64,000 bases of DNA from Oscillospiraceae bacterium (GTDB taxonomy: Bacteria; Bacillota; Clostridia; Oscillospirales; Ruminococcaceae). Shown here one piece after another: positions 1 to 64,000 of the stretch (its first letter is position 1; the number at the start of each line of letters is the position of its first letter). The notes under the pieces are model-generated. The model ran no database searches. It was not told the DNA's origin and was given only the letters and a program-made list of their open reading frames with translations. The stretch lies in contig JAAVIC010000033.1 of assembly GCA_014799385.1 (NCBI GenBank), forward strand, positions 186,001 through 250,000, written 5' to 3'. Made by a program: the position numbers and the translations under genes.

Positions 1-1221
1 CTGCCAGATTACGCCTTTTTTGTCAAGCAAAGCGCGGATTTCGCCCACGAACTCCGCCGATGCGTCCGAAGTTCCGCTCTTACCGCGCGAGCCGGTGTAT
101 TTTGTTACGCATACTCCGCCGTTCAGCACGGAAGCATTGTTCTTCTCGAATACGTCCGGAAAGGTCGGGTCGTATGCCGCGTTTACATCTGCGGAAAGGC
201 ACTTTGAATTTGAAAGCACCTCCCTGCCCTTCACACCGAAAGTCGCCGCCAGATCCGCGATAAAATACTTCAGATACGCGGAGCGCAAGCCCGTGTTGCC
301 ATCGGAGCCTGTTTCCTCCTTATCGGTGAGAATCGCGATAGCCGTTTTGCGCACGGATTTCGCGTTCAGCACCGCCATAAGCTCGGTATACGCGCACACT
401 CTGTCGTCTTGACCGTAGCCGCCGACAAGACTTCTGTCAAAGCCAATATCGCGCGCCTTAAACGCGGGAACGGCTTCCAGTTCCGCAGAGAGAAAATCCG
501 CCTCGGTAATTCCGTACTTCTCATTGAGAATCATCAGCAGATTGAGCTTTACGGCCTCGCTTGCCTCATCGTCCTTAAACGGGCGCGAACCAACGATTAT
601 ATTCAGTTCCTCGCCCTTTACAAGCTCAGTAGAGGGACGTTTCATCTGCGTGGTCGCCAAATGCGGCAGCAAGTCCGACACGCAGAACACCGGGTCGCCC
701 TCATCCTCGCCGATATTCACGGTGATTTTGCTTCCGTCCGTCTTGACAATCACGCCGTGCAGCGAAAGCGGTACGGTCGGCCACTGATACTTCTTGATTC
801 CGCCGTAGTAGTGGGTCTTGAAATAACCTACCTCGTCCTTTTCGTACAGCGGATTTTGTTTCATATCCAAACGCGGGGAGTCGATATGCGCAGCCACGAG
901 ATTTACGCCCTTTTCAATCGGCTCCTTTCCAACAATTGCCAGAATCACGGACTTTTCGCGATTTACGAGATACACCTTGTCCCCCGCTTTGTAGGTCTTA
1001 TCCTTGTCAAACGGAGCGAATCCGTGTTCCTTGGCAGCCTGTTTGATAAACGCTGTTGCTTCGCGTTCGGTCTTAGCCGCATCGAGGAAGTGCTTATAAT
1101 CCTCGCAGAATTTGTCCATCTTCTTGATTTCCGCATCGCTCATTCGGAGATATGCGTTCTTTTTCTGCATAAACAGCTTTTCCTTAAGCTCCTTTGCCGA
1201 CTGATTTTCTTTTTTAGCCAT
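1..1221 (-). CDS. M18 family aminopeptidase (C-terminus cut by window edge)
   Basis: Cytoplasmic zinc aminopeptidase of family M18, which removes N-terminal (often acidic) residues from peptides. The reading frame is open for 407 codons from ATG at 1221 and runs off the left edge, so roughly the last 60 residues are missing. Visible family motifs, in order, are AAHIDSPRLD (first metal ligand His), GYGQDDRVCAY (bridging Asp), DKEETGSDG (catalytic and metal-binding Glu pair) and the start of the region after CVTKYTG. An AAAGGG ribosome site precedes the start. It is the last visible gene of the leftward prfA operon, 20 bp after the lytic transglycosylase gene. The long plus-strand frames here are antisense shadows. 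Family assignment is secure; substrate preference is not. Confidence 0.9.
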   Translation of the reverse strand, partial: MAKKENQSAKELKEKLFMQKKNAYLRMSDAEIKKMDKFCEDYKHFLDAAKTEREATAFIKQAAKEHGFAPFDKDKTYKAGDKVYLVNREKSVILAIVGKEPIEKGVNLVAAHIDSPRLDMKQNPLYEKDEVGYFKTHYYGGIKKYQWPTVPLSLHGVIVKTDGSKITVNIGEDEGDPVFCVSDLLPHLATTQMKRPSTELVKGEELNIIVGSRPFKDDEASEAVKLNLLMILNEKYGITEADFLSAELEAVPAFKARDIGFDRSLVGGYGQDDRVCAYTELMAVLNAKSVRKTAIAILTDKEETGSDGNTGLRSAYLKYFIADLAATFGVKGREVLSNSKCLSADVNAAYDPTFPDVFEKNNASVLNGGVCVTKYTGSRGKSGTSDASAEFVGEIRALLDKKGVIWQ

Positions 1222-1241
1222 AATAATATTTCCCTTTCGGT

Positions 1242-1826
1242 TTATTTTTTATTGTAAAGCCTGAGATACATATCCATAGCTTTAGTGATCTTGCGAACAT
1301 AGTGCTCGGTGTCCTTGATCGGAATTTTGTCGAGATGTTCGCCGTCCAATGAATATCGCCTGTCCGCAAGCCATTCGTTGACATTTCCGCGACCCGCGTG
1401 ATAAGCCGCCGCGACCGCCTCAACATTGCCGAACTCCTCATACAGATACCCCAACAGCCAACAACCGTATTTGATATTAGTTTCGGGGTCATACATATCG
1501 GTATACACTGTGTCATCATCGTCCATCTTGAACTTTATCCAGTCGAAGGTATCCTCCATAATCTGCATAAGTCCGCGTGCGCCGACATTGGAAACAGCGT
1601 CCCGACGGAATCCGCTTTCGGTCTTGATCACCGCATAGACAAGATATTTGTCTACATTATATTCAGCCGAGTATTTCTCGACATATTCCTCATATTTAAT
1701 CGGGTAGTTTCGATCGATATATATACTGTATATGATATATACAAGCATTCCCAACAGCATAGCCGATATAATCGATACAACTATCACAAACGGCGCTATG
1801 CTCTTTTTTCTTTTACGAGTTGTCAT
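1242..1826 (-). CDS. membrane-anchored lytic transglycosylase (SLT/GH23 domain)
   Basis: Predicted peptidoglycan lytic transglycosylase of 194 residues. A basic N-terminus (MTTRKRKK) precedes one membrane segment at about residues 11-35, and the SLT domain then lies outside the cell. The catalytic glutamate is seen in VIKTESGF (Glu70), followed by the usual SNVGARGLMQI and, later, AAYHAGRGNV and YVRKI, all typical of the GH23 SLT fold. Its ATG overlaps the coaE stop codon (ATGA), so translation is coupled. It probably trims glycan strands during growth or sporulation. Role within the cell wall is inferred from the family only. Confidence 0.9.
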   Translation of the reverse strand: MTTRKRKKSIAPFVIVVSIISAMLLGMLVYIIYSIYIDRNYPIKYEEYVEKYSAEYNVDKYLVYAVIKTESGFRRDAVSNVGARGLMQIMEDTFDWIKFKMDDDDTVYTDMYDPETNIKYGCWLLGYLYEEFGNVEAVAAAYHAGRGNVNEWLADRRYSLDGEHLDKIPIKDTEHYVRKITKAMDMYLRLYNKK

Positions 1827-2422
1827 TTTATGCCTTTCAATTTGTCAATCACATCATAAGCGCGCTCGAAAAGCCGCTCCTTTGTGTCGTTATTTTCGAT
1901 GGTAAAGTCGGAATGTTCCTTGAAAAACTCCGCAGAATGCTGCGAGGAAAGCCGCGCTTTTGCTTGCTCTTCGGTTAGCTTATCGCGCCTGCAAATCCGT
2001 TGGCGGCAAAATTCCGGCTCTGCCGTAACGCTTACAATAGCCGTGCATATTATATCCAGCCCCGCTTCAAACAGCGTTGGAGCGTCCAACAGAACATCGC
2101 TGTCCGCAGACCTGACTTTCCCAATTACGTCAAAGATGATATACGGGAAAATTATGCGGTTGTACAGTTCGCGCATTTCGGAATCGTTGAAGATAATATC
2201 GGCAGTGACCGCGCGGTTGAGGGTTCCATCGGGATTCAGCAGCTTTTTGGGGAATCGGCTGTCCAATTCCCTCAAAAACGCGGGATTATCGGCGACTTTT
2301 CGCGCAGAATTATCGCAGTCTACCACCGTGAAACCACGGTCTTGAAACGCTTCGCGAACGGTGGATTTCCCCGCGCCGCTGTTTCCGGCAAGCCCTATTA
2401 TCATAATATTTGGCAAATTCAC
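1823..2422 (-). CDS. coaE: dephospho-CoA kinase
   Basis: Catalyses the last step of coenzyme A synthesis, ATP-dependent phosphorylation of the 3'-hydroxyl of dephospho-CoA. The Walker A loop GNSGAGKST sits at residues 13-21, followed by the family's VVDCDNSAR and the LLDAPTLFEAGLD segment. Length (199 residues) is normal. The start is taken as GTG at 2422 because GAGG lies about 9 bp upstream, inside the end of the preceding gene; an ATG at 2404 has no ribosome site. It lies between tsaC (5 bp upstream) and the lytic transglycosylase gene (4-bp overlap) in the prfA operon. Confidence 0.95.
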   Translation of the reverse strand: MNLPNIMIIGLAGNSGAGKSTVREAFQDRGFTVVDCDNSARKVADNPAFLRELDSRFPKKLLNPDGTLNRAVTADIIFNDSEMRELYNRIIFPYIIFDVIGKVRSADSDVLLDAPTLFEAGLDIICTAIVSVTAEPEFCRQRICRRDKLTEEQAKARLSSQHSAEFFKEHSDFTIENNDTKERLFERAYDVIDKLKGIK

Positions 2423-2427
2423 GTTTA

Positions 2428-3438
2428 TTATACCTCAACAATCCTGAATGCCGCCGCACGCAGTAGGCGGTTATACACCGCAAGCCCCACTCCGCTCTTT
2501 TCGGGGATTTCCACCAGAACGGTTTTCGCGCCGATTTCGTCCGCCTTTCGCAGCAGCGAAAACAGCCGCCGCGCCTGAATTTCGGGAGTTGCGCCGTAGT
2601 CCATAAAGCAGCCCTCTTCGGGAACTCCCGCGCCGAGCGCAACCAGGTTTTGCTCAAATCTCGCGCGTTTCGCGCAATAGTCTGTGAATCTTGCGCCGTG
2701 AGCATTTATAATGTATACGTCCGCTTTTGGGGAATAATGCTTGTATTTCATTCCCGGAGAGAGCACGCGTTCGTCCTTGGCGGGCTGAACGGTAACCGCC
2801 CTGTCCACCTCGACCTCGGCGAACTTCGAGAGCATTTCCGCCGTAATTCCGCCGGGACGCAGAATACGGATTTTACCGTCCTTAAAACAAATCACGGTGC
2901 TTTCTACCCCTACAGAGCATTCGCCGCCGTCAATTATCAGCGGGATTTTGCCGTTTAAGTCCTCATAAACGTGCATTGCCGTTGTGGGACTGGGCTTTCC
3001 CGAAAGATTAGCGGAGGGTGCAGCAAGCGGAAAGCCGCATTTCTTGATGATTGCCAGCGCAGCCTCGCTTTCGGGCATACGTATCGCGACCGTATCCAAA
3101 CCGCCGCTTACCGTATCCGAAATCAAGTCTGACTTCGGAAAAATCATCGTAAGCGGTCCGCCCCAGAAGCGTTCAGCAAGCTGATTCGCGATTTCCGGAA
3201 TCTCCCTCACCAACGGCGGAAGCATTTTCATACTCGCTATATGGACAATCAACGGATTGTCCTGCGGTCTGCCCTTGACGCGGAAGATATTTTTCACACC
3301 CCAATCGTCCAGAGCATTCGCGGCAAGACCGTACACCGTTTCGGTCGGAATCGCCACGATTCGCCTGTTTGCGAGCAGCTCCGCCGCTTCGGCAACGCTC
3401 TCTCTGTCAAACGGGAGAACTTTCGTTTCGTAGTCCAT
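2428..3438 (-). CDS. tsaC: L-threonylcarbamoyladenylate synthase (Sua5/YwlC type)
   Basis: Makes threonylcarbamoyl-AMP from threonine, bicarbonate and ATP, the first step of the t6A37 modification of ANN-decoding tRNAs. The YrdC fold is clear: IVAIPTETVYGLAANA, KGRPQDNPLIVH, and SANLSGKPSPTTA. At 336 residues it is the long Sua5 form, with a C-terminal domain after the linker. The start at 3438 is chosen over an in-frame upstream ATG because AGGAGAG lies 5 bp before it and it sits one base after the prfA stop. The prfA-tsaC pairing is common in Firmicutes. Confidence 0.95.
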   Translation of the reverse strand: MDYETKVLPFDRESVAEAAELLANRRIVAIPTETVYGLAANALDDWGVKNIFRVKGRPQDNPLIVHIASMKMLPPLVREIPEIANQLAERFWGGPLTMIFPKSDLISDTVSGGLDTVAIRMPESEAALAIIKKCGFPLAAPSANLSGKPSPTTAMHVYEDLNGKIPLIIDGGECSVGVESTVICFKDGKIRILRPGGITAEMLSKFAEVEVDRAVTVQPAKDERVLSPGMKYKHYSPKADVYIINAHGARFTDYCAKRARFEQNLVALGAGVPEEGCFMDYGATPEIQARRLFSLLRKADEIGAKTVLVEIPEKSGVGLAVYNRLLRAAAFRIVEV

Positions 3439-3439
3439 A

Positions 3440-4507
3440 TCAACTCTCCTGTTTAAGCAGTTTCGCGGTTCTGTCGGCAACGCGCAGAGCCTCGAAAACC
3501 TCATCGCAGTTTCCGTTCATCATATCGTCCAGTTTGTACAGTGTAAGACCGATTCGGTGGTCGGTAACACGCGACTGTGGGAAATTGTATGTCCTGATAC
3601 GCTCGGAGCGGTCGCCGCTTCCGACCTGAACGCGGCGTTCCTCAGCGATTGCGCTGTCACGAGCGGTTTTTTCAGCTTCATACAGCTTACTGTACAGCAT
3701 TTTCATAGCCTTGTCCTTGTTTTTCATCTGAGAACGCTCCTCTTGGCATTCCACAACAGTTCCCGTGGGATTGTGGATTATCCGCACCGCAGATTCGGTC
3801 TTGTTTATGTGCTGACCGCCCGCGCCGCTGGAGCGGTAAGTCTGAATCGTCAAATCCGCGGGATTGATGTTTACATCAACCTCTTCCACCTCAGGCAATA
3901 CAGCAACCGTAACGGTCGATGTCTGAATCCTCCCCTGGGATTCAGTTTCGGGAACACGCTGAACGCGATGAACACCGCTTTCGTACTTTAACTTCGCGTA
4001 TACGCTCTCGCCCTCCACTCCAAAGCTGATTTCTCTGTAACCGCCAAGCTCCGTGGGATTGCTGCTCATCACATCGATTTTCCACCCTTGATGCGCCGCG
4101 TACATTGAGTACATTCGGAACATTGAGTTCGCGAACAGCGCTGCTTCCTCGCCGCCCGCGCCTGCGCGGATCTCCACGATGACGCTCTTGTCATCGTCCG
4201 GGTCGCGCGGCAGCAACAGGATTTTCAGCTCCTCGGTGTATTGCTCCATACGCCCCTTTGCGGAGAGCAGTTCCTCTTGAGCCATCTCACGCAGCTCCGC
4301 GTCACCGTCCTCAAGAGCCGCCTTAGCGTCCTCGTAATCGCTGCTTGCCTTGAGATACAGCTTATATACGTCAATCAGCGGTGTGAGATTTTTGTACTCG
4401 CGCATAAGCTCGGTATAGAGCTTGTTATCCGAAACCACCTTTGGGTCGGACAGCTTTGCGCTTATTTCATCATATCGAGCCTGAGCGGCTCCAAGTTTTT
4501 CCAACAT
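3440..4507 (-). CDS. prfA: peptide chain release factor 1
   Basis: Recognises UAA and UAG stop codons and triggers peptide release on the ribosome. The protein is 355 residues, normal for RF1. The codon-reading P-x-T motif appears as VPETESQGR, and the peptidyl-transferase-centre GGQ motif as SSGAGGQHINKTESA. The C-terminal stretch YNFPQSRVTDHRIG is also typical. ATG at 4507 is preceded by GGAGG. It follows the DUF951 gene in a leftward operon and is followed directly by tsaC. Confidence 0.98.
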   Translation of the reverse strand: MLEKLGAAQARYDEISAKLSDPKVVSDNKLYTELMREYKNLTPLIDVYKLYLKASSDYEDAKAALEDGDAELREMAQEELLSAKGRMEQYTEELKILLLPRDPDDDKSVIVEIRAGAGGEEAALFANSMFRMYSMYAAHQGWKIDVMSSNPTELGGYREISFGVEGESVYAKLKYESGVHRVQRVPETESQGRIQTSTVTVAVLPEVEEVDVNINPADLTIQTYRSSGAGGQHINKTESAVRIIHNPTGTVVECQEERSQMKNKDKAMKMLYSKLYEAEKTARDSAIAEERRVQVGSGDRSERIRTYNFPQSRVTDHRIGLTLYKLDDMMNGNCDEVFEALRVADRTAKLLKQES

Positions 4508-4548
4508 AGTAAACCTCCAAATATTGTAATTAGAAATATTTGGAAACG

Positions 4549-4749
4549 CTAACCCTCGCAGTTATCCGACTCGTGAATTACGGATTTGATTTTCTTCTCA
4601 CACTTCGACCTCGGAATCATAAACATATGCCCGCAGCCCATACACGAGAGTTTGAAGTCCGCTCCCGCGCGCAGAACCTTCATTTTGTTGTTCCCGCAGC
4701 CGGGGTGGTTCTTCTTCATTACAAGCACATCTCCCACAAAAATATCCAT
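4549..4749 (-). CDS. DUF951 domain protein
   Basis: Small protein of 66 residues matching the DUF951 family, found almost only in Firmicutes and of unknown function. The family pattern is clear: MDIFVGDVL at the start, then a four-cysteine arrangement (Cys in HPGCGNN and in LSCMGCGH) and MIPRSKCEKKIK near the end, suggesting a small metal-binding fold. ATG at 4749 is preceded by GAGGATT and by a good promoter at 4791-4819, so it is the first gene of the leftward operon continuing to prfA. An upstream in-frame start would lengthen it by seven residues without a ribosome site. Confidence 0.88.
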   Translation of the reverse strand: MDIFVGDVLVMKKNHPGCGNNKMKVLRAGADFKLSCMGCGHMFMIPRSKCEKKIKSVIHESDNCEG

Positions 4750-4790
4750 AATAATCCTCGATAGATACAATATTTTGAATATACTTTTTA

Positions 4791-4819
4791 ATTATAACAT
4801 ATTTTTTACAATTTTTCAA
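4791..4819 (-). promoter_or_regulatory. sigma-A type promoter for the DUF951-prfA operon
   Basis: On the minus strand TTGAAA is followed after 17 bp by TATAAT, 42 bp before the DUF951 start codon. Confidence 0.7.
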
Positions 4820-4844
4820 TATTTTTACGGGAAAAATTCACAAA

Positions 4845-4890
4845 TATTTTATAAAACAGGAAATCCCCATTGCATAAGCAAGGGGGATTT
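4845..4890 (-). terminator. probable terminator of the tRNA transcript
   Basis: Reading leftward, 13-nt arms (4861-4873 and 4878-4890) pair with one mismatch around a four-base loop and are followed by a T-rich run. It resembles, and looks like a diverged copy of, the perfect palindrome at 5053-5100. Confidence 0.55.
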
Positions 4891-5100
4891 ATCTCGACTA
4901 AAACAGCAGAGTACCCCGCGCAGTTTTTGCGTATTTTGCGCGAAGCGCAAAGTCGAATTGCCATTAGGGTAATTCGCAAACCTGTTTGACGCAAAAGTGT
5001 GCCAGCAAAGAGCATTCGCGGCTCGCCAACGGCGAACCGCGAATGCCTTTGCGTTGAGCAGAAATCCCTCTTGCGAAAGCAAGAGGGATTTCTGCTCAAC
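4861..5100. repeat. array of hairpins between DUF951 and tRNA-Arg
   Basis: This 240-bp stretch holds no credible gene. It is a series of stem-loops: a 13-bp imperfect stem at 4861-4890, TTTGCGC with GCGCAAA about a GAA loop, GAATTGCC with GGTAATTC, a 16-bp stem with one mismatch at 5012-5046, and a perfect 22-bp stem at 5053-5100 that ends on the base before the tRNA CCA. The two outer hairpins share the core AAATCCC..TTGC..GCAA..GGGATTT, so one is probably a copy of the other. Confidence 0.75.
5053..5100. repeat. perfect 22-bp palindrome with GAAA loop abutting tRNA-Arg
   Basis: Arms at 5053-5074 and 5079-5100 are exact reverse complements separated by GAAA. The element touches the tRNA-Arg 3' CCA with no spacer. 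There is no T-run after it on either strand, so it is not a classical terminator; it may act in 3'-end processing or be a mobile palindrome. Confidence 0.85.
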
Positions 5101-5177
5101 TGGTACGCCCGGTGCGATTCGAACGCACGGCACATAGCGTCGGAGGCTATTGCTCTATCCAGCTGAGCTACGGGCGC
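5101..5177 (-). tRNA. tRNA-Arg (CCG anticodon)
   Basis: A full cloverleaf is seen on the minus strand: acceptor GCGCCCG pairing with CGGGCGT (one G-T at the end), D arm GCTC/GAGC, anticodon stem ATAGC/GCTAT with loop CTCCGAC giving anticodon CCG, and T arm GTGCG TTCGAAT CGCAC. The discriminator A and CCA end are encoded. It follows tRNA-Lys in one leftward transcript. Confidence 0.95.
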
Positions 5178-5241
5178 TAATAAAACGGCGGCAAGCCGCG
5201 AAAACAAATCCTCAACGCAAGCCCGCCGCCACTGTACATTG

Positions 5242-5317
5242 TGGTGATCCACCCGGGAATCGAACCCGGGACACCTTAATTAAAAGTCAAGTGCTCTACC
5301 ACCTGAGCTAGTGGATC
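5242..5317 (-). tRNA. tRNA-Lys (TTT anticodon)
   Basis: Cloverleaf on the minus strand: acceptor GATCCAC/GTGGATC fully paired, D arm GCTC/GAGC, anticodon stem CTTGA/TTAAG with loop CTTTTAA (anticodon TTT), T arm CCGGG TTCGATT CCCGG, encoded ACCA. A strong promoter lies 18 bp upstream. Confidence 0.96.
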
Positions 5318-5334
5318 ATCTATGCAACATTGAA

Positions 5335-5363
5335 ATTATATCACAAAAAAGATGATTTGTCAA
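5335..5363 (-). promoter_or_regulatory. sigma-A promoter for the tRNA-Lys/tRNA-Arg transcript
   Basis: Minus-strand TTGACA, a 17-bp spacer and TATAAT: a full consensus match just upstream of tRNA-Lys. Confidence 0.88.
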
Positions 5364-5425
5364 GGGGTTTTTTGAAATTTTTTCAAAATTTTATGCTTTT
5401 TTGGATTTGAACGTAAAATACAATC

Positions 5426-5454
5426 TTGACAAAAACAAACAAATGATGTATAAT
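5426..5454 (+). promoter_or_regulatory. sigma-A promoter of radC
   Basis: TTGACA, 17 bp, TATAAT. The start codon of radC lies about 140 bp further on, leaving a leader that contains the hairpin at 5516-5543. Confidence 0.88.
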
Positions 5455-5515
5455 ATATACGTTACAATCTTCGGAAAAATCTGTTCTCAATAAAAAAATA
5501 TCTTTATTTTATACG

Positions 5516-5543
5516 GTTCTCCCTGCCGCATGGCGGGGAGAAC
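5516..5543 (+). promoter_or_regulatory. hairpin in the radC leader
   Basis: Twelve-nucleotide arms (5516-5527 and 5532-5543) pair with a single G-T around the loop GCAT. It is not followed by a T-run, so it is a leader structure rather than an obvious terminator. Function unknown. Confidence 0.5.
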
Positions 5544-5596
5544 TGCGGGTTTATATACAGTATGTGATGTGTAGAACTTTGTGGAAGGGAGAAAAA

Positions 5597-6307
5597 ATGC
5601 CGTCGGATTATCAAAAGCATAAGCAAAAGGTAGAAGAGATGAACAAAATCCTCCAAGAATGCAGCGAGGATAGCAGAGGTCTTGCGCGATATGGAGAAAA
5701 AGGCGCATTGGAAATAATTCTGAAGTACGTTTTTAACAAGAAAAATTACGAAGAGCTCAGCGATGTGCTGTTAAAGCGTTTCGGTTCAATCCGCGAGATT
5801 TTTTCCACCGACATGGACGAGCTTTACACCGTAAAGGAATTGGGCAGAGCCTCAGCGGAGCACATTTGCTTTATCGGAGATGTTTTCCGAATTGAATCCA
5901 TTGAACAGCCAAAAGAAGACAGCTTTTTAACATTTAACTCCTCGCTTCAGTTTTGCAGAGAACTTTTTAATGTGTATGTAAAAGAAGCGATGTATGTTGT
6001 CTATATTGACAATCATTTTCACCCCATTGTTATGGAAGAAATAAGCAAAAAACTCAGCACCATCACCACATTTGATATAAAGAAAATATTAAGGAAAACC
6101 ATGGAGGTTAACGCCGAAAAAATCCTTATAACCCACAATCACCCCAACGGGACTTCAACTCCGTCATCTCAGGACATCTCCACCACCCGAAGAATCGCGT
6201 TCCTTTTGAAGGAGATTGGGATTGTTATGGTTGATCACATTATCATCGCCGGAAATAAATATTGCTCTTTCCGAAAATCGGGATATTTTGATGGGGTTTT
6301 GGATTAG
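5597..6307 (+). CDS. radC: RadC family JAB/MPN-domain protein
   Basis: RadC-type protein of 236 residues. An N-terminal helix-hairpin-helix part ([20 protein letters not shown]) precedes the JAB metal-binding domain, whose motif [16 protein letters not shown] carries the HxH and the later Ser/Asp. Despite the name, RadC proteins have no established repair function; the fold suggests a metallo-isopeptidase or nuclease-like enzyme. ATG at 5597 is preceded by GGGAG and is preferred to an upstream in-frame ATG at 5564. Directly followed by uvrB, 31 bp away, which would fit a DNA-damage context. Confidence 0.9.
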
Positions 6308-6338
6308 AGCGTGTTCACAAATAATGAATGAGGTGCAT

Positions 6339-8318
6339 ATGGAAAATTCACGGAAATTTGAACTTCACTCCGAATACAAGCCTACGGGAGATCAGCCCGA
6401 TGCGATCAGAATGCTTTCCGAAGGTGTTTTGCGCGGCGACAAGGAGCAGACGCTCCTCGGAGTTACCGGCTCGGGAAAAACGTTCACGATGGCTAATATT
6501 ATCGCCAACGTGAACAAGCCTACTTTAGTTCTGGCACATAATAAGACCCTTGCGGCGCAGCTTTGCTCCGAGTTCCGCGAGTTTTTCCCGAATAACGCAG
6601 TGGAATTTTTTGTCAGTTATTACGATTATTACCAACCCGAAGCGTACATTCCCTCCACAGATGCGTACATCGAAAAGGATAGCGCGATAAACGATGAAAT
6701 TGACCGTCTTCGTCACTCGGCGACTGCGGCTCTCGCGGAACGGCGCGATGTCATTATCGTGTCCTCTGTGTCCTGTATCTACTCACTCGGAAGCCCCGAA
6801 GATTATCGTACAAATACGCTTTCGCTGCGTCAAGGGCAGGAAATCTCGCGTGATACGGTTATCACAAAGCTCGTTGAAATGCAGTATGAGCGCAACGAAA
6901 TCAGCTTTACGCGCAACAAATTCCGCGTGCGCGGCGATACGGTGGAAATTTTCCCGGCGGGGAGCACCAGCGAAACTGCCGTTCGTGTGGAGTTCTTCGG
7001 AGATGAGATCGACCGTATAAGCGAGTTTGAGGTAGTCACCGGGAACACCCGAGGACAGCTTCTGCACGCAATGATTTTCCCCGCGTCACATTACATCATC
7101 GGCAGAGAGAAGATGGAAGATGCGCTCGCGGAGCTTGAATCCGAGATGGAGGAGCGAATCAAATATTTCAAGGACAACAACAAGCTGATTGAGGCGCAGC
7201 GAATCGAGCAGCGCACACGCTACGATATGGAAATGCTCCGCGAAATCGGTATGTGTAAGGGTATCGAAAACTACTCGCGCGTATTGGCGCGCCGTCCGCC
7301 GGGTAGTACGCCGATTACGCTTATAGACCACTTCCCCGCTGATTTTCTGCTGATGGTGGACGAAAGTCACGTCACGCTGCCGCAGGTTCGCGGAATGTAC
7401 GGCGGAGATGTCGCGAGAAAGAGAAATCTTGTGGACTACGGATTCCGTCTGCCGTGCGCGTATGATAACCGTCCGCTGAATTTTGATGAGTTCTACGAAA
7501 AAATCCCACAGGCGATTTTCGTTTCGGCAACTCCCGGAGATTTCGAGAAAGAACGCTCCACACAGATCGTTGAGCAGATTATCCGCCCCACGGGGCTGCT
7601 CGACCCGGAAATCATCGTTAAACCCACCGAGGGTCAGATCGAGGACTTGATTTCCGAAATCAACACACGGATTGAGAAAAAACAACGCGTCCTTGTCACC
7701 ACGCTCACCAAGAAGATGGCGGAGGACTTGACGGATTACCTCGACAAGGCGGGCATTCGGGTAAGGTATATGCATCACGATATTGACACTATCGAACGTA
7801 TGGAAATAATCCGCGACTTGCGCTCCGGGGAGTTTGACGTGCTTGTTGGAATAAACTTACTCCGAGAGGGATTGGATATTCCCGAAGTATCGCTTGTGGC
7901 GATTCTGGACGCGGACAAGGAGGGCTTTCTGCGTTCCGAAACATCGCTTGTTCAGACGATAGGACGCGCCGCGCGAAATGCCGAGGGTACGGTGATTATG
8001 TACGCGGACGAGGTAACACATTCGATGAAGATGGCAATTACAGAAACTCAACGCCGCCGCGAGATTCAACAGCGTTACAACACCGAAAACGGCATTATCC
8101 CGCGAACTATTATCAAGGAGGTACGCGATGTTTTGGAAATCACCAAAAAAGAGGACAAGCGTCATAAGGGCAAGAAATCGGATCTCAAGAAGCTGCCGCG
8201 CCGCGAACGCGAGCAACTGATAGCCCGTTATACCGCCGAAATGAAAAAGGCGGCAAAGCTCCTCGATTTCGAGCACGCGGCATATTTACGTGACAGGATA
8301 AAGGAGCTGGAGGGGTAA
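6339..8318 (+). CDS. uvrB: excinuclease ABC subunit B
   Basis: Damage-verifying helicase-like subunit of nucleotide excision repair, working with UvrA (9437-12283 here) and UvrC. The 659-residue protein has Walker A GVTGSGKT, the beta-hairpin region [10 protein letters not shown], the DESH box, helicase motif VI (QTIGRAARN), and a C-terminal UVR motif ([14 protein letters not shown]). The start at 6339 is chosen because GAGGTG lies 5 bp upstream; longer in-frame starts reach back into radC without support. Confidence 0.98.
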
Positions 8319-8324
8319 CCGTTT

Positions 8325-9023
8325 ATGAAGATAATAAAAGACATAAGACCATATAAAAGCCAAACAGAAAACACAGACGGAAATCCTATGCCCCAAAACC
8401 TTGCCGCCAAATTCGTCAATGTCGCGCTCCATAGAGTTGCGATGAAACTGAGAGAGCAAGAATTTGTTCTGGGTGATTTTGACCATCTGTATTTGAATTT
8501 CACACCTTGCATTACAAAAGGAGCTTTTCAACTTTCCAAACGAACAGTTGACAGATATTTTCCTTGGTACAGATATTATGATGTTGGTGTAGACGAGGAA
8601 ATGTTCGATAAACTAGATTCAAGTGAATATGCCGATTTTATTTTGGAATCGGCAAAACAAGTTCTGCTGAATTGTTTCTGCGATAATGCCGATTGGGAAC
8701 AAAAAATCACAAATGCATTTATTGAGGCGAAAAAAGGTGAGAATATGCTTGTACGCTTTAAGGTAAAGCAGGGAGCCAAATACAAGGCTGTAATTTTTCT
8801 GCGGTATCTCGAAAGTGCGGAGTACTCTCCTCTGCTTTGCGTGTACAACCCGGACGGAGCGGAGATTCTGCGGGAGGATTTACCGCCGACTGCCGACCTG
8901 TCGTCTATCGGCGAAATTCAGCTAAGCAGCAAAAGAGTTACTGTAAAACCAAGAAAAAACAGCTTTTCAAAGGATTTGACAGATATATCTTTTGATTTAC
9001 AGCATTTTATTACTGCAAAATAA
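8325..9023 (+). CDS. hypothetical protein
   Basis: A 232-residue soluble protein I do not recognise. It has no signal peptide or membrane segment. It contains mixed alpha/beta-like sequence with aromatic-rich patches (FPWYRYYDVGVDEEMF) and a basic C-terminal part. Start ATG at 8325 uses a GGAGG within the uvrB end, so it is probably translated from the uvrB message. It is followed by the DUF3795 gene; both small genes separate uvrB from uvrA, which are often adjacent. It could be an accessory or immunity-like protein, but nothing in the sequence proves this. Confidence 0.7.
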   Translation: MKIIKDIRPYKSQTENTDGNPMPQNLAAKFVNVALHRVAMKLREQEFVLGDFDHLYLNFTPCITKGAFQLSKRTVDRYFPWYRYYDVGVDEEMFDKLDSSEYADFILESAKQVLLNCFCDNADWEQKITNAFIEAKKGENMLVRFKVKQGAKYKAVIFLRYLESAEYSPLLCVYNPDGAEILREDLPPTADLSSIGEIQLSSKRVTVKPRKNSFSKDLTDISFDLQHFITAK

Positions 9024-9038
9024 TTTTAGGAGAAAATT

Positions 9039-9332
9039 GTGGAGCATAACACGAATTTTTCAAAAATAACCCGCTGCGGCGACTGCTGTGAAAAATGCGG
9101 ACTCTTTTATGATAACGGCTGTAAAGGTTGTCATGAAACTCAAGGGAAAGAAAACAAGTGCGTGATATTCAAGTGCTGCGAGGAACACGGCGCGTATTTC
9201 TGCGGCATTTGTTGGGAGTTTCCGTGCGAGGTTCTGAAAAGCAAAATTGCCGAATGGGATAAAAACGGAATTTACAATCTCACACAGCTTGCGAAAGAAT
9301 ATCGTAGGCAGCAGCACGAAAAACAGACATAA
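9039..9332 (+). CDS. DUF3795 domain protein (Cys-rich)
   Basis: A 97-residue protein with ten cysteines, matching DUF3795: CGDCCEKCGLFYDNGCKGCHE followed by KCCEEHGAYFCGICWEFPCE. The paired CxxC motifs suggest zinc or Fe-S binding; the family's function is not known. The start is GTG at 9039, preceded by TAGGAG. It lies 15 bp after the hypothetical gene and before uvrA. Confidence 0.82.
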   Translation: MEHNTNFSKITRCGDCCEKCGLFYDNGCKGCHETQGKENKCVIFKCCEEHGAYFCGICWEFPCEVLKSKIAEWDKNGIYNLTQLAKEYRRQQHEKQT

Positions 9333-9436
9333 TAAGTCAATTAATTCACTTAGATGTGATATAGTGATATCCTTACTGTGACAAAGTTCAATTAAAATGA
9401 ACGTTTTATTGGGAACTAAAAAGGAGATTAAAACAA

Positions 9437-12283
9437 ATGGCAAACGATAAAATCATAATCAAGGGCGCGCGTGAACACAACCTTAACAACGTTGATGTGA
9501 CTATTCCGCGCGACAAGCTGGTTGTATTGACGGGGGTTTCAGGCTCGGGAAAATCCTCGTTGGCGTTCGACACGATTTTCGCAGACGGTCAGAGGAGATA
9601 TATGGAGAGCCTTTCGTCCTACGCGAGAATGTTCCTCGGACAGATGGAAAAGCCCGATGTGGACAGCATTGAGGGGCTTTCCCCCGCTATCTCGATAGAC
9701 CAGAAAACCACCTCCAAAAATCCGCGCTCAACAGTCGGCACGGTTACGGAGATTTATGACTATCTGCGTCTGATGTACGCGCGAATCGGAATCCCCCACT
9801 GCCCCGTATGCGGTCGGGAAATCAAACAGCAAACGGTGGACGAAATCGTTGACCGTGTGATGGAGCTTCCCGAAAAAACCAAGTTTCAAGTTCTTGCGCC
9901 CGTAGTCCGCGGACGCAAAGGAGAACACAAAAAGGAGTTCGAGGCGGCTCGAAAAGCGGGATTTGCCCGTGTTCGCGCAGACGGAATCACCTACGACCTC
10001 TCCGAGAAAATCCCACTGGAAAAGAATGTAAAGCACTCGATTGAAATCATTGTAGACCGTCTGGTAATCAAGGACGGCATTAAGTCGCGCCTTGCCGAGA
10101 GTATCGAAACCGCAGGAAATCTTACAGGTGGACTGGTCTATATCGACATCATAGACGGAGAGGCAGGAGCTGCCCCCAGTGAGCTACACTTCTCACAAAG
10201 CTATGCCTGCCCCGAACACGGTGTTTCGGTGGACGAGCTTGTTCCGAGAATGTTCTCGTTCAACAACCCGTTCGGTGCTTGCCCCGAATGTACGGGAATC
10301 GGCAGCTACCGCAGAATCGACCCCGCGCTGATCATTCCAAACCCCGATTTGTCAATCAAGGATGGCGCGATAAAGGCATACGGCTGGACATATAATGAGG
10401 GAACGATTGCGGCGATGTACTTTGACGCGCTTGCGGAACGCGACGGATTCTCCGTAGACGAGCCGCTGTCCAAAATCCCCAAGAAGTCCGTACAGACGCT
10501 GCTTTACGGTACAAATGGCGATAAAATTCTTGTAAAGCGTCCGCGAAATCAAGGCGGCGAGCAGTATTACACTGCGTTTGAGGGAGTTGCAAACAACCTC
10601 CAACGCCGTTATGAGGAATCAAACGCGGCAATGTATTCGCATGACGCTCTGGAGGACTTTATGAGCGATGTCGAATGTCCGAAGTGCCGCGGCGAGCGGC
10701 TTAATGACGCGGCTCTTGCGGTAACTGTCGGCGGGCTGAACATCAGCGATTTCTGCAAGATGTCGGTAATAAAGGCACTGGAATTTATTGACAATCTGGA
10801 GCTTTCCAAACGTGACCAAATGATTGCCGGACAGATTCTTAAAGAGATAAAGTCGCGGTTGGGATTTCTGCGGAGCGTAGGTCTGGAGTATCTCACATTG
10901 TCTCGTTCGGCGGGAACTCTTTCGGGCGGCGAAAGCCAGCGGATACGTCTTGCCACTCAAATTGGCAGTGCTCTGACGGGCGTGTTGTACATTCTTGACG
11001 AGCCGTCAATTGGACTTCATCAGCGCGACAACGACAAGCTGATTGCGACTCTTAAGAACCTCCGTGACCTCGGCAACACGCTGATTGTCGTAGAGCACGA
11101 TGAGGATACGATGCGCGCGGCAGACTGGATTGTGGATATTGGTCCCGCAGCGGGAGTTCACGGCGGAAACGTTGTGTACAGCGGCGATGTTAAAGGGATT
11201 CTCAAATGCAAGGATTCCGTTACGGGGCAATATCTCAGCGGAAAAAAGAAAATACCCGTTCCAAACAACCGCCGTTCCCCCTCGGACAGATGGCTGAAGA
11301 TAATCGGCGCGGCGGAAAACAACCTCAAGAATATCGATGTTGATATTCCAATCGGAATTTTCACTTGTGTAACGGGCGTTTCGGGTAGCGGAAAAAGCTC
11401 CCTCGTAAACGAAATCGTCTACAAACACTTGTTCGGCAAGCTGAACAAAGGCAGAGTCCGCGCAGGTAAATTCAAGGATATGAAAGGTCTGGAGCATCTC
11501 GACAAGGTGATTATGATCGATCAGTCACCGATTGGCAGAACTCCGCGCTCCAATCCCGCGACTTACACGGGCGTGTTCACAGATATTCGCGACTTGTTTG
11601 CTCAAACCACCGATGCGAAAACGCGCGGTTACACTGCGGGGCGGTTCTCGTTCAATGTCAAGGGCGGACGCTGCGAAGCGTGCCAGGGCGATGGAATCCT
11701 GAAAATAGAGATGCACTTTCTGCCCGATATTTTTGTTCCGTGCGAGGTCTGCAAGGGGCAGCGTTACAACCGCGAAACGCTGGAGGTCAAGTATAAGGGC
11801 AAGAGCATTTATGATGTGCTGGAGATGACGGTTTCCGAAGGCGTGGAATTTTTTGCCAATATTCCGAAAATCTTCAACAAGCTGAAAACACTTGAGGAGG
11901 TCGGTTTGGGATACATCAAAATCGGACAATCCTCCACTACCCTGTCCGGCGGCGAAGCGCAGCGAATCAAACTGTCAACGGAGCTTTCCAAACGCTCTAC
12001 GGGAAAGACCATCTACATTCTCGATGAGCCTACAACGGGACTTCATTCCGCAGACGTTAAGAAGCTGATCGATATTTTACAGCGGCTGACAGACGCGGGA
12101 AATACGGTTCTTGTTATCGAGCATAACCTCGATGTAATCAAGACTGCCGACTACATCATTGATATGGGACCCGAGGGCGGCGACAACGGCGGAACGATGA
12201 TTGCACACGGCACACCCGAGGATATCGCGGCAAATCCGCAGTCGCATACAGGTGAATATTTGAAGAAGCTGTTGACAAAATGA
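9437..12283 (+). CDS. uvrA: excinuclease ABC subunit A
   Basis: DNA-damage-sensing ATPase of nucleotide excision repair, 948 residues. Two ABC modules are visible: Walker [10 protein letters not shown] in each half, signatures LSGGESQR and LSGGEAQR, and Walker B YILDEPS and YILDEPT. Zinc-binding cysteine pairs are present ([21 protein letters not shown] with CEVCKG). ATG at 9437 is preceded by AAGGAG. The gene has its own 104-bp upstream region, with no clear Firmicutes LexA operator that I can see. Confidence 0.98.
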
Positions 12284-12300
12284 TAAGTTTATGGTAAAAT
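12272..12300 (+). promoter_or_regulatory. sigma-A promoter of mscL, overlapping the uvrA end
   Basis: TTGACA, 17 bp, TAAAAT. The -35 box lies in the last codons of uvrA, 68 bp before the mscL start. Confidence 0.75.
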
Positions 12301-12367
12301 TCTATTGTAGATAAATTAATGCGGCTCTCTACAAAGGGCTGCATACATAAAACAGGAGGACTTTGTA

Positions 12368-12820
12368 ATGAAGAAATTTTTACAGGAATTTAAGGCATTC
12401 GCCCTCAAGGGCAATGTAATGAGTATGGCTGTCGGCGTAATCATAGGCGGTGCGTTTCAATCTATCGTGACATCGCTTACCACAAATTTCATCAATCCGC
12501 TTATCGCGCTGCTGACAGGCGGAGTAAAAAAGGACGAGAACGGCAATCCGATGATTATTGGCGGCTCGTTCACGATAAACGGTGTGGATTTCAACTACGG
12601 AGCGTTTTTGTCGGCGGTAATCAATTTCTTGATTATGGCACTAATTTTGTTCCTGCTGATTAAAGGTATGAACAAGCTCATGGAACTCGGTCACAAAAAG
12701 CAAGAGGAAGCTCCCGCCGCTCCTCCCGAACCGTCTAAAGAGGAGATTCTTCTCTCGGAGATCCGCGATTTGCTGAAAGCGCAAAATTCCGCTAAAGTTA
12801 CTGAGGAAAAAACAGAATAG
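12368..12820 (+). CDS. mscL: large-conductance mechanosensitive channel
   Basis: Pentameric membrane channel that opens under membrane tension to release solutes after osmotic downshock. The 150-residue protein begins with the conserved amphipathic N-terminus (MKKFLQEFKAFALKGNVM), then TM1 (AVGVIIGGAFQSIVTSL), an extracellular loop, TM2 (FLSAVINFLIMALILFLLI) and a cytoplasmic C-terminus rich in Pro, Ala and Glu. AGGAGG precedes ATG at 12368. Confidence 0.96.
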   Translation: MKKFLQEFKAFALKGNVMSMAVGVIIGGAFQSIVTSLTTNFINPLIALLTGGVKKDENGNPMIIGGSFTINGVDFNYGAFLSAVINFLIMALILFLLIKGMNKLMELGHKKQEEAPAAPPEPSKEEILLSEIRDLLKAQNSAKVTEEKTE

Positions 12821-12873
12821 TACATAAATTCTCGAAAGGAATATTGCCTTTCGGAAAACGTTTAGGAGGGCTT

Positions 12874-13305
12874 ATGATCAGAGAAATTACCGCAAATGAC
12901 TACGAGGGTCTTATGGAGCTTTATCTCCACCTTCACGAAACGTCTGTTCCACCGTTTGAGCTTGCAAAAGACGTTTGGGATAAGATTGTTTCCGATGAGA
13001 ACTATCACATAATTGTTATAGAGGAGGACGGAAAAATCGTTTCGTCTTGCACCTGTGTTATTATTCCGAATTTAACCCGCGGTCCGCGCCCGTATGCGTG
13101 GGTGGAAAATGTTGTAACTCACGCGGATTATCGCGGAAAGGGGCTTGCGACTAAGTGCCTCGACTATGCCAAGGAGCTTGCGGTTCGTGAGAACTGCTAC
13201 CGAATCGTTCTGATGACGGGTTCAAAGTTGGAAAGCACTCTCAAATTCTACGAGAACGCGGGCTATAACCGCAATGACAAAACAGGATTTATTCAGTGGT
13301 TATAG
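12874..13305 (+). CDS. GNAT family N-acetyltransferase
   Basis: Predicted acetyl-CoA-dependent N-acyltransferase of 143 residues. The acetyl-CoA loop is seen in THADYRGKGLATKCLDYAKE, with the preceding beta strand AWVENVV and the C-terminal LKFYENAGY. Start at 12874 is supported by TAGGAGG; an in-frame ATG at 12844 has none. Substrate unknown. It is the first of three accessory genes between mscL and aspS. Confidence 0.88.
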   Translation: MIREITANDYEGLMELYLHLHETSVPPFELAKDVWDKIVSDENYHIIVIEEDGKIVSSCTCVIIPNLTRGPRPYAWVENVVTHADYRGKGLATKCLDYAKELAVRENCYRIVLMTGSKLESTLKFYENAGYNRNDKTGFIQWL

Positions 13306-13326
13306 TGCCTGAAAGGAGAAAAAGTA

Positions 13327-14060
13327 ATGAAAAAACTTTTCAAGGCGATTAGACATGGCGATATTGACGAGGTAAAGGCGATTCTCGAAAAGAATCCCGA
13401 GGCGATTTCAAGCATAGCTGCTCCCCCTCCAAAAAAGATATGGGACAGTCTCCGCTTCAAGTGGCGATTAAGGTGTCCGAGTATGAGATTGCTCAATATC
13501 TTATCGAACAGGGCGCAGATGTAAACTTTATGGAATCCGAGGAAGACGGCTCGGATTGGAGAACTCCCGTGCTTCATGACGCGATACGAGCTGCTCTTAT
13601 GAGCCTTTGTTATAGGGATAAAAAGGGTGCAAACGAAGGATTGAAGATAACCGAGGAACTTCTTAAACACGGCGCAGACCCCAACAAATGCGCGTCAAAC
13701 ACCTTTATGGCATTGGACGAATGCGTTTCACGGGCAGAATATATACTTGATAACCAAGAGGCTTATCCCACTGTTCAGAAAGAAGCCGAAAAGATGCTCG
13801 TGTCATTGTTGGACATACTGCTTGAACACGGCGCGGATTTCAAGGAGTGGGCGAATCACGGGCATTACGCGGGCGAGGGCGAAACCAACCGTGAGTTGTT
13901 TCTCGATGACTTCGTTCCCGTGCCGGACAAGATTCAGGAATTAACGATCCGAGGAAAAACGTCAACAACCGTCTACAAGGGCGACATTGACAGAACAGCG
14001 CATACAAGAGCGGTTATGCAAACGTATTGCAAGAAACGGGATTTATTCGGCAGTTATTAA
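13327..14060 (+). pseudogene. ankyrin-repeat protein gene interrupted by a -1 frameshift at an A6 run
   Basis: The first 37 codons (from ATG at 13327, good GGAG site) encode an ankyrin-like start: KAIRHGDIDEVKAILEKNPE. The continuation QSPLQVAIKVSEYEIAQYLI, then LLKHGADPN and LLEHGADFK, is read in the -1 frame from about 13437 to 14060. In the zero frame translation would stop at 13524 after 65 residues. The break falls at 13431-13437, A AAA AAG read as CCA AAA AAG, which is a classical -1 slippery heptamer; slipping there gives PPPKKDMGQSPL, a smooth ankyrin sequence. So this is a one-base deletion, a sequencing error, or a frameshift-rescued gene. The full product would be about 244 residues. 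Confidence 0.75.
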
Positions 14061-14076
14061 TGCCGGAAAGGAAAAT

Positions 14077-14472
14077 ATGAATTGTAAAGTTTTTTACGAG
14101 TGTTGGCAGATGCAGTGCTGCGGAGACCCGTTCAAAATCAGCGATACAATAAAGTGGACGGTTGTCAAGGACTATCAACTCATACTCAGCGATGATGTAA
14201 CGCTCGATGATTTGGATTACGTTTATGAGGCGCACAACCATACCGCCGAGTTGTTTAACTTCACGGGAGTTATAAAGCGGATTTGGGGATTGTATGAGAA
14301 ATTTGAATCGTCCGATAAAGACCCCAATTTTCCGCTGATTCCCATACATGGGGAGCTAATCGAAATAGACTCCGTAGACGGTTGGGAAGAACCAATCGGA
14401 GAGCTTGAAATTACGGGATATGTCGTGGATTTGGAGGATTGCTCCGTAACAAGATTAGGTTCAAAAGAATAA
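14077..14472 (+). CDS. DUF6578-like protein
   Basis: A 131-residue soluble acidic protein beginning MNCKVFYECWQMQCCGDPF, a pattern I associate with the DUF6578 family (function unknown); this assignment is from memory of the motif and is not certain. Start ATG at 14077 is preceded by AAAGGA, while an upstream in-frame ATG overlaps the ankyrin gene. Later sequence (DDLDYVYEAHNHT, then alternating strands) suggests a compact beta-rich fold. It ends just before the terminator shared with aspS. Confidence 0.65.
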   Translation: MNCKVFYECWQMQCCGDPFKISDTIKWTVVKDYQLILSDDVTLDDLDYVYEAHNHTAELFNFTGVIKRIWGLYEKFESSDKDPNFPLIPIHGELIEIDSVDGWEEPIGELEITGYVVDLEDCSVTRLGSKE

Positions 14473-14476
14473 ATAG

Positions 14477-14508
14477 AAATGGCAGTCAACAGACTGCCAT
14501 TTTCTTTT
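14477..14508. terminator. bidirectional terminator between the DUF6578-like gene and aspS
   Basis: Perfect 11-bp stem (14477-14487 with 14492-14502) with loop AACA, followed by TCTTTT on the plus strand and preceded by an A-run that gives Ts on the minus strand. Confidence 0.8.
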
Positions 14509-16282
14509 ATGATTGCTTTCTGACCTTGATATGAACCTCGCGAAGCTGCTGCTCCGTAACCTCGGTAGGTGCTCCGAGAAGCAAATCTTGAGCGTTTGAA
14601 TTGAGCGGGAATGCGATAATCTCGCGAATGCTCTCCTCGCCCGTCAACAGCATTATCATTCTGTCAACACCCGGAGCCATTCCCGCGTGAGGCGGCGCGC
14701 CGAATTTGAACGCGTTGTACAGTGCTCCGAACTTGCTTGCAACGTCCTCTTCGGTGTAGCCCGCAATCTCGAAAGCCTTAATCATAATATCCAAATCGTG
14801 GTTACGAACCGCGCCGGACGAAAGCTCCACACCGTTGCATACGATGTCATACTGATATGCGAGAATCTCTAGCGGGTCTTTATTCATCAGCGCGTCAAGT
14901 CCGCCCTGAGGCATCGAGAACGGATTATGGGTGAACGCAGGCTTCCCTGTTTCCTCGTCAAGCTCGTACATCGGGAAATCAACGATAAAGCACATCTCAA
15001 ATCGGCTCTCGTCAATCAGATTCATACGCTTTGCGACCTCGGTGCGTATCTGTCCCGCAAACTTCGGCGCGTTCTTCTTGCTGTCGGCAATGAAGTACAG
15101 AACATCACCGACATCCAATTCGCAGCGTTTCGCAAGCTCATCGCGCTGCTCATCGTTCAGGAACTTGTCAATCGGACCGTTATACTTGAACTTTCTGCCG
15201 TCCTCGCCCGGTTCAACCTTGAAGTAACCGAGTCCCTTCATACCGACCTCGTTTACCGCAAAATCCTCCATATTCTTGAAGAATGTCTTGGACTGCTTTG
15301 CCATATCGGGAACGCGGATTCCGCGAACAGTCTTGTTGCAGAACGGCTTGAAATCGCTGTCTACAAACAGGTCTGAAAGCTCCTTGATAATCAGCGGATT
15401 GCGCAAATCGGGCTTGTCCGAGCCGTAAGTCAGCATTGCCTCCTCAAACGGGATTCTGCGGAACGGCGCAGGGCTGACTTCCTTGTCGGAGAACTTCGTG
15501 AACGCTTCGTAGAGAACCTCCTCGGCAACCTTGAAAACGTCCTCCTGAGTTGCGAACGACATCTCGAAGTCGAGCTGATAGAATTCTCCCGGCGAACGGT
15601 CGGCGCGAGCGTCCTCATCGCGGAAACACGGAGCAATCTGGAAATACTTGTCAAATCCGGAAACCATATAAATCTGCTTAAAAATCTGCGGAGCTTGAGG
15701 CAGAGCGTAGAACTTACCGTGGTGCTTACGGCTGGGAATCAGATAATCGCGCGCACCCTCGGGAGAAGATGTGGACAAGATAGGTGTTTGCAGCTCCAGA
15801 AAGCCCATCTCGTTCATTTTGTTACGCAAAAAAGAAATAACCTTTGAACGGAACACGATATTATCGTGCATTTTTCTATTGCGCAAGTCAAGATAGCGGT
15901 ACTTCAGCCGCAGATCCTCCTTGGTCTTTTTGGACTCGTCCACTTCGAACGGCAGCGTTTCGGTGACCTTTCCGAGAATGCGAACCTCCTCGGCTTCGAT
16001 TTCAACCGTGCCGGTTTCGATTTTGTCATTATAGGTGCTCTCATCGCGCTTGAGAACCGTGCCGGCAACGGACACGGCACATTCCTTGTGGATACCCTCC
16101 AACAGCGACTCGTTATGGAACACGATCTGAACCACACCGTAGTGGTCGCGCAAATCCACGAACATAATTCCGCCGTGGTCGCGGATATTCTCCACCCATC
16201 CCGCCGCGCGAACTTTCTTGCCGATATCCTTTTCGCTTACCGCGTTACAGTATTGTGTACGGTATTCATTTTCAAAAAACAT
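14507..16282 (-). CDS. aspS: aspartyl-tRNA synthetase
   Basis: Class II synthetase charging tRNA-Asp, 591 residues. It has an N-terminal OB-fold anticodon-binding domain (VRAAGWVENIRDHGGIMFVDLRD), class II motif 2 (FRDEDARADRSPGEFYQLDFE), the GAD insertion, and motif 3 (GMAPGVDRM). No sign of the Asn-charging dual form can be judged by eye, though the bacterial long form is often non-discriminating when gatCAB is present. ATG at 16282 has a GAAAGGA site and a strong promoter upstream. Confidence 0.98.
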   Translation of the reverse strand: MFFENEYRTQYCNAVSEKDIGKKVRAAGWVENIRDHGGIMFVDLRDHYGVVQIVFHNESLLEGIHKECAVSVAGTVLKRDESTYNDKIETGTVEIEAEEVRILGKVTETLPFEVDESKKTKEDLRLKYRYLDLRNRKMHDNIVFRSKVISFLRNKMNEMGFLELQTPILSTSSPEGARDYLIPSRKHHGKFYALPQAPQIFKQIYMVSGFDKYFQIAPCFRDEDARADRSPGEFYQLDFEMSFATQEDVFKVAEEVLYEAFTKFSDKEVSPAPFRRIPFEEAMLTYGSDKPDLRNPLIIKELSDLFVDSDFKPFCNKTVRGIRVPDMAKQSKTFFKNMEDFAVNEVGMKGLGYFKVEPGEDGRKFKYNGPIDKFLNDEQRDELAKRCELDVGDVLYFIADSKKNAPKFAGQIRTEVAKRMNLIDESRFEMCFIVDFPMYELDEETGKPAFTHNPFSMPQGGLDALMNKDPLEILAYQYDIVCNGVELSSGAVRNHDLDIMIKAFEIAGYTEEDVASKFGALYNAFKFGAPPHAGMAPGVDRMIMLLTGEESIREIIAFPLNSNAQDLLLGAPTEVTEQQLREVHIKVRKQS

Positions 16283-16321
16283 ATTTTCAATCCTTTCGAT
16301 TTCTTAAAATTTACCTATTAT

Positions 16322-16350
16322 ATTATATCACCAAATTATTGAAATGTCAA
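16322..16350 (-). promoter_or_regulatory. sigma-A promoter of aspS
   Basis: Minus-strand TTGACA, 17 bp, TATAAT, 40 bp before the aspS start codon. Confidence 0.88.
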
Positions 16351-16409
16351 GTTTTACAGAAAATATTTTTAATTTTTTGGCAATATTATTAAATGATGTT
16401 AAAAAGCCC

Positions 16410-16438
16410 TTGACAATCAAGGCGTTTTGGTATATAAT
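16410..16438 (+). promoter_or_regulatory. sigma-A promoter of the flippase-like gene
   Basis: TTGACA, 17 bp, TATAAT on the plus strand, 36 bp before the start codon; it diverges from the aspS promoter. Confidence 0.88.
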
Positions 16439-16473
16439 TATTTATGTATGTGGCAGAAACAGGAGTTTATATT

Positions 16474-17574
16474 ATGGAAAAAACCAAAAAGAAAAGCAAC
16501 AAACTGAATCTGATAATCTGCGGAATTGCCTTTGTGGTTATGATCGTATACCTGCTGTTCGTTGATAAAATCGACCATGTTGTCGGGGCTTTGAAATCAA
16601 TCAACCCGTTTTTTATTGTGTTGTGTGTGTTGTGTATGGCGGGATATTGGGTATGTGAAGCGATATCTATATATGTTATTCTGAAACCTCTGCACCCGAA
16701 AATTCGATTCGGGCAATGCTGGACAAACACAATCATCGGACAATACTTCAACTGTATCACCCCGTTTGCTTCGGGCGGGCAGCCTATGCAGGCGTATTAT
16801 TACGTTCAGGGCGGAGTTCCGCTTGGCGCAGGACTTACTGCGCTGCTGTCAAGATTTATCGTGTTCCAGTTCGCGCTGACTGTGTATTCGGTGTTCACGC
16901 TGATTTTCGGAATCAACCGATTTGGCAGCGAGCTGTCGCAAAAGGGTTTGTTGCCGTTTGTGTTTGTCGGATTTGTTATTAATACAGCGGTAATCGTGTT
17001 CCTGTTGGGAATTGCGCTTTGGAAAAACGGGACGCTTAAAGCTGCGAACGCGCTTATTACGTTGCTTGCAAAGATGAAGATAATCAAGAATCCGCTGCGT
17101 AAGCGGCTGTACATCACCCGTGAGGCTAATAAGTTTTTCACAAACTTCAAATTTATCAAGAAAAACGCTTGGGTGATCATAAAATCCTGCTTTTTCACGT
17201 TTATGCAATTGACGCTGTCTTTCACCATAACCTACCTGTTGTGCATAGGCTTTAATAAAGACCCCGGAAGTTACTTGAAAGTAATCTCCTATCAGGCATA
17301 TGTAAATATGATAACCTCGTTTATTCCACTGCCGGGAGCGATTGGCGGCGCGGAACTGGGCTTTTCGGGATTCTTTAACGAAATATTCGGTGACTACACG
17401 GGTGTTGCGATGATGATGTGGAGAATTTTAACATTTTATCTGCCGATTCTGGTGGGAATCGCGCATATCCTTACCATGCGCAACAAAGGCTACAAAGAGC
17501 CTTCCAATATGGAAGCTATGGAGAATCTCTATAAAATGGAGCAGGCGGCAATTGAGGAAGAGAACAACGATTAA
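16474..17574 (+). CDS. flippase-like / lysylphosphatidylglycerol synthase TM-domain protein
   Basis: Integral membrane protein of 366 residues related to the N-terminal flippase domain of MprF and to the UPF0104/YbhN group. Several hydrophobic segments are visible: LIICGIAFVVMIVYLLF, FFIVLCVLCMAGYWV, FVFVGFVINTAVIVFLLG, and two near the end. The family-typical segments GQYFNCITPFASGGQPMQAY and FIPLPGAIGGAELGF are present. It has no catalytic lysyl-transferase domain, so it probably moves or binds a lipid rather than making lysyl-PG. Start at 16474 is chosen for AGGAG 8 bp upstream. Confidence 0.85.
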   Translation: MEKTKKKSNKLNLIICGIAFVVMIVYLLFVDKIDHVVGALKSINPFFIVLCVLCMAGYWVCEAISIYVILKPLHPKIRFGQCWTNTIIGQYFNCITPFASGGQPMQAYYYVQGGVPLGAGLTALLSRFIVFQFALTVYSVFTLIFGINRFGSELSQKGLLPFVFVGFVINTAVIVFLLGIALWKNGTLKAANALITLLAKMKIIKNPLRKRLYITREANKFFTNFKFIKKNAWVIIKSCFFTFMQLTLSFTITYLLCIGFNKDPGSYLKVISYQAYVNMITSFIPLPGAIGGAELGFSGFFNEIFGDYTGVAMMMWRILTFYLPILVGIAHILTMRNKGYKEPSNMEAMENLYKMEQAAIEEENND

Positions 17575-17589
17575 AGGAAGATTGAAAAT

Positions 17590-19203
17590 ATGGCTAACAC
17601 GCTTGATTTAAGGCACGAAATTGAACGTCGCAGAACGTTTGCGATTATCTCTCACCCGGACGCGGGCAAAACCACTCTGACAGAAAAGTTTCTGCTATAC
17701 GGAGGGGCAATCACGCTTGCAGGCGCGGTAAAGGGCAAGAAAAACGCTCGTCACGCAACCTCGGACTGGATGGAAATCGAGAAACAGCGCGGAATCTCCG
17801 TAACATCATCGGTTATGCAATTCAACTATGAGGGCTATTGCATCAACATTCTGGACACCCCGGGACACCAGGACTTCTCCGAGGATACCTACCGCACGCT
17901 TATGGCGGCGGATTCCGCAGTGATGGTAATCGACGCGGCAAAAGGTGTCGAAAATCAGACGCGAAAGCTGTTTAAGGTTTGCGTTATGCGGAATATCCCG
18001 ATTTTCACATTTATCAATAAGATGGATAGAGAATCCCGCAACCCGTTCGACTTGCTTGATGAAATCGAAAACGAGCTTGGAATCAAGACATATCCCGTAA
18101 ACTGGCCTATCGGCTCTGGTAAAGAGTTCAAAGGTGTTTACGACCGTGAACATCGTCATATCATCTCGTTTGAGGCGAACAACGGCACTCGCGAGGTCGC
18201 CAAGACCGAGGTAGACCTCAACGATGAAAGTCTTGCGGAGCTAATCGGGCAGACGAATTTCCGAACCCTTCAAGAGGACGTGGAGCTGCTGGACGGGGCG
18301 TCCGAGGAGTTTGACGCTGAGCTTGTAAATCAAGGAAAGCTGTCTCCCGTGTTCTTTGGTTCGGCACTCACGAATTTCGGAGTGGAGCCGTTCCTTGAGA
18401 ACTTCCTGAAAATGACAACTCCTCCCCTGCCCCGAACTACCGAAAACGGAACTGTTGATCCGTTTGACGAGAACTTCTCGGCGTTTATATTCAAGATCCA
18501 GGCTAATATGAACAAGGCTCACCGCGACAGAATCGCGTTTATGCGCATCGTAAGCGGCAAGTTTGACAAGGATATGGAGGTTTTGCACGTCCAGAATAAC
18601 CGCGTAATGCGCCTGTCGCAGCCGCAGCAGATTATGGCGAACGACCGCGAGGTAATCTCCGAGGCTTACGCAGGCGATATTATGGGCGTTTTCGACCCGG
18701 GAGTGTTCTCTATCGGAGATACATTGTGTATGCCGAAAAACAAGGTGGTTTTCGAGGGTATTCCCACTTTCGCGCCGGAGCATTTTGCGCGAATCCGTCA
18801 GAAAGACACACTAAAGCGCAAGCAGTTCATCAAAGGCACAACGCAAATTGCCCAAGAGGGCGCGATTCAGATATTCTCTGAACCGCAAAGCGGATTTGAG
18901 GAGGTCATCGTTGGAGTAGTAGGTGTACTTCAGTTTGAGGTTCTTGAATATCGCTTGAAAAACGAATATAGTGTTGACATAATACGCGAAGATTTGTCCT
19001 ATGAATATATTCGTTGGATAACCAGTGAAAAGCACCTTGCGGGCGGTTTGGACGAGCTTCAGAAGTTGATTCTCACCTCCGATACCAAACTGATTCAAGA
19101 CGTCAGGGGCAACTATCTGTTGATTTTCACAAGCGAATGGAATATCAAGTGGGCGCTGGACAAGAACGAGGGGCTGGAGCTTGCGGAATTTAACAGGAAT
19201 TGA
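17590..19203 (+). CDS. prfC: peptide chain release factor 3
   Basis: Translational GTPase that removes RF1/RF2 from the ribosome after peptide release. At 537 residues it has normal RF3 length. G1 is AIISHPDAGKTTLTE, the switch region RGISVTSSVMQF, G3 DTPGHQDFSEDTYR and G4 INKMDRESRNP, followed by domain 2 and the FAPEHFARIR region. It follows the flippase-like gene by 15 bp (AAGGAAG site), so they may be cotranscribed. Confidence 0.97.
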   Translation: MANTLDLRHEIERRRTFAIISHPDAGKTTLTEKFLLYGGAITLAGAVKGKKNARHATSDWMEIEKQRGISVTSSVMQFNYEGYCINILDTPGHQDFSEDTYRTLMAADSAVMVIDAAKGVENQTRKLFKVCVMRNIPIFTFINKMDRESRNPFDLLDEIENELGIKTYPVNWPIGSGKEFKGVYDREHRHIISFEANNGTREVAKTEVDLNDESLAELIGQTNFRTLQEDVELLDGASEEFDAELVNQGKLSPVFFGSALTNFGVEPFLENFLKMTTPPLPRTTENGTVDPFDENFSAFIFKIQANMNKAHRDRIAFMRIVSGKFDKDMEVLHVQNNRVMRLSQPQQIMANDREVISEAYAGDIMGVFDPGVFSIGDTLCMPKNKVVFEGIPTFAPEHFARIRQKDTLKRKQFIKGTTQIAQEGAIQIFSEPQSGFEEVIVGVVGVLQFEVLEYRLKNEYSVDIIREDLSYEYIRWITSEKHLAGGLDELQKLILTSDTKLIQDVRGNYLLIFTSEWNIKWALDKNEGLELAEFNRN

Positions 19204-19283
19204 CAGCAGATTACAAATATCTCCTAAATTCAAAATAGCCCGACCGATTTCACCGCAAAACAATTCAATTAAATAAAAATATA

Positions 19284-19317
19284 CCGATTTCGACAACCGA
19301 AATCGGCATATTTTTTG
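19284..19317 (+). terminator. terminator of prfC
   Basis: Stem CCGATTTC/GAAATCGG around GACAACC, followed by ATATTTTTT. The hairpin contains a Spo0A-box-like 7-mer (see separate entry). Confidence 0.75.
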
Positions 19318-19335
19318 CCCATTTTGAATTATAAT
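19287..19335 (+). promoter_or_regulatory. possible Spo0A box and -10 element upstream of spoIIGA
   Basis: On the minus strand 19287-19296 reads TTGTCGAAAT, matching the 0A box core TGNCGAA, and TATAAT lies at 19330-19335, 33 bp before the spoIIGA start. No good -35 box is seen at 17 bp, as expected for an activator-dependent promoter. In Bacillus the spoIIG operon is Spo0A-activated; here this is an inference from a short match. Confidence 0.4.
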
Positions 19336-19367
19336 TATATTACAAGTTGTACAAGCGAGGTGACAGA

Positions 19368-20189
19368 ATGACAGTTTACATAGACGTTCTGGTCGTGCTG
19401 AATTTGTACATAAACTTCTTTCTTGTGCGCTCAACAGCTCTGATTACACGTCGGGAGTGCTCACCGAAACGGTGTTTGCTGGCAGCAGTTATTGGCTCAC
19501 TTGGTTCGCTTGTGATTCTGCTCCCGGAGCTGCCATTTTTTGCTGTCGCGTTCGAAAAGACGATCCTTGGCGGATTTATGGTTCTTGCGGCGTTCGGAAG
19601 GCAAAAGCCTGTTGATTACGCGGTTTCGGCACTGTTTTTTCTGGTCGTGAGCTTCTCGTTCGCGGGACTGATGATGGCACTGTGGACATTCATCGCGCCG
19701 TTGGGAATGGTCTTTACGAACGGTGTCGCGTATTTCGATATTCCACTGGTGGCTGTGGCTGCGTTCACTGCGGCGGCTTACTTCACGGTTAAGTTGGTGA
19801 AATATTTCGCGGACAAGCGATTACACTGCAACAAAATCTGCTCCGTGAAAATCACAGCAAACGGCGCAGAAGTTACGCTGCGCGGATTATCGGATACGGG
19901 TAACGGTTTGTGTGACATCATCACGGGACTGCCAGTGATAATCTGTTCCGCCGATAAAATACGTGAAATCGCGCCGCAAAACGTTCTTGATTATCTCGAA
20001 GGAATCGCCGGTGGCGGAATCCGCCTTGTTCCGCTGAAAACAATTTCGTCCGAAGCACTGATTCCGATTTTCAGAGCGGATAAAATCACGATTGACGGAA
20101 AATCTGCGGCAGCGTTTATCGGAGTTACCAAAAATCCAATGCAGTCTGAAATCGACTGCATTTTTAACCCGAAAATCATATCAATATGA
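19368..20189 (+). CDS. spoIIGA: sigma-E processing peptidase SpoIIGA
   Basis: Membrane aspartic protease that cleaves pro-sigma-E in the mother cell on a signal from the forespore. The 273-residue protein has about five N-terminal membrane segments (from [17 protein letters not shown] to [15 protein letters not shown]), then a cytoplasmic protease domain with catalytic [10 protein letters not shown] near residue 175. ATG at 19368 follows CGAGGTG. It is immediately upstream of its substrate gene sigE (16 bp), the classical arrangement. Confidence 0.95.
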
Positions 20190-20205
20190 ATATGGAGGAA
20201 TGATT

Positions 20206-20910
20206 ATGTTAAAGAAAATACTGGAAAAATTTAAGAAATGGTTTATGAAACACGCTGATGACGTTCACTACATAAACGGCTCCGAGCAGCTACCCGCGCC
20301 ACTTACCAAAGAAGAGGAAGAGGCGGCGTTTCAATTGATGAAAACCGACTTCGACAAGGCACGCGATATGTTGATAGTTCACAATCTGCGGCTTGTTGTG
20401 TACATAGCGAAGAAGTTTGAAAATACGGGAATCTGGCTTGAGGACTTGGTTTCCATAGGAACGGTTGGATTGATTAAGGCGGTAAACACGTTCAGCCCGG
20501 ACAAGAACATCAAGCTGGCGACCTATGCCTCGCGCTGTATCGAGAACGAGATTTTGATGTATCTGCGGAAATATTCGCAATACCGTTATGACATCTCGAT
20601 TGATGAGCCGCTGAATGTCGACTGGGACGGCAACGAGCTGTTATTGTCGGACGTTCTCGGCACGGATAGCGACTGCGTAAATTCTCACATTGAGGAGGAG
20701 GTTGAAAAGCAGCTTCTCCATGATGCGGTGAATCACCTTGCTCCGCGTGATAAGAAAATCATGGAAATGCGATTCGGATTGAACGGCTGCAAGGAGCGCA
20801 CCCAAAAGGAGGTCGCGGACGAAATCGGTATCTCGCAAAGTTACATCTCGCGTCTGGAAAAGCGAATAATAAAACAGCTCCGCGAGGAACTGGAAAAGGT
20901 GTGTAACTGA
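20206..20910 (+). CDS. sigE: RNA polymerase sporulation sigma factor sigma-E
   Basis: Mother-cell-specific early sigma factor, made as an inactive precursor. The 234-residue protein has an N-terminal pro-region ([16 protein letters not shown]), region 2 ([34 protein letters not shown]), and region 4 with a helix-turn-helix ([20 protein letters not shown]). Start at 20206 is preferred because GGAGG lies 7 bp upstream; an ATG at 20200 is too close. Its TGA stop forms the first base of the inverted-repeat element that follows. Confidence 0.96.
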
Positions 20911-21249
20911 TACTAATTCACAATCTACGTATAGACATCTTTGCGGAAATCCCGCACTTATCGCTTCGTCAAAGCTCCTTGGCGCATGTTGCCCTCTGTT
21001 GGCGGCATCCTTGCCGGAGTGACTGCCTTTAATGCTCGGCATCGTGCCTCGCTTTGGCAGTCATTCCGCGACATCGTGTCGCGCCTTTTGGGGCAACTGC
21101 GCAAACATCCTGTTTGCGTACATACAGTACGCCCGCGTCGCTAGGTTGAATGCGTAGCGTTCATTCGTCCTCGCGCTAAGCGCGGTCTAGGTCGAACGCA
21201 CAGCGTTCGTTCGCGCAAATCTTGTCTATACTACGATTGCGAATTAGTA
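20910..21249. repeat. 340-bp inverted-repeat element made of chained hairpins
   Basis: The ends (about 20910-20945 and 21213-21249) are imperfect inverted repeats sharing ATACTAATTC, CAATC, GTATAGACA and TTGCG. The inside is a row of short stem-loops, several perfect: CGCGACA/TGTCGCG at 21067-21083, CGCAAACA/TGTTTGCG, GCGTAC/GTACGC, CGCGCT/AGCGCG and CGAACGC/GCGTTCG. No gene is visible inside. It looks like a MITE-like element or the gene for a highly folded RNA, and it fills the space between the convergent sigE and sigG. Confidence 0.8.
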
Positions 21250-21256
21250 TGAAACC

Positions 21257-21284
21257 GAAATCCCCTCCGATTTGGAGGGGGTTT
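21257..21284 (+). terminator. terminator between sigE and sigG
   Basis: Eleven-nucleotide arms AAATCCCCTCC and GGAGGGGGTTT with a GATTT loop, ending in TTTT on the plus strand. It may also stop sigG transcription from the other side. Confidence 0.7.
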
Positions 21285-21286
21285 TA

Positions 21287-22057
21287 TCATATTCGGTTCT
21301 TGATTTTATTAAGCGCGCCCTTTTCCAGGCGCGAAACCTGCGCCTGACTGATTCCGATTTCCTTGGCGACCTCGACCTGCGTCTTTCCAAGAAAGAAACG
21401 AAGATTCAGTATGCGCTTTTCACGGTTGCCAAGCCCGGCAATCGCCTCTTTAAGAGAGATCTCATTCAGCCAGTTCCAGTCATCATTGTTATCACCGAGT
21501 TGATCCAGCACATAAATCGTATCTCCCGCATCGGAGAACACAGGCTCGTACAGCGAAATCGGTTCGCTTATCGCCTCCAGTGCGATTACCACGTCCTGAC
21601 GCGGTACATCGAGTTCTTTCGCGATTTCCTCAATGCGCGGTTCTCTGCCCTTTTGAGCGGTAAGGCGCTCCTTTGCTTGCATTGCCCTGTACGCTAAATC
21701 ACGAACCGAACGGCTCACGCGGACAGGCGCATTGTCCCTCAGATACCGTCTTAGTTCACCCATAATCATAGGAACGGCATATGTTGAAAACCGCACGTTT
21801 TGGGTAATATCAAAGTTGTCAATCGCCTTGATAAGCCCGATACAACCGACCTGAAACAGGTCGTCTGCGCTCTCTCCCCTGCCCATAAACCGCTGAATCA
21901 CGCTTAATACCAACCGCAGATTCCCGCGGATAAGCTCCTCGCGCGCCGCCATATCGCCCTGCTTCACGCGTTTGAGAAGCTCTGTTTTTTCCGATTCCTT
22001 AAGCACTTTCAGCTTTGATGTATTCACTCCCGCGATTTCGACTTTATTGTAGTACAT
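21287..22057 (-). CDS. sigG: RNA polymerase sporulation sigma factor sigma-G
   Basis: Late forespore-specific sigma factor, 256 residues. It begins MYYNKVEIAGVNTSKLKVL, a sigma-G-specific N-terminus, and continues with region 2 (NLRLVLSVIQRFMGRGESADDLFQVG), region 3, and region 4 (TQVEVAKEIGISQAQVSRLEK). Start at 22057 follows GGAGG by 8 bp; a longer frame upstream is not needed. In most spore-formers spoIIGA, sigE and sigG lie in one direction, but here sigG is reversed and faces sigE across the 340-bp element. Confidence 0.96.
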   Translation of the reverse strand: MYYNKVEIAGVNTSKLKVLKESEKTELLKRVKQGDMAAREELIRGNLRLVLSVIQRFMGRGESADDLFQVGCIGLIKAIDNFDITQNVRFSTYAVPMIMGELRRYLRDNAPVRVSRSVRDLAYRAMQAKERLTAQKGREPRIEEIAKELDVPRQDVVIALEAISEPISLYEPVFSDAGDTIYVLDQLGDNNDDWNWLNEISLKEAIAGLGNREKRILNLRFFLGKTQVEVAKEIGISQAQVSRLEKGALNKIKNRI

Positions 22058-22096
22058 TTCCGACCTCCGTATTGGCTGCTTCCTTGAATGTACAAT

Positions 22097-22126
22097 TATT
22101 ATTGTCGGAAATCGGTTTTGATATTC
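22097..22126 (-). promoter_or_regulatory. possible sigma-F/sigma-G type promoter of sigG
   Basis: On the minus strand GAATA is followed after 17 bp by CAATAATA, similar to the sigma-G pattern (GAATA and CATNNTA). It lies 40 bp before sigG, which in Bacillus is read by sigma-F and autoregulated by sigma-G. A match by eye only. Confidence 0.4.
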
Positions 22127-22285
22127 TCCGAAATTTGTATGTGGTAAAATTTCACATTTGCGTATATCGCGGTTATAGCGCCCTGCAATTCTGTTGAAAA
22201 CTTTTTGTGCAAAACGACAAATCATATTGTTAAAAAATAATTCCCTTAATATGGTAAATATATAAAAGTTTGGGGGTTTTATCAA

Positions 22286-22314
22286 TTGATATATTTTCTA
22301 AAAAGTATTATAAT
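22286..22314 (+). promoter_or_regulatory. sigma-A promoter of the small HTH gene
   Basis: TTGATA, 17 bp, TATAAT; the start codon follows 22 bp later. Confidence 0.75.
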
Positions 22315-22336
22315 GGAAAAGAAAGGTGGTGATAAA

Positions 22337-22582
22337 ATGGAAGGCATTTCAAAGAAGGAAATGCTTGAAGAGTTTGGGACAATGCTGCGCGAAAAACGTA
22401 TGCAGAAAAATCTCACTCAGGAAAAGCTTTCAGAGCTTGCGGGAATCACAGATGTATATTTGCGTGATCTGGAACGCGGCAGTTATTCGGCAACTTGGCT
22501 AATATGGCTGAAGTTATGTACGATACTGGAGATAGATATTTCCAAGTTACAACAAAAGCTCACGGTATTGCAAAATTCTTAA
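22337..22582 (+). CDS. XRE-family helix-turn-helix regulator
   Basis: An 81-residue DNA-binding protein made of a single Cro/C1-type domain: GTMLREKRMQKNLTQEKLSE, LAGITDVYLRDLERGSY and the scaffold helix that follows. The start at 22337 has AAAGGTGG 7 bp upstream; earlier ATGs in frame are less well placed. It is a stand-alone gene with its own promoter and two strong terminators behind it. Target unknown. Confidence 0.85.
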   Translation: MEGISKKEMLEEFGTMLREKRMQKNLTQEKLSELAGITDVYLRDLERGSYSATWLIWLKLCTILEIDISKLQQKLTVLQNS

Positions 22583-22589
22583 TCAAGCG

Positions 22590-22622
22590 AATCCCCCGTA
22601 GTATTACGGGGGATTATTTTTT
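22590..22622 (+). terminator. terminator 1 after the HTH gene
   Basis: Perfect 11-bp stem (22590-22600 with 22605-22615), loop GTAT, then ATTTTTT. Confidence 0.88.
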
Positions 22623-22651
22623 ACCCCACCCTTTATAGGGTGGGGTTTTTT
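22623..22651 (+). terminator. terminator 2 after the HTH gene
   Basis: Perfect 10-bp GC-rich stem (22623-22632 with 22637-22646), loop TTAT, then a T-run. Tandem with the first terminator. Confidence 0.88.
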
Positions 22652-23060
22652 ATAAAAAAATCTGCGTTTCTCACTCTCCTGAAATTGAATAAAATCCCCT
22701 TTTAAGGCAAATGCGAATTTTACTGTTGATAACCATTGTGCATCTTTAACAAATTATTCACTGTTTATTATTTTGGAGAATTTATTTTTCAACAGTTCTG
22801 TTTATGTATTATTCACAAAAATTAAATGTTGAAAACCTATTTTCAATAAAGGCGACATATGCTGTACATAGTTATCAAAATCGTAATAAATCCGCTGTTT
22901 CACATGCCCGAAACATCGGGGTTATTCCTCAGAGTGAAAACAAATTTTTTGAGGAAAATCCAAACAAGGTTATCATCAAAACCGCTCTATGTGCGGAAAT
23001 AATCAAAATTTTTGATTTTTGTGCAACTTCACCAAGAACACATTAGATTTATATACAATC
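22652..23060. other. AT-rich intergenic stretch without a supported gene
   Basis: About 410 bp. An 80-codon frame at 22804-23046 has no ribosome site and no recognisable protein. Several loose DnaA-box-like 9-mers (for example TTATTCACA at 22809) and repeats of TTTTCAACA are present, but too degenerate to call an origin. I see no clear promoter, RNA or repeat. Confidence 0.5.
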
Positions 23061-23061
23061 A

Positions 23062-23089
23062 AACGCGCCCCTGTTCAAAGGAGCGCGTT
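23062..23089. terminator. hairpin downstream of the DUF368 gene
   Basis: Arms AACGCGCCCC and GGAGCGCGTT (one mismatch) around TGTTCAAA, just after the DUF368 stop codon on the minus strand. The T-run is weak on that side and better on the plus side. Confidence 0.55.
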
Positions 23090-23094
23090 GTATT

Positions 23095-23946
23095 TTATTC
23101 ATTTCCACTGTTGCTTGCTCCGAGTTTTTCAATGAGCACTGCCGTAACAATACCGAACAGCATACATACGAACCCGTAGCCCGTTTGCAGATTAAATCCG
23201 AATCCCTCGGGCAGAATTGCATAAATTGAGCCGATAACTAAACCCATAAGCGCGGAATAAACCATAAGTCTGTTTTTCTTGATCAGTATGGAGATTAGTT
23301 TCGCACCGCCGATTATACCGATTATCGCACCTATTGCAAACGGGACAATTACGTAAAAATTCATTTCCTTGATTGCCGTGATTATCGTTTCATACACGCC
23401 TATCAGCATCATTACAAATGACCCCGAAATACCCGGAATAATCGTTGTGACCGCTGCGAGTACCGCACAGCCCAGGAGCTTAAGTGAGATTATTACATCA
23501 AATCCGTTTACAACATCGGGCGCGAGCTTGAAAATATCTGCTTTTTCCAACACCGTAAGCCCGATAACCACCGCCATCGCGATTACAAACGGAACAACGC
23601 ATAGCGGCTTAACCTTTTTCTCGGATGTGCCCAGCTTGTAAATCAGAGGGATTCCTCCGATTATCAGTCCAAGAAAGAACATATTTGTCTGAATGCCGAA
23701 GTTGTCAAATAGTGAAGAAATCACAAACGATGAGAAAATTATTGCACCGCCTGCCCCAAGCGCAAAGGTCACCAGAAACCAGATGTTTTGGAAAATCTTC
23801 TTGATTCCCGAAATCGAATCGGTTAATCGGTCAAAGATTCCGAACACAACCAGCATCGTTCCGCCCGAAACACCCGGAATTACATTCGCAGTACCAAAAA
23901 CAATCCCGCATAAAAAATACTTCAGATATTCAACGATTTTTTTCAT
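23095..23946 (-). CDS. DUF368 family membrane protein (PopT-type polyprenyl-phosphate transporter)
   Basis: Polytopic membrane protein of 283 residues with the DUF368 signature near the N-terminus (GIVFGTANVIPGVSGGTM) repeated in the second half as AAVTTIIPGISGSFVMMLIG, and about eight hydrophobic segments. DUF368 proteins have been linked to return of undecaprenyl phosphate across the membrane for cell-wall synthesis (PopT). Its ATG overlaps the stop of the P-type ATPase homologue (ATGA), so the two are translated in a coupled manner. Specific function here is inferred from the family. Confidence 0.9.
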   Translation of the reverse strand: MKKIVEYLKYFLCGIVFGTANVIPGVSGGTMLVVFGIFDRLTDSISGIKKIFQNIWFLVTFALGAGGAIIFSSFVISSLFDNFGIQTNMFFLGLIIGGIPLIYKLGTSEKKVKPLCVVPFVIAMAVVIGLTVLEKADIFKLAPDVVNGFDVIISLKLLGCAVLAAVTTIIPGISGSFVMMLIGVYETIITAIKEMNFYVIVPFAIGAIIGIIGGAKLISILIKKNRLMVYSALMGLVIGSIYAILPEGFGFNLQTGYGFVCMLFGIVTAVLIEKLGASNSGNE

Positions 23947-26411
23947 AGTGTCTCCTTATGCATGATAAAATGTTCAATGAGAAAATACACAAGCGGCGGC
24001 AAAATTCCCGAAACAATGCTTATAAGCATTGCAAGAATATCAATCGCGGCAAGCCCAAACGCGCTGTTGATAAACGGAACATACACCAAAAGGATTGGGA
24101 AAATTGCCACAATCAATATTGAAGCCTTGCGAATCGGCGCAGATTTAATGAATGCAGTAAACGGCGAATCCGACGACAACCGCACAATCGCAAAGAGTGC
24201 CGTGCATATGCAGTAGGAAATCAGTGAACAGCTTCGTGCAAACTCAAAATTTGCCCCGTTATACATAAACAAATAGGACGCAATCGCAACAATTCCCGAA
24301 AGAGCGCCAAATAAAACCGCTCCGCCGATAAACCGATAGTTGATTTTACGTACCGCCATAAACTCTGACGGCGGCATATTCTGCTTGATATCCGAGTCAC
24401 AACCGATAAACCCAAGTGCGCAAATCGGCAGAAGGATCATTGACACCAACGCTATAATTGCGGAAGTAAGCATTAGCTGCTTGCTGATGAATAGGTTCAG
24501 AATCATAAGCAAAATCATTCCGCTGTAACCCGAAATCAACAGCGACACCGCACGTTTGATGTTTCGGTGAATTTGTCGCGCCGAAGCGATCATATCCGCA
24601 ATCGCGTAGAAATTGTCATCATTCATAATGATATCCGCTGCCTCATAGGTGCAGCCCGCTGCATGCTGGGATACGGTGATTCCCACATCAGCCGCCTCAA
24701 GAGCGTTAGCGTCCTCGGGACGAATCCCCGTCATCGCGACTACTTCACCGCTTTCACGGAGCTTCTCGATGATATACAGTTTCTGTTCACGGGTGATTTT
24801 CGCGTAAATATCCGCGCTTAAATTCAGCGGTTCGCCCAACTCTATGGACCGCTCGATTCCGCTTCCCGTGATAACCGATGCCGAATACAATCCAATCATC
24901 TTGCCCGTGGATTCCGCAACACTCGGATTATCCTCGGTAAGCATTACCACGCGTACACCCGCCCTGCGGCAGGTCTTAACGGCGGAGGACACCGAGTCGC
25001 GCAGCGGCGCGGAAAATGCAACAAACCCAACGAATGTGTAGGAAAATCCCGCAGTCAAATCGGGAACTTCATCATTAGCGTCCACACAAGCCACAGCCAA
25101 CACGCTGCATCCTTTGGAGTAGTACTCCTCGTATTTCCGCTTAGCATTGAACAGAGCGTCGCCGCTTATATTGCACATTGGAAGAATCAGCTCGGGAGCA
25201 CCCTTTATGCAGCAAATTTTCGACCCTCCGACATTCCAAATCGCCCCGGTTATTGAATCCGATTCATCGGGAATCTTATCTATAAATTCATTTTCTGTGT
25301 AAACATTCTTGATTTTCTCATCAAAGAAAGTCGCTTTAACCATCAGTGCGCGTTCCGCAGGGTCGGTGGAATTTGGCTCGCACGCGAGAGCTGCGACTTT
25401 ATACAGAAGCTCCTCGCTTCTTGCATAAACATTGCGCACCTCCAGACGGTTCTTGGAAATCGCGCCCTCCTTTTCCACACAAAGCACCGACAGCGAATTT
25501 ATCTTCTCAATATCGGCGAATGATTTAACAATAGCACCGTTTTTCACGAAATCCATTGCGCCCTTTGTGTAGTAGATACGAATCAACGCGCCAATTCCCG
25601 TGGGAATAAAACACAGTCCCAACGTGATACCGTTAAGCGCCGAATGGACAGCGTCCCTGCCGGATACCAATTCGATAATCATTGAAGTCAGAACCAGTGC
25701 CATTGCCACACAGCCGCACAACGGAACCACTGTACGCACGATCTTCTCCAGGCTCGTAAAGTATGGGTGCTTATCCGTAACCTCCCCACAGTGCTGATAA
25801 AGCTGCGTGTCAACGCCCGTGGCACTGACCTTACATATTGCCTTTCCGGTAAGTATCGTAGTTCCGCTGTATACAAAAGTCGGCTTCAAATCGCTTTTCG
25901 AGATTCCGCCCACGTATTTCGCAACGGGCTTGTTGCTTCCCGTAAGAATGCTCTCGTCTGCGGTAACGTCCTCCGCCTCAAGGATAAACGCGTCCGCCGG
26001 AACACGCTCCCCAGCCTGAACCACAATGGTGTCCTCCGGAACGATAAACTCTTTCTCAATAAGCTCGGGCTTTCCGCTGCGAATTACTCGGAACTTCATT
26101 GCAGCAGTATCCTCAATCTCTCCCAAACGGTCATCCGAAGCTCTTCGGCAGAAAATTTCCGCGCAGACATACATCGCGTCTATAAGGATAATAATGATCC
26201 CCGTGCCAATTCCCGAAACAAACAATGATAATATCCCCGCGATAAACATCAGCAGCACGGACGGCGAAAGGAAAACATCTGTGTAGGAAAAGCTCTGAAA
26301 CGCTTCCCGAGTCTTACTGTATGTATTCAATCCGTAAAGCGAGAGATTTTTGTCGACCTCGCTTTCGGTCAATCCAAAATAATCTTGCTTGAAATTAAAA
26401 AAATGAGCCAT
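23943..26411 (-). CDS. P-type ATPase homologue lacking all catalytic motifs (candidate pseudoenzyme)
   Basis: An 822-residue protein with the full layout of a P2-type ATPase: N-terminal GLTESEVDKNLSLYGLN, two first membrane segments, actuator domain (QAGERVPADAF), membrane pair, P and N domains, then a C-terminal membrane bundle. Yet the key residues are changed: the phosphorylation motif DKTGT reads EKEGA (residues 313-317), the actuator TGES reads TGSN (157-160), TGDGxNDxP reads TGIRPEDAN (561-569), TGD reads TED, DPPR reads SAPLR, and PEGL in TM4 reads PTGI. Only the nucleotide-domain KGAPE remains. The frame is intact over 2.5 kb, so it is not a decaying gene. It cannot form the usual aspartyl phosphate and probably acts as a regulator or scaffold, perhaps for the coupled DUF368 protein. 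Confidence 0.9.
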   Translation of the reverse strand: MAHFFNFKQDYFGLTESEVDKNLSLYGLNTYSKTREAFQSFSYTDVFLSPSVLLMFIAGILSLFVSGIGTGIIIILIDAMYVCAEIFCRRASDDRLGEIEDTAAMKFRVIRSGKPELIEKEFIVPEDTIVVQAGERVPADAFILEAEDVTADESILTGSNKPVAKYVGGISKSDLKPTFVYSGTTILTGKAICKVSATGVDTQLYQHCGEVTDKHPYFTSLEKIVRTVVPLCGCVAMALVLTSMIIELVSGRDAVHSALNGITLGLCFIPTGIGALIRIYYTKGAMDFVKNGAIVKSFADIEKINSLSVLCVEKEGAISKNRLEVRNVYARSEELLYKVAALACEPNSTDPAERALMVKATFFDEKIKNVYTENEFIDKIPDESDSITGAIWNVGGSKICCIKGAPELILPMCNISGDALFNAKRKYEEYYSKGCSVLAVACVDANDEVPDLTAGFSYTFVGFVAFSAPLRDSVSSAVKTCRRAGVRVVMLTEDNPSVAESTGKMIGLYSASVITGSGIERSIELGEPLNLSADIYAKITREQKLYIIEKLRESGEVVAMTGIRPEDANALEAADVGITVSQHAAGCTYEAADIIMNDDNFYAIADMIASARQIHRNIKRAVSLLISGYSGMILLMILNLFISKQLMLTSAIIALVSMILLPICALGFIGCDSDIKQNMPPSEFMAVRKINYRFIGGAVLFGALSGIVAIASYLFMYNGANFEFARSCSLISYCICTALFAIVRLSSDSPFTAFIKSAPIRKASILIVAIFPILLVYVPFINSAFGLAAIDILAMLISIVSGILPPLVYFLIEHFIMHKETL

Positions 26412-26457
26412 AAAATTTCTTCTTCCTATAACATATAATGCCGGTACACTCTCTTTT

Positions 26458-26486
26458 ATTATCTCATATTTTCGTCAAAAAATCAA
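26458..26486 (-). promoter_or_regulatory. promoter of the pseudo-ATPase/DUF368 operon
   Basis: Minus-strand TTGATT, 17 bp, GATAAT, 47 bp upstream of the ATPase-like start codon. Confidence 0.65.
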
Positions 26487-26534
26487 GTATTTTTGTAAAA
26501 TTTGTGTAAATTTAGACAACTTTTTCCGATTAAC

Positions 26535-26570
26535 ACAAAAATAAAGGACGAATTTTGCAAAAACTCGTCC
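26535..26570 (-). terminator. terminator after the MGMT-like gene
   Basis: Reading leftward, GGACGAGTTTTTGC pairs with GCAAAATTCGTCC and is followed by TTTATTTTT. Confidence 0.8.
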
Positions 26571-26580
26571 CTTTTTGCTA

Positions 26581-26889
26581 TTATAGCCCATTCCAGAGGT
26601 ACTTGTTCAGGTCGACCGTGCCGTTTGAGCGGAATTCTATTCCGTCCTCGCGGAGTAAGCGCTCTTGCTCGTTGATTCCGCCGAATGCAAACGCGCTTGA
26701 AAGTCCTCCAAAGCGGTTCACCACACGATAGCATGGAATCCCGTCTGGGTCGGGGTTGGCATGGAGCGCGTACCCTACAACCCGCGACCACTTGGGATTC
26801 CCCGCAAGTGCGGCAATTTGCCCGTAAGTTGCGACTTTTCCGCGCGGAATTTTTCTCACAACGTCATAGATTTTCTCAAACGTAGTCAT
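26581..26889 (-). CDS. MGMT-family DNA alkyltransferase-like protein
   Basis: Short (102-residue) protein consisting of the C-terminal DNA-binding domain of O6-alkylguanine alkyltransferases: VRKIPRGKVATYGQIAALAG and GYALHANPDPDGIPCYRVVNRFGGLS. The acceptor cysteine is kept, unlike alkyltransferase-like proteins that have Trp, but the usual PCHRV is PCYRV, so the catalytic-relay histidine is tyrosine. It may bind alkylated bases and hand them to excision repair, or still transfer alkyl groups weakly. Its ATG overlaps the end of the upstream gene by 4 bp. Confidence 0.88.
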   Translation of the reverse strand: MTTFEKIYDVVRKIPRGKVATYGQIAALAGNPKWSRVVGYALHANPDPDGIPCYRVVNRFGGLSSAFAFGGINEQERLLREDGIEFRSNGTVDLNKYLWNGL

Positions 26890-27800
26890 ACTTCCCTCTT
26901 CTCGTCTGTGTAGAGAATTCGAATAAAGTCACTGTCGCGTGTATCCATGTCGCCGAGATAGCATCGCTCGTGTTCGGGAACAGCCTCATAAGCCTCGCGG
27001 AGCTTTTCCTTGTAAAAATCGGTCGGCTCTTCAAGATACGTGTGATATGCTCTTATGCACAAGTCGTAAGCATCGGGTTTGCCCTGCACCGTAAGAGAAC
27101 AGTTTTTGATTTCGCTCAGCTTGTCCTCATTGGAAACAGGGTCGCAAATAAGCTTGCACTCTGCCTCGCCGAGTGCTCCGAGAACCACCCTTTCTCCGTT
27201 TTTCGGAGCAGCGCAAAGCGTCCCGTCTGCAAATAATTTCTCGATGTCGTCCAATGTGAGCATTTTATCACCCATAGCGTCCACGGAAAAAGTTTCGTCA
27301 GGGTAAATATTCAACTCCGTAAGCGTAATCTTGCCTTCATCTCGGACAAAAATATGAACGCTGTCACCGTCCAGTAGGTCATATCCAAATCCTTCTTTAA
27401 CCTTACAAGGCGTTGGGCTGGCGGAAAAACAAATGTGACGCTCTTTCCAGATTGACTTTTCACGTTCTGTCATTTGGAAGATATTTGCCATTTCGGGATT
27501 AATTGAACGCACGGTATCTTCAACGAGCTTGTAATAGCTATCGTTGTTGTAATTCCAATCCGCGCTAACAATTTCAAGATAACAACAATGATGAACACTG
27601 AGATGTTTTCCAACGGGAACGGTTGGAGTAAGCCAACCGCGCGACAACTGCCACGGAACATCGCACAAATCGGTTCCTTCCCAGCAGCTTATCGTGCCGT
27701 CCTCATAAACCGCCATATTATGCCAGAAATAATCCCGGTTATGTATAATTGCGGGAATCGTTACTCCCTCAATCTTCCGTTTTCTGTAAACTTTTCCCAT
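26886..27800 (-). CDS. hypothetical protein
   Basis: A 304-residue soluble protein I do not recognise. The N-terminal half contains the pattern HNRDYFWHNMAVYEDGTISC, rich in aromatic and charged residues; the C-terminal part resembles a helical segment (DFYKEKLREAYEAVPEHE). The frame is clean, with an AGGAGG site before ATG at 27800. It is translationally coupled to the MGMT-like gene. It belongs to a run of small accessory genes reaching to 29214. Confidence 0.7.
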   Translation of the reverse strand: MGKVYRKRKIEGVTIPAIIHNRDYFWHNMAVYEDGTISCWEGTDLCDVPWQLSRGWLTPTVPVGKHLSVHHCCYLEIVSADWNYNNDSYYKLVEDTVRSINPEMANIFQMTEREKSIWKERHICFSASPTPCKVKEGFGYDLLDGDSVHIFVRDEGKITLTELNIYPDETFSVDAMGDKMLTLDDIEKLFADGTLCAAPKNGERVVLGALGEAECKLICDPVSNEDKLSEIKNCSLTVQGKPDAYDLCIRAYHTYLEEPTDFYKEKLREAYEAVPEHERCYLGDMDTRDSDFIRILYTDEKREV

Positions 27801-27842
27801 AGCCCCTCCTTAATAACACACGAATTAAGTGATAAATTAACA

Positions 27843-28298
27843 TCAGAACACATCCGGCTCAAAATAGTTTTCCATTAAATACTGCTCAATAAATTGTTTA
27901 TGCCCTGAATTAGCACCGATTAATTTTTTTTCCATTTCTCTACGCTCAGAATAACTGCTTTCATAATACTGTATCATCTCAAGTAATTTTTGGTCGGAAA
28001 CTATCAAAGGACATGAGTTTACAATATTCCATTTTTTAGCCAAATAATTATATTCGCATTTTATGAGAAAGCTATCATGTTCTGTGAGCAAAACAAATAT
28101 ATGCTCATCCAAAGGGTCACCCGATCTTCTTATTGATTCGGACAGGAAATATGTCAAGGTAAGTACATTTCCACTGCCCCCATCACATACGGCAGTAATA
28201 AGATTAAGATTCATATATGACAGGGTATCCCCCTTTCTCGGGTTAACCATATGCACAATCCTCTGTCGCTGTGTTTCATTCAAAATAATTGCTTTCAC
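27843..28298 (-). CDS. hypothetical protein
   Basis: A 151-residue soluble protein with no family I can name. It contains a beta-rich first half (LITAVCDGGSGNVLTLTYFLS, then EHIFVLLTEHDSFLIKCEY) and a charged helical C-terminus (ESSYSERREMEKKL). Start ATG at 28298 has a GAGGTG site. Codon use looks like that of its neighbours apart from being more AT-rich, suggesting an accessory gene. Confidence 0.6.
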   Translation of the reverse strand: MKAIILNETQRQRIVHMVNPRKGDTLSYMNLNLITAVCDGGSGNVLTLTYFLSESIRRSGDPLDEHIFVLLTEHDSFLIKCEYNYLAKKWNIVNSCPLIVSDQKLLEMIQYYESSYSERREMEKKLIGANSGHKQFIEQYLMENYFEPDVF

Positions 28299-28347
28299 AT
28301 TTCACCTCATAAAATCGTTTTATCATACTTATTTTTCCTCGCTCTCA

Positions 28348-28692
28348 TCAATTAGGCACAATATCAAGAATTGTCCGCCTTGAATCGCCTTGGGATTCTA
28401 TCTTCAATTGTATAATCAGAGGAACATCGTTCCCGCCGTCGGCTTCAATATAATAATCGATTTGAAACGGCTCATCATCCTCATCGGTTGTATACGCGAT
28501 GTTTTTCTCTCTGTATTCGTCAATTGTATCAAATTCATTCAATTCAACCGTTCCCTGAACAAATTCAATTATATCATCAACGCTTAATGTACATTCGTCA
28601 ACAAGATTTACCACGTCTGCGAACCGCTTTTCATGGAGCGCGGTTAAAATCTGTTTCAAAAGGCTTATTGCGAAATCTCTCTTTTCTGTCAT
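28348..28692 (-). CDS. hypothetical protein, small acidic
   Basis: A 114-residue acidic protein: an N-terminal helix (EKRDFAISLLKQILTALHEKRF), a central acidic segment (SVDDIIEFVQGTVELNEFDTIDEY), and C-terminal strands (VPLIIQLKIESQGDSRRTILDI). It resembles small NTF2-like or immunity-type proteins found in Firmicutes, but I cannot assign a family with confidence. ATG at 28692 is preceded by GGAGGA. Confidence 0.6.
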   Translation of the reverse strand: MTEKRDFAISLLKQILTALHEKRFADVVNLVDECTLSVDDIIEFVQGTVELNEFDTIDEYREKNIAYTTDEDDEPFQIDYYIEADGGNDVPLIIQLKIESQGDSRRTILDIVPN

Positions 28693-28713
28693 TTCAATTC
28701 CTCCTCAAAATGT

Positions 28714-29214
28714 TTACCCTTGCTTTTTCACCAAACCCAAATCCCGATAGACCGTTTCAAATTCGGAGAGCAAACGCTCGCCGAAAATCCATATTTCATT
28801 CCGCCATGGATGTCCCAACAGCCCGAAATCAAAATTCTCGCCGATAAAGAAATGATAATCCCCATCGGGATAGAATGACGGAAAATACACATTAAACCCG
28901 CCTCCGATGTATCTCGCGTCCTCAACACGATAATCGACCTGTTCTTCGGGATTGCGCGGATCATACCAAAACCCATCATGCTGCCAATCCAGAGCGTATA
29001 TTCTCTCGCCGTTATTCGTTACCCGAATCATAATCTCCTTGCCGATTTCCTCCAGCCTGTCAAGCTGTTCTATTGACATATTTTCAATTCCGTAAACGCA
29101 ATATGGGAGGTCGATTCGAAATGGGACGTTCTCGCGATAACCGGGTATGAACCCAAGCTCGTTATAGACCCTATCCCAAACGGCATTGTATTCCTTTTTA
29201 TTATCCAAACGCAT
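28714..29214 (-). CDS. DUF2716 domain protein
   Basis: A 166-residue protein fitting DUF2716: YALDWQHDGFWYDP, then FPSFYPDGDYHFFIGENFDFGLLGHPW and the final EIWIFGERLL. Function is unknown; the family is common in accessory gene sets of Firmicutes and actinobacteria. The start at 29214 gives MRLDNKKEYNAVWD, which matches the family beginning; a longer in-frame start at 29247 runs into the upstream terminator. No membrane segment. Confidence 0.82.
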   Translation of the reverse strand: MRLDNKKEYNAVWDRVYNELGFIPGYRENVPFRIDLPYCVYGIENMSIEQLDRLEEIGKEIMIRVTNNGERIYALDWQHDGFWYDPRNPEEQVDYRVEDARYIGGGFNVYFPSFYPDGDYHFFIGENFDFGLLGHPWRNEIWIFGERLLSEFETVYRDLGLVKKQG

Positions 29215-29232
29215 AAGTTCTCCCGATACCCC

Positions 29233-29260
29233 AAAAGCCGGCATCAATACCGGCTTTTTA
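29233..29260 (-). terminator. terminator of the clp operon
   Basis: AAAAGCCGG/CCGGCTTTT, 9-bp perfect stem with an 8-base loop, directly after the clpX stop codon; Ts are available on both strands. Confidence 0.75.
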
Positions 29261-29261
29261 T

Positions 29262-30572
29262 TTATCCTATTTTCTTAACGGATTTCTTGTTGATTTTTGC
29301 TGAGGAACTGCGCTCAATAAGCGGCTTTCCCGTGCCGTTTACGCTGTCCACGGTGATGGTGATTCTCGTGATTGTCGGGTCGCTTGGTGCTGTAAACATC
29401 ACATCACGCAGAACATCCTCGACAATGGAACGAAGTCCACGCGCACCTGTCTTGGTTTTGATTGCTTTCTCCGCAATAGCGCGAATTGCCTTTGGCTCGA
29501 ACTCCAAAGCGATGTTATCCGCATTGAACAAGCACTTGTACTGCTTGATAAGCGCGTTTTTCGGCTCGTCAAGAATGCGAACCAACGCATCCTCGTCCAA
29601 TGCATCAAGCGAGGTAACAATCGGCAGACGTCCGATAAGCTCCGGAATAATACCGAATTTTACCAAATCCTGCGTGTTGACCTGTTTAAGCAGGTTTTCA
29701 TCTTCCTTGTCCTTCGATGATTTTACGTCCGCGCCGAATCCCATTGCGGAGCTGTAAACGCGCTGCGCAATCGTTTTCTCAATTCCCTCGAACGCTCCGC
29801 CGCAAATGAACAGAATGTTCTTGGTATCAACCTGAATGAATTCCTGATGAGGGTGCTTTCTGCCTCCCTGAGGCGGAACATTGGAAACCGTACCCTCAAT
29901 AATCTTAAGCAGTGCTTGCTGAACGCCCTCTCCGCTTACATCGCGGGTAATGGAGGTGTTTTCGCTGCGGCGGGAAATTTTATCGATCTCATCAATATAG
30001 ATGATTCCGCGCTCGGCAGCCTCAATGTCATAATCCGCCGCCTGAACCAACCGCAAAAGAACGTTCTCCACGTCCTCGCCGACATAACCCGCTTGTGTAA
30101 GTGTTGTTGCATCCGCAATCGCGAACGGAACATTAAGCATTCTCGCCAGCGTCTGCGCAAGCATTGTTTTGCCCACGCCGGTAGGTCCTAGCAACAAGAC
30201 ATTCGACTTTTGAAGTTCAACACTGTTGACCTCATCGCTGTTCAAAAATGTTCGTTTATAGTGATTGTAAACGGAAATGGAGAGAACCTTTTTCGCATCC
30301 TCCTGACCGATAATGTAATCATCGAGGACTGCCTTGATCTCCTCGGGAGTCATCAAATCATCGGGATTTGACAAAAACGCCTGTGAACTTTTTTTATTGT
30401 TGTTTCGCGCGGGTTGCCTTCCGAATCCCGGAGCTTTGATATCGCCGCTCTCCACCAACATATTGAATGACGCCATAATGCAATCGCTGCAAATTACGGC
30501 ATTTTCCGAAGTTCCATACAGAATCCGCGCAACTTGACTCTCATTTTTTCCGCAAAAGGAGCAAACCATCAT
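29262..30572 (-). CDS. clpX: ATP-dependent Clp protease ATP-binding subunit ClpX
   Basis: AAA+ unfoldase that feeds substrates to ClpP, 436 residues. The N-terminal zinc-binding domain is visible ([10 protein letters not shown] with CSDCI), followed by Walker [10 protein letters not shown], Walker [11 protein letters not shown], the pore loop (GYVGEDVEN) and the ClpP-contact IGF-like region ([14 protein letters not shown]). Two ATGs stand in tandem after GGAGG; the first is used here. It follows clpP and tig in the same direction. Confidence 0.97.
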
Positions 30573-30611
30573 AAATTTTTTCCTCCGTAGAATGGTGACA
30601 AAAGGATATTA

Positions 30612-31214
30612 TTAGGAAATATCGCTGCGGTTCTTATATACCTTGTCGATAAGTCCGTATGCCAATGCCTCATCGGCGTCCATAAAGTTGTCACGTTCGG
30701 TGTCGCGGCAGATTGTTTCATAGTCCTTGCCCGTATTCTTGGAAAGGATTCTGTTCAATCTGTCCTTAGTGCGCTGAAGATAATTGGAGCGAATCTGAAT
30801 ATCTGTTACCTGTCCGGAGATTCCGCCGCCCGAAATCAGCGGCTGATGGATCATAATCTCGCTGTTCGGAAGTGCGATTCTCTTGCCCTTCGCGCCGCTA
30901 GACAGCAAAAACGCGCCCATAGAAGCCGCCATACCCGTGCAAATGGTTGAAACGTCGCACTTGATGTACTGCATCGTATCATAAATTGCCATACCATCGG
31001 ACACAGAACCACCGGGGGAATTGATATACAGAAAAATATCCTTATCGGGGTCTTGACCCTCGAGATACAACAGTTCTGCAACAACGACACTCGCCGTTGC
31101 GGAATTTACCTCATCGTGAAGCAGAATGATTCTGTCGTTGAGCAGCCGCGAGAAAATATCGTAAGAACGCTCACCGTGGCTGTTTTGCTCTACTACGTAA
31201 GGGATATACGCCAT
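30612..31214 (-). CDS. clpP: ATP-dependent Clp protease proteolytic subunit
   Basis: Serine protease forming the tetradecameric proteolytic barrel, 200 residues. The catalytic serine is in [11 protein letters not shown] and histidine in IMIHQPL; the Asp lies in the following helix region. [20 protein letters not shown] is a typical processed N-terminus. Start at 31214 has AAAGGAG; an upstream in-frame ATG overlaps tig without support. Confidence 0.97.
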
Positions 31215-31245
31215 AATTTGCTCCTTTCTCTGACATCGGAGGAAT

Positions 31246-32529
31246 TTACTCGGTGACTTCCTCGATGTTCGCACTGTCCTTAACGATGTCCAGCGCCTTT
31301 TCAATTTTCAGATCGCTGATGAGGGTTTTCTCGGAGATTGCCGCTTTTACGTTCTCAACGTCAATTTTATACTCCTCGGCTAGGTTGTCGTATTCCTTGC
31401 TGATGTCGTCCGCAGTGATTTCAACATTCTCAAGCTCCGCGATCTTCTCAAGGCACAAACGCAGCTCAACCTGACGCTTTGCAGCGTCCTTAAAGTTCGC
31501 GCGGAACTGTGCCATAGTCATTCCAGTGTACTTGAGATAATCCTTGATGTCGATACGGGTTCTTGCGGACCACTCGCGCGCAATTTCATCAATACGGCGC
31601 TCGTACATAACCTGCGGAATTTCCGCCTTCATGTTGCCGATCATAGCGTCCATAAGGTCGGAATCCGCCTGATCGTCCGCTTCCGTTGCGTACTGCGCTG
31701 CAAGCTTCTCTTTGATTTCGCCCTTAAGCTCATCAACGGTATCCTTTTCGGAAACGTCCTTTACGAAATCGTCATTCAGCTCCGGAATATCCATTGCCTT
31801 GATTTCGTGCAGCTTGCACTTGAACACAGCGGGCTTTCCCGCAAGATTCTCTGCCTGATAATCCTCGGGGAACGTAACGTTTACATCAAACTCATCGCCT
31901 GCGTTCTTGCCGACAATCTGCTCCTCAAACCCGGCGATAAACGAGTGCGAACCAATTTCGAGCGGGAACTTCTCACCCTTGCCGCCCTCGAATGCAACTC
32001 CGTCCATAAAGCCCTCGAAGTCGATAACAGCGGTATCGCCGTCCTGAACGGCTCTTCCCTCAACAGTAACGATACGACCTACTCTTTCACGCATCTTGTT
32101 GATTTCCTCGTCAATCGCCTCATCGGTAACAGTCTTGACAGTTTTCTTTACGGATAATCCCTTGTAGTCGGAAATTTCCACATCGGGCTTGGTGATGATG
32201 TCCGCTTTGAGCGAAACACCGTTGTCGCGGCTTACATCGGTAACCTGCGTGTTCTCAATATCAACCACCTCAAGACCCGTCTTGTCGATGATTTCCTCGA
32301 TATTGTCGGAATACAGCGAATTAACCGCGTCCTCATAGAACACGTTCTCACCGTAATGCGACTCGATGATCTTTCTGGTAGCCTTGCCCTTGCGGAATCC
32401 CGGAATAGCGATTCTGGACTTCTGGCGGTTATAAACCGCATTGATTGCCGCCTCAAATTCCTCTGCGCTGAACTTAACATCAATCGCATAAGTATTGGTC
32501 GCTGTGTTGTTCTGTGAAATGATTTCCAT
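31246..32529 (-). CDS. tig: trigger factor
   Basis: Ribosome-bound chaperone and prolyl isomerase, 427 residues. The ribosome-binding signature is [13 protein letters not shown] (usually GFRxGKxP; here the proline is threonine). It is followed by the FKBP-type domain ([41 protein letters not shown]) and the helical C-terminal domain. AAGGAA precedes ATG at 32529. The tig-clpP-clpX order is standard. Confidence 0.97.
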
Positions 32530-32554
32530 TTGATTTATTCCTTCCTGATATACG

Positions 32555-33241
32555 TTAATTTATTTGTACCGGGTCAAAGCCAACGCCGTCCGCGGATACA
32601 AGTCTGTATTCAACGCCGCCGCGTTCCCCGTTAAGAGCGTCCTTTATGCTGCGTCCGTGAAGGTGAGCATAATAACAACGCTTTACTCCGTATTTGTGCA
32701 GAATATTCGTAATCGGAATATTCTCCTCCCGCCCGTAAATCGGGGGATAGTGAATGAATGCCACTAACTCCCCATCGAGCTTTGCCGCCGCCTGAAGCGA
32801 CAGCTCCAACCGTCCCGCCTCCCGGTTCAAGACCTTTGCATCGGCGGATTCGCCGTTTTCGCTTATCCAGCCGCGGGTTCCGCAAATTACCTTACCCTCG
32901 ACAAGATACGCGTTATTGAACAGAAAACTCAATGTAGTCAATCCGTTTTGCGCTGCGAACGATGTAACTTTGTTCATCGTTGACCACCACAAATCGTGAT
33001 TTCCCTTAACAAGAATTTTTTTTCCGTTCAGCCTCTTGTCAATAAATTCCAGATCAGCCAAACTGTTTTCCAATTTAAGCGCCCACGAATGATCTCCCAG
33101 CAAAATCACCGTATCTTCTGCGGTGATTTTGCTGTTCCAATTATTCTCAAGTCGCTCCAAATAGTTAGTCCAGCCGGGGAAAATGTCCATCGGCTTGTCA
33201 CTGCCGAGTGAGAGATGTAAATCTCCGATTGTATAAAGCAT
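32555..33241 (-). CDS. calcineurin-like metallophosphoesterase
   Basis: A 228-residue cytosolic protein with the full metallophosphoesterase motif set: GDLHL, LLGDHSWA, VKGNHDLWW, IHYPP and HLHG. Length and the HSWA variant fit a group of uncharacterised Firmicutes phosphoesterases. Substrate unknown. It lies between thrC (9 bp upstream) and tig in the long leftward cluster, and so may be cotranscribed with them. Confidence 0.88.
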   Translation of the reverse strand: MLYTIGDLHLSLGSDKPMDIFPGWTNYLERLENNWNSKITAEDTVILLGDHSWALKLENSLADLEFIDKRLNGKKILVKGNHDLWWSTMNKVTSFAAQNGLTTLSFLFNNAYLVEGKVICGTRGWISENGESADAKVLNREAGRLELSLQAAAKLDGELVAFIHYPPIYGREENIPITNILHKYGVKRCYYAHLHGRSIKDALNGERGGVEYRLVSADGVGFDPVQIN

Positions 33242-33250
33242 AAGTCACCA

Positions 33251-34744
33251 TCAAGCTTTGAGGAAGTCCAAAACAACCTTGCCCATCTCCTGCTTCTCCG
33301 CGCAGCCCGTAAAACGGATTGCTTTGTTCTTGGTAGCAGCGAGCGGCGCGGGCATTTTTGTTCCCGTTTCCGCTTCAAGGTGAGAGATAAGCTCAAACTC
33401 GTCCTCACATGGGGATTTACCGCCAACAGCGTCATAAACGGCTCTGCCGAACTTGTACGGATTCGCCGTAGATACGATTATTGTCTTGGTTGTATCCCCG
33501 GTTTTACGTTTGTAATCGTCATAAACCTTGACGGCAACAGCAGTATGCGTATCGAGCAGATAATGCTCGCCTTCAAAAGTTTTGTGGATTTCCGACTTGG
33601 TTTCCTCATCGTTGCAGCAACCCGCATAAAACAACTCGGAAAGCTGCTTTTTAACATCTTCGTTGACCTCGTATCTGCCCGACTCCTTGAGCTTTCCGAA
33701 CCACTCATTTATGAGCTTATCGTTTTCGCCTGTTAAATGATACAGCAGACGCTCAAGATTAGAGGAAATCAGAATATCCATTGACGGCGAGATAGTTGTG
33801 TAGAACTGCCTGTTTCTATCATATATGCCCGTATTGATGAAATCCGTCAGCACGTTGTTGCTGTTAGACGCGCAAATCAGTTTGTTCACGGGGATTCCCA
33901 TCAACCTCGCATAATATGCCGCGAGAATATTTCCGAAATTGCCCGTGGGAACCACGATGTTCACCTTTTCACCGTACTCTATCTCCTTGTCCTTAACAAG
34001 CTGAGTATAGGTGGAAACATAGTAGATTATCTGCGGCGCAAGTCTGCCCCAGTTAATGGAATTTGCACTGGACAGCAGAATGTTCCGCTCGGCGAGCGTA
34101 TTCTCAATATCCTTGTCGGTGAAAATCGCCTTAACGCCGTTCTGGCAGTCGTCAAAGTTGCCCTTAACCGCGCAGACGTTGACATTCTTGCCCTCTTGGG
34201 TGGTCATCTGACGCTTCTGCATCGGCGAAACACCGTCTTCGGGATAGAACACGGAAATAGATGTCCCCTCAACGTCCTTGAATCCCTCCAGTGCCGCCTT
34301 TCCGGTATCCCCGGAGGTCGCCACGAGAATCGCGATCTGCTTGCCCGAAACCTCTTTTTTCGCGGAGGTCGTCAGCAGATACGGCAGAATCTGCAGCGCC
34401 ATATCCTTAAACGCACAGGTTGGACCGTGCCACAGTTCAAGAATGTACCGCGACTCCGACAGCTTGGTAATCTCCGCAATATTGTCGGTATCAAAATTCT
34501 TGGAGTTATACGCGCTCTCAACGCAGTGACGAAGCTCCTCGGGAGTGAAATCCGTCAGAAACTTTGAAAACACCGTGTACGCCCTATCCACATATGACTT
34601 CTCGCACAGACCGAGAATTTCCTCCTTGGAAAGTGCGGGAATGCTCTCAGGAACATACAATCCGCCCTCATCGGACAGTCCCTTGACAATCGCGTGCGCG
34701 CTCGTCACTTTAAGCGCAGAGTTCCTTGTGCTTGCGTAATTCAT
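33251..34744 (-). CDS. thrC: threonine synthase
   Basis: PLP-dependent enzyme converting O-phosphohomoserine to threonine, 497 residues. The PLP lysine is in ELWHGPTCAFKDMALQ; the phosphate-binding region is VATSGDTGKAALEGF and VVPTGNFGNILAAYYA. The N-terminus (YASTRNSALKVTSAHAIVKGLSDEGGLYVPE) is the long bacterial/fungal form. AAAGGAAG precedes ATG at 34744. No T-box or leader peptide is seen in the 16 bp before it; it appears to be read from the upstream rnhB-yraN genes. Confidence 0.97.
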   Translation of the reverse strand: MNYASTRNSALKVTSAHAIVKGLSDEGGLYVPESIPALSKEEILGLCEKSYVDRAYTVFSKFLTDFTPEELRHCVESAYNSKNFDTDNIAEITKLSESRYILELWHGPTCAFKDMALQILPYLLTTSAKKEVSGKQIAILVATSGDTGKAALEGFKDVEGTSISVFYPEDGVSPMQKRQMTTQEGKNVNVCAVKGNFDDCQNGVKAIFTDKDIENTLAERNILLSSANSINWGRLAPQIIYYVSTYTQLVKDKEIEYGEKVNIVVPTGNFGNILAAYYARLMGIPVNKLICASNSNNVLTDFINTGIYDRNRQFYTTISPSMDILISSNLERLLYHLTGENDKLINEWFGKLKESGRYEVNEDVKKQLSELFYAGCCNDEETKSEIHKTFEGEHYLLDTHTAVAVKVYDDYKRKTGDTTKTIIVSTANPYKFGRAVYDAVGGKSPCEDEFELISHLEAETGTKMPAPLAATKNKAIRFTGCAEKQEMGKVVLDFLKA

Positions 34745-34760
34745 AATACGCGTCTTCCTT

Positions 34761-35150
34761 TCAGTTTACTGTATAAATGCCCTCGGTGTCGAACGCATCC
34801 TCGCAGATGTCAACGCGCACCACACGCGGATTTTCGCCGCGCGTAAGCCACACCTCGGCTATATCGTACCGCGGTTGAAGCTCTGTCGGATTCTCCGTTA
34901 GATACGCGTCCGCCGTCAGCACTATTTTTCTTTTCTTGGTGAAGTTTACAGCCTCAAGTCCCGAAACCATACTTCCGAGCTTTCGTGCTTTCACTTCGGT
35001 AAAAACGATAAACCGCCCGACTTGGGAGATTATGTCGATCTCTCCTATCCGTTTTCGGTAATTTCTGGCAAGAATCGTGTGTCCGCGTTTTTCAAGCACC
35101 TCGCAGACCGCGTCCTCGCCGAGTTTGCCCTTTTCTTGCTTATCACTCAT
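34761..35150 (-). CDS. YraN/UPF0102 family endonuclease-fold protein
   Basis: A 129-residue protein of the UPF0102 family, with the nuclease-like core GKLGEDAVCEVLEKRGHTIL, GEIDII and FTEVKARK that resembles the PD-(D/E)XK pattern (Glu, Asp and ExK). Function in cells is not settled. It overlaps the end of rnhB by 8 bp, the common rnhB-yraN arrangement. Confidence 0.92.
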   Translation of the reverse strand: MSDKQEKGKLGEDAVCEVLEKRGHTILARNYRKRIGEIDIISQVGRFIVFTEVKARKLGSMVSGLEAVNFTKKRKIVLTADAYLTENPTELQPRYDIAEVWLTRGENPRVVRVDICEDAFDTEGIYTVN

Positions 35151-35826
35151 CTTTGATGTACTTCTTCAAGAACGTCTTGCGGTGTATCGGACATAAACCA
35201 AGCCTTTCAATCGCTTCGTAATGCGCCTTTGTGCCATAGCCCTTGTGCTTTTCAAAGCCGTAGCCGGGATATTCCTTGGCAAGTCTGCACATCTCAGCGT
35301 CACGCTCCACCTTCGCGAGGATAGAAGCCGCCGCAATAGACTCGGACTTTGCGTCGCCTCCGATTACATTCTTAATCACACCATCATCAAAGTGAATTTC
35401 GGGCAGCACATCACCATCGACCAAAATAATCTTCGGCATATCGGTTATGCTGGAAAATGCGCGATCCATTGCCAACAAATCGGCAGAGAGAATATCCGTT
35501 TCGTCTATCTCGGAAGCAAACGAACACGCAACGCTTGCCGCAATGCATTTGTCCCAAATTTCCTCGTAGAGAGCCTCGCGCTTTTTGGGAGCGAGCTTCT
35601 TGCTGTCATTCAAGCCCTCTATCGGATTATTCGGGTCAAGAACTACAGCCGCAGCGAACACGGGACCTGCAATCGGTCCTCTGCCCGCCTCGTCAATGCC
35701 GCAAATCAATCCGTAATGCTCAAAAACCACCTTGTCAAACTCGCGGAGCGACAGCCCGTCAAGCGACACGCCCTCAATTTTAAGCTGCGTTTCGGGGCTT
35801 TTGTGGTGCTTGCTAACCTTTGCCAT
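35143..35826 (-). CDS. rnhB: ribonuclease HII
   Basis: Cleaves RNA in RNA-DNA hybrids and removes misincorporated ribonucleotides, 227 residues. Active-site segments are CGIDEAGRGPIAGPV, LNDSKKLAPKKRE, VDGDVLPE and AAASILAKVERDAEM. The start at 35826 (MAKVSKHHKSPETQL) has GGAGG upstream; the in-frame extension overlaps rbgA. The N-terminal extension of about 65 residues before the catalytic domain is usual in Firmicutes RnhB. Confidence 0.96.
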   Translation of the reverse strand: MAKVSKHHKSPETQLKIEGVSLDGLSLREFDKVVFEHYGLICGIDEAGRGPIAGPVFAAAVVLDPNNPIEGLNDSKKLAPKKREALYEEIWDKCIAASVACSFASEIDETDILSADLLAMDRAFSSITDMPKIILVDGDVLPEIHFDDGVIKNVIGGDAKSESIAAASILAKVERDAEMCRLAKEYPGYGFEKHKGYGTKAHYEAIERLGLCPIHRKTFLKKYIKDE

Positions 35827-35839
35827 ACCGAACCTCCGA

Positions 35840-36700
35840 TTATTCCTCGTACTCATTCGGCACATCGTCCAGCGTGATTCGTCCGATTTTTCCGCCGCGG
35901 AACTCGTCCAGCAGCGTTGCCGCCGCGCGTTCAACATCAGGCTCGCCGCCCGAAATCAGCATTCCGCGTTTTTGGGCAATCTCCGTGAGAATATCGCCCT
36001 CGCCCGCGATTTTATACCTTGCTTTCACAAGCTCCGAATAATCGCGTAAAAGCAGTTCTCCGAGGGATCTCGCAAGCTCCGTGATGTCAACGACCTCGTC
36101 CTTGACCGCGCCCGTGAACGCCAATTTCTGCGCAACGTCCTTATCATCGAACTTCGGCCACAGAATCCCCGGCATATCCAGCAGTTCCACGTCCTTATCG
36201 ATGGAAACCCACTGTTTTCCGCGCGTAACGCCCGGTCGGTCGCCAACCTTGGTCTTTTTGGAATTTGCCATACGATTGATAAACGAGGACTTCCCCACGT
36301 TGGGAATCCCCACAACCATCAATCTCAGAGCTTTTCCGATCATTCCGCGGGCTTTTCTGCGTTCAATCAAATCGTTCAGTAACCGCTTTACAGTTGGAAG
36401 AAATTTATTGATTCCCTTCCCCGTTCGGCAGTCGCAGACAATCACACAGATTCCCCGCTTCTCGTAATAGCGCTTCCAGTTCTCCGTTGCCTTTTCATCG
36501 GCAACATCGCACTTGTTCATAATCATTATACGCGGCTTATTTCCCACAAGCTCATCAAGAATGGGATTTCTGCTGCTTTGAGGAATCCGCGCGTCCGTAA
36601 TTTCCACCACAGCATCCACCATTTTGAGATCGGCCTCAATCAGCCGCCTCGTCTTGGTCATATGCCCGGGAAACCATTGAATGTTCTGTACCTCGCTCAT
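35840..36700 (-). CDS. rbgA: ribosome biogenesis GTPase YlqF/RbgA
   Basis: Circularly permuted GTPase needed for late 50S assembly, 286 residues. The permuted order of motifs is seen: G4 (MNKCDVAD) near residue 60, G5, then G1 (GIPNVGKSSFIN) near residue 130, G2 and G3 (DMPGILWP). The N-terminus has IQWFPGHMTKTRR. ATG at 36700 overlaps the lepB stop (ATGA); a GTG at 36706 is less likely. rplS, lepB, rbgA and rnhB form the typical Firmicutes cluster. Confidence 0.96.
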   Translation of the reverse strand: MSEVQNIQWFPGHMTKTRRLIEADLKMVDAVVEITDARIPQSSRNPILDELVGNKPRIMIMNKCDVADEKATENWKRYYEKRGICVIVCDCRTGKGINKFLPTVKRLLNDLIERRKARGMIGKALRLMVVGIPNVGKSSFINRMANSKKTKVGDRPGVTRGKQWVSIDKDVELLDMPGILWPKFDDKDVAQKLAFTGAVKDEVVDITELARSLGELLLRDYSELVKARYKIAGEGDILTEIAQKRGMLISGGEPDVERAAATLLDEFRGGKIGRITLDDVPNEYEE

Positions 36701-37377
36701 AACCACTTAAAACTCTTTATAGGAGCGAACCGCACGATCGCCTTACCCATAATTGCGTCAACATCAATAAATCCAACCTCTTGAAGATTTCTGCTGTCAT
36801 TGGAGGCATTGCGGTTGTCGCCCATCACAAAAACACAGTTCTCCGGAACAACGATTTCCTCGTTGTCCTGAAGCCAGCCATCATTGTGCAGATGAGTAAG
36901 ATCCTTGATGTAATCCTCCTCCAGCAACTCATCATTACGGTAAACATTGCCGTTTGCATAGTCGATACGCACGGTATCGCCGCCCTTGGCGATTACACGC
37001 TTAATAATAGGTTCACCGTACAAGCCGGTGTTCTTGTTTTTCAGCTTATTCGCTTGCACGATTACGATGTCACCATACTGCGGAGTATAGCAGAAATTCA
37101 TCGCGATAACCTTATCGCCGTCAACTAATGTATCATTCATAGAGGTTCCAGAAACTGTAATCGAACGAAAGAAAAACAGATTGATCACCAGCATTGCCGT
37201 CACCGCAAAAATCATACAGGACATCCACTCCAGAATATCCGCGAACGGCTTTTTCGGTTCCTCGGGCTGTTCCTCGGACACCTCGGTACTGTCTGTATTA
37301 TCGGTTATCTCCATCATAGCAGACCTTTTCTCAAGCTCTGCTATGATGGAGTCGATTTCTTCATCGGTTTCGTACAT
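36697..37377 (-). CDS. lepB: signal peptidase I
   Basis: Membrane serine protease that removes signal peptides from Sec/Tat substrates, 226 residues. An acidic cytoplasmic tail of about 60 residues precedes one membrane segment (FAVTAMLVINLFFF). Catalytic Ser is in VSGTSMNDTL and catalytic Lys in IKRVIAKGGD; the C-terminal VMGDNRNASNDSR box is present. Start at 37377 has AGAGG upstream. The long acidic N-terminal tail is larger than in many Sip proteins. Confidence 0.95.
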   Translation of the reverse strand: MYETDEEIDSIIAELEKRSAMMEITDNTDSTEVSEEQPEEPKKPFADILEWMSCMIFAVTAMLVINLFFFRSITVSGTSMNDTLVDGDKVIAMNFCYTPQYGDIVIVQANKLKNKNTGLYGEPIIKRVIAKGGDTVRIDYANGNVYRNDELLEEDYIKDLTHLHNDGWLQDNEEIVVPENCVFVMGDNRNASNDSRNLQEVGFIDVDAIMGKAIVRFAPIKSFKWL

Positions 37378-37406
37378 TTTCAGACCTCTTCCAAATTTCG
37401 GAAATA

Positions 37407-37442
37407 TTCCCGCAAGTCCCCGCAAATCACGGGGAACGGGAA
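37407..37442 (-). terminator. imperfect hairpin between rplS and lepB
   Basis: Nested arms TTCCCG/CGGGAA and CCCCG/CGGGG with internal bulges, between the rplS stop and the lepB start. The T-run is weak, so it may be an attenuator or processing site that lowers lepB expression relative to rplS. Confidence 0.4.
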
Positions 37443-37452
37443 CATTTTAGGA

Positions 37453-37794
37453 TTAAACCTTGGACTTAACCTTGGCTGCCTTGCCGACTCTGTCACGCAG
37501 ATAGTACAGCTTCGCTCTTCTAACCTTACCGTTTCTTACTACCTCGACCTTATCAACGGACGGAGAGTGAATGGGGAAAACTCTCTCCACACCACAGCCG
37601 TGAGCAACACGTCTTACGGTGAAGGTTTCGTTGATGCCGCCGTGCTTCTTTGCGATCACGGTGCCCTCAAACATCTGGATACGGCTCTTCTCGCCCTCCT
37701 TGATGTTTACGTAAACCTTTACGTAGTCGCCGATTTCGATCTGCGGAGCGGTTTCCTTCATACTGCTCTGTTCAATGAGTTTTAATGCGTCCAT
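37453..37794 (-). CDS. rplS: 50S ribosomal protein L19
   Basis: Ribosomal protein at the 30S-50S interface, 113 residues, with the conserved [31 protein letters not shown] and the end [22 protein letters not shown] at 37794 follows AGGAGG. It is the first gene of the leftward cluster and is preceded by a leader of about 200 nt. Confidence 0.98.
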
Positions 37795-37998
37795 ATTTTC
37801 CTCCTATGGCTTTTCGGGCATTCTTGAATCCGGCTTATCCGGGCTGGGACTCTGCAAATCCCGCCGCGAGTTGATTCCCGCGATTTCAGCGGACTGTCCG
37901 TTTTTAATGTTTGGCGTTTCCGCCGCGCATTAACACACGCCGAACTGCCGTAATATCCCAATATCTGGGCATAGCAATCCCGACGGATACTAAATGCC
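37795..37998 (-). promoter_or_regulatory. structured 5' leader of rplS (possible L19 leader)
   Basis: About 200 nt separate the promoter from rplS. The leader can form several stems, such as CCGG/CCGG around ATAAG near the ribosome site, GGAC/GTCC, and GGCGT/ACGCC. In Bacillus a leader RNA upstream of rplS is thought to give autoregulation by L19; whether this one belongs to that family cannot be decided by eye. Confidence 0.45.
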
Positions 37999-38002
37999 TT
38001 AT

Positions 38003-38031
38003 TATTATAACACTTTCCGTAAAAAAAATCA
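38003..38031 (-). promoter_or_regulatory. sigma-A promoter of the rplS cluster
   Basis: Minus-strand TTGATT, 17 bp, TATAAT. Confidence 0.8.
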
Positions 38032-38083
38032 AGAGGTTTTTATCAAATATTTACAAATTTTTAAGTAATTTTCACATTTGCGG

Positions 38084-39151
38084 CTAAAAGGGTAAGAATT
38101 TCAAGTAAAGCTCATCGAATTGATGTAGAAATTCTTCGGTGCGTTCTCGGGATTTTTGTGCAATTTGCACAGTCTTTGTGCGTTCGCTTTCACTTTCCAG
38201 GCACTTGATGATTCCGTTTTCGACAGAGCTGCGGCAAAATTTCGCGTTTCCAAGCCGTTCGGGAATTGCTCCCAAGGCGCACATCGCGGCGATTCCGCCC
38301 GAATTGGCGAACGGCTCTCCCGAAAAATACGCGTTACCGGTTTCGGGGAGCAGTGACAAAGCCGCCGCAGACTTTGCCTTGTCCGTTTGGATAGCGCGAA
38401 TGTCGGCTTGCGAGATATAAAAATCCTCACCGATATAAAACAAATCGCGATCGGTCATTATCCCGTCACTGTCCAGAATACCCATATCGCGCATATGAAG
38501 AGCTGTCATCAGCGCCGCGCACGGAGAGATTCCGATGCTTTCCGTATCGCCCGCGACCTGATACATCAACGTTCCGTTGTCTTGCTCCGACACGGCGATT
38601 ATCGCGCCGTTTGCGGAGGGTATTCCGCTCTCCAGACCGCTGCCGTCAAACGCTCCCGAAAGCGGAAAAACCGCGCACGAAATGCTCCCGTCGCTCTTTA
38701 CCGCCACGGAGAGTGTGCGCCCAAAATCAGCGAAAACGCAGTCCTCATCGGGCAGCGTCAGCAGCGCGGCAGTGAGCCGCCCGCTTATTGCTGCGGAAAT
38801 AAACGGCAGGATAAAAATCTCGGTCTGCGGACGCAGGAACCAATCCGAGGACGAAAAATTCCGCTCAAGAACCCCGGAAATATGAACTCCCGCAGCTATT
38901 CCGACGCTATTAACCATCGCGGCGGAAATGCCATGCTCGCGCATTGCGGTGACAATCAGCCGCCGAAGTGTTTCCTCCGCATTGTTCGGAGCGATCTTTT
39001 CGCCAACCAAAACGCTCCGCGCGCAGACCTCCGAACGCTCCAAATCGTAGAATGCCGCCGAAACGCAGCTCTCCGAAATGTCAACGGAAATGCCGATTTC
39101 GCCGTGTTCCTCCGTAAATTTCTCGCTGATAATGCGTTTTTGTGAAATCAA
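38084..39151 (-). CDS. ASKHA-domain ATPase (RACo/DUF4445-like) without ferredoxin domain
   Basis: A 355-residue protein whose order of motifs matches the C-terminal ATPase part of RACo, the reductive activator of corrinoid proteins: IGISVDISESCVSAAFYDL (first phosphate strand), FADFGRTLSVAV (second), SGAFDGSGLESGIPSANGAI, and the family end SQADIRAIQTDKAKSAAALS with PERLGNAKF and ELYLKFLPF. RACo normally starts with a 2Fe-2S ferredoxin domain, which is absent here, so electron transfer would need another partner. No corrinoid methyltransferase gene is nearby. The start is TTG at 39151 with GGGGTG upstream. Family call fairly sure; role unknown. Confidence 0.72.
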   Translation of the reverse strand: MISQKRIISEKFTEEHGEIGISVDISESCVSAAFYDLERSEVCARSVLVGEKIAPNNAEETLRRLIVTAMREHGISAAMVNSVGIAAGVHISGVLERNFSSSDWFLRPQTEIFILPFISAAISGRLTAALLTLPDEDCVFADFGRTLSVAVKSDGSISCAVFPLSGAFDGSGLESGIPSANGAIIAVSEQDNGTLMYQVAGDTESIGISPCAALMTALHMRDMGILDSDGIMTDRDLFYIGEDFYISQADIRAIQTDKAKSAAALSLLPETGNAYFSGEPFANSGGIAAMCALGAIPERLGNAKFCRSSVENGIIKCLESESERTKTVQIAQKSRERTEEFLHQFDELYLKFLPF

Positions 39152-39175
39152 ACCGTCACCCCGTTCACCGCTGTA

Positions 39176-39664
39176 TCACAGCTTGTATTTTTTAAGTGTA
39201 TCTGCGGAATTGAACATCTTTACCGATTCATTGAGCATTTCTTCTATGTAATCACCGTCGCCCATTGTTGCAAAGAAAAGTACATCTTCCCTGTTATAGC
39301 CGCTATTCGTGAACACCTCATCGGGAAGAGCCTTAATGTTCTTTTCGAGAACGGCAAGCACCGCCTTAGCGAACTCCCACTTTTCGTCTGAGCGTTCGAG
39401 GAGGTTTATATCCTTTGACGCGTCCACAACGTCAACAAGCGGCTGATAAAGAAAATCCGGATGGATTCCTTTTTTCCAATCGTAAAATTCATCTATTTTA
39501 TACGTGTACTTCCACGACAGATAAAATCCGTAAAAATCATCGGTGGTTATAAAACCAACTGCGCAGTATTTTTTCTTTCTTTTCAAGCCAAGTATCTTTT
39601 CGATTGTTTCCGATAGGTTTTCGGCAACCGCCGCGTCAAATTTTTCAAACCTTGAAATGTCCAT
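39176..39664 (-). CDS. DUF4303-like protein
   Basis: A 162-residue soluble protein. The central part (VGFITTDDFYGFYLSWKYTY with DEFYDWKKG) fits the DUF4303 pattern, a family of unknown function often found in accessory islands next to toxin or immunity genes. The C-terminal helices have many acidic residues. ATG at 39664 is preceded by GGGGAAAG. It follows the next upstream gene by 17 bp and shares its promoter. Confidence 0.65.
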   Translation of the reverse strand: MDISRFEKFDAAVAENLSETIEKILGLKRKKKYCAVGFITTDDFYGFYLSWKYTYKIDEFYDWKKGIHPDFLYQPLVDVVDASKDINLLERSDEKWEFAKAVLAVLEKNIKALPDEVFTNSGYNREDVLFFATMGDGDYIEEMLNESVKMFNSADTLKKYKL

Positions 39665-39681
39665 TCTTTCCCCTTGCTCGG

Positions 39682-40191
39682 TTACACCTTTTTAAGATGC
39701 TCGTACACTGCCATAATGGTGTCATCGCCGGTTTGGAGGAATCTCCCAATTGGATTCATAATCAGCGCATTTTCTCCTTTATAAGCGATTCCCATTCCCA
39801 TATTGGTATTCACCCATTGACCGCCTATATTCTTGATTATTACAATGCCGAAATATCCCGTGGCTTGCTTTACCGTTGTTTTGAAAAACTCATCGGGCGG
39901 CGGATTCTCGGCGAACATTTTGCGCAGTGCGTTCAGTATTCCCAAAAACACAGGCAGACAACGCTCGTCAAAATCGATTTCTTGATTGCATCTGTTTTTC
40001 GCGAAGTCGATGAAATCCAGCGCGTATCCCAGCATCGAAAACTCGTGTGTGGGCACGGAACGCTTTCCCTGCTTGAAAAGTTCCATCTGCTCGGACAGAC
40101 AGCGATCCAATTCTGCGGGTGATAAAGAATAATCAAACTCGCTCGGAATAGGTTCGCCGATTTCCAGATTAATTTCATTATTTGACATCAT
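39682..40191 (-). CDS. hypothetical protein
   Basis: A 169-residue soluble protein I do not recognise. N-terminal charged region, then helices (ALDFIDFAKNRCNQEIDFDE) and C-terminal strands (ATGYFGIVIIKNIGGQWVNTNMGMG). Two ATGs follow AAAGGAG; the first is used. First gene of a two-gene unit with the DUF4303-like gene. Confidence 0.65.
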   Translation of the reverse strand: MMSNNEINLEIGEPIPSEFDYSLSPAELDRCLSEQMELFKQGKRSVPTHEFSMLGYALDFIDFAKNRCNQEIDFDERCLPVFLGILNALRKMFAENPPPDEFFKTTVKQATGYFGIVIIKNIGGQWVNTNMGMGIAYKGENALIMNPIGRFLQTGDDTIMAVYEHLKKV

Positions 40192-40236
40192 AATTTCTCC
40201 TTTTGCGATTTACTGTAAGGATATTGCGCTGCTTTT

Positions 40237-40265
40237 ATTATATCACATCTTTACAATTTTTGCAA
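40237..40265 (-). promoter_or_regulatory. promoter of the DUF4303 gene pair
   Basis: Minus-strand TTGCAA, 17 bp, TATAAT, diverging from the trmL promoter 18 bp away. Confidence 0.7.
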
Positions 40266-40283
40266 GTATTTTCAAAAAATCTA

Positions 40284-40312
40284 TTGCAAAAGCTGTTATT
40301 TTATGTTATAAT
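40284..40312 (+). promoter_or_regulatory. promoter of the trmL-gatD gene cluster
   Basis: TTGCAA, 17 bp, TATAAT on the plus strand, 32 bp before the trmL start. Confidence 0.75.
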
Positions 40313-40344
40313 TATAAGGTATAATGTATGAGAGAGGTATTCAA

Positions 40345-40848
40345 ATGGAACTGAACATCGTTCTCGGAGAGCCGCAGATTCCGCAGAACACGGGAAACAT
40401 CGCGCGAACCTGCGCCGTTACGGGCGCGCGTCTGCACATTATAAAGCCGATGGGATTTGAACCCACCGACAAGCAGCTTAAACGCGCGGGATTGGATTAT
40501 TGGCATTATCTGGATATTACCTATTATGAGGGATTTGAGGACTTTTTTGCAAGTACGGACGGGCAGCTTTACTTCTTTTCAACCAAGGCTCAGAATCGTT
40601 ATTGCGATGTGAAGTACCCCGATAAGTGCTATATTATTTTCGGTCGCGAGGACGCGGGTCTTCCCGAGGAGATTCTTGTTCGGCACAAGAACGACTGCGT
40701 GCGGATTCCGATGATGCCCACGCTGCGCAGCTTGAATCTCTCCAACAGCGTCGCGATTGCGGCATACGAAGTTCTGCGGCAGTGGGATTTCCCCGAGCTT
40801 CAAAGCTATGGCAGCCTTACAAAATTTGATTGGTCGCAGGTAAATTAA
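40345..40848 (+). CDS. trmL: tRNA (cytidine(34)-2'-O)-methyltransferase
   Basis: SPOUT-family enzyme that methylates the ribose of the wobble base in certain leucine tRNAs, 167 residues. The N-terminal part IVLGEPQIPQNTGNIARTCAV and the C-terminal knot segments FGREDAGLPEEIL and LNLSNSVAIAAYEVLRQ are diagnostic. Start at 40345 follows GAGAGG; a longer in-frame ATG sits inside the promoter region. Confidence 0.95.
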   Translation: MELNIVLGEPQIPQNTGNIARTCAVTGARLHIIKPMGFEPTDKQLKRAGLDYWHYLDITYYEGFEDFFASTDGQLYFFSTKAQNRYCDVKYPDKCYIIFGREDAGLPEEILVRHKNDCVRIPMMPTLRSLNLSNSVAIAAYEVLRQWDFPELQSYGSLTKFDWSQVN

Positions 40849-40871
40849 ACCTCGTCCGGAAAGGGATAAAT

Positions 40872-41744
40872 ATGAACGAAAAAGTCAGAATCATCACAGA
40901 CAGCGGGTGTGACATCTCCCCCGAAGCGGAAAAAGAATGGGAGAAATACCTTGTAGTAATGCCGTTTGCGGTAACGATCAACGGAGAAACAAAACTCGAC
41001 CGCTCGGAAATCCTTCCCGATGAGTTTTACCAAATCCTGAAAGAAAACGATGAAATTCCCAAACATTCCCAAATCACGCAGATTCAGTTTGAGGACAAGT
41101 ACCGTGAATTGTACAACGAGGGCGTTCGTGAAATCATCGTGGACGTAATTAACAGCCGCGGCTCACAAACCTTCTCACAGGCTCAGATCGCCGCCGAAAA
41201 CATCAAGGACGAGCTGCCCGATCTCAAAATTTACACTGTGGACGGCAGAAACTATACCCTCGCTTACGGTTATCCTGTTTTGGAGGCATGCAAAAAGCTC
41301 GCCGAGGGACAGGCCGTGCAGAGCGTTGTAAGTTATCTCGAAGACTGGGCAAGCCATTCCGAGGCGTTTATCATCGGCTTCGGTCTGCGGCATATGAAAA
41401 AATCGGGCAGAATCTCTGCGGCAGCATCTTTTTTGGGAGAGCTTATGGGGCTTAAACCGCTCATCATCTTGTATGACGGTGTAACAGAGGTGCTTAAAAA
41501 GGCTCGCGGAAACAAGGCGGTAATCGATGCGGCAGTGGAAACCATCTCGCAGCGTATGATTCCCAAAACGCCGTACTGTGTGGTCACCACCACCTGCCCC
41601 GAGCAAGAAAAGGAATTCATCGACAAGATGACAAAGAAAGTCGGATACCCGCCCGAAATGGTGGAAAAATGCGGCGTTGTTGTAAGCTGCAATGCGGGTC
41701 CCGAATTTATCGGGGTGCTTACCAGAGGGCAAGAGCGCGAATAA
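40872..41744 (+). CDS. DegV family protein (fatty-acid binding)
   Basis: DegV/FakB-type protein of 290 residues. The N-terminal IITDSGCDIS and the fatty-acid pocket motifs (SSRGSQTFSQA-like segment INSRGSQTFS, then GFGLRHMKKSGRISAAASFLGELMGLKPL) are present. FakB proteins carry acyl phosphate substrates for FakA kinase; no fakA is in the window. ATG at 40872 follows GGAAAGG. It follows trmL by 23 bp and precedes cdaA. Confidence 0.9.
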   Translation: MNEKVRIITDSGCDISPEAEKEWEKYLVVMPFAVTINGETKLDRSEILPDEFYQILKENDEIPKHSQITQIQFEDKYRELYNEGVREIIVDVINSRGSQTFSQAQIAAENIKDELPDLKIYTVDGRNYTLAYGYPVLEACKKLAEGQAVQSVVSYLEDWASHSEAFIIGFGLRHMKKSGRISAAASFLGELMGLKPLIILYDGVTEVLKKARGNKAVIDAAVETISQRMIPKTPYCVVTTTCPEQEKEFIDKMTKKVGYPPEMVEKCGVVVSCNAGPEFIGVLTRGQERE

Positions 41745-41771
41745 TTTCCGACATTGTAAAGGAGAACTTTT

Positions 41772-42638
41772 GTGGGCGAAGCGTTTAAGTATATAGGCGA
41801 TATTATCGCGAATTTCCTAAGAATCGTTCAGTCGATAACCATTTTCGATGTATTGGATATCTTGATGCTGACGTTTCTCATCTACTTCCTTATCAAACTG
41901 ATGCGTGAAACCCGCGCAATGCAGCTTTTGAAGGGAATCTTCCTGATTGTTGTGGTTTTCATTCTGGTACAGATTTTTAACCTCAAGACTATGGGATTCC
42001 TGATTGACAATTTCTTACAGGTGGGAATCATCGCGATCATTATCGTGTTTCAGCCCGAGCTTCGCCGAATCCTTGAAAAGGTTGGGCGTACAAAGGTAAG
42101 CACGATCGCGGGGGTTATCGATAAAAGCGGAGATGGTTCGGCGCGCGACAAGGCGATTTTCGGAATTGCAGACGCGTGCTCCCGTTTGCACGACAGCAAG
42201 ACCGGCGCGCTTATCGTTATCGAGCGTCAGACCAAGCTCGGTGACATCATCGAAAAGGAAACGACCAGCGTCATCAATGCCGAATGCGAACCGGAGCTGT
42301 TCTGCAACCTGTTCTACAACAAGGCTCCGCTTCATGACGGCGCGGTGATTATCCGCAACAATCGAATTTACGCGGCGGGCTGCTTTCTGCCGAACACCCA
42401 AAAAGACCAATATCTCTCCACGGATCTAGGCTCACGTCATAGAGCGGCGGTTGGAATGAGCGAAAATTCCGACGCGCTTGTTATCGTGGTTTCCGAGGAA
42501 ACGGGAAACATCTCAGTTGCGCTCGATGGACAGCTCACCCGCAATCAAACGCGCGAGGGGCTGATTGCTATTCTGCGCAAATATATGCCCGAAAGCTCTT
42601 CTGACAAAAAGAAAACCAATCACACGAAATCAAAATAA
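41772..42638 (+). CDS. cdaA: diadenylate cyclase CdaA
   Basis: Makes c-di-AMP from two ATP, an essential signal for potassium and cell-wall balance. Three N-terminal membrane segments (residues about 15-100) precede the DAC domain with the catalytic LHDGAVIIRNN and GSRHRAAVGMSE. Length is 288 residues. GTG start at 41772 with GGAGAA. It is followed directly by cdaR, its regulator, as in most Firmicutes; glmM is not adjacent here. Confidence 0.96.
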   Translation: MGEAFKYIGDIIANFLRIVQSITIFDVLDILMLTFLIYFLIKLMRETRAMQLLKGIFLIVVVFILVQIFNLKTMGFLIDNFLQVGIIAIIIVFQPELRRILEKVGRTKVSTIAGVIDKSGDGSARDKAIFGIADACSRLHDSKTGALIVIERQTKLGDIIEKETTSVINAECEPELFCNLFYNKAPLHDGAVIIRNNRIYAAGCFLPNTQKDQYLSTDLGSRHRAAVGMSENSDALVIVVSEETGNISVALDGQLTRNQTREGLIAILRKYMPESSSDKKKTNHTKSK

Positions 42639-42650
42639 GGGGGAATAACG

Positions 42651-43922
42651 TTGTTAAACATATTAAAGAATTTTCTGAACGATGTAAAAAAGAATTACAA
42701 AACGCTTATTCTCGCATTTATACTTTCTGCGATATTTTGGCTGTTTGTATCGATTCAAGTACTGCCCTCAATAGAGCGCACAATCGGCAATATCCCCCTG
42801 GAAGCGCCGCTTACCGAGTATATGACTCAGCACAATCTTCAGATTGTCAATGTAACATACGATGAAATCAACATAAACATTGAGGGTAAGCGTTACGATA
42901 TAACAGGGCTTGACGCAAATGACTTTTTCGCATCGGTGGATTTGTCGTCAATCAGAACGGCGGGTTCTTATACACTGCCGCTTTCGGTATCCTCCAAAAG
43001 CGACCGAAGCTGTACGATTACCAATATAGAGCCGAGCAAGATAACGCTTGAAATTGATGAGATAATTTCAAAAGAGTTTCCAATCAAGGGCAAAGCCCCC
43101 GATATACGCGTCCCCGAAGGATATTATCCAAGCGATATTACAACCACACCCGCGACAATCACGCTTACGGGTTCGGCAAGCAAAATCAACCAGGTAACCG
43201 AAATAGAAGCGCGCAGCACCTATCATGGAGAGATTTCCGAAACCTATAATACGGGAAGTGAGATTTTCATTTACGGAGCGGGCGGTGTGAGAATGTCTAC
43301 CGAGGGAATAACGCTTTCCACCAACAGCGTTTCGGTGAATATCCCTATATTCAAGCAGAAGGAGCTGCCGCTGAGTTTTACACTGACGGGATTCCCAAGC
43401 AATTTTGATGTAGACAGTCTGAAATATGAAATTCAGCCGAAAACACTTACCATTGCAGCTCCCGATGTATCCATCGATAATCTCAGCGAGCTGAACATCG
43501 GCGCGATTGACATTTCAGACATCACCGTAAACTCGCCGAACAGCTTCATTCCGATTGTCCTCCCCGATGGATACAAGAACCTTTCGGGCAACAACACCGC
43601 ACGAATCGAGTGGAAATTCGATGATTATATGAAACGCACCTTTACCGTTGACAGGGAAAACTTCGCTATAATAAATGTTCCGAATAATTACGATGTTCGG
43701 TTTATCACCGAACAGCTTGAGGTAACAATCATCGGACCTGCCGATGCAATATCCGACCTTTCCGCAGCCGATATTACAGTCACGGCAAATATGCTTGGAC
43801 AATCTATTCACGCAGGCTCTCAGGATGTCCCGGTTTCGTTGCGGATCAACGGAACAAATCAAACGTGCTGGGCTTCGGGAAGCTACAAGGTAACTGTAAG
43901 CGCGTCAACAAGGGGCACATAA
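42651..43922 (+). CDS. cdaR: YbbR-domain regulator of CdaA
   Basis: Exported or membrane-anchored protein of 423 residues with one N-terminal membrane segment (TLILAFILSAIFWLFVSI) and several YbbR repeats outside the cell, recognisable by patterns such as FPIKGKAPDIRVPEGYY and LPLSFTLTGFPSNFD. CdaR proteins modulate CdaA activity. TTG start at 42651 follows GGGGG. Adjacent to cdaA by 12 bp. Confidence 0.93.
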   Translation: MLNILKNFLNDVKKNYKTLILAFILSAIFWLFVSIQVLPSIERTIGNIPLEAPLTEYMTQHNLQIVNVTYDEININIEGKRYDITGLDANDFFASVDLSSIRTAGSYTLPLSVSSKSDRSCTITNIEPSKITLEIDEIISKEFPIKGKAPDIRVPEGYYPSDITTTPATITLTGSASKINQVTEIEARSTYHGEISETYNTGSEIFIYGAGGVRMSTEGITLSTNSVSVNIPIFKQKELPLSFTLTGFPSNFDVDSLKYEIQPKTLTIAAPDVSIDNLSELNIGAIDISDITVNSPNSFIPIVLPDGYKNLSGNNTARIEWKFDDYMKRTFTVDRENFAIINVPNNYDVRFITEQLEVTIIGPADAISDLSAADITVTANMLGQSIHAGSQDVPVSLRINGTNQTCWASGSYKVTVSASTRGT

Positions 43923-43926
43923 TAAC

Positions 43927-45510
43927 GTGGCAATTATAGTATCACAAATCAAAACGGGATTGGAGCAGCCGCGCGAATACGCGATAACTCGTGCGGCACG
44001 TGAATTGCGGCTCTCCGATAACGAAATCAAATCATCGAAAATCTACAAAACCTCCGTGGACGCGCGCCACGAGGTGAATTTCGTAAGTTCGGTGTATTTT
44101 GAGCTTCACAACTCGGCAAAGGAACGTTCCCTCGCCGAAAAACACGCAAATGTCAAACTCTTCACGCCGTGTGAATTTACGGTAAACTGTGGTAATAAAC
44201 CGCTTGACGGGGATATTTTCATTGCGGGATTCGGTCCAGCGGGAATGTTCTGCGCATTGACGCTGTGCGAGTTCGGCTACAAACCCGTGGTTCTGGAGCG
44301 CGGTGCGGCAATGGACGAGAGAATCCGCGCGGTTTCGGATTATTGGGAAAACGGTGCGCTCGACCCGAAAACCAACGTTCAGTTCGGCGAGGGCGGCGCG
44401 GGAACTTTTTCGGACGGAAAGCTCACCACACGAATCAACGACCCTCTCTGCACGCGTGTGTTGGAGAAGCTCTGCGAGTTCGGCGCGCCCGAGGAAATTC
44501 TCACGAAAGCCAAACCGCATATCGGCACGGATAATCTGCGCGGAATCGTGAAAAATCTCCGACAGCGAATCATCGAATTGGGCGGAGAGGTGCGTTTTTT
44601 GTCTCCGCTCGAAAACATCGAAATCTGCAACGGAAAAATCCGTTCAATAAGCTCGGAAGGCGCGGAGCTTCGATGCGGCGCATTGGTTCTCTCTATCGGG
44701 CATTCGGCGCACGATACATTTCAAATGCTGCTGAAAAACGGTGTAAAACTCGTTCCGAAGCCGTTTTCAGTTGGTGCAAGAATCGAACATCTCCAAGCGG
44801 ATATCGACAAATCACTGTACGGTAAATTTGCCGGTCACCCTGCCCTGCCGCCTGCCGAATACGCACTCTCCTACCGTGAAAACGGACGGGGAGTTTACAC
44901 ATTCTGTATGTGTCCGGGCGGATTTGTGGTTGCGTCCGCAAGCTCCGCCGGTAGCATTGTAACCAATGGTATGAGCTACTTCGACCGCGCGGGAGCGAAT
45001 GCCAACAGCGCGGTTCTGGTATCGGTTTCCACCGATGACTTCGGAAACGAGCCGCTTTCGGGCGCGGACTTCATTTGGCGGTTGGAATCCAAGACTTATG
45101 AGATGAGTGGAAACGGTAAAGCTCCCGCAATGCTGACACGGGAGTTCCTCGGCGAGAACGGCGGAATGTCATTGGGACGCGTAATTCCCACCTATTCGCT
45201 CGGAGTTCAGCAATGCGATCTCCGCGAGCTGTTCCCCGATTTTGTAAGCGAGTATCTTGCAAAAGGAATCCGTCAATTCGAGCGCAGAATACGTGGATTT
45301 TCGGACAGTGACAGCATTCTGACCGCAATCGAGACCCGAACCTCCAGCCCCGTGAGGATCCCGAGGAACGAGCTTTTCGAGGCGGAGACCTGCGAGAACC
45401 TCTACCCTTGCGGCGAGGGCGCGGGGTATGCGGGCGGGATAATGTCCGCAGCGGTGGATGGAATCAAAACCGCCGTTAAAATAATGGAAAAATTCGCGCC
45501 AAACGCGTGA
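43927..45510 (+). CDS. NAD(P)/FAD-dependent dehydrogenase
   Basis: A 527-residue flavoprotein of the family of FAD-dependent dehydrogenases with a long N-terminal extension. After about 90 residues comes the FAD loop IAGFGPAGMFCALTLCEFG, then FGEGGAGTFSDGKLTTR and the C-terminal GEGAGYAGGIMSAAVDGIK. Substrate unknown. The start is GTG at 43927, four bases after the cdaR stop. Homologues are widespread in Clostridia, often near cdaR or glmM. Confidence 0.88.
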   Translation: MAIIVSQIKTGLEQPREYAITRAARELRLSDNEIKSSKIYKTSVDARHEVNFVSSVYFELHNSAKERSLAEKHANVKLFTPCEFTVNCGNKPLDGDIFIAGFGPAGMFCALTLCEFGYKPVVLERGAAMDERIRAVSDYWENGALDPKTNVQFGEGGAGTFSDGKLTTRINDPLCTRVLEKLCEFGAPEEILTKAKPHIGTDNLRGIVKNLRQRIIELGGEVRFLSPLENIEICNGKIRSISSEGAELRCGALVLSIGHSAHDTFQMLLKNGVKLVPKPFSVGARIEHLQADIDKSLYGKFAGHPALPPAEYALSYRENGRGVYTFCMCPGGFVVASASSAGSIVTNGMSYFDRAGANANSAVLVSVSTDDFGNEPLSGADFIWRLESKTYEMSGNGKAPAMLTREFLGENGGMSLGRVIPTYSLGVQQCDLRELFPDFVSEYLAKGIRQFERRIRGFSDSDSILTAIETRTSSPVRIPRNELFEAETCENLYPCGEGAGYAGGIMSAAVDGIKTAVKIMEKFAPNA

Positions 45511-45522
45511 ATCGGAGGATAT

Positions 45523-46848
45523 ATGAGAGTATTTTTTACCATTCTGGCATGCAAAATTCTGCACTTTATCGGACATCTAATAGGCAGAGGTTCAAGTATT
45601 CCGGGGGAAATCGCACTGAAGCTCTGCCCCGATATTCTCGGACGCGTGAAGCTTCCCGAGATGATAATTGCGGTAACGGGAAGCAACGGCAAGACATCCA
45701 CAGTGGAAATGATAGCCCATATTTTGCAAAAAGAGGGCAAATCCGTAATTTGGAACAAAGAAGGCTCAAACCAAATCGCGGGAGTTACCACGGTGATTCT
45801 GAACAACTCCACACTCGGCGGACGTGTCAAGGCGGATATTCTGTTGCTGGAATCGGACGAGCGTTATTCAAAGTTCACATTTAAGTACTTCGCGCCCACT
45901 CATTATGTAATCACCAATCTCTACCGTGACCAACTTACGCGCAACGGACATCCGGAGTGGGTTTATGAAGCGATTCGCGAGAGTATTTCGGATAAGTCCG
46001 CATTGATTCTTAACGCAGATGACCCGCTTGTATCGCTGTACGGGAAAGATAAATCGAACGTTGTTTGGTTCGGAATGGACAAGCAGTCTTTCTCAACCGC
46101 CGAAAATACCTCGGTTTACGATGACGGTGTGTTCTGCCCGAACTGCAAAAAACGTATGAAATATGACTACCGCCACTATAATCACATCGGCAGCTACCTC
46201 TGCCCCACTTGCGGACACAAAAAGCAATCCACCGATTACACTGTTACCGAAGCGGATCTGGACAACGGTGTAATATCGGTGAACGGGAAATACAAAATCA
46301 CATTGAGCTTTAAGAGTATTTATAATGTATACAATATTCTCGCCTGTTTTTCGGTATGCGATTTGGTGGGAACTGCCCCGGAACAAATCGCCGAGGATAT
46401 CAGCGATTACGTTCTCAAAAACGGCAGAATCGTGCAATATTCTCTCGCAAGCAGTGACGGAACTTTTTTGGTGTCAAAGCACGAAAACTCCATCTCCTAC
46501 AACCAATCAATCCGTTACATAATCAGTCAGAACAAGCCTTGCGGAGTGATTATCATCGTGGATTCGGTCAGCCGCCGCTACTCCACCGGCGAGGTTAGCT
46601 GGCTGTGGGATATTGATTTCGAGCTGCTGAACAGTGATTGCGTTGAACGGATATATCTTTTGGGAGCGCACGCGGATGATCTCGAAACTCGGTTCTCCTA
46701 CACAGATATTCCCTCAGAAAAGATTTCCGTAATTCCCGAAATTGATGAGGCGGTTGACATAATCATCTCGAAAAGACACAGAAAACTCTACACTGTAACC
46801 TGCTTTTCGGATAAGGCGAAATTCCTCTCCAAGGTTACAATTAAGTGA
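45523..46848 (+). CDS. murT: lipid II isoglutaminyl synthase subunit MurT
   Basis: Mur-ligase-like ATPase which, with GatD, amidates the D-glutamate of lipid II, 441 residues. The ligase ATP loop is VTGSNGKTSTVEM; a four-cysteine zinc ribbon (CPNCKKRM with CPTCGH) lies in the middle, and the conserved C-terminal SWLWDIDFE carries the Asp that completes the amidotransferase triad in known MurT-GatD pairs. GGAGG precedes ATG at 45523. Its partner gene follows 8 bp later. Confidence 0.93.
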   Translation: MRVFFTILACKILHFIGHLIGRGSSIPGEIALKLCPDILGRVKLPEMIIAVTGSNGKTSTVEMIAHILQKEGKSVIWNKEGSNQIAGVTTVILNNSTLGGRVKADILLLESDERYSKFTFKYFAPTHYVITNLYRDQLTRNGHPEWVYEAIRESISDKSALILNADDPLVSLYGKDKSNVVWFGMDKQSFSTAENTSVYDDGVFCPNCKKRMKYDYRHYNHIGSYLCPTCGHKKQSTDYTVTEADLDNGVISVNGKYKITLSFKSIYNVYNILACFSVCDLVGTAPEQIAEDISDYVLKNGRIVQYSLASSDGTFLVSKHENSISYNQSIRYIISQNKPCGVIIIVDSVSRRYSTGEVSWLWDIDFELLNSDCVERIYLLGAHADDLETRFSYTDIPSEKISVIPEIDEAVDIIISKRHRKLYTVTCFSDKAKFLSKVTIK

Positions 46849-46856
46849 GGTGCAAT

Positions 46857-47471
46857 ATGAAAATTCTTCATCTATTTCACGATTTAATGAATCTCTATGG
46901 CGACTACGCGAATGTTCTGGCACTGGAACGCGCTCTTGTTCAAAATGGCGAAACTGTCGAAATAATCCGCCAATCGGTAGATGATAAGCTCGACTTTGAC
47001 GCAGACTTCATCTACATCGGCTCGGGAACGGAACGCAATCAAAAAGTCGCGCTTGAATACCTTACGCCGTATACCGAGGAGCTTAAATCCGCGCTGGAAC
47101 ACACCATTCTGCTTGCTACGGGCAACTCGTTTGAAATGTTCGGAACAAAAATTACCGACCGTGACGATAAAGAATACGCGGGACTTGGAATATTTGATTT
47201 TATCGTCAAGGAAGGCACCGAGAGAATTGTTACCGACAGCGTTGTCAAATTCGAGGGCAAGGAGATTATTGGCTTCGTCAACAAAGCAAGCCAAATTTAT
47301 GGTGATGTAAAGCATTTTTTCAACGTAAAGCAAGGCGCGGGAAACTCCGACAGCTCTCACAACGTTGAGGGAGTTCATGATGGAAACTTTTACGGAACAC
47401 ACATAATCGGTCCGCTTCTTATCAGAAATCCGATTATTGCTGAATATTTCGCAAGTTTACTCGTGAAATAA
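46857..47471 (+). CDS. GatD-like protein without catalytic cysteine or histidine
   Basis: A 204-residue class I glutaminase-fold protein in the GatD position next to murT. The start HLFHDLMNLYGDYANVLALERA and the end DGNFYGTHIIGPLLIRNP align with GatD. But where GatD has ICGGYQLLG with the nucleophile cysteine, this protein has LATGNSFEMFG (around residues 87-97), and YLHGP is HIIGP. From the chosen start (46857, GAGGTG site) the protein contains no cysteine at all. So it cannot hydrolyse glutamine in the usual way. The pair may use free ammonia, or the protein may serve only as a structural partner of MurT. Confidence 0.85.
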   Translation: MKILHLFHDLMNLYGDYANVLALERALVQNGETVEIIRQSVDDKLDFDADFIYIGSGTERNQKVALEYLTPYTEELKSALEHTILLATGNSFEMFGTKITDRDDKEYAGLGIFDFIVKEGTERIVTDSVVKFEGKEIIGFVNKASQIYGDVKHFFNVKQGAGNSDSSHNVEGVHDGNFYGTHIIGPLLIRNPIIAEYFASLLVK

Positions 47472-47491
47472 AGAATTTTTTCCAAAAACAC

Positions 47492-47520
47492 TTGCAATTT
47501 GGAAATAAATATTGTATAAT
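47492..47520 (+). promoter_or_regulatory. promoter of terD
   Basis: TTGCAA, 17 bp, TATAAT. Confidence 0.78.
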
Positions 47521-47567
47521 GTAGATTAGAATAACATATTATATATGTATTTCATGGAGGATTCATT

Positions 47568-48152
47568 ATGTCTGTAAATCTGCAAAAGGGTCAAAAGGTT
47601 GATCTTACAAAAGGCAACAGCGGGCTTAAGTCACTTGTTGTCGGACTTGGTTGGGACGAGGTGAAAAAAGGCTTCTTCTCAAGAAGAGCCGATATTGACT
47701 GCGATGCTTCCGCTATTCTCATCACCGAAAGCACAGGGAAACTCGCGGGTCCCGTTGATGTTGTTTATTACGGACAGCTTCAACACAGAAGCGGCGCGAT
47801 TCGTCACTGCGGCGACAATCTGACGGGCGCGGGCGATGGCGATGACGAGCAAATTATTGTGGAGCTTAACCGAGTTCCTGCGGAGTACTCGAAAATCATA
47901 TTTGTGGTTACGATTTATCAAGCGCGTGAACGTAATCAGCAGTTCGGTATGATCGAGAATGCGTTCATCAGAATCGTTGACGCGGACACCGGAGCGGAGT
48001 TGTGCAAGTACAATCTGTCCGAGAACTACAACGGCAAGACCGCAATGATTTTCGGTGAGGTTTACCGCTATAACGGAGAGTGGAAATTCGGAGCAATCGG
48101 CGAGCCTACCAACGATAACGGAATCGGCGATATGGCTGCGCGGTTTCAGTAA
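47568..48152 (+). CDS. terD: TerD family protein
   Basis: Calcium-binding TerD/TerE-type stress protein of 194 residues: MSVNLQKGQKVDLTKGN, VGLGWDE, and the metal site GDNLTGAGDGDDEQI. TerD proteins occur in tellurite and general stress responses and in cell-surface or phage-related settings, but the biochemical role is unsettled. It has its own promoter and GGAGG site. No other ter genes are in the window. Confidence 0.93.
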   Translation: MSVNLQKGQKVDLTKGNSGLKSLVVGLGWDEVKKGFFSRRADIDCDASAILITESTGKLAGPVDVVYYGQLQHRSGAIRHCGDNLTGAGDGDDEQIIVELNRVPAEYSKIIFVVTIYQARERNQQFGMIENAFIRIVDADTGAELCKYNLSENYNGKTAMIFGEVYRYNGEWKFGAIGEPTNDNGIGDMAARFQ

Positions 48153-48193
48153 TTAAACACGGGTATCCGTACTGTAAATAAGGAGGAATTATT

Positions 48194-48337
48194 ATGACTA
48201 AGAAGATAGTAATCATTTCGGGAATTATTGCGTTGGCGGCAGCTGCCGCAGCGGCTGTTGCGTACTTTTTGCTCGGCAAGACCGACATCTTCGACAAGTG
48301 GAATCTTGACATTGATGACGATGAATTAATATTCTGA
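48194..48337 (+). CDS. small single-pass membrane protein
   Basis: A 47-codon gene with a perfect AGGAGG site. The protein is a hydrophobic Ala-rich segment (VIISGIIALAAAAAAAVAYF) after MTKK, followed by an acidic tail (NLDIDDDELIF). It looks like a membrane-anchored microprotein. It lies 41 bp after terD and may be its partner; no family is recognised. Confidence 0.65.
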   Translation: MTKKIVIISGIIALAAAAAAAVAYFLLGKTDIFDKWNLDIDDDELIF

Positions 48338-48365
48338 GCCTAATCAAAGAAGAAATGGATTAATT

Positions 48366-48413
48366 AATACCGCTCCGAGTTTCAAAAAGCTCACTGCTTG
48401 GGGCGGTATTTGT
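48366..48413 (+). terminator. probable terminator after terD and the small gene
   Basis: A 14-bp stem with two G-T pairs (48366-48379 with 48397-48410), then TTGTTG. Moderate quality. Confidence 0.5.
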
Positions 48414-48428
48414 TGTGAGGAAAATGAA

Positions 48429-49619
48429 ATGAAAGTGTATTCAAAAGAGGAAGCCGGACATATGTTATGCCGTTATCACAATCTAGACGGCGCGGAAAAG
48501 CTGTCGGGACAAGACGGCGTGAAAACAATAATGCGTCGAATACACAGTATTCAATATGACCCTCTGAATGTAGTGTCAAGAAACGCCGATTTGGTATTGC
48601 AATCAAGAGTAAAAGATTACAAAGAACAATATCTTTACGATTTGTTATACAAAGAACACGAATTGGTGGACGGATACGATAAAGAAATGTGTATTTATAA
48701 TTCGGAGGATTTTTCTGATTTTGAGTTTGTGCGAAAAGAGTTTTGCAAGCGTGTAGTCCTTACACTGGAATATCGCAATCAAACCGGCGCGTTGGATATT
48801 CTGGACGAGGTCAAAGATTTTGTGTCACAACACGGAATTACGGGAACAAAGGACATTTCAATCGGAGAAACGGGAAAAAGCAGTTGGGGGCATAGGAAAT
48901 TGTCCAGTGCGGCATTGGATTATCTGTTCAACAGCGGTGAGCTTTGCGTTGCCGATAAGCGAGGCACACAGAAGTATTTCGATTTAACGGGTCGAGTTCT
49001 CAAAAGTGAATTTCTCCAACCTAATACGAATATAACAACGGAAGACTTCCTTGAATGGTACACAGAAAGAAGAATACAGAGCGTTGGGTTGGTATGGAAT
49101 AAACCGGGCGGTGCTTGGCAGGGCTGTTTTTTGAGCGAAAAAGACATTCGTGCTTCTGCACTTAAAAGACTGCTTGAGAAAAATAAAATTGAAGAAATAC
49201 AAATCGAGGGAATAAAGGAACCTTTTTACGTTTCAAGTAATCTGAAAAATCATATGGATTCTCAGGCTTCGGATGCTTATGTAAGGTTCATCGCGCCATT
49301 GGACAATATTATGTGGGACAGACAAATACTTGAATCGCTGTTTGATTTTACATACCGCTGGGAGGTTTATACGCCAGCCGCCAAAAGGAAATTCGGTTAC
49401 TATGTATTGCCCGTGCTGTATAATGGTCGGTTTGTTGCAAGATTTGAGCCGGAACCAGTTAATAAGGCGGGAGCATTCGTTATAAAAAACTGGTGGTGGG
49501 AGTCTGAAATTAAACCGAATAACGCTATGAAAGAAACGATCGCAAAAGAGATGACACATTTTGCGAATTATCTTGGAGTAGATAATTCTAAAGATAATTT
49601 TTCAAAGTTAGAGGTGTAA
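48429..49619 (+). CDS. AlkZ/YcaQ-like winged-helix DNA glycosylase
   Basis: A 396-residue protein of the HTH_42/AlkX family, which includes DNA interstrand-crosslink glycosylases. The catalytic-type QxD motif appears as HSIQYDPLNV. Winged-helix repeats and the C-terminal RWEVYTPAAKRKFGYYVLPVLY and GRFVARFEPE are typical. ATG at 48429 has a GAGGAAA site. It is followed by ybaK 3 bp later, so the two are cotranscribed. Confidence 0.85.
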   Translation: MKVYSKEEAGHMLCRYHNLDGAEKLSGQDGVKTIMRRIHSIQYDPLNVVSRNADLVLQSRVKDYKEQYLYDLLYKEHELVDGYDKEMCIYNSEDFSDFEFVRKEFCKRVVLTLEYRNQTGALDILDEVKDFVSQHGITGTKDISIGETGKSSWGHRKLSSAALDYLFNSGELCVADKRGTQKYFDLTGRVLKSEFLQPNTNITTEDFLEWYTERRIQSVGLVWNKPGGAWQGCFLSEKDIRASALKRLLEKNKIEEIQIEGIKEPFYVSSNLKNHMDSQASDAYVRFIAPLDNIMWDRQILESLFDFTYRWEVYTPAAKRKFGYYVLPVLYNGRFVARFEPEPVNKAGAFVIKNWWWESEIKPNNAMKETIAKEMTHFANYLGVDNSKDNFSKLEV

Positions 49620-49622
49620 CAA

Positions 49623-50102
49623 ATGGCTAAGGACAACAAAAGCAACGCAATGCGTATTCTGGACAAGCTGAAAATCACGTATACCGCGCACACCTACGAA
49701 TGCGGGGAGTTCACGGACGGATTACAGATTGCGACCCTATTGGGCGAAGATTGCGAAAGCGTGTTCAAAACACTGGTAACAGTTGGAAAAAGCGGAAAGT
49801 ATTTTGTGTTCTGTGTTCCGGTTGACTGTGAAATGGACTTGAAAAAATGCGCGAAATCAGTGGACGAAAAGTCGCTTGAACCAATCCACGTCAAGGATAT
49901 ATTTGCGATTACCGGGTATATTCGCGGAGGGTGCTCCCCTATCGGAATGAAAAAACAGTTCCGCACAGTAATTCACGAAAGTGCAAAATCTCTGAACACG
50001 GTAATTGTCAGCGGAGGGCGGCTCGGACTTCAACTGGAGCTTACACCAGGCGACCTTATTAAGGCTTGTTCGGGAGAGTTCGCGGACATTATTAGGGAAT
50101 AA
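49623..50102 (+). CDS. ybaK: Cys-tRNA(Pro) deacylase YbaK/EbsC
   Basis: Trans-editing enzyme that hydrolyses Cys mischarged on tRNA-Pro, 159 residues. The YbaK core is visible: FKTLVTVGKSGKYFVFCVPVD, the lysine-rich ALKK-like DLKKCAKS, and GYIRGGCSPIGMKKQF. The stop codon is the base before the palindromic element at 50103. Confidence 0.93.
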   Translation: MAKDNKSNAMRILDKLKITYTAHTYECGEFTDGLQIATLLGEDCESVFKTLVTVGKSGKYFVFCVPVDCEMDLKKCAKSVDEKSLEPIHVKDIFAITGYIRGGCSPIGMKKQFRTVIHESAKSLNTVIVSGGRLGLQLELTPGDLIKACSGEFADIIRE

Positions 50103-50285
50103 GAACCTGTACCAATAGCGCAGGTGTGCGGATTTTCGAGAATAATTTTTTCGAGAACAAGGACGCATTATGCCTTTGGCAAAACGCTAATTTCGCAGAC
50201 AGGCTGTCGCCCTTCAAGAAATTTTGATGCAGTTATCGGAAAAATTTGCCGAAAAGCCGTGCGCCGGTGCTATTGGTACAGGTTC
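50103..50285. repeat. MITE-like palindromic element A
   Basis: Ends are perfect 17-bp inverted repeats GAACCTGTACCAATAGC (50103-50119 and 50269-50285); pairing continues inward imperfectly (GCAGGTGTGCGG against ACCGGCGCACGG). The element begins on the base after the ybaK stop. It has no coding capacity. Confidence 0.8.
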
Positions 50286-50320
50286 AAAATAAAGTGCCGC
50301 GGCATTGCACCGCGGCACTT
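50286..50320 (-). terminator. terminator of the Cys-rich gene
   Basis: A perfect 11-bp GC-rich stem (50292-50302 with 50310-50320), loop of seven, followed on the minus strand by TTTATTTT. It sits directly between element A and the Cys-rich gene. Confidence 0.8.
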
Positions 50321-50351
50321 CGTTATTCAGGGGCTATCCCCCGGGGATTGA

Positions 50352-50507
50352 TCAGCAGCCGCAGCCACAGCCGTCGGATCTGCCGCCGCAGCCACAGCCG
50401 CAGCCGTCATTCTGCACACTGGTGTTATTGCCTCCGCAGCAAGAGAACAAGAGAATCAGGATAAGAATCCAGCAGCAGCTGTTACCGCCCATATTAAGTC
50501 CGCACAT
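50352..50507 (-). CDS. 51-residue Cys/Gly-rich small protein
   Basis: The protein starts MCGLNMGGNSCCWILILILL, then FSCCGG and ends with two clusters of alternating glycine and cysteine (DGCGCGCGG and DGCGCGC). Twelve residues are cysteine. The hydrophobic stretch WILILILLF could cross or enter a membrane. A perfect GGAGG lies 8 bp before ATG at 50507 and a strong terminator follows, so it is a real gene. Similar short proteins with a GGN-CCW start are seen in Clostridia, but I know no function; metal binding, spore coat or peptide-toxin roles are all possible. Confidence 0.8.
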   Translation of the reverse strand: MCGLNMGGNSCCWILILILLFSCCGGNNTSVQNDGCGCGCGGRSDGCGCGC

Positions 50508-50621
50508 AGTGTTTTCCTCCTTAAAAGAAATGGTAGTGTGTGAAGTTTTCCGCTCCCCTGTGGAGCTTCCGTCTCACAGTACATATTATGCTAACGAGGA
50601 AAATGTGTTACAGAATTTTTT

Positions 50622-50782
50622 AGAGCCTGTTTAGTATCTCAACGTGCGCAGATTACGTGGCAGATTTTTCGTCAGACGACGGCAATTTTTCGCCGATGTA
50701 CTATGTACTTCAAGAAAAATTGCCTAAGTATGACGGAAAAGCTGCAAGTAAGATGCATGCGGTGAGATACTAAACAGGCTCT
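50622..50782. repeat. MITE-like palindromic element B
   Basis: A 161-bp near-palindrome. Perfect 20-bp ends AGAGCCTGTTTAGTATCTCA (50622-50641 and complement at 50763-50782). The arms keep pairing inward (GGCAATTTTTC on both sides) to a palindromic centre GTACTATGTAC. If the outer A/T pair is taken as flank, TTA lies on both sides, as a 3-bp target duplication would. No coding capacity. Confidence 0.85.
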
Positions 50783-50912
50783 TATGGATAAAATAACACA
50801 CGCCGTCCGGGGAATGAACGGCGTGTACACACAGGAGGATTTTGGATTTTATTTTTCCTTCTGATTTTATTCTACCACATACAAAATTAAAAATCAACAT
50901 TTATGACAATAT
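50783..50912. other. intergenic stretch with one hairpin
   Basis: Contains ACACGCCGT/ACGGCGTGT (about 50799-50828) followed by ACAGGAGG, which resembles a ribosome site but leads to no credible reading frame. Otherwise AT-rich with nothing I can assign. Confidence 0.45.
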
Positions 50913-50971
50913 TGTAACCAAAATTCCGCAAACTGTAACTATTTGTAACTGTTTTGTAACTTTTTTGTAAC
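50913..50971. promoter_or_regulatory. phased TGTAAC repeats (WalR/PhoP-like operator)
   Basis: TGTAAC occurs at 50913, 50934, 50944, 50955 and 50966, that is at spacings of 21, 10, 11 and 11 bp, so on one face of the helix. WalR (YycF) sites in Bacillus are TGTWAH-N5-TGTWAH, and PhoP boxes are similar hexamers with 11-bp period on the other strand. The array lies 59 bp upstream of the -35 box of the operon starting at 51109. Confidence 0.55.
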
Positions 50972-51029
50972 CTTTTAATTTGTTTCAAGAAATTTTTATG
51001 AAATAAATGTGAAATTTCGGAAAAATGGC

Positions 51030-51058
51030 TAGTCAAATCAATATTTTTGTGTTATAAT
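51030..51058 (+). promoter_or_regulatory. promoter of the desulfurase-sortase operon
   Basis: Perfect TATAAT at 51053; the -35 region at 17 bp is TAGTCA, a weak match, which fits a promoter that needs an activator. Confidence 0.55.
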
Positions 51059-51108
51059 TATAAGGTATATGAATTTGTTCAAAAAAAGATACAAGAAAAG
51101 GTGAACTT

Positions 51109-52218
51109 ATGATATATCTGGATAATGCCGCGACAACCAAGCCGTGTGAGAAATGTGTCCGCGCGGTGAACGAGGCGATGAGCGAGTCCTTTGGAAACGC
51201 AAGCTCTCTGCACAATTTGGGAACGTCCTCTATGCAAATTATGGCTCGCGCGAAAAAGACACTGCTTGCGGCGGTTACGGGAGGCAAATCCCCGTTTGAT
51301 GGGAACGTGTTGTTCACATCGGGTGCTACCGAAAGCAACAACACCGCGCTTTTAGGCTCAATGAGCCGATTCCGTCCGAATACATTAAAAATCGTGTCCA
51401 CAGCAATCGAACACCCATCTGTGTCAAAGGTTCTTACGAGATTCGAGGAGGACGAATTTGAGGTTTTGCGGTTAGCTCCCAAGAATTATGAAGATTTCAC
51501 GGGCGCGCTGATTGACGCGGTGGACGAAAATACCGCTCTATTAAGCGCAATGGCGGTGAACAACGAAACGGGCTTTCAAATTGACGTTCCGCGGCTGTAC
51601 CGCGAGGTCAAGCGCAAAAATCCCAAGACAATCGTACATATCGACGCTGTTCAGGGATTTCTTAAAGTCCCGCTGGACGGCGATCTGATAAGCATCTCCG
51701 GTCATAAAATCCACTCGACAAAAGGAATAGGCGCATTGTTTATCCGAAAAGGAGAGAACATTCTCCCCCTGCTTTCGGGCGGCGGACAGCAGAACAACCT
51801 CCGTTCGGGAACAGAGCCTGTGGAGCTGATTGCGGGTCTGGAGGCGGCTGTCAAGGCATATCACGGCGACCGCGAAAAGTTTTCCGAACTGAAGAAGTGC
51901 CTGCTGGAAGAATTATCCAAGCTATCGGACATCGGAATCAACTCAGATGACGATTGTATTCCTAATATCGTGAATTTCAGTGTTCGCGGAGTGCGCAGCG
52001 AGATTATGCTGCACTCTCTCGAAGAACGCGGAATTTTCGTTTCCAGCGGCTCTGCGTGCTCACGCGGCAAGAAAAGCGGAGTTTTGGACGCGCTCGGTGT
52101 TTCGGATAAGGACGCGGACTGCGCGATTCGTGTGTCGTTCAGCGCGGAGAACACTCCAGATGACGTTCGCGCGCTGTGCGAGGGAATCTCAAAAACCATT
52201 GAAAGGGTCAGAAGATGA
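51109..52218 (+). CDS. cysteine desulfurase (NifS/IscS-like)
   Basis: PLP enzyme that takes sulfur from cysteine, 369 residues. Markers: MIYLDNAATTKP, TSGATESNN, HIDAVQGF, the PLP lysine in ISGHKIHSTKGIGALF, and the sulfur-carrying cysteine in VSSGSACSRGKK. It overlaps thiI by 4 bp, so it is the desulfurase dedicated to tRNA 4-thiouridine synthesis (NifZ-like) rather than to general Fe-S assembly. AAAGGTG precedes ATG at 51109. Confidence 0.93.
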   Translation: MIYLDNAATTKPCEKCVRAVNEAMSESFGNASSLHNLGTSSMQIMARAKKTLLAAVTGGKSPFDGNVLFTSGATESNNTALLGSMSRFRPNTLKIVSTAIEHPSVSKVLTRFEEDEFEVLRLAPKNYEDFTGALIDAVDENTALLSAMAVNNETGFQIDVPRLYREVKRKNPKTIVHIDAVQGFLKVPLDGDLISISGHKIHSTKGIGALFIRKGENILPLLSGGGQQNNLRSGTEPVELIAGLEAAVKAYHGDREKFSELKKCLLEELSKLSDIGINSDDDCIPNIVNFSVRGVRSEIMLHSLEERGIFVSSGSACSRGKKSGVLDALGVSDKDADCAIRVSFSAENTPDDVRALCEGISKTIERVRR

Positions 52219-53411
52219 AAGAAATAATAATGGTAAAATACGGGGAAATCGCTCTTAAAGGAATCAATAAGAAAACCTTTGAAGATATGCTCCAGAACAA
52301 TATCAAGCGGCGGTTGAAGCTGATCGGGCAATTTGCCTACTCTCGGAATCAATCAACGATTTATATCGAACCACAAGACGATAACACGGATATGCATACC
52401 GTTGTTGAATCACTGAAACGTGTTTTCGGAATTGGTGCGATTCAAAAATGCGCGGTATTTCCAAAGGATTTCGATACCGTTGCAAACAACGTCGGCGAGT
52501 ATCTCAAAGACACGCTTGCGGACGCGAAAACCTTTAAGGTCGAGGCAAAACGCGCCGATAAAACGTTCCCGATGAACTCGCCGCAGATTCAACAGGCTCT
52601 CGGTGACGCGGTTTTGGACGCGTTCCCGCATCTTGAGGTAGACGTGCATAATCCCGAAGTTACGGTGCGGCTGGAAATCCGCGATGTGGGCGCGTATCTG
52701 TCCGCGAAACGAATCACGGGCGCGGGAGGAATGCCGGTGGGCAGCAGCGGAAAGGCTCTGCTTATGCTCTCGGGCGGAATCGACTCCCCAGTTGCGGGAT
52801 ATATGATGGCTAAACGCGGCTTGGTTGTGGACTGTATCCATTACATAAGCCCGCCCTACACATCCGAACGCGCGCTGCTCAAGGTTCAAAAGCTCTGTGA
52901 GCAGATGACGGATTGGTGCGGCGACATTATGTTCTACTGCGTTCCGTTTACGGAAATTCAGGAAGCGTTGAGGGACAACTGCCCCGAGGAGTATTTCACG
53001 GTACTTATGCGAAGACTAATGGTAAAGATTGCCAACATTGTATGCAAGCGTGACAAATACGGCGCAATAATCACCGGCGAAAGTCTTGCCCAGGTAGCAA
53101 GCCAGACGCTGCCAGCGCTGTACTGCACCAACACGGCGGCGGAGTTCCCCGTATTCCGACCCGTAATCGGAATGGACAAGATCGAAATTACCGAAATCGC
53201 TCGTAAAATCGGGACGTTTGAAACCTCAATTCTGCCCTATGAGGACTGCTGCACGGTATTTTCGCCAAAGCACCCGCGAACCAAGCCGCATATTGAGGAT
53301 ATTCTCGCAGCGGAGAGTTCATATGATTTTGATTCGATGATTGCCGAGGCGGTTTCCAAAACCACCGTTCGGCGGTTCAAATACGGAGAGGAAACGGTGT
53401 TCTTGGATTGA
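52215..53411 (+). CDS. thiI: tRNA 4-thiouridine synthase ThiI
   Basis: Adds sulfur to U8 of tRNA using activated tRNA and desulfurase sulfur, 398 residues. An N-terminal ferredoxin-like and THUMP part precedes the PP-loop domain (LLMLSGGIDSPVAGYMMAKRG). It lacks the C-terminal rhodanese domain of the E. coli enzyme, as usual in Firmicutes. ATG overlaps the desulfurase stop (ATGA). Confidence 0.95.
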   Translation: MKEIIMVKYGEIALKGINKKTFEDMLQNNIKRRLKLIGQFAYSRNQSTIYIEPQDDNTDMHTVVESLKRVFGIGAIQKCAVFPKDFDTVANNVGEYLKDTLADAKTFKVEAKRADKTFPMNSPQIQQALGDAVLDAFPHLEVDVHNPEVTVRLEIRDVGAYLSAKRITGAGGMPVGSSGKALLMLSGGIDSPVAGYMMAKRGLVVDCIHYISPPYTSERALLKVQKLCEQMTDWCGDIMFYCVPFTEIQEALRDNCPEEYFTVLMRRLMVKIANIVCKRDKYGAIITGESLAQVASQTLPALYCTNTAAEFPVFRPVIGMDKIEITEIARKIGTFETSILPYEDCCTVFSPKHPRTKPHIEDILAAESSYDFDSMIAEAVSKTTVRRFKYGEETVFLD

Positions 53412-53920
53412 TGGAAGAGATTTACGGCAATATACAGAAATTATCGGAAGAAATAGTCCACGAATGCGCAGCACGCGGGTACAAAATCTCGACAGCCGAA
53501 AGCTGTACGGGAGGAATGATTGCAGCCGCGGTTACGGCGATTTCGGGCAGCAGCGCGGTAATAGAGCTTGGAATCTGCTCCTACTCAAACCGTATTAAGA
53601 ATGAAGTTCTGGGAGTATCCGAGGAAACGCTGCGGGAGTTCACCGAGTACAGCCTCCCTTGCGCCGAGGAAATGGCAAAAGGCGCGGTGACAGTTTCGGG
53701 CGCGAATTTCGCGGTTTCTACCAGCGGAGTTGCGGGTCCCACGGGCGGAACGGAAGAGAATCCGGTTGGAACTGTGTATATCGCTGTTTTCGGGAAGTCC
53801 GTAAGCGAATCCAAACGGTTTGAATTTGAGAACAACGGAAGAAATCATATTCGGGCAGCAGCAACCGAAAAGGCGCTTGAAATGCTGCTCCGGATAATAA
53901 AAAGCAAGGGGGAATCATAA
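53411..53920 (+). CDS. CinA C-terminal (nicotinamide-nucleotide amidase) protein
   Basis: Stand-alone PncC-type amidohydrolase of 169 residues that converts NMN to NaMN. The domain signature is STAESCTGGMIAAAVTAISGSS, followed by YSNRIKNEVLGV and TSGVAGPTGGTEENPVGTVYI. It lacks the N-terminal COG1058 domain of full CinA. The start codon overlaps the thiI stop (TGATG). Confidence 0.93.
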   Translation: MEEIYGNIQKLSEEIVHECAARGYKISTAESCTGGMIAAAVTAISGSSAVIELGICSYSNRIKNEVLGVSEETLREFTEYSLPCAEEMAKGAVTVSGANFAVSTSGVAGPTGGTEENPVGTVYIAVFGKSVSESKRFEFENNGRNHIRAAATEKALEMLLRIIKSKGES

Positions 53921-55150
53921 ATGCCATCTTTATTTGACGATGATTGGGAGGAAAACCTCAAACAGCGTGATGAGCGGAACAGAAAAAAGGACGAATCCAA
54001 AAATATTGCGATGGAAAAACTCGGAATAACGGACGCGTCATCAAAGAAAAACAAATCCGACAAGATAAACGGCAGGACAAACAAAAAGAACATCTGGGGA
54101 AGAATTGCGGAAAACGTAATTCCGCAGTCCGAGGACGAGCCAAAAGAAAAATTCCGCAAGATATTCCTGATGGTAGCTATTGTGTGCCTGATTGCCGCTC
54201 TGATTTATCTGGGTTGGCAGATCGTTCAGCTTGCGCAAGGGCGCGAAACAAATATAAAAATCGGTGAATTGGGCGGAATACAGGTTGAGTATTCTACAGG
54301 ATACTCCGTGCCCGATCATATAGTCAATCCCAATATCGGCGTCGTTACGGGACCCGGTACGGAAGAGCCCGAGATCATCGACCTTACTCCCGTGGTAAAC
54401 GTAAAGGAATATCCAAATTTCGACAATCTCAAACAGCAAAATCCCGATACGCGCGCGTGGGTTAAAATCCAAGGAACGTTGGTAAATAACGTAGTCGTTG
54501 CGGGTCCGGACTATGATTATTATGTCGACCACGATTTTTACGGAAACGAGTCTATATCGGGAACGATTTTCGCATCGCCAAGCAACACATGGGACGGCAC
54601 CGATGACAATACGGTTCTTTTTGGGCACAATATGAGTACCGGTGACTTTTTCGCTTACGTTGTGCATTATGTTCCAAATGATTACAGCAGCGAGCCGATT
54701 GCGTTCTATAAGAAGCATCCCACCGTTATGCTGTCAACTCCCGATGGCGGCTGCGAAGTTTACAAAATCTTCGCGGGTATGTTGGTGAACACACAGGAAG
54801 AATACGGAGATGTATTCCGTTATATTGACAAGACGCATTTTTACAGTCAGGACGATTTCAACGAGTTCATTCTGGGCGTTATGGACAGAAGTTGGTTCTT
54901 TACCGATGTTGACTTGACTTACGGCGATAAACTGCTTACGCTGTCGACCTGCAACTGGCCTCTCGGACGTGACATCGCAACGCGTTGGGTGGTTCTCGCG
55001 CGCAAGGTTCGTCCGGGCGAATCCGAGGAAGTGGATACTTCGGTTGCATATCGAAACTATAATCCGAAATTGTTTGACTACTATTACAGACGTATAGGAA
55101 GCAGTTGGGGCGGCAGAGTCTGGGACACCTCAAAGCTACTGAGTTACTAA
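53921..55150 (+). CDS. class B sortase 1
   Basis: Membrane transpeptidase of 409 residues. A long, charged cytoplasmic N-terminus (about 75 residues) precedes one membrane segment (IFLMVAIVCLIAALIYLGW) and a Pro/Gly-rich stalk. The sortase B domain has catalytic His in FGHNM, Cys in TLSTC and Arg in TRWVVLARK. First of three tandem sortases. No sorting-signal substrate is encoded nearby. Starts on the base after the CinA-type gene. Confidence 0.93.
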   Translation: MPSLFDDDWEENLKQRDERNRKKDESKNIAMEKLGITDASSKKNKSDKINGRTNKKNIWGRIAENVIPQSEDEPKEKFRKIFLMVAIVCLIAALIYLGWQIVQLAQGRETNIKIGELGGIQVEYSTGYSVPDHIVNPNIGVVTGPGTEEPEIIDLTPVVNVKEYPNFDNLKQQNPDTRAWVKIQGTLVNNVVVAGPDYDYYVDHDFYGNESISGTIFASPSNTWDGTDDNTVLFGHNMSTGDFFAYVVHYVPNDYSSEPIAFYKKHPTVMLSTPDGGCEVYKIFAGMLVNTQEEYGDVFRYIDKTHFYSQDDFNEFILGVMDRSWFFTDVDLTYGDKLLTLSTCNWPLGRDIATRWVVLARKVRPGESEEVDTSVAYRNYNPKLFDYYYRRIGSSWGGRVWDTSKLLSY

Positions 55151-55176
55151 CATTCTTATACCCTGGGGGGATTTAT

Positions 55177-56217
55177 ATGGCAAATTTTGTTGAAAAAGAG
55201 AACATTCTGATTCGCATAAGGAAATACCTCTTTCCTTGCAAAGGCGATTCAATCGGCGAAATAATAAGAAAAATCATTTTCATTTTGGGCGCGGTCATTC
55301 TGATCGTTTCAATGGTTATCCTGATTAAATATAAGGTTGACCTTGTGAACGATGCGAAATTGAATGAGGAATTAAGCAACATCTACCATGGAAGCGCAAC
55401 AACGGTGCAAATCACAGACGAGAAAAAGGAACAGCTCCAGAAGGAGTATCCAAAGGTAATGGACGAGTTCTTGCCGCTGCTAGAAATCAATAAAGACGTT
55501 ATTGGTTGGCTTAATATTCCGGGAATGGGTTTGATCAACTATGCGGTGCTTCAAGGAAACGATAACGATTATTATCTCAACCACAATTTCAATGGTCAGG
55601 AAAGCGTTTCGGGAGCGCTCTTCGCGGATTATCACGCCCCGATAAAGTCCGATTCTCAGCCCGCGAATATCATTATTTACGGACACAATATGAAATCCGG
55701 AGAATATTTCGGAACACTCCCCTACTATTTCAGTATGCCGTCCACGGGGGATATAAGCTTCTATCAAAATCACCCGACCATCGAATTCAGCACGCTTTAT
55801 GAAAAATCCACATATAAGATTTTCGCGGGAATGCTCGTCAATACCGAGGAAGCAGCGGGAGATGTGTTCAGATACCACACGGTTCACAACTTCTCAAGCA
55901 AGACAGAGTTCGATGAGTTCTGCGCGAACATTTTTGACAGAACTTCGTTTTATAATCCCGATGTTGACGTTCGTTACGGCGACGATCTGCTCACGCTGTC
56001 CACCTGTATGTTCGGTCCTTACGGCGGCGACACGGCAGACCCGCGATGGGTAATCTTCGCGCGCAAGGTTCGTCCCGGCGAGGACGAAAGCGTAGATGTT
56101 TCAAAAGCGTATGCAAATCCCGACCCGTTGTTTTACGACCTGTTCTATGAGATTCACGGAGGTGAATGGGGCGGCAGAAAGTGGGATTCCAATTTGATTC
56201 AGGGATATTCTTACTAA
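55177..56217 (+). CDS. class B sortase 2
   Basis: Second sortase of the array, 346 residues. The N-terminus contains FPCKGDSIGEIIRKI, a motif shared in form with sortase 3, then a membrane segment (IIFILGAVILIVSMVILI). Catalytic His in IYGHNM, Cys in TLSTC, Arg in DPRWVIFARK are intact. Start ATG at 55177 follows GGGGGG; an upstream in-frame start overlaps sortase 1. Confidence 0.93.
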   Translation: MANFVEKENILIRIRKYLFPCKGDSIGEIIRKIIFILGAVILIVSMVILIKYKVDLVNDAKLNEELSNIYHGSATTVQITDEKKEQLQKEYPKVMDEFLPLLEINKDVIGWLNIPGMGLINYAVLQGNDNDYYLNHNFNGQESVSGALFADYHAPIKSDSQPANIIIYGHNMKSGEYFGTLPYYFSMPSTGDISFYQNHPTIEFSTLYEKSTYKIFAGMLVNTEEAAGDVFRYHTVHNFSSKTEFDEFCANIFDRTSFYNPDVDVRYGDDLLTLSTCMFGPYGGDTADPRWVIFARKVRPGEDESVDVSKAYANPDPLFYDLFYEIHGGEWGGRKWDSNLIQGYSY

Positions 56218-56255
56218 CCAACATCTTAATACAACATCGAAAGGACTGACACAAA

Positions 56256-57335
56256 ATGGCTCAGATGGATATGGGGGTTTCCCCTCCCCCCAAGGGGAAA
56301 AAAAGCAGAAAAAAGAAACAGAGCTTCGGTAAAAGCCTTGTAACCGGGCTTTTACCATGTAAAGGCGACACCACCGCCGAGATTGCTCGTAAGATAGTAT
56401 TTCTGCTTGCATTAGTGATTTTGATCGTGGCAATTGTCATGATAATATTGCAAGTCAGCAAGGAATACGGCGGCAAAAGTGAAACCGATCGATTTATAAT
56501 CGATCTCAAGAACAGAACCCCCACGCAAGAGCATATAGACCAACTTCCTCAGGGAACAATAGACACCGAACGCTTTGCAGAGCTGTATGCGGAAAACAAT
56601 GATTTCATCGGATGGATAACCATTCCCGGCACAAACATCGATTATCCGGTTATGCAGCACCCCGAAAAAGACTACTACCTCCACCGCAACTTCCAGAAAC
56701 AAGAGGAGTTTTCGGGAACGCTCTTCGTGGACCACAAAGGCAAAATAACCAAGGACTCCATGCCACAGAACACGATTATTTACGGGCATAATATGCTCTA
56801 TAAATACCAATTCTCGGCATTGATGGATTACAAACGCAATATAAATTTTCTGAGGACATCGCCTGTTATCGAGTTTGATACGCTGTATAATAACAATCAA
56901 TACAAGATAATTTCCGTATTTATGACGAATATTTATGAAGAGCATGGCGAGATCTTTGACTACACGCACAAGATCTACTTCACCAATCCCGATGAGTTCT
57001 TTGATTATGTGCTGCAATGCGAGGACAGAAGCCTTTACGAAACAGGGGTTGACGTTCAGTATGGTGACGAAATCGTTACGCTTTCGACTTGTGACCAAGA
57101 TACCGCGTTTGAGGCGAGATTGGTAGTGGTGGCAAGAAAGGTTCGCCCGAACGAATCTCCCGAGGTTGATACCGAAAAAATCGTAAAAAAAGACAGTATC
57201 AAGTATTTTGACGCATATTATAAAGCGTACGGACAGACTTGGAAAGGCAGAACGTGGGATACCTCGGTTGTTAAGGGTCTGGACGATTACATAAAACGGA
57301 ACAACCTCGAAGACAATCCCACTGACTATGAATAA
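56256..57335 (+). CDS. class B sortase 3
   Basis: Third sortase, 359 residues, with a basic N-terminal patch (PKGKKSRKKKQ), LLPCKGDTTAEIARKI before the membrane segment, and the catalytic set IYGHNM, TLSTC and ARLVVVARK. The three differ mainly in the loop after the catalytic Cys, so each may prefer a different sorting signal. Followed directly by the SpoIID-like gene. Confidence 0.93.
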   Translation: MAQMDMGVSPPPKGKKSRKKKQSFGKSLVTGLLPCKGDTTAEIARKIVFLLALVILIVAIVMIILQVSKEYGGKSETDRFIIDLKNRTPTQEHIDQLPQGTIDTERFAELYAENNDFIGWITIPGTNIDYPVMQHPEKDYYLHRNFQKQEEFSGTLFVDHKGKITKDSMPQNTIIYGHNMLYKYQFSALMDYKRNINFLRTSPVIEFDTLYNNNQYKIISVFMTNIYEEHGEIFDYTHKIYFTNPDEFFDYVLQCEDRSLYETGVDVQYGDEIVTLSTCDQDTAFEARLVVVARKVRPNESPEVDTEKIVKKDSIKYFDAYYKAYGQTWKGRTWDTSVVKGLDDYIKRNNLEDNPTDYE

Positions 57336-57351
57336 TGATAAGGACGTGAAT

Positions 57352-58722
57352 ATGAAAAATTTATCACTTGCGAAAATCATTGTCGCATTAATAGTCTGTA
57401 ATGTATATCTGCTTGTCTGCGGCATAATGGGAACGGTTTCTGAGTCCTTGACCGAAGCCGCCGACGTACCTGTAGAAAGCGATGACGCTTCACAGGGAGT
57501 GGGTACACAGGACTTCATTACCCCGGATATAACGCAGATTCCAATTGTTCCGGATACCACCACGACCGTAACCACGGCGTTCGGAACACCATTGCTCAGT
57601 ATGAAGCCCGTTAAAACGAGCTATAAGCCGAGTGAGCTTGTGGAACAGCTTGAACTTTCCAACAACTCTTCTGGGGAAACGGAAAATTCGGACAACAGCT
57701 CGGATACAAGCGAACCCGATACGTCCGACATTTCGGATAACTCTACCCCAGAGCCGGATAACTCCACCACCCACGAACCCGATGACACATCAAAACCGCA
57801 AGACAACACCAGCAGCACCACAACACCGCCCGAAAGCAGCGAGCCGACATCTTCAACGGATTCAACAACTTCGATACCGGCTCGCCCATCGCAAACAGTT
57901 ACCGACAACACTGCAGCGAACGAAATTCTCACGGTAAATGATGGCGGGGACATAGTTTCGGGAACGGCTCTGGATATTATATCAAGGATCGTAATGAATG
58001 AAATCGGAAGCACGTTTGCTCCCGAAGCGATAAAGGCTCAGGCGGTGGCTGCCTACACGCACGTTAAATATCACAATGCGCGTGGAAGCTATCCGAATGT
58101 TCTGCTGAAAAACGAAGTTTCCGATTCGGTAAAGGTGTTGGTGGAATCTGTAATCGGGCAAGCGATGTACTATGACGGCGAGATGATTCAAGCGGTATAT
58201 TCCGCTTCTTCGGCGGGCTGCACGGCGTCCAGTAAGAATGTCTGGGGTGTGGACTATCCGTATCTGAGAAGCGTTTACTGCGAGCTTGACGCCGATTATG
58301 ACCCCAATTACGGGAAAAAGGCTACCTTCAGCTCCTCGGAGATCAAGTCGAAAATTTACAGCTCCACGGGAATTTCGCTGAGCGGCGATCCGTCAGACTG
58401 GTTCTCGATAAATGACCGCACCGAGGGCAAATACGTTGGAAATATGTCTATCGGTGGCTACAACACCTATGTTGACAGCGACGGCGACACGGTTAAAATT
58501 ACAGGACGTGTATTCCGCGAGCGGATTATGAGTTTCAAGATTCGTTCGAGCGCGTTTGACATTGAATATAACGAAGATTCCGATGAGTTTACAGTTACTA
58601 CATACGGCTACGGTCACGGTGTGGGGCTTAGCCAAAATGGCGCAAATGCTCTGGCGAAATACTGGGTCTGGGACTACAAACAAATCCTGGAGTTCTACTA
58701 TCAGGGAGCATACGTAAAATAA
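57352..58722 (+). CDS. exported SpoIID/LytB-domain protein
   Basis: A 456-residue exported protein: an N-terminal signal or anchor (IIVALIVCNVYLLVCGIMG), about 130 residues of Ser/Thr/Asp/Pro-rich linker, and a SpoIID domain (IVMNEIGSTFAPEAIKAQAV, SSAGCTASSKNVWG, YGYGHGVGLSQNGANALA). SpoIID is a lytic transglycosylase that cleaves glycan strands in spore engulfment; this paralogue has a long wall-spanning linker and lies with sortases, so it may act on vegetative wall. Start at 57352 uses AAGGA; an ATG at 57328 overlaps the sortase. Confidence 0.88.
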   Translation: MKNLSLAKIIVALIVCNVYLLVCGIMGTVSESLTEAADVPVESDDASQGVGTQDFITPDITQIPIVPDTTTTVTTAFGTPLLSMKPVKTSYKPSELVEQLELSNNSSGETENSDNSSDTSEPDTSDISDNSTPEPDNSTTHEPDDTSKPQDNTSSTTTPPESSEPTSSTDSTTSIPARPSQTVTDNTAANEILTVNDGGDIVSGTALDIISRIVMNEIGSTFAPEAIKAQAVAAYTHVKYHNARGSYPNVLLKNEVSDSVKVLVESVIGQAMYYDGEMIQAVYSASSAGCTASSKNVWGVDYPYLRSVYCELDADYDPNYGKKATFSSSEIKSKIYSSTGISLSGDPSDWFSINDRTEGKYVGNMSIGGYNTYVDSDGDTVKITGRVFRERIMSFKIRSSAFDIEYNEDSDEFTVTTYGYGHGVGLSQNGANALAKYWVWDYKQILEFYYQGAYVK

Positions 58723-58727
58723 AAATA

Positions 58728-58759
58728 ATCCGCAAGGTTCACGCCTTGCGGATATTTTC
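58728..58759. terminator. bidirectional terminator after the sortase operon
   Basis: Perfect 10-bp stem ATCCGCAAGG/CCTTGCGGAT, loop TTCACG, with Ts on both sides; it serves the plus-strand operon and the small minus-strand gene. Confidence 0.85.
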
Positions 58760-58874
58760 ATTGCCGAATGTAAATCCCCTGCTCCTCGATGTAGTCCTCA
58801 AGCTCCTGCTTCATATCATCAACCCAGGTTTTTTCATCGCTCGTTTCGGGGACTTGCTTTTCTTTATCGTCCAT
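58758..58874 (-). CDS. 38-residue acidic small protein
   Basis: A short reading frame with AAAGGAG before ATG at 58874 and a strong terminator at its end. The product is acidic and helical (ELEDYIEEQG), without membrane segment. No family recognised. The good ribosome site and terminator support a real gene, but it is too short to be certain. Confidence 0.5.
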   Translation of the reverse strand: MDDKEKQVPETSDEKTWVDDMKQELEDYIEEQGIYIRQ

Positions 58875-59012
58875 AATGCTTCACTCCTTTCCGATTGCTC
58901 CTATTTCCGTGAACGCGGGTTTGAATCCGCACTTTAACGCTATCTTTTGCGAATGGATATGGCGACCGCCGTGCCATAAAATGGAATCACCGTATTATTT
59001 CGTCTATACAGT

Positions 59013-59456
59013 TCATTGTATTCTCTCCATAACGGTAGTAACCAGTTTTTCGCAGCCCTCTCGGATATCCGCGTAGGTACGCTCGAAATCTCCGGTATAC
59101 CAAGGGTCTGCGACGTCACGGTCGAGTAGCAGACGGCGGATTTTGTTCTGCGGGTCTCCCCAAAAACGCTCCATATTGCGGATATTCGCGCTGTCCAATC
59201 CAATTATTAAGTCGAACTCATCATAGTCGGACTTAGTGATTTGGCGAGCACGTTTGCCGGAATAATCAATTCCCAGCCGCCGAAGAATCCGCGCAGTTCC
59301 GCTGTGCACGGGATTGCCCAGTTCCTCGGACGAGGTTCCCGCCGATTCGGTCAAAACGTTATCAATCCCCCGCTGTTCGAGCATTTGACGTATTACAAAT
59401 TCCGCCATCGGCGAACGGCAGATGTTGCCGTGGCAGACGAATAGAATTTTGAGCAT
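59013..59456 (-). CDS. low-molecular-weight protein tyrosine phosphatase
   Basis: A 147-residue phosphatase with the P-loop VCHGNICRSPMAEF (CX5R) at the N-terminus and the general-acid Asp in DPWYTGDF. These enzymes act on protein tyrosine or arginine phosphates (YwlE/PtpA types); which one cannot be told here. GAAAGGAG precedes ATG at 59456. No partner kinase is in the window. Confidence 0.92.
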   Translation of the reverse strand: MLKILFVCHGNICRSPMAEFVIRQMLEQRGIDNVLTESAGTSSEELGNPVHSGTARILRRLGIDYSGKRARQITKSDYDEFDLIIGLDSANIRNMERFWGDPQNKIRRLLLDRDVADPWYTGDFERTYADIREGCEKLVTTVMERIQ

Positions 59457-59619
59457 TTTCTTTCTCCTTTCGGAATTGCCGTCAATTGCCTTGTTATGCC
59501 GTATTGCGGAACATAAAAATCTGTCACGCTCGGCGAAGATCTCTCACACAAGTTGGCAAATCGGGGCAAGTGTTGGCGGGCAAACGTAGTAAAAGCGTAG
59601 TAGGAATCGTGGTACTTTA

Positions 59620-60522
59620 CTACTGAGGAATCTCCTCGCTGTTCTCCAGATCATGAAGTGTTTTGCCGTCTGCGGTTTTCCACTCCACCCAGCCGTTCGC
59701 GTTTTTACCAATCGCAAATACTGCTCCTCCGGATGGTGTACTAAACAGCACATCCTCAAGCAGCATATTATTTTCATCAACTTTACACTGTCTCCGACGT
59801 TCCAGACTGCCTTTTGGAAGGTAATCTGCATCTATTGGTGAAATAAAGCTCCCCTTTAACACCACAAATCCATCGGCAGTCTGCCTGCCATGGGCTTTTA
59901 CTGTAAAATTTATCTGTTTGATTGTTCTGGTTAAATACAGTTCAGGTTCCTCATTTTCAGATGTTTCATTAGGAATATCCGATTTGCTGACTATTAATGG
60001 AACAAAAACCTTATGTCCGAGTGTTCCCATGATCAGCTTTGCGTAATCAACAAATTCCTCAAGTTCGCTCTCCTTCTCCTCGGTAATATGTCCGGGCGAA
60101 GGGTCATTTCCGTTTTTGACTATGTATCTATTAGCTTCAATAGCGAGATTACAAAAACGATTTTCCAGATAACTTATCTCGGTCGGTCCGAAAGAATTAT
60201 TTGAGGTTGTAAAAACTACTGCTTCCGTCCAATAATCTTTTTCGGGATTACGCTTATGTTCGTAAAGTCGATTCAGAATTCCCTCACCGTTTTTACGTAT
60301 TCCAGCCTGACCGATATATACGATGCTATTTCCCGTTTCATCGGACGTTCCAAATAGGAAATATACACCGCTCTGTTTAAGATCTTCGCGCTCCTTGCAC
60401 CTATCAAGCTCCGTTCTCGGAATTTTATATGCAACTCCCGTCCAATTCGCTAAGGTGCATTTTATTCTGCCGTTTGCATCGCCGTCCATTAAAAATAAAT
60501 TTATGTTTTTTCCACGTGACAT
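59620..60522 (-). CDS. GIY-YIG nuclease with DUF4357
   Basis: A 300-residue protein: N-terminal GIY-YIG nuclease domain (SGVYFLFGTSDETGNSIVYIGQAG, then RLYEHKRNPEKDYW and the Glu in EISYLENRF), a middle linker, and a C-terminal DUF4357 segment (FAIGKNANGWVEWKTADGKTLHDL). Such proteins are accessory, found near mobile elements and defence genes. ATG at 60522 has GAGGAG. It lies between core genes and the Fic gene. Confidence 0.88.
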   Translation of the reverse strand: MSRGKNINLFLMDGDANGRIKCTLANWTGVAYKIPRTELDRCKEREDLKQSGVYFLFGTSDETGNSIVYIGQAGIRKNGEGILNRLYEHKRNPEKDYWTEAVVFTTSNNSFGPTEISYLENRFCNLAIEANRYIVKNGNDPSPGHITEEKESELEEFVDYAKLIMGTLGHKVFVPLIVSKSDIPNETSENEEPELYLTRTIKQINFTVKAHGRQTADGFVVLKGSFISPIDADYLPKGSLERRRQCKVDENNMLLEDVLFSTPSGGAVFAIGKNANGWVEWKTADGKTLHDLENSEEIPQ

Positions 60523-60650
60523 TTGTTTCTCCTCACAGCTTATAATATACTTATTATAATTATATCACATATTTAAGAAAAATGGAATACCTTACCACAA
60601 AAAAATTGCCTTATTGATCAATCTTGACCAATAAAGCAACAAAACACATT

Positions 60651-61697
60651 TCAGTTCAACCTAAAATAATTAGTCGCCTTTCCGCTACCCTCTCTTTTCA
60701 ACTCTCCGGCAGCAACCAGCTTGCGAAGCGCTCCTTCAACAGCGCTGACACTGAGAGACGGACAAAGCTCGCGGATATCCTGCTTTGTAAATCTTCCGAT
60801 CTTGTTTTGCGAAGCTCGTCTGACCGTTTCGAGCGCGGACAGCTTTGTTTCCACCAAAGAAAAACGATCCTCAAAATCTTTATATGCCGCAAGAACCGTT
60901 CCTAGTATATATTTTATGAATGGCACCGCGTCCTCTGTGCCCTCATGCCAACCGTGTTGAGACTCATTTAAGGCATTGTAGTACAGATCTTTGTTTTTGG
61001 CGATCTTTGCCTCAAGCGAGATGTATTTTCCCACATAAAATCCGTTTCTGTAAAGCAGCAGTGTTGTCAACAGTCTGCTCATTCTACCGTTTCCGTCATT
61101 GAACGGATGAATACACAAAAAATCATGGATAAATATCGGGATCACGATCAGCGGCTCGACCTCGTTATTTCCGATAACACGGTTGTATTCCTCACAGATC
61201 TTATCCATAGCCATCGGAGTTTCAAACGGATCAAGCGGTGTAAACAGCGTTTCCGTATGCCCGTCCGAGTGAGTCGCGCTGATATAATTCTGAACGTTTT
61301 TCGTCCGCCCCGCCATCGGATTATTCATGTGACTGTACATTGTTTTATGAAGCTGCAAAATATAATTTTGCGTTATCGGAATAACGTCAAAGTTCTCATG
61401 AATAATGTTCAGCACATCGCGATATCCGGCTATCTCCTGCTCATCGCGGTTTTTAGGTGTGGTTTTCTCCTCAACAAGCTGCTTTATGCGCGTGCTTGTG
61501 GTGACGATTCCCTCAATAGCATTGGATGCCTCGGTACTTTGTATTTTTGCAATATTGACGAGTTTTTCAAGTTCATCGGGACGCTGTTTCAGATACAGTT
61601 CCTGTTTTCCAGCTTCCTTATAAATTGCAGCAATCAGTCCGAGCATTTCCGAATCCCATTTTTGGTCTTTGATTGCCGAATAGTTGAAATCTCTCAT
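60651..61697 (-). CDS. Fic family protein
   Basis: A 348-residue Fic-domain protein that probably transfers AMP to target proteins. The N-terminal inhibitory helix (SNAIEG) and the catalytic HPFNDGNGRMSR are both present, as in class II Fic proteins, followed by a winged-helix domain (KQDIRELCPSLSVSAVEGAL). It may act in regulation or as an accessory toxin kept in check in cis. Promoter at 61726-61754. Confidence 0.93.
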   Translation of the reverse strand: MRDFNYSAIKDQKWDSEMLGLIAAIYKEAGKQELYLKQRPDELEKLVNIAKIQSTEASNAIEGIVTTSTRIKQLVEEKTTPKNRDEQEIAGYRDVLNIIHENFDVIPITQNYILQLHKTMYSHMNNPMAGRTKNVQNYISATHSDGHTETLFTPLDPFETPMAMDKICEEYNRVIGNNEVEPLIVIPIFIHDFLCIHPFNDGNGRMSRLLTTLLLYRNGFYVGKYISLEAKIAKNKDLYYNALNESQHGWHEGTEDAVPFIKYILGTVLAAYKDFEDRFSLVETKLSALETVRRASQNKIGRFTKQDIRELCPSLSVSAVEGALRKLVAAGELKREGSGKATNYFRLN

Positions 61698-61725
61698 TCC
61701 CCTTCTCCTCTCGTGTTTCCCTTAT

Positions 61726-61754
61726 ATTATAGCACAAAATAAGGGAAAAATCAA
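61726..61754 (-). promoter_or_regulatory. promoter of the Fic gene
   Basis: Minus-strand TTGATT, 17 bp, TATAAT, 29 bp before the start codon. Confidence 0.75.
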
Positions 61755-61773
61755 GAGTTGTGTTAAATATTAC

Positions 61774-61817
61774 AAAAAAAGTTGCCACGCTAATCTTACA
61801 TTGATCGGAGTGGCAAC
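61774..61817 (-). terminator. terminator of the integrase operon
   Basis: GTTGCCAC/GTGGCAAC with a 21-base loop, followed on the minus strand by TTTTTTT. It is just past the integrase stop codon and could lie near the element's attachment site. Confidence 0.75.
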
Positions 61818-61831
61818 AATATTTCATTTAA

Positions 61832-63097
61832 TCAGACCGCTCGGAATATATCCTTTGACACGCTTTTATTATCGCGTTCAAGCTCTTTTCGAGCGGATTC
61901 AAGCTCATTCAGCCGGCTAAGTTCATCGGCGGCGTCCTCCAGCCCCAGATGCGTGTACGTATTCAAAGTTACCCCTATATCGCTATGACCCATAAGATAT
62001 TGAAGCGTTTTCGGGTTCATTCCCGCTCTCGCCATATTGCTGCAGTAGGTATGCCGGCAGACATGCGGTGTTATGTTCGGGATCTGCAGCTTGTATATTT
62101 CGTTGTATCGCTTTACCATGTGATTGAATCGGTGTTCCCAGTGCATCGCCACAAGCGGAAAGCCGTCCTTGTCGGTAAACAGGAAACCCGTATGACCGCC
62201 GACTATGCGTTCACACTTTGGCGGCTTTCTGTCCTCGATTATCGCCTGAAAGCAGTATGCTACATCATCGGTAATAGGAATTTTACGCGTTCCCGCATTG
62301 GTTTTTGTAGATTCGATCATCAACTTCATATCACTTGTTCTTTGGAGCTGGCGCTCAATATTCACCACTTTGTTTTCAAAATCAATATCGGAGATCGTCA
62401 AACCGCAAAATTCCGAAATTCTCATTCCCGTGTGGAACAGAATGTACACGACCTCATAATACTTGCAATAATTATTATCATCGTGAACAAATTTCAAAAA
62501 CCGCCGCATATCGTCTTTGGTGACTGCTTGACGTGTCACGCTGTCATTGACCACGACCGTAGCCATTTCAAAACCGAACGGATTTTTACGCAGCACATCA
62601 TCGTCCACAGCCATTTGAAACGCGGGACGAAGAACTCCGCGCACGGTTTTGATAGTGCTATATCCCTTTCCATCCTCTTGGAGCTTGATAAGGAACAGCT
62701 TTGCATCGGATGTTTTGACCGAGCCTATCTTGCTTGACGAGAAAGGCTCTTTTGCAAGAAGGTTCTTTACAAAACCATAATTGCTTTTAGTACTGTACTT
62801 AACTCCCGTCTTAGTAGCAAGGTAACGTTCCACAAGCTCGTACACCGTCATATTCTTGTTTGACGGATCACAGAGCGTATCAAGATCGTAGCCTATCTGC
62901 TTTTCAAGCTCTCGAAGCGACAAGCAAGGTTTTTTTCCACTTGGCAGCGGATCGGTTGGTTCGAGCCGCCAACTGTATACAAAATGCGGCTTGCCGTTAA
63001 TGTGATACTTAAACTGATACTTGCCGTCAGCTCTGATAGATTCACCGCGCCTTAAAATCCGCCGCTTTGAGTCGCGCCTTTGCGTGTTTCTCGGCAT
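61832..63097 (-). CDS. int: tyrosine recombinase/integrase (Tn916 type)
   Basis: Site-specific recombinase of 421 residues. An N-terminal arm-binding part (GKYQFKYHINGKPHFVYSWRL) is followed by a SAM-like core-binding domain and the catalytic domain with Arg in HTGMRISEFCG, HxxR in HVCRHTYCS, His in MGHSD and the Tyr in LNTYTHLG. ATG at 63097 follows AGGAGG inside the upstream excisionase-like gene. The rest of the element must extend to the right of the window. Confidence 0.95.
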   Translation of the reverse strand: MPRNTQRRDSKRRILRRGESIRADGKYQFKYHINGKPHFVYSWRLEPTDPLPSGKKPCLSLRELEKQIGYDLDTLCDPSNKNMTVYELVERYLATKTGVKYSTKSNYGFVKNLLAKEPFSSSKIGSVKTSDAKLFLIKLQEDGKGYSTIKTVRGVLRPAFQMAVDDDVLRKNPFGFEMATVVVNDSVTRQAVTKDDMRRFLKFVHDDNNYCKYYEVVYILFHTGMRISEFCGLTISDIDFENKVVNIERQLQRTSDMKLMIESTKTNAGTRKIPITDDVAYCFQAIIEDRKPPKCERIVGGHTGFLFTDKDGFPLVAMHWEHRFNHMVKRYNEIYKLQIPNITPHVCRHTYCSNMARAGMNPKTLQYLMGHSDIGVTLNTYTHLGLEDAADELSRLNELESARKELERDNKSVSKDIFRAV

Positions 63098-63306
63098 AAC
63101 AACTCCTCCTTTGCCTTAGGATCATTTTCAAGAAATTTCTCAAACTCCGCACGCAGTATTAGCACCCTGTTGTGATAGAAAGCTAAAAAATCATACCGAC
63201 CGCCGTTCTTCAAAAACCGAGAGAATTTCCGTGCGCTCAAGCCGAACAGTTCTATCGCTTCACGCGTATTCAAATAAGTTTTCTCCAACAAATCCGGCTT
63301 TTTCAA
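63052..63306 (-). CDS. excisionase-like small DNA-binding protein (DUF6462 type)
   Basis: An 84-residue protein with a MerR/Xis-like helix-turn-helix (YLNTREAIELFGLSARKFSR) and the typical later strand RVLILRAEFEKFLE. It overlaps int by 46 bp and begins with TTG at 63306 in a TTGA overlap with the gene before it. Probably regulates excision direction with int. Confidence 0.78.
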   Translation of the reverse strand: MKKPDLLEKTYLNTREAIELFGLSARKFSRFLKNGGRYDFLAFYHNRVLILRAEFEKFLENDPKAKEELLCRETRKGATQSGGF

Positions 63307-63515
63307 TCTTCCTCTCCCCTCTCCATCAAAGAATCAATGTACTCCTCAAATCGTTTTCGTATAATCAAGTAACGGTTTCCGTTCATTACCGAAAAGCGGT
63401 TCAAGTTATCCTCGGCAAGTCTGCGTATCCGCTTTTCTCCGATGTTGAAATATGCCGCCGCCTCGCTTACAGACAACAGATATTTTTCGCCGATTGAAAT
63501 TTTGATCTCTGCCAT
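63303..63515 (-). CDS. excisionase (Tn916 Xis-like) copy 2
   Basis: A 70-residue protein: GEKYLLSVSEAAAYFNIGEK, RRLAE, NGNRYLIIRKRFEEYID. This is the pattern of Tn916-type excisionases. Start at 63515 is placed 8 bp after GGAGG. Confidence 0.85.
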   Translation of the reverse strand: MAEIKISIGEKYLLSVSEAAAYFNIGEKRIRRLAEDNLNRFSVMNGNRYLIIRKRFEEYIDSLMERGEED

Positions 63516-63595
63516 AGCGCTCACCTCCGTTTCGTTATCATTATATTAACTCTGTTAAACGGAAATAGCAACTACTTACGGCAAAGAAAATCAAA

Positions 63596-63838
63596 CTAAA
63601 TCGCCGAAGTTTCCTCTATAAATCTTTCGAATTTTGTGCGGATTATGAGGACACGATTCCCATTATATATTGAAAAACGTCTATCGGCAGAGCAGCCTTG
63701 ATTGTACTCGGCAAGGCGGCGGAGCTTTTTCTCGCCGATGTTGAAATATGATGCTGCTTCCTTTATAGAAAGCAAGTACTTCTCACCTATAGGGAGAATC
63801 GTTTTCTCATTAGCTGACTGTTCTTGATTTTTGATCAT
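63596..63838 (-). CDS. excisionase (Tn916 Xis-like) copy 1
   Basis: An 80-residue paralogue of the next gene: GEKYLLSIKEAASYFNIGEK, RRLAE, NGNRVLIIRTKFERFIE. The start at 63838 has GGAGG 8 bp upstream, while the ATG at 63844 is only 2 bp from it. Having two close Xis copies plus a third type before int is unusual. Confidence 0.85.
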   Translation of the reverse strand: MIKNQEQSANEKTILPIGEKYLLSIKEAASYFNIGEKKLRRLAEYNQGCSADRRFSIYNGNRVLIIRTKFERFIEETSAI

Positions 63839-63911
63839 AGTCATATCCTCCTACAAAAATGTGTTTCTATAATTATTAGGACAGTTATTTTAAATTTGGG
63901 GACTAAAAATA

Positions 63912-63940
63912 AGCCCGCAAGGGAATAACCCTTACGAGCT
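63912..63940 (-). terminator. terminator upstream of the excisionase genes
   Basis: AGCTCGTAAGGG pairs with CCCTTGCGGGCT on the minus strand with wobble pairs and is followed by TTATTTTT. It would end a gene lying to the right of the window. Confidence 0.6.
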
Positions 63941-64000
63941 GTTCAAACAAAATGCCTCTATACTTTAGGTAAAAATCCAAACTGATTCAGTAAGTCTTGT

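Follow-up and report, generated by a model that had tools for sequence, protein, structure and literature searches.

What is a full-length P-type ATPase kept for if its catalytic residues are gone, and is it coupled to the lipid-carrier transporter encoded next to it? Both questions are raised by a pair of genes in the window, by which we mean the whole 64,000-nucleotide stretch of DNA analysed here (Table 1). With a probability of roughly 0.58, judging from sequences and structure models, the conserved pseudo-P-type ATPase would act without catalysis as a partner of the putative undecaprenyl-phosphate (UndP) translocase of the DUF368 family encoded downstream.

The locus and the encoded proteins

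The 822-codon frame, the motif positions and the ATGA overlap with the DUF368 gene are as given in the original prediction. The terminator-like hairpin after the MGMT-type gene, together with the promoter-like site, fits a candidate two-gene unit of ATPase and DUF368. The only Rfam matches in the window are two tRNAs, and a search of PHROGs gave a single match, labelled ATPase.

Table 1. Features of the ATPase/DUF368 locus (positions in the window).
Feature	Positions	Strand	Remark
DUF368 (PF04018) gene, putative UndP translocase, 283 aa	23095..23946	-	start 23944-23946 overlaps ATPase stop 23943-23945 as ATGA
Pseudo-P-type ATPase gene, 822 aa, A/P/N domains on a TM bundle	23943..26411	-	
TGIRPEDAN, residues 561-569, at TGDGxNDxP	24705..24731	-	
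TED, residues 492-494, at TGD	24930..24938	-	
SAPLR, residues 467-471, at DPPR	24999..25013	-	Arg kept (APLR from 468)
KGAPE, residues 403-407, N-domain nucleotide-site motif, kept	25191..25205	-	Lys kept in 54/58 of clade
EKEGA, residues 313-317, at DKTGT phosphorylation motif	25461..25475	-	Glu in 38/38 genus orthologues
PTGI, residues 270-273, at TM4 PEGL/PEEF (ion-site Glu)	25593..25604	-	
TGSN, residues 157-160, at TGES	25932..25943	-	Glu lost in 57/58 of clade
Promoter-like site, TG before second hexamer, upstream of ATPase gene	26458..26486	-	consensus match only, 9/12
Terminator-like hairpin between upstream MGMT-type gene and ATPase gene	26543..26573	-	consensus match only

The ATPase contains four cation-ATPase Pfam domains over the cut-off, two of them narrowly (20.9 vs 20.4 bits and 29.8 vs 27.3 bits), and its predicted structure is a complete P-type ATPase fold, both as a model and by structure matches, in agreement with the full-length fold claimed originally. 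Thus classified, it is a P-type ATPase by predicted fold and, by the motifs tested, not a functional member.

The DUF368 protein scores 135.4 bits against PF04018 (cut-off 26) and 123.9 bits against the NCBIfam PopT equivalog NF052563, under the cut-off of 400. It is PopT-like, not a certified PopT. The repeats NxIPGVSGGT and IIPGxSGSF are present in all 33 aligned DUF368 proteins, which share them, and the PF04018 domain, with the polyprenyl-phosphate translocases VCA0040 and SAOUHSC_00846. Unlike these, the proteins considered here are encoded with a pseudo-pump, the one in the window falls under the NCBIfam cut-off, and some carry an insert. The insert occurs in many proteins of the second group and in a few from the genus of the window; it has no Pfam match above the cut-off. 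A PDB sequence search with the DUF368 protein found no relative.

Distribution, pairing with DUF368 and history

Orthologues of the ATPase were found in 41 of the 43 genomes of the genus (that of the window and 42 others), with 52-98% identity in the others where whole. None was found in G023 (73% complete) and G032 (80% complete); in the latter, the DUF368 match begins at base 50 of a contig. Three of the 41 are fragments, hence 38 orthologues were aligned, the fragment loci L044-L047 being left out. A scan of named genomes yielded 79 loci. Of these, 37 are from the genus, 10 are pseudo-ATPases with 32-34% identity and 2 are fragments; the other 30 are remote matches with 24-28% identity, mostly from candidate phyla, and the motifs were checked in two of these 30 loci. 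Wider searches covered 297 genomes of the family (E up to 1e-90), 394 of the order and 391 of the class (both E up to 1e-110), the three sets overlapping in part; 24, 1 and 7 of the respective rows lack a locus, and for L175-L183 the reading was confined to the P1 motif. These searches added ten relatives from a second genus, which keep Asp at the phosphorylation site (P1) and have other motifs altered, and one member from a third genus, L161, with the P1 motif NKAGG. Among the matches inspected, no pseudo members were seen outside the two genera and L161, and more divergent ones may escape. Loci L113-L122 probably all belong to the second genus (g16), judging by the tree and by contigs that also occur in coded genomes. 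The titles of the metagenome-assembled genomes name uncultured Clostridia, Oscillospiraceae or Ruminiclostridium; Lapin and Roe_deer_Colon are among the isolate names.

A DUF368 gene lies downstream of the pseudo-ATPase in 57 of 58 testable cases (38 + 10 + 9, and the exception L161, which adjoins other genes and no DUF368). Thirty-eight of 38 genus genomes with a continuing contig have it directly downstream (the contig ends in G004, G011 and G027); in the named-genome scan it follows 34 of the 37 genus loci, and three contigs end inside the gene. It is also found at all ten loci with 32-34% identity, with one gene intervening in three of them, and at 9/9 testable loci of the ten Asp-keeping relatives. 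The flank available for L204-L207 spans only about 1.5 kb. Many pairs overlap as ATGA or are a few bases apart. The neighbourhood is thus recurrent, and its absence, named originally as a refutation, was not observed. In contrast, no DUF368 was found in the 1.2-1.5 kb flanks of 37 active-type ATPase loci. No P-type ATPase adjoins 21 unpaired DUF368 loci, which comprise 9 second copies, 4 loci of the family and 8 of other families in the order; at the one in G084, a canonical ATPase is present with three frames intervening. Chance neighbourhood was rejected, as the pairing recurs in two groups of genomes with different surrounding genes.

All pseudo-pumps in the ATPase tree (35 rows) fall into a single clade (SH-aLRT 100, branch 1.3) beside the active PEEF-type pumps. 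In the DUF368 tree, one branch (support 91) separates the 33 paired proteins from the 21 unpaired ones. Both are quick trees with long branches flagged. The clade can be read as a series of active PEEF pumps, Asp-keeping forms and Glu-bearing forms, all degenerate ones being without the hinge Asp. The two Glu-bearing groups are separate in the tree, and the AU test does not reject a single Glu clade (p 0.235); Asp may have changed to Glu in one or two events. In 18 genomes of the genus, the correlation of distances is 0.894 for ATPase and DUF368, 0.849 for ATPase and ClpX, and 0.780 for DUF368 and ClpX. With ClpX held constant, the partial mirror-tree correlation is 0.702, a value reached in 0/2000 permutations. 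This result is only supportive, because stably syntenic genes co-diverge without contact.

DUF368 and DedA proteins appear as candidate UndP translocases in passages of two papers (PMC9876793, PMC12826051), and according to the latter BacA may contribute to UndP flipping. DUF368 is present in 41/43 genomes of the genus, with a second copy in 13/43 (9 of the 13 were inspected); the window genome has a single PF04018 match, the paired gene. DedA (PF09335) exceeds the cut-off in only 1/43 genus genomes (G039; a match in G032 is weak and under the cut-off), and it was found in 0/4 genomes of the second genus and 0/1 of the third, vs 10/12 other genera of the family and 22/36 genomes of other families. 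BacA is present in 28 of the 31 genus genomes searched. Four genomes (G045, G051, G061 and G065) contain DUF368 but neither DedA nor, by score, a pseudo-pump; hence a DedA-less cell needs no pseudo-pump. These genomes, the second DUF368 copies and the presence of BacA weigh against the partnership. Taken together, the neighbourhood, the single clade in each gene tree, the correlated divergence and the absence of DedA support a coupling of the ATPase with DUF368 at the level of sequence.

The same data bear on a rival explanation, in which mere co-inheritance within a stable operon keeps both genes together and the pseudo-pump has an unrelated role such as scaffold, ion sensor or companion of another protein. 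The neighbourhood in the genus is partly stable beyond the pair, so linkage may partly reflect inertia; L161 adjoins other genes, and DUF368 functions elsewhere without a pseudo-pump. However, the pair persists in two groups with different surroundings, many pairs overlap or nearly touch, and the 21 other DUF368 loci have no pseudo-pump. We consider mere co-inheritance unlikely.

Catalytic residues and the place of constraint

The motifs were compared in 58 pseudo-ATPases (37 + 10 + 10 + 1) and 19 active pumps; L107 (610 aa) was left out. Residues are named by SERCA numbers, which we take to be those corresponding to each motif. The active PEEF rows span a class, so levels of conservation in them cannot be compared in absolute terms with those in the genus. 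The window protein does not have the phosphorylatable Asp of DKTGT. Across the clade P1 is Glu in 47, Asp in 10 and Asn in one, that is, a carboxylate in 57/58, and an intact DKTGT occurs in none of the 38 genus orthologues, all of which have Glu. The TGES Glu is Ser in the window protein and is lost in 57/58. In the TGDGxNDxP hinge, the first Asp (D703) is lost in 58/58, Asn (N706) in 57/58 and Pro in 58/58, and the ion-site Glu of TM4 is lost in 58/58, whereas both the first hinge Asp and the TM4 Glu are present in 19/19 active rows. D703, N706 and the TGES Glu serve in Mg2+ binding and dephosphorylation. On the other hand, Lys of DKTGT (K352) and K or R at 684 are kept in all 58 members, Arg of DPPR in 57, K515 in 54 and the second hinge Asp (D707) in 54. 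The substitutions originally described are therefore real, and the wording that every catalytic motif is replaced is slightly too strong. New residues have also become fixed: R108, E135, C267, R278, C401 and Y458, as well as Q613, H615 and R616 before TM5, are among those conserved in at least 95% of 57 rows (L161 excluded) and rare in active rows.

Selection on the ATPase was estimated by NG86 for the closest 17 pairs, with dS no higher than 1.05. The dN/dS values are 0.027-0.137, and 0.031 for the window and its nearest relative, rather than near 1. As a matched control we used an active P-type ATPase of another subfamily (the L002 type of the same genomes) in 19 genomes with both proteins whole. 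Mean pairwise identity is 0.586 for the pseudo-pump and 0.600 for the active pump, and thus the former is conserved as well as a working pump. Within domains, whose borders in this comparison were set by hand, the identities (pseudo/active) are 0.57/0.69 in TM1-2, 0.49/0.68 in TM3-4, 0.57/0.78 in TM5-6 and 0.46/0.44 in TM7-10, vs 0.68/0.60 in A, 0.73/0.68 in P1, 0.63/0.49 in N and 0.63/0.64 in P2. Thus constraint has shifted away from the helices of the ion path towards the cytosolic head. The invariant Glu of the genus and dN/dS far below 1 agree with the original prediction, and the data strongly support selection of the pseudo-pump for another role, presumably non-catalytic. For the ten Asp-keeping members of the 58, inertness is less sure.

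One such role would be that of a passive translocase or scramblase with a P-type fold, moving UndP or a related lipid beside DUF368 and free of ATP. P4 flippases show that P-type folds can carry lipids. In addition to the loss of the TM4 ion-site Glu throughout the clade, C267, F268 and R278 are newly conserved in and after TM4. A cytoplasmic vestibule of human TMEM94 is credited with easing lipid entry in a passage of PMC12134183. However, the active control conserves TM1-2, TM3-4 and TM5-6 better than the pseudo-pump does, the opposite of what a substrate path would suggest, and DUF368 alone is already a candidate translocase family, as described in part of PMC9876793. A passive path is quite improbable in our opinion.

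Another possibility is that the protein continues to hydrolyse ATP at a rewired site, using a Glu or Asp nucleophile and other helpers, and energises DUF368 as KdpB drives KdpA. This would account for the P1 carboxylate and for the kept K352, K/R684 and D707. Among nucleotide-site residues, inspected in 20 chosen rows, the K515 equivalent is largely kept, that of E442 is present in most, and that of F487 is Phe or Tyr outside the genus of the window. However, the genus rows among these 20 have lost the F487 equivalent, the P1 residue itself varies, and D703, N706 and the TGES Glu are gone. Both the passive path and the rewired ATPase are weakened by the pattern of TM conservation and by the hinge losses, and we regard the latter as very unlikely. 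Finally, a decaying pseudogene or an assembly artefact, suggested by broken copies in two genus genomes, G018 (two frames) and G027 (one TGA), can be dismissed, given dN/dS of 0.03-0.14, full-length open frames in most genomes and divergence equal to that of the active pump of the same genomes.

A possible role in lipid-carrier recycling

If the pseudo-pump is a non-catalytic partner of DUF368, it would no longer form a phosphoenzyme or move ions. It would bind the translocase within the membrane, its cytosolic head would sense a ligand, be it a nucleotide, a metal ion or a signal from wall precursors, and conformational changes passed on by the head would set the rate of return of the lipid carrier to the inner leaflet. 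Sensing or gating of UndP recycling is compatible with the apparent shift of constraint to the cytosolic domains. We tentatively extend this to a scenario that is possible rather than probable: a P-type pump was disarmed in an ancestor of these gut Clostridia and became a dedicated control subunit of the UndP flippase, with the head reading the state of the cell and gating carrier return and, in some lineages, a sugar-binding-like insert of the flippase reading the wall.

Active cation P-type ATPases (LMCA1, PDB 9evc and 9euq; PEEF-type pumps of Clostridia, e.g. L164-L170) differ from the pseudo-pumps, in which the hinge Asp, the TGES Glu and the TM4 Glu are lost and the P1 Asp is replaced; moreover, no DUF368 lies beside the 37 active-type loci inspected. 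In KdpFABC, the P-type ATPase KdpB is active and drives the transporter subunit KdpA. As there, one operon, here a candidate, encodes a P-type ATPase together with a transporter as a distinct protein; unlike there, the catalytic motifs are lost and the partner belongs to a lipid-translocase family. By analogy, the layout resembles KdpB on KdpA minus the ATP drive. The nearest described P-type-like protein in which no cycle was seen is human TMEM94: it has the P-type layout without TGES, and its authors, in the part of PMC12134183 available, saw no phosphorylation cycle. Its status is disputed, since elsewhere it is presented as the ER Mg2+ ATPase ERMA (part of PMC13322241). Unlike the present family, TMEM94 is eukaryotic, and the two are likened by description.

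Searches of open-licence papers showed, among those listed, no described family of bacterial pseudo-P-type ATPases, and no paper linking a P-type ATPase with DUF368 or with an operon of a UndP flippase. The apparent novelty here is thus a bacterial pseudo-P-type ATPase family tied by sequence evidence to a family of lipid-carrier translocases. It is well known that pseudokinases and other dead enzymes act as regulators. The clade series and the small size of the gene pair bring the control of UndP flippases within reach of tests in a laboratory host. A full-length, apparently disarmed pump, kept by selection in gut bacteria, may take part in cell-wall building as a partner or regulator; if so, recycling of the cell-wall carrier would be regulated by a pseudo-P-type ATPase.

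Genes surrounding the pair in the genus

The neighbourhood of the pseudo-ATPase and DUF368 genes is common in part to many members of the genus. The interval between clpX and the MGMT-type gene encodes DUF7638/DUF7639 and DUF2716 proteins, and two further frames in it have no Pfam match. The pseudo-ATPase is broken in two genus copies, being split into two frames in genome G018 (locus L044) and interrupted by one TGA in G027 (L028); both breaks are possibly assembly errors.

Features of the examined loci
Feature	Position	Strand	Remarks
Neighbourhood of the pair	window 19347-33241		spoIIGA/sigma-factor-like cluster on one side, clpX-clpP-trigger-factor-like cluster on the other; gene names by eye
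Uncharacterised genes, clpX to MGMT-type gene	window 26886-29247	-	Pfam
Genes after the pair (APH-family kinase, DUF1294-type)	L115:9718-10757	+	second group
Calcineurin-like phosphoesterase gene	L118:8468-9295	+	between pseudo-ATPase and DUF368
Locus of sole pseudo-ATPase without adjoining DUF368	L201:331-5481	-

Other pseudo-ATPase loci

In the second group of pseudo-ATPases, an APH-family kinase gene comes after the pair (9 of 10 loci, by cluster), and in five of the ten there is also a DUF1294-type gene; both names are Pfam assignments made on locus L115 only. Frames related to the calcineurin-like phosphoesterase of L118 occur in L119 and L120; the intervening gene was found in one lineage.

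At L201, two genes come after that of the pseudo-ATPase; one product is a predicted lipoprotein and the other a multi-pass protein, and by eye they look CapA-like and MATE-like. The DUF368 matches in this genome are fragmentary and lie at contig ends.

Second DUF368 copies

An extra DUF368 copy is present in 13 of the 43 genus genomes. At the nine such loci examined (L192-L200), no P-type ATPase adjoins it, and these nine copies form a group of their own in the tree.
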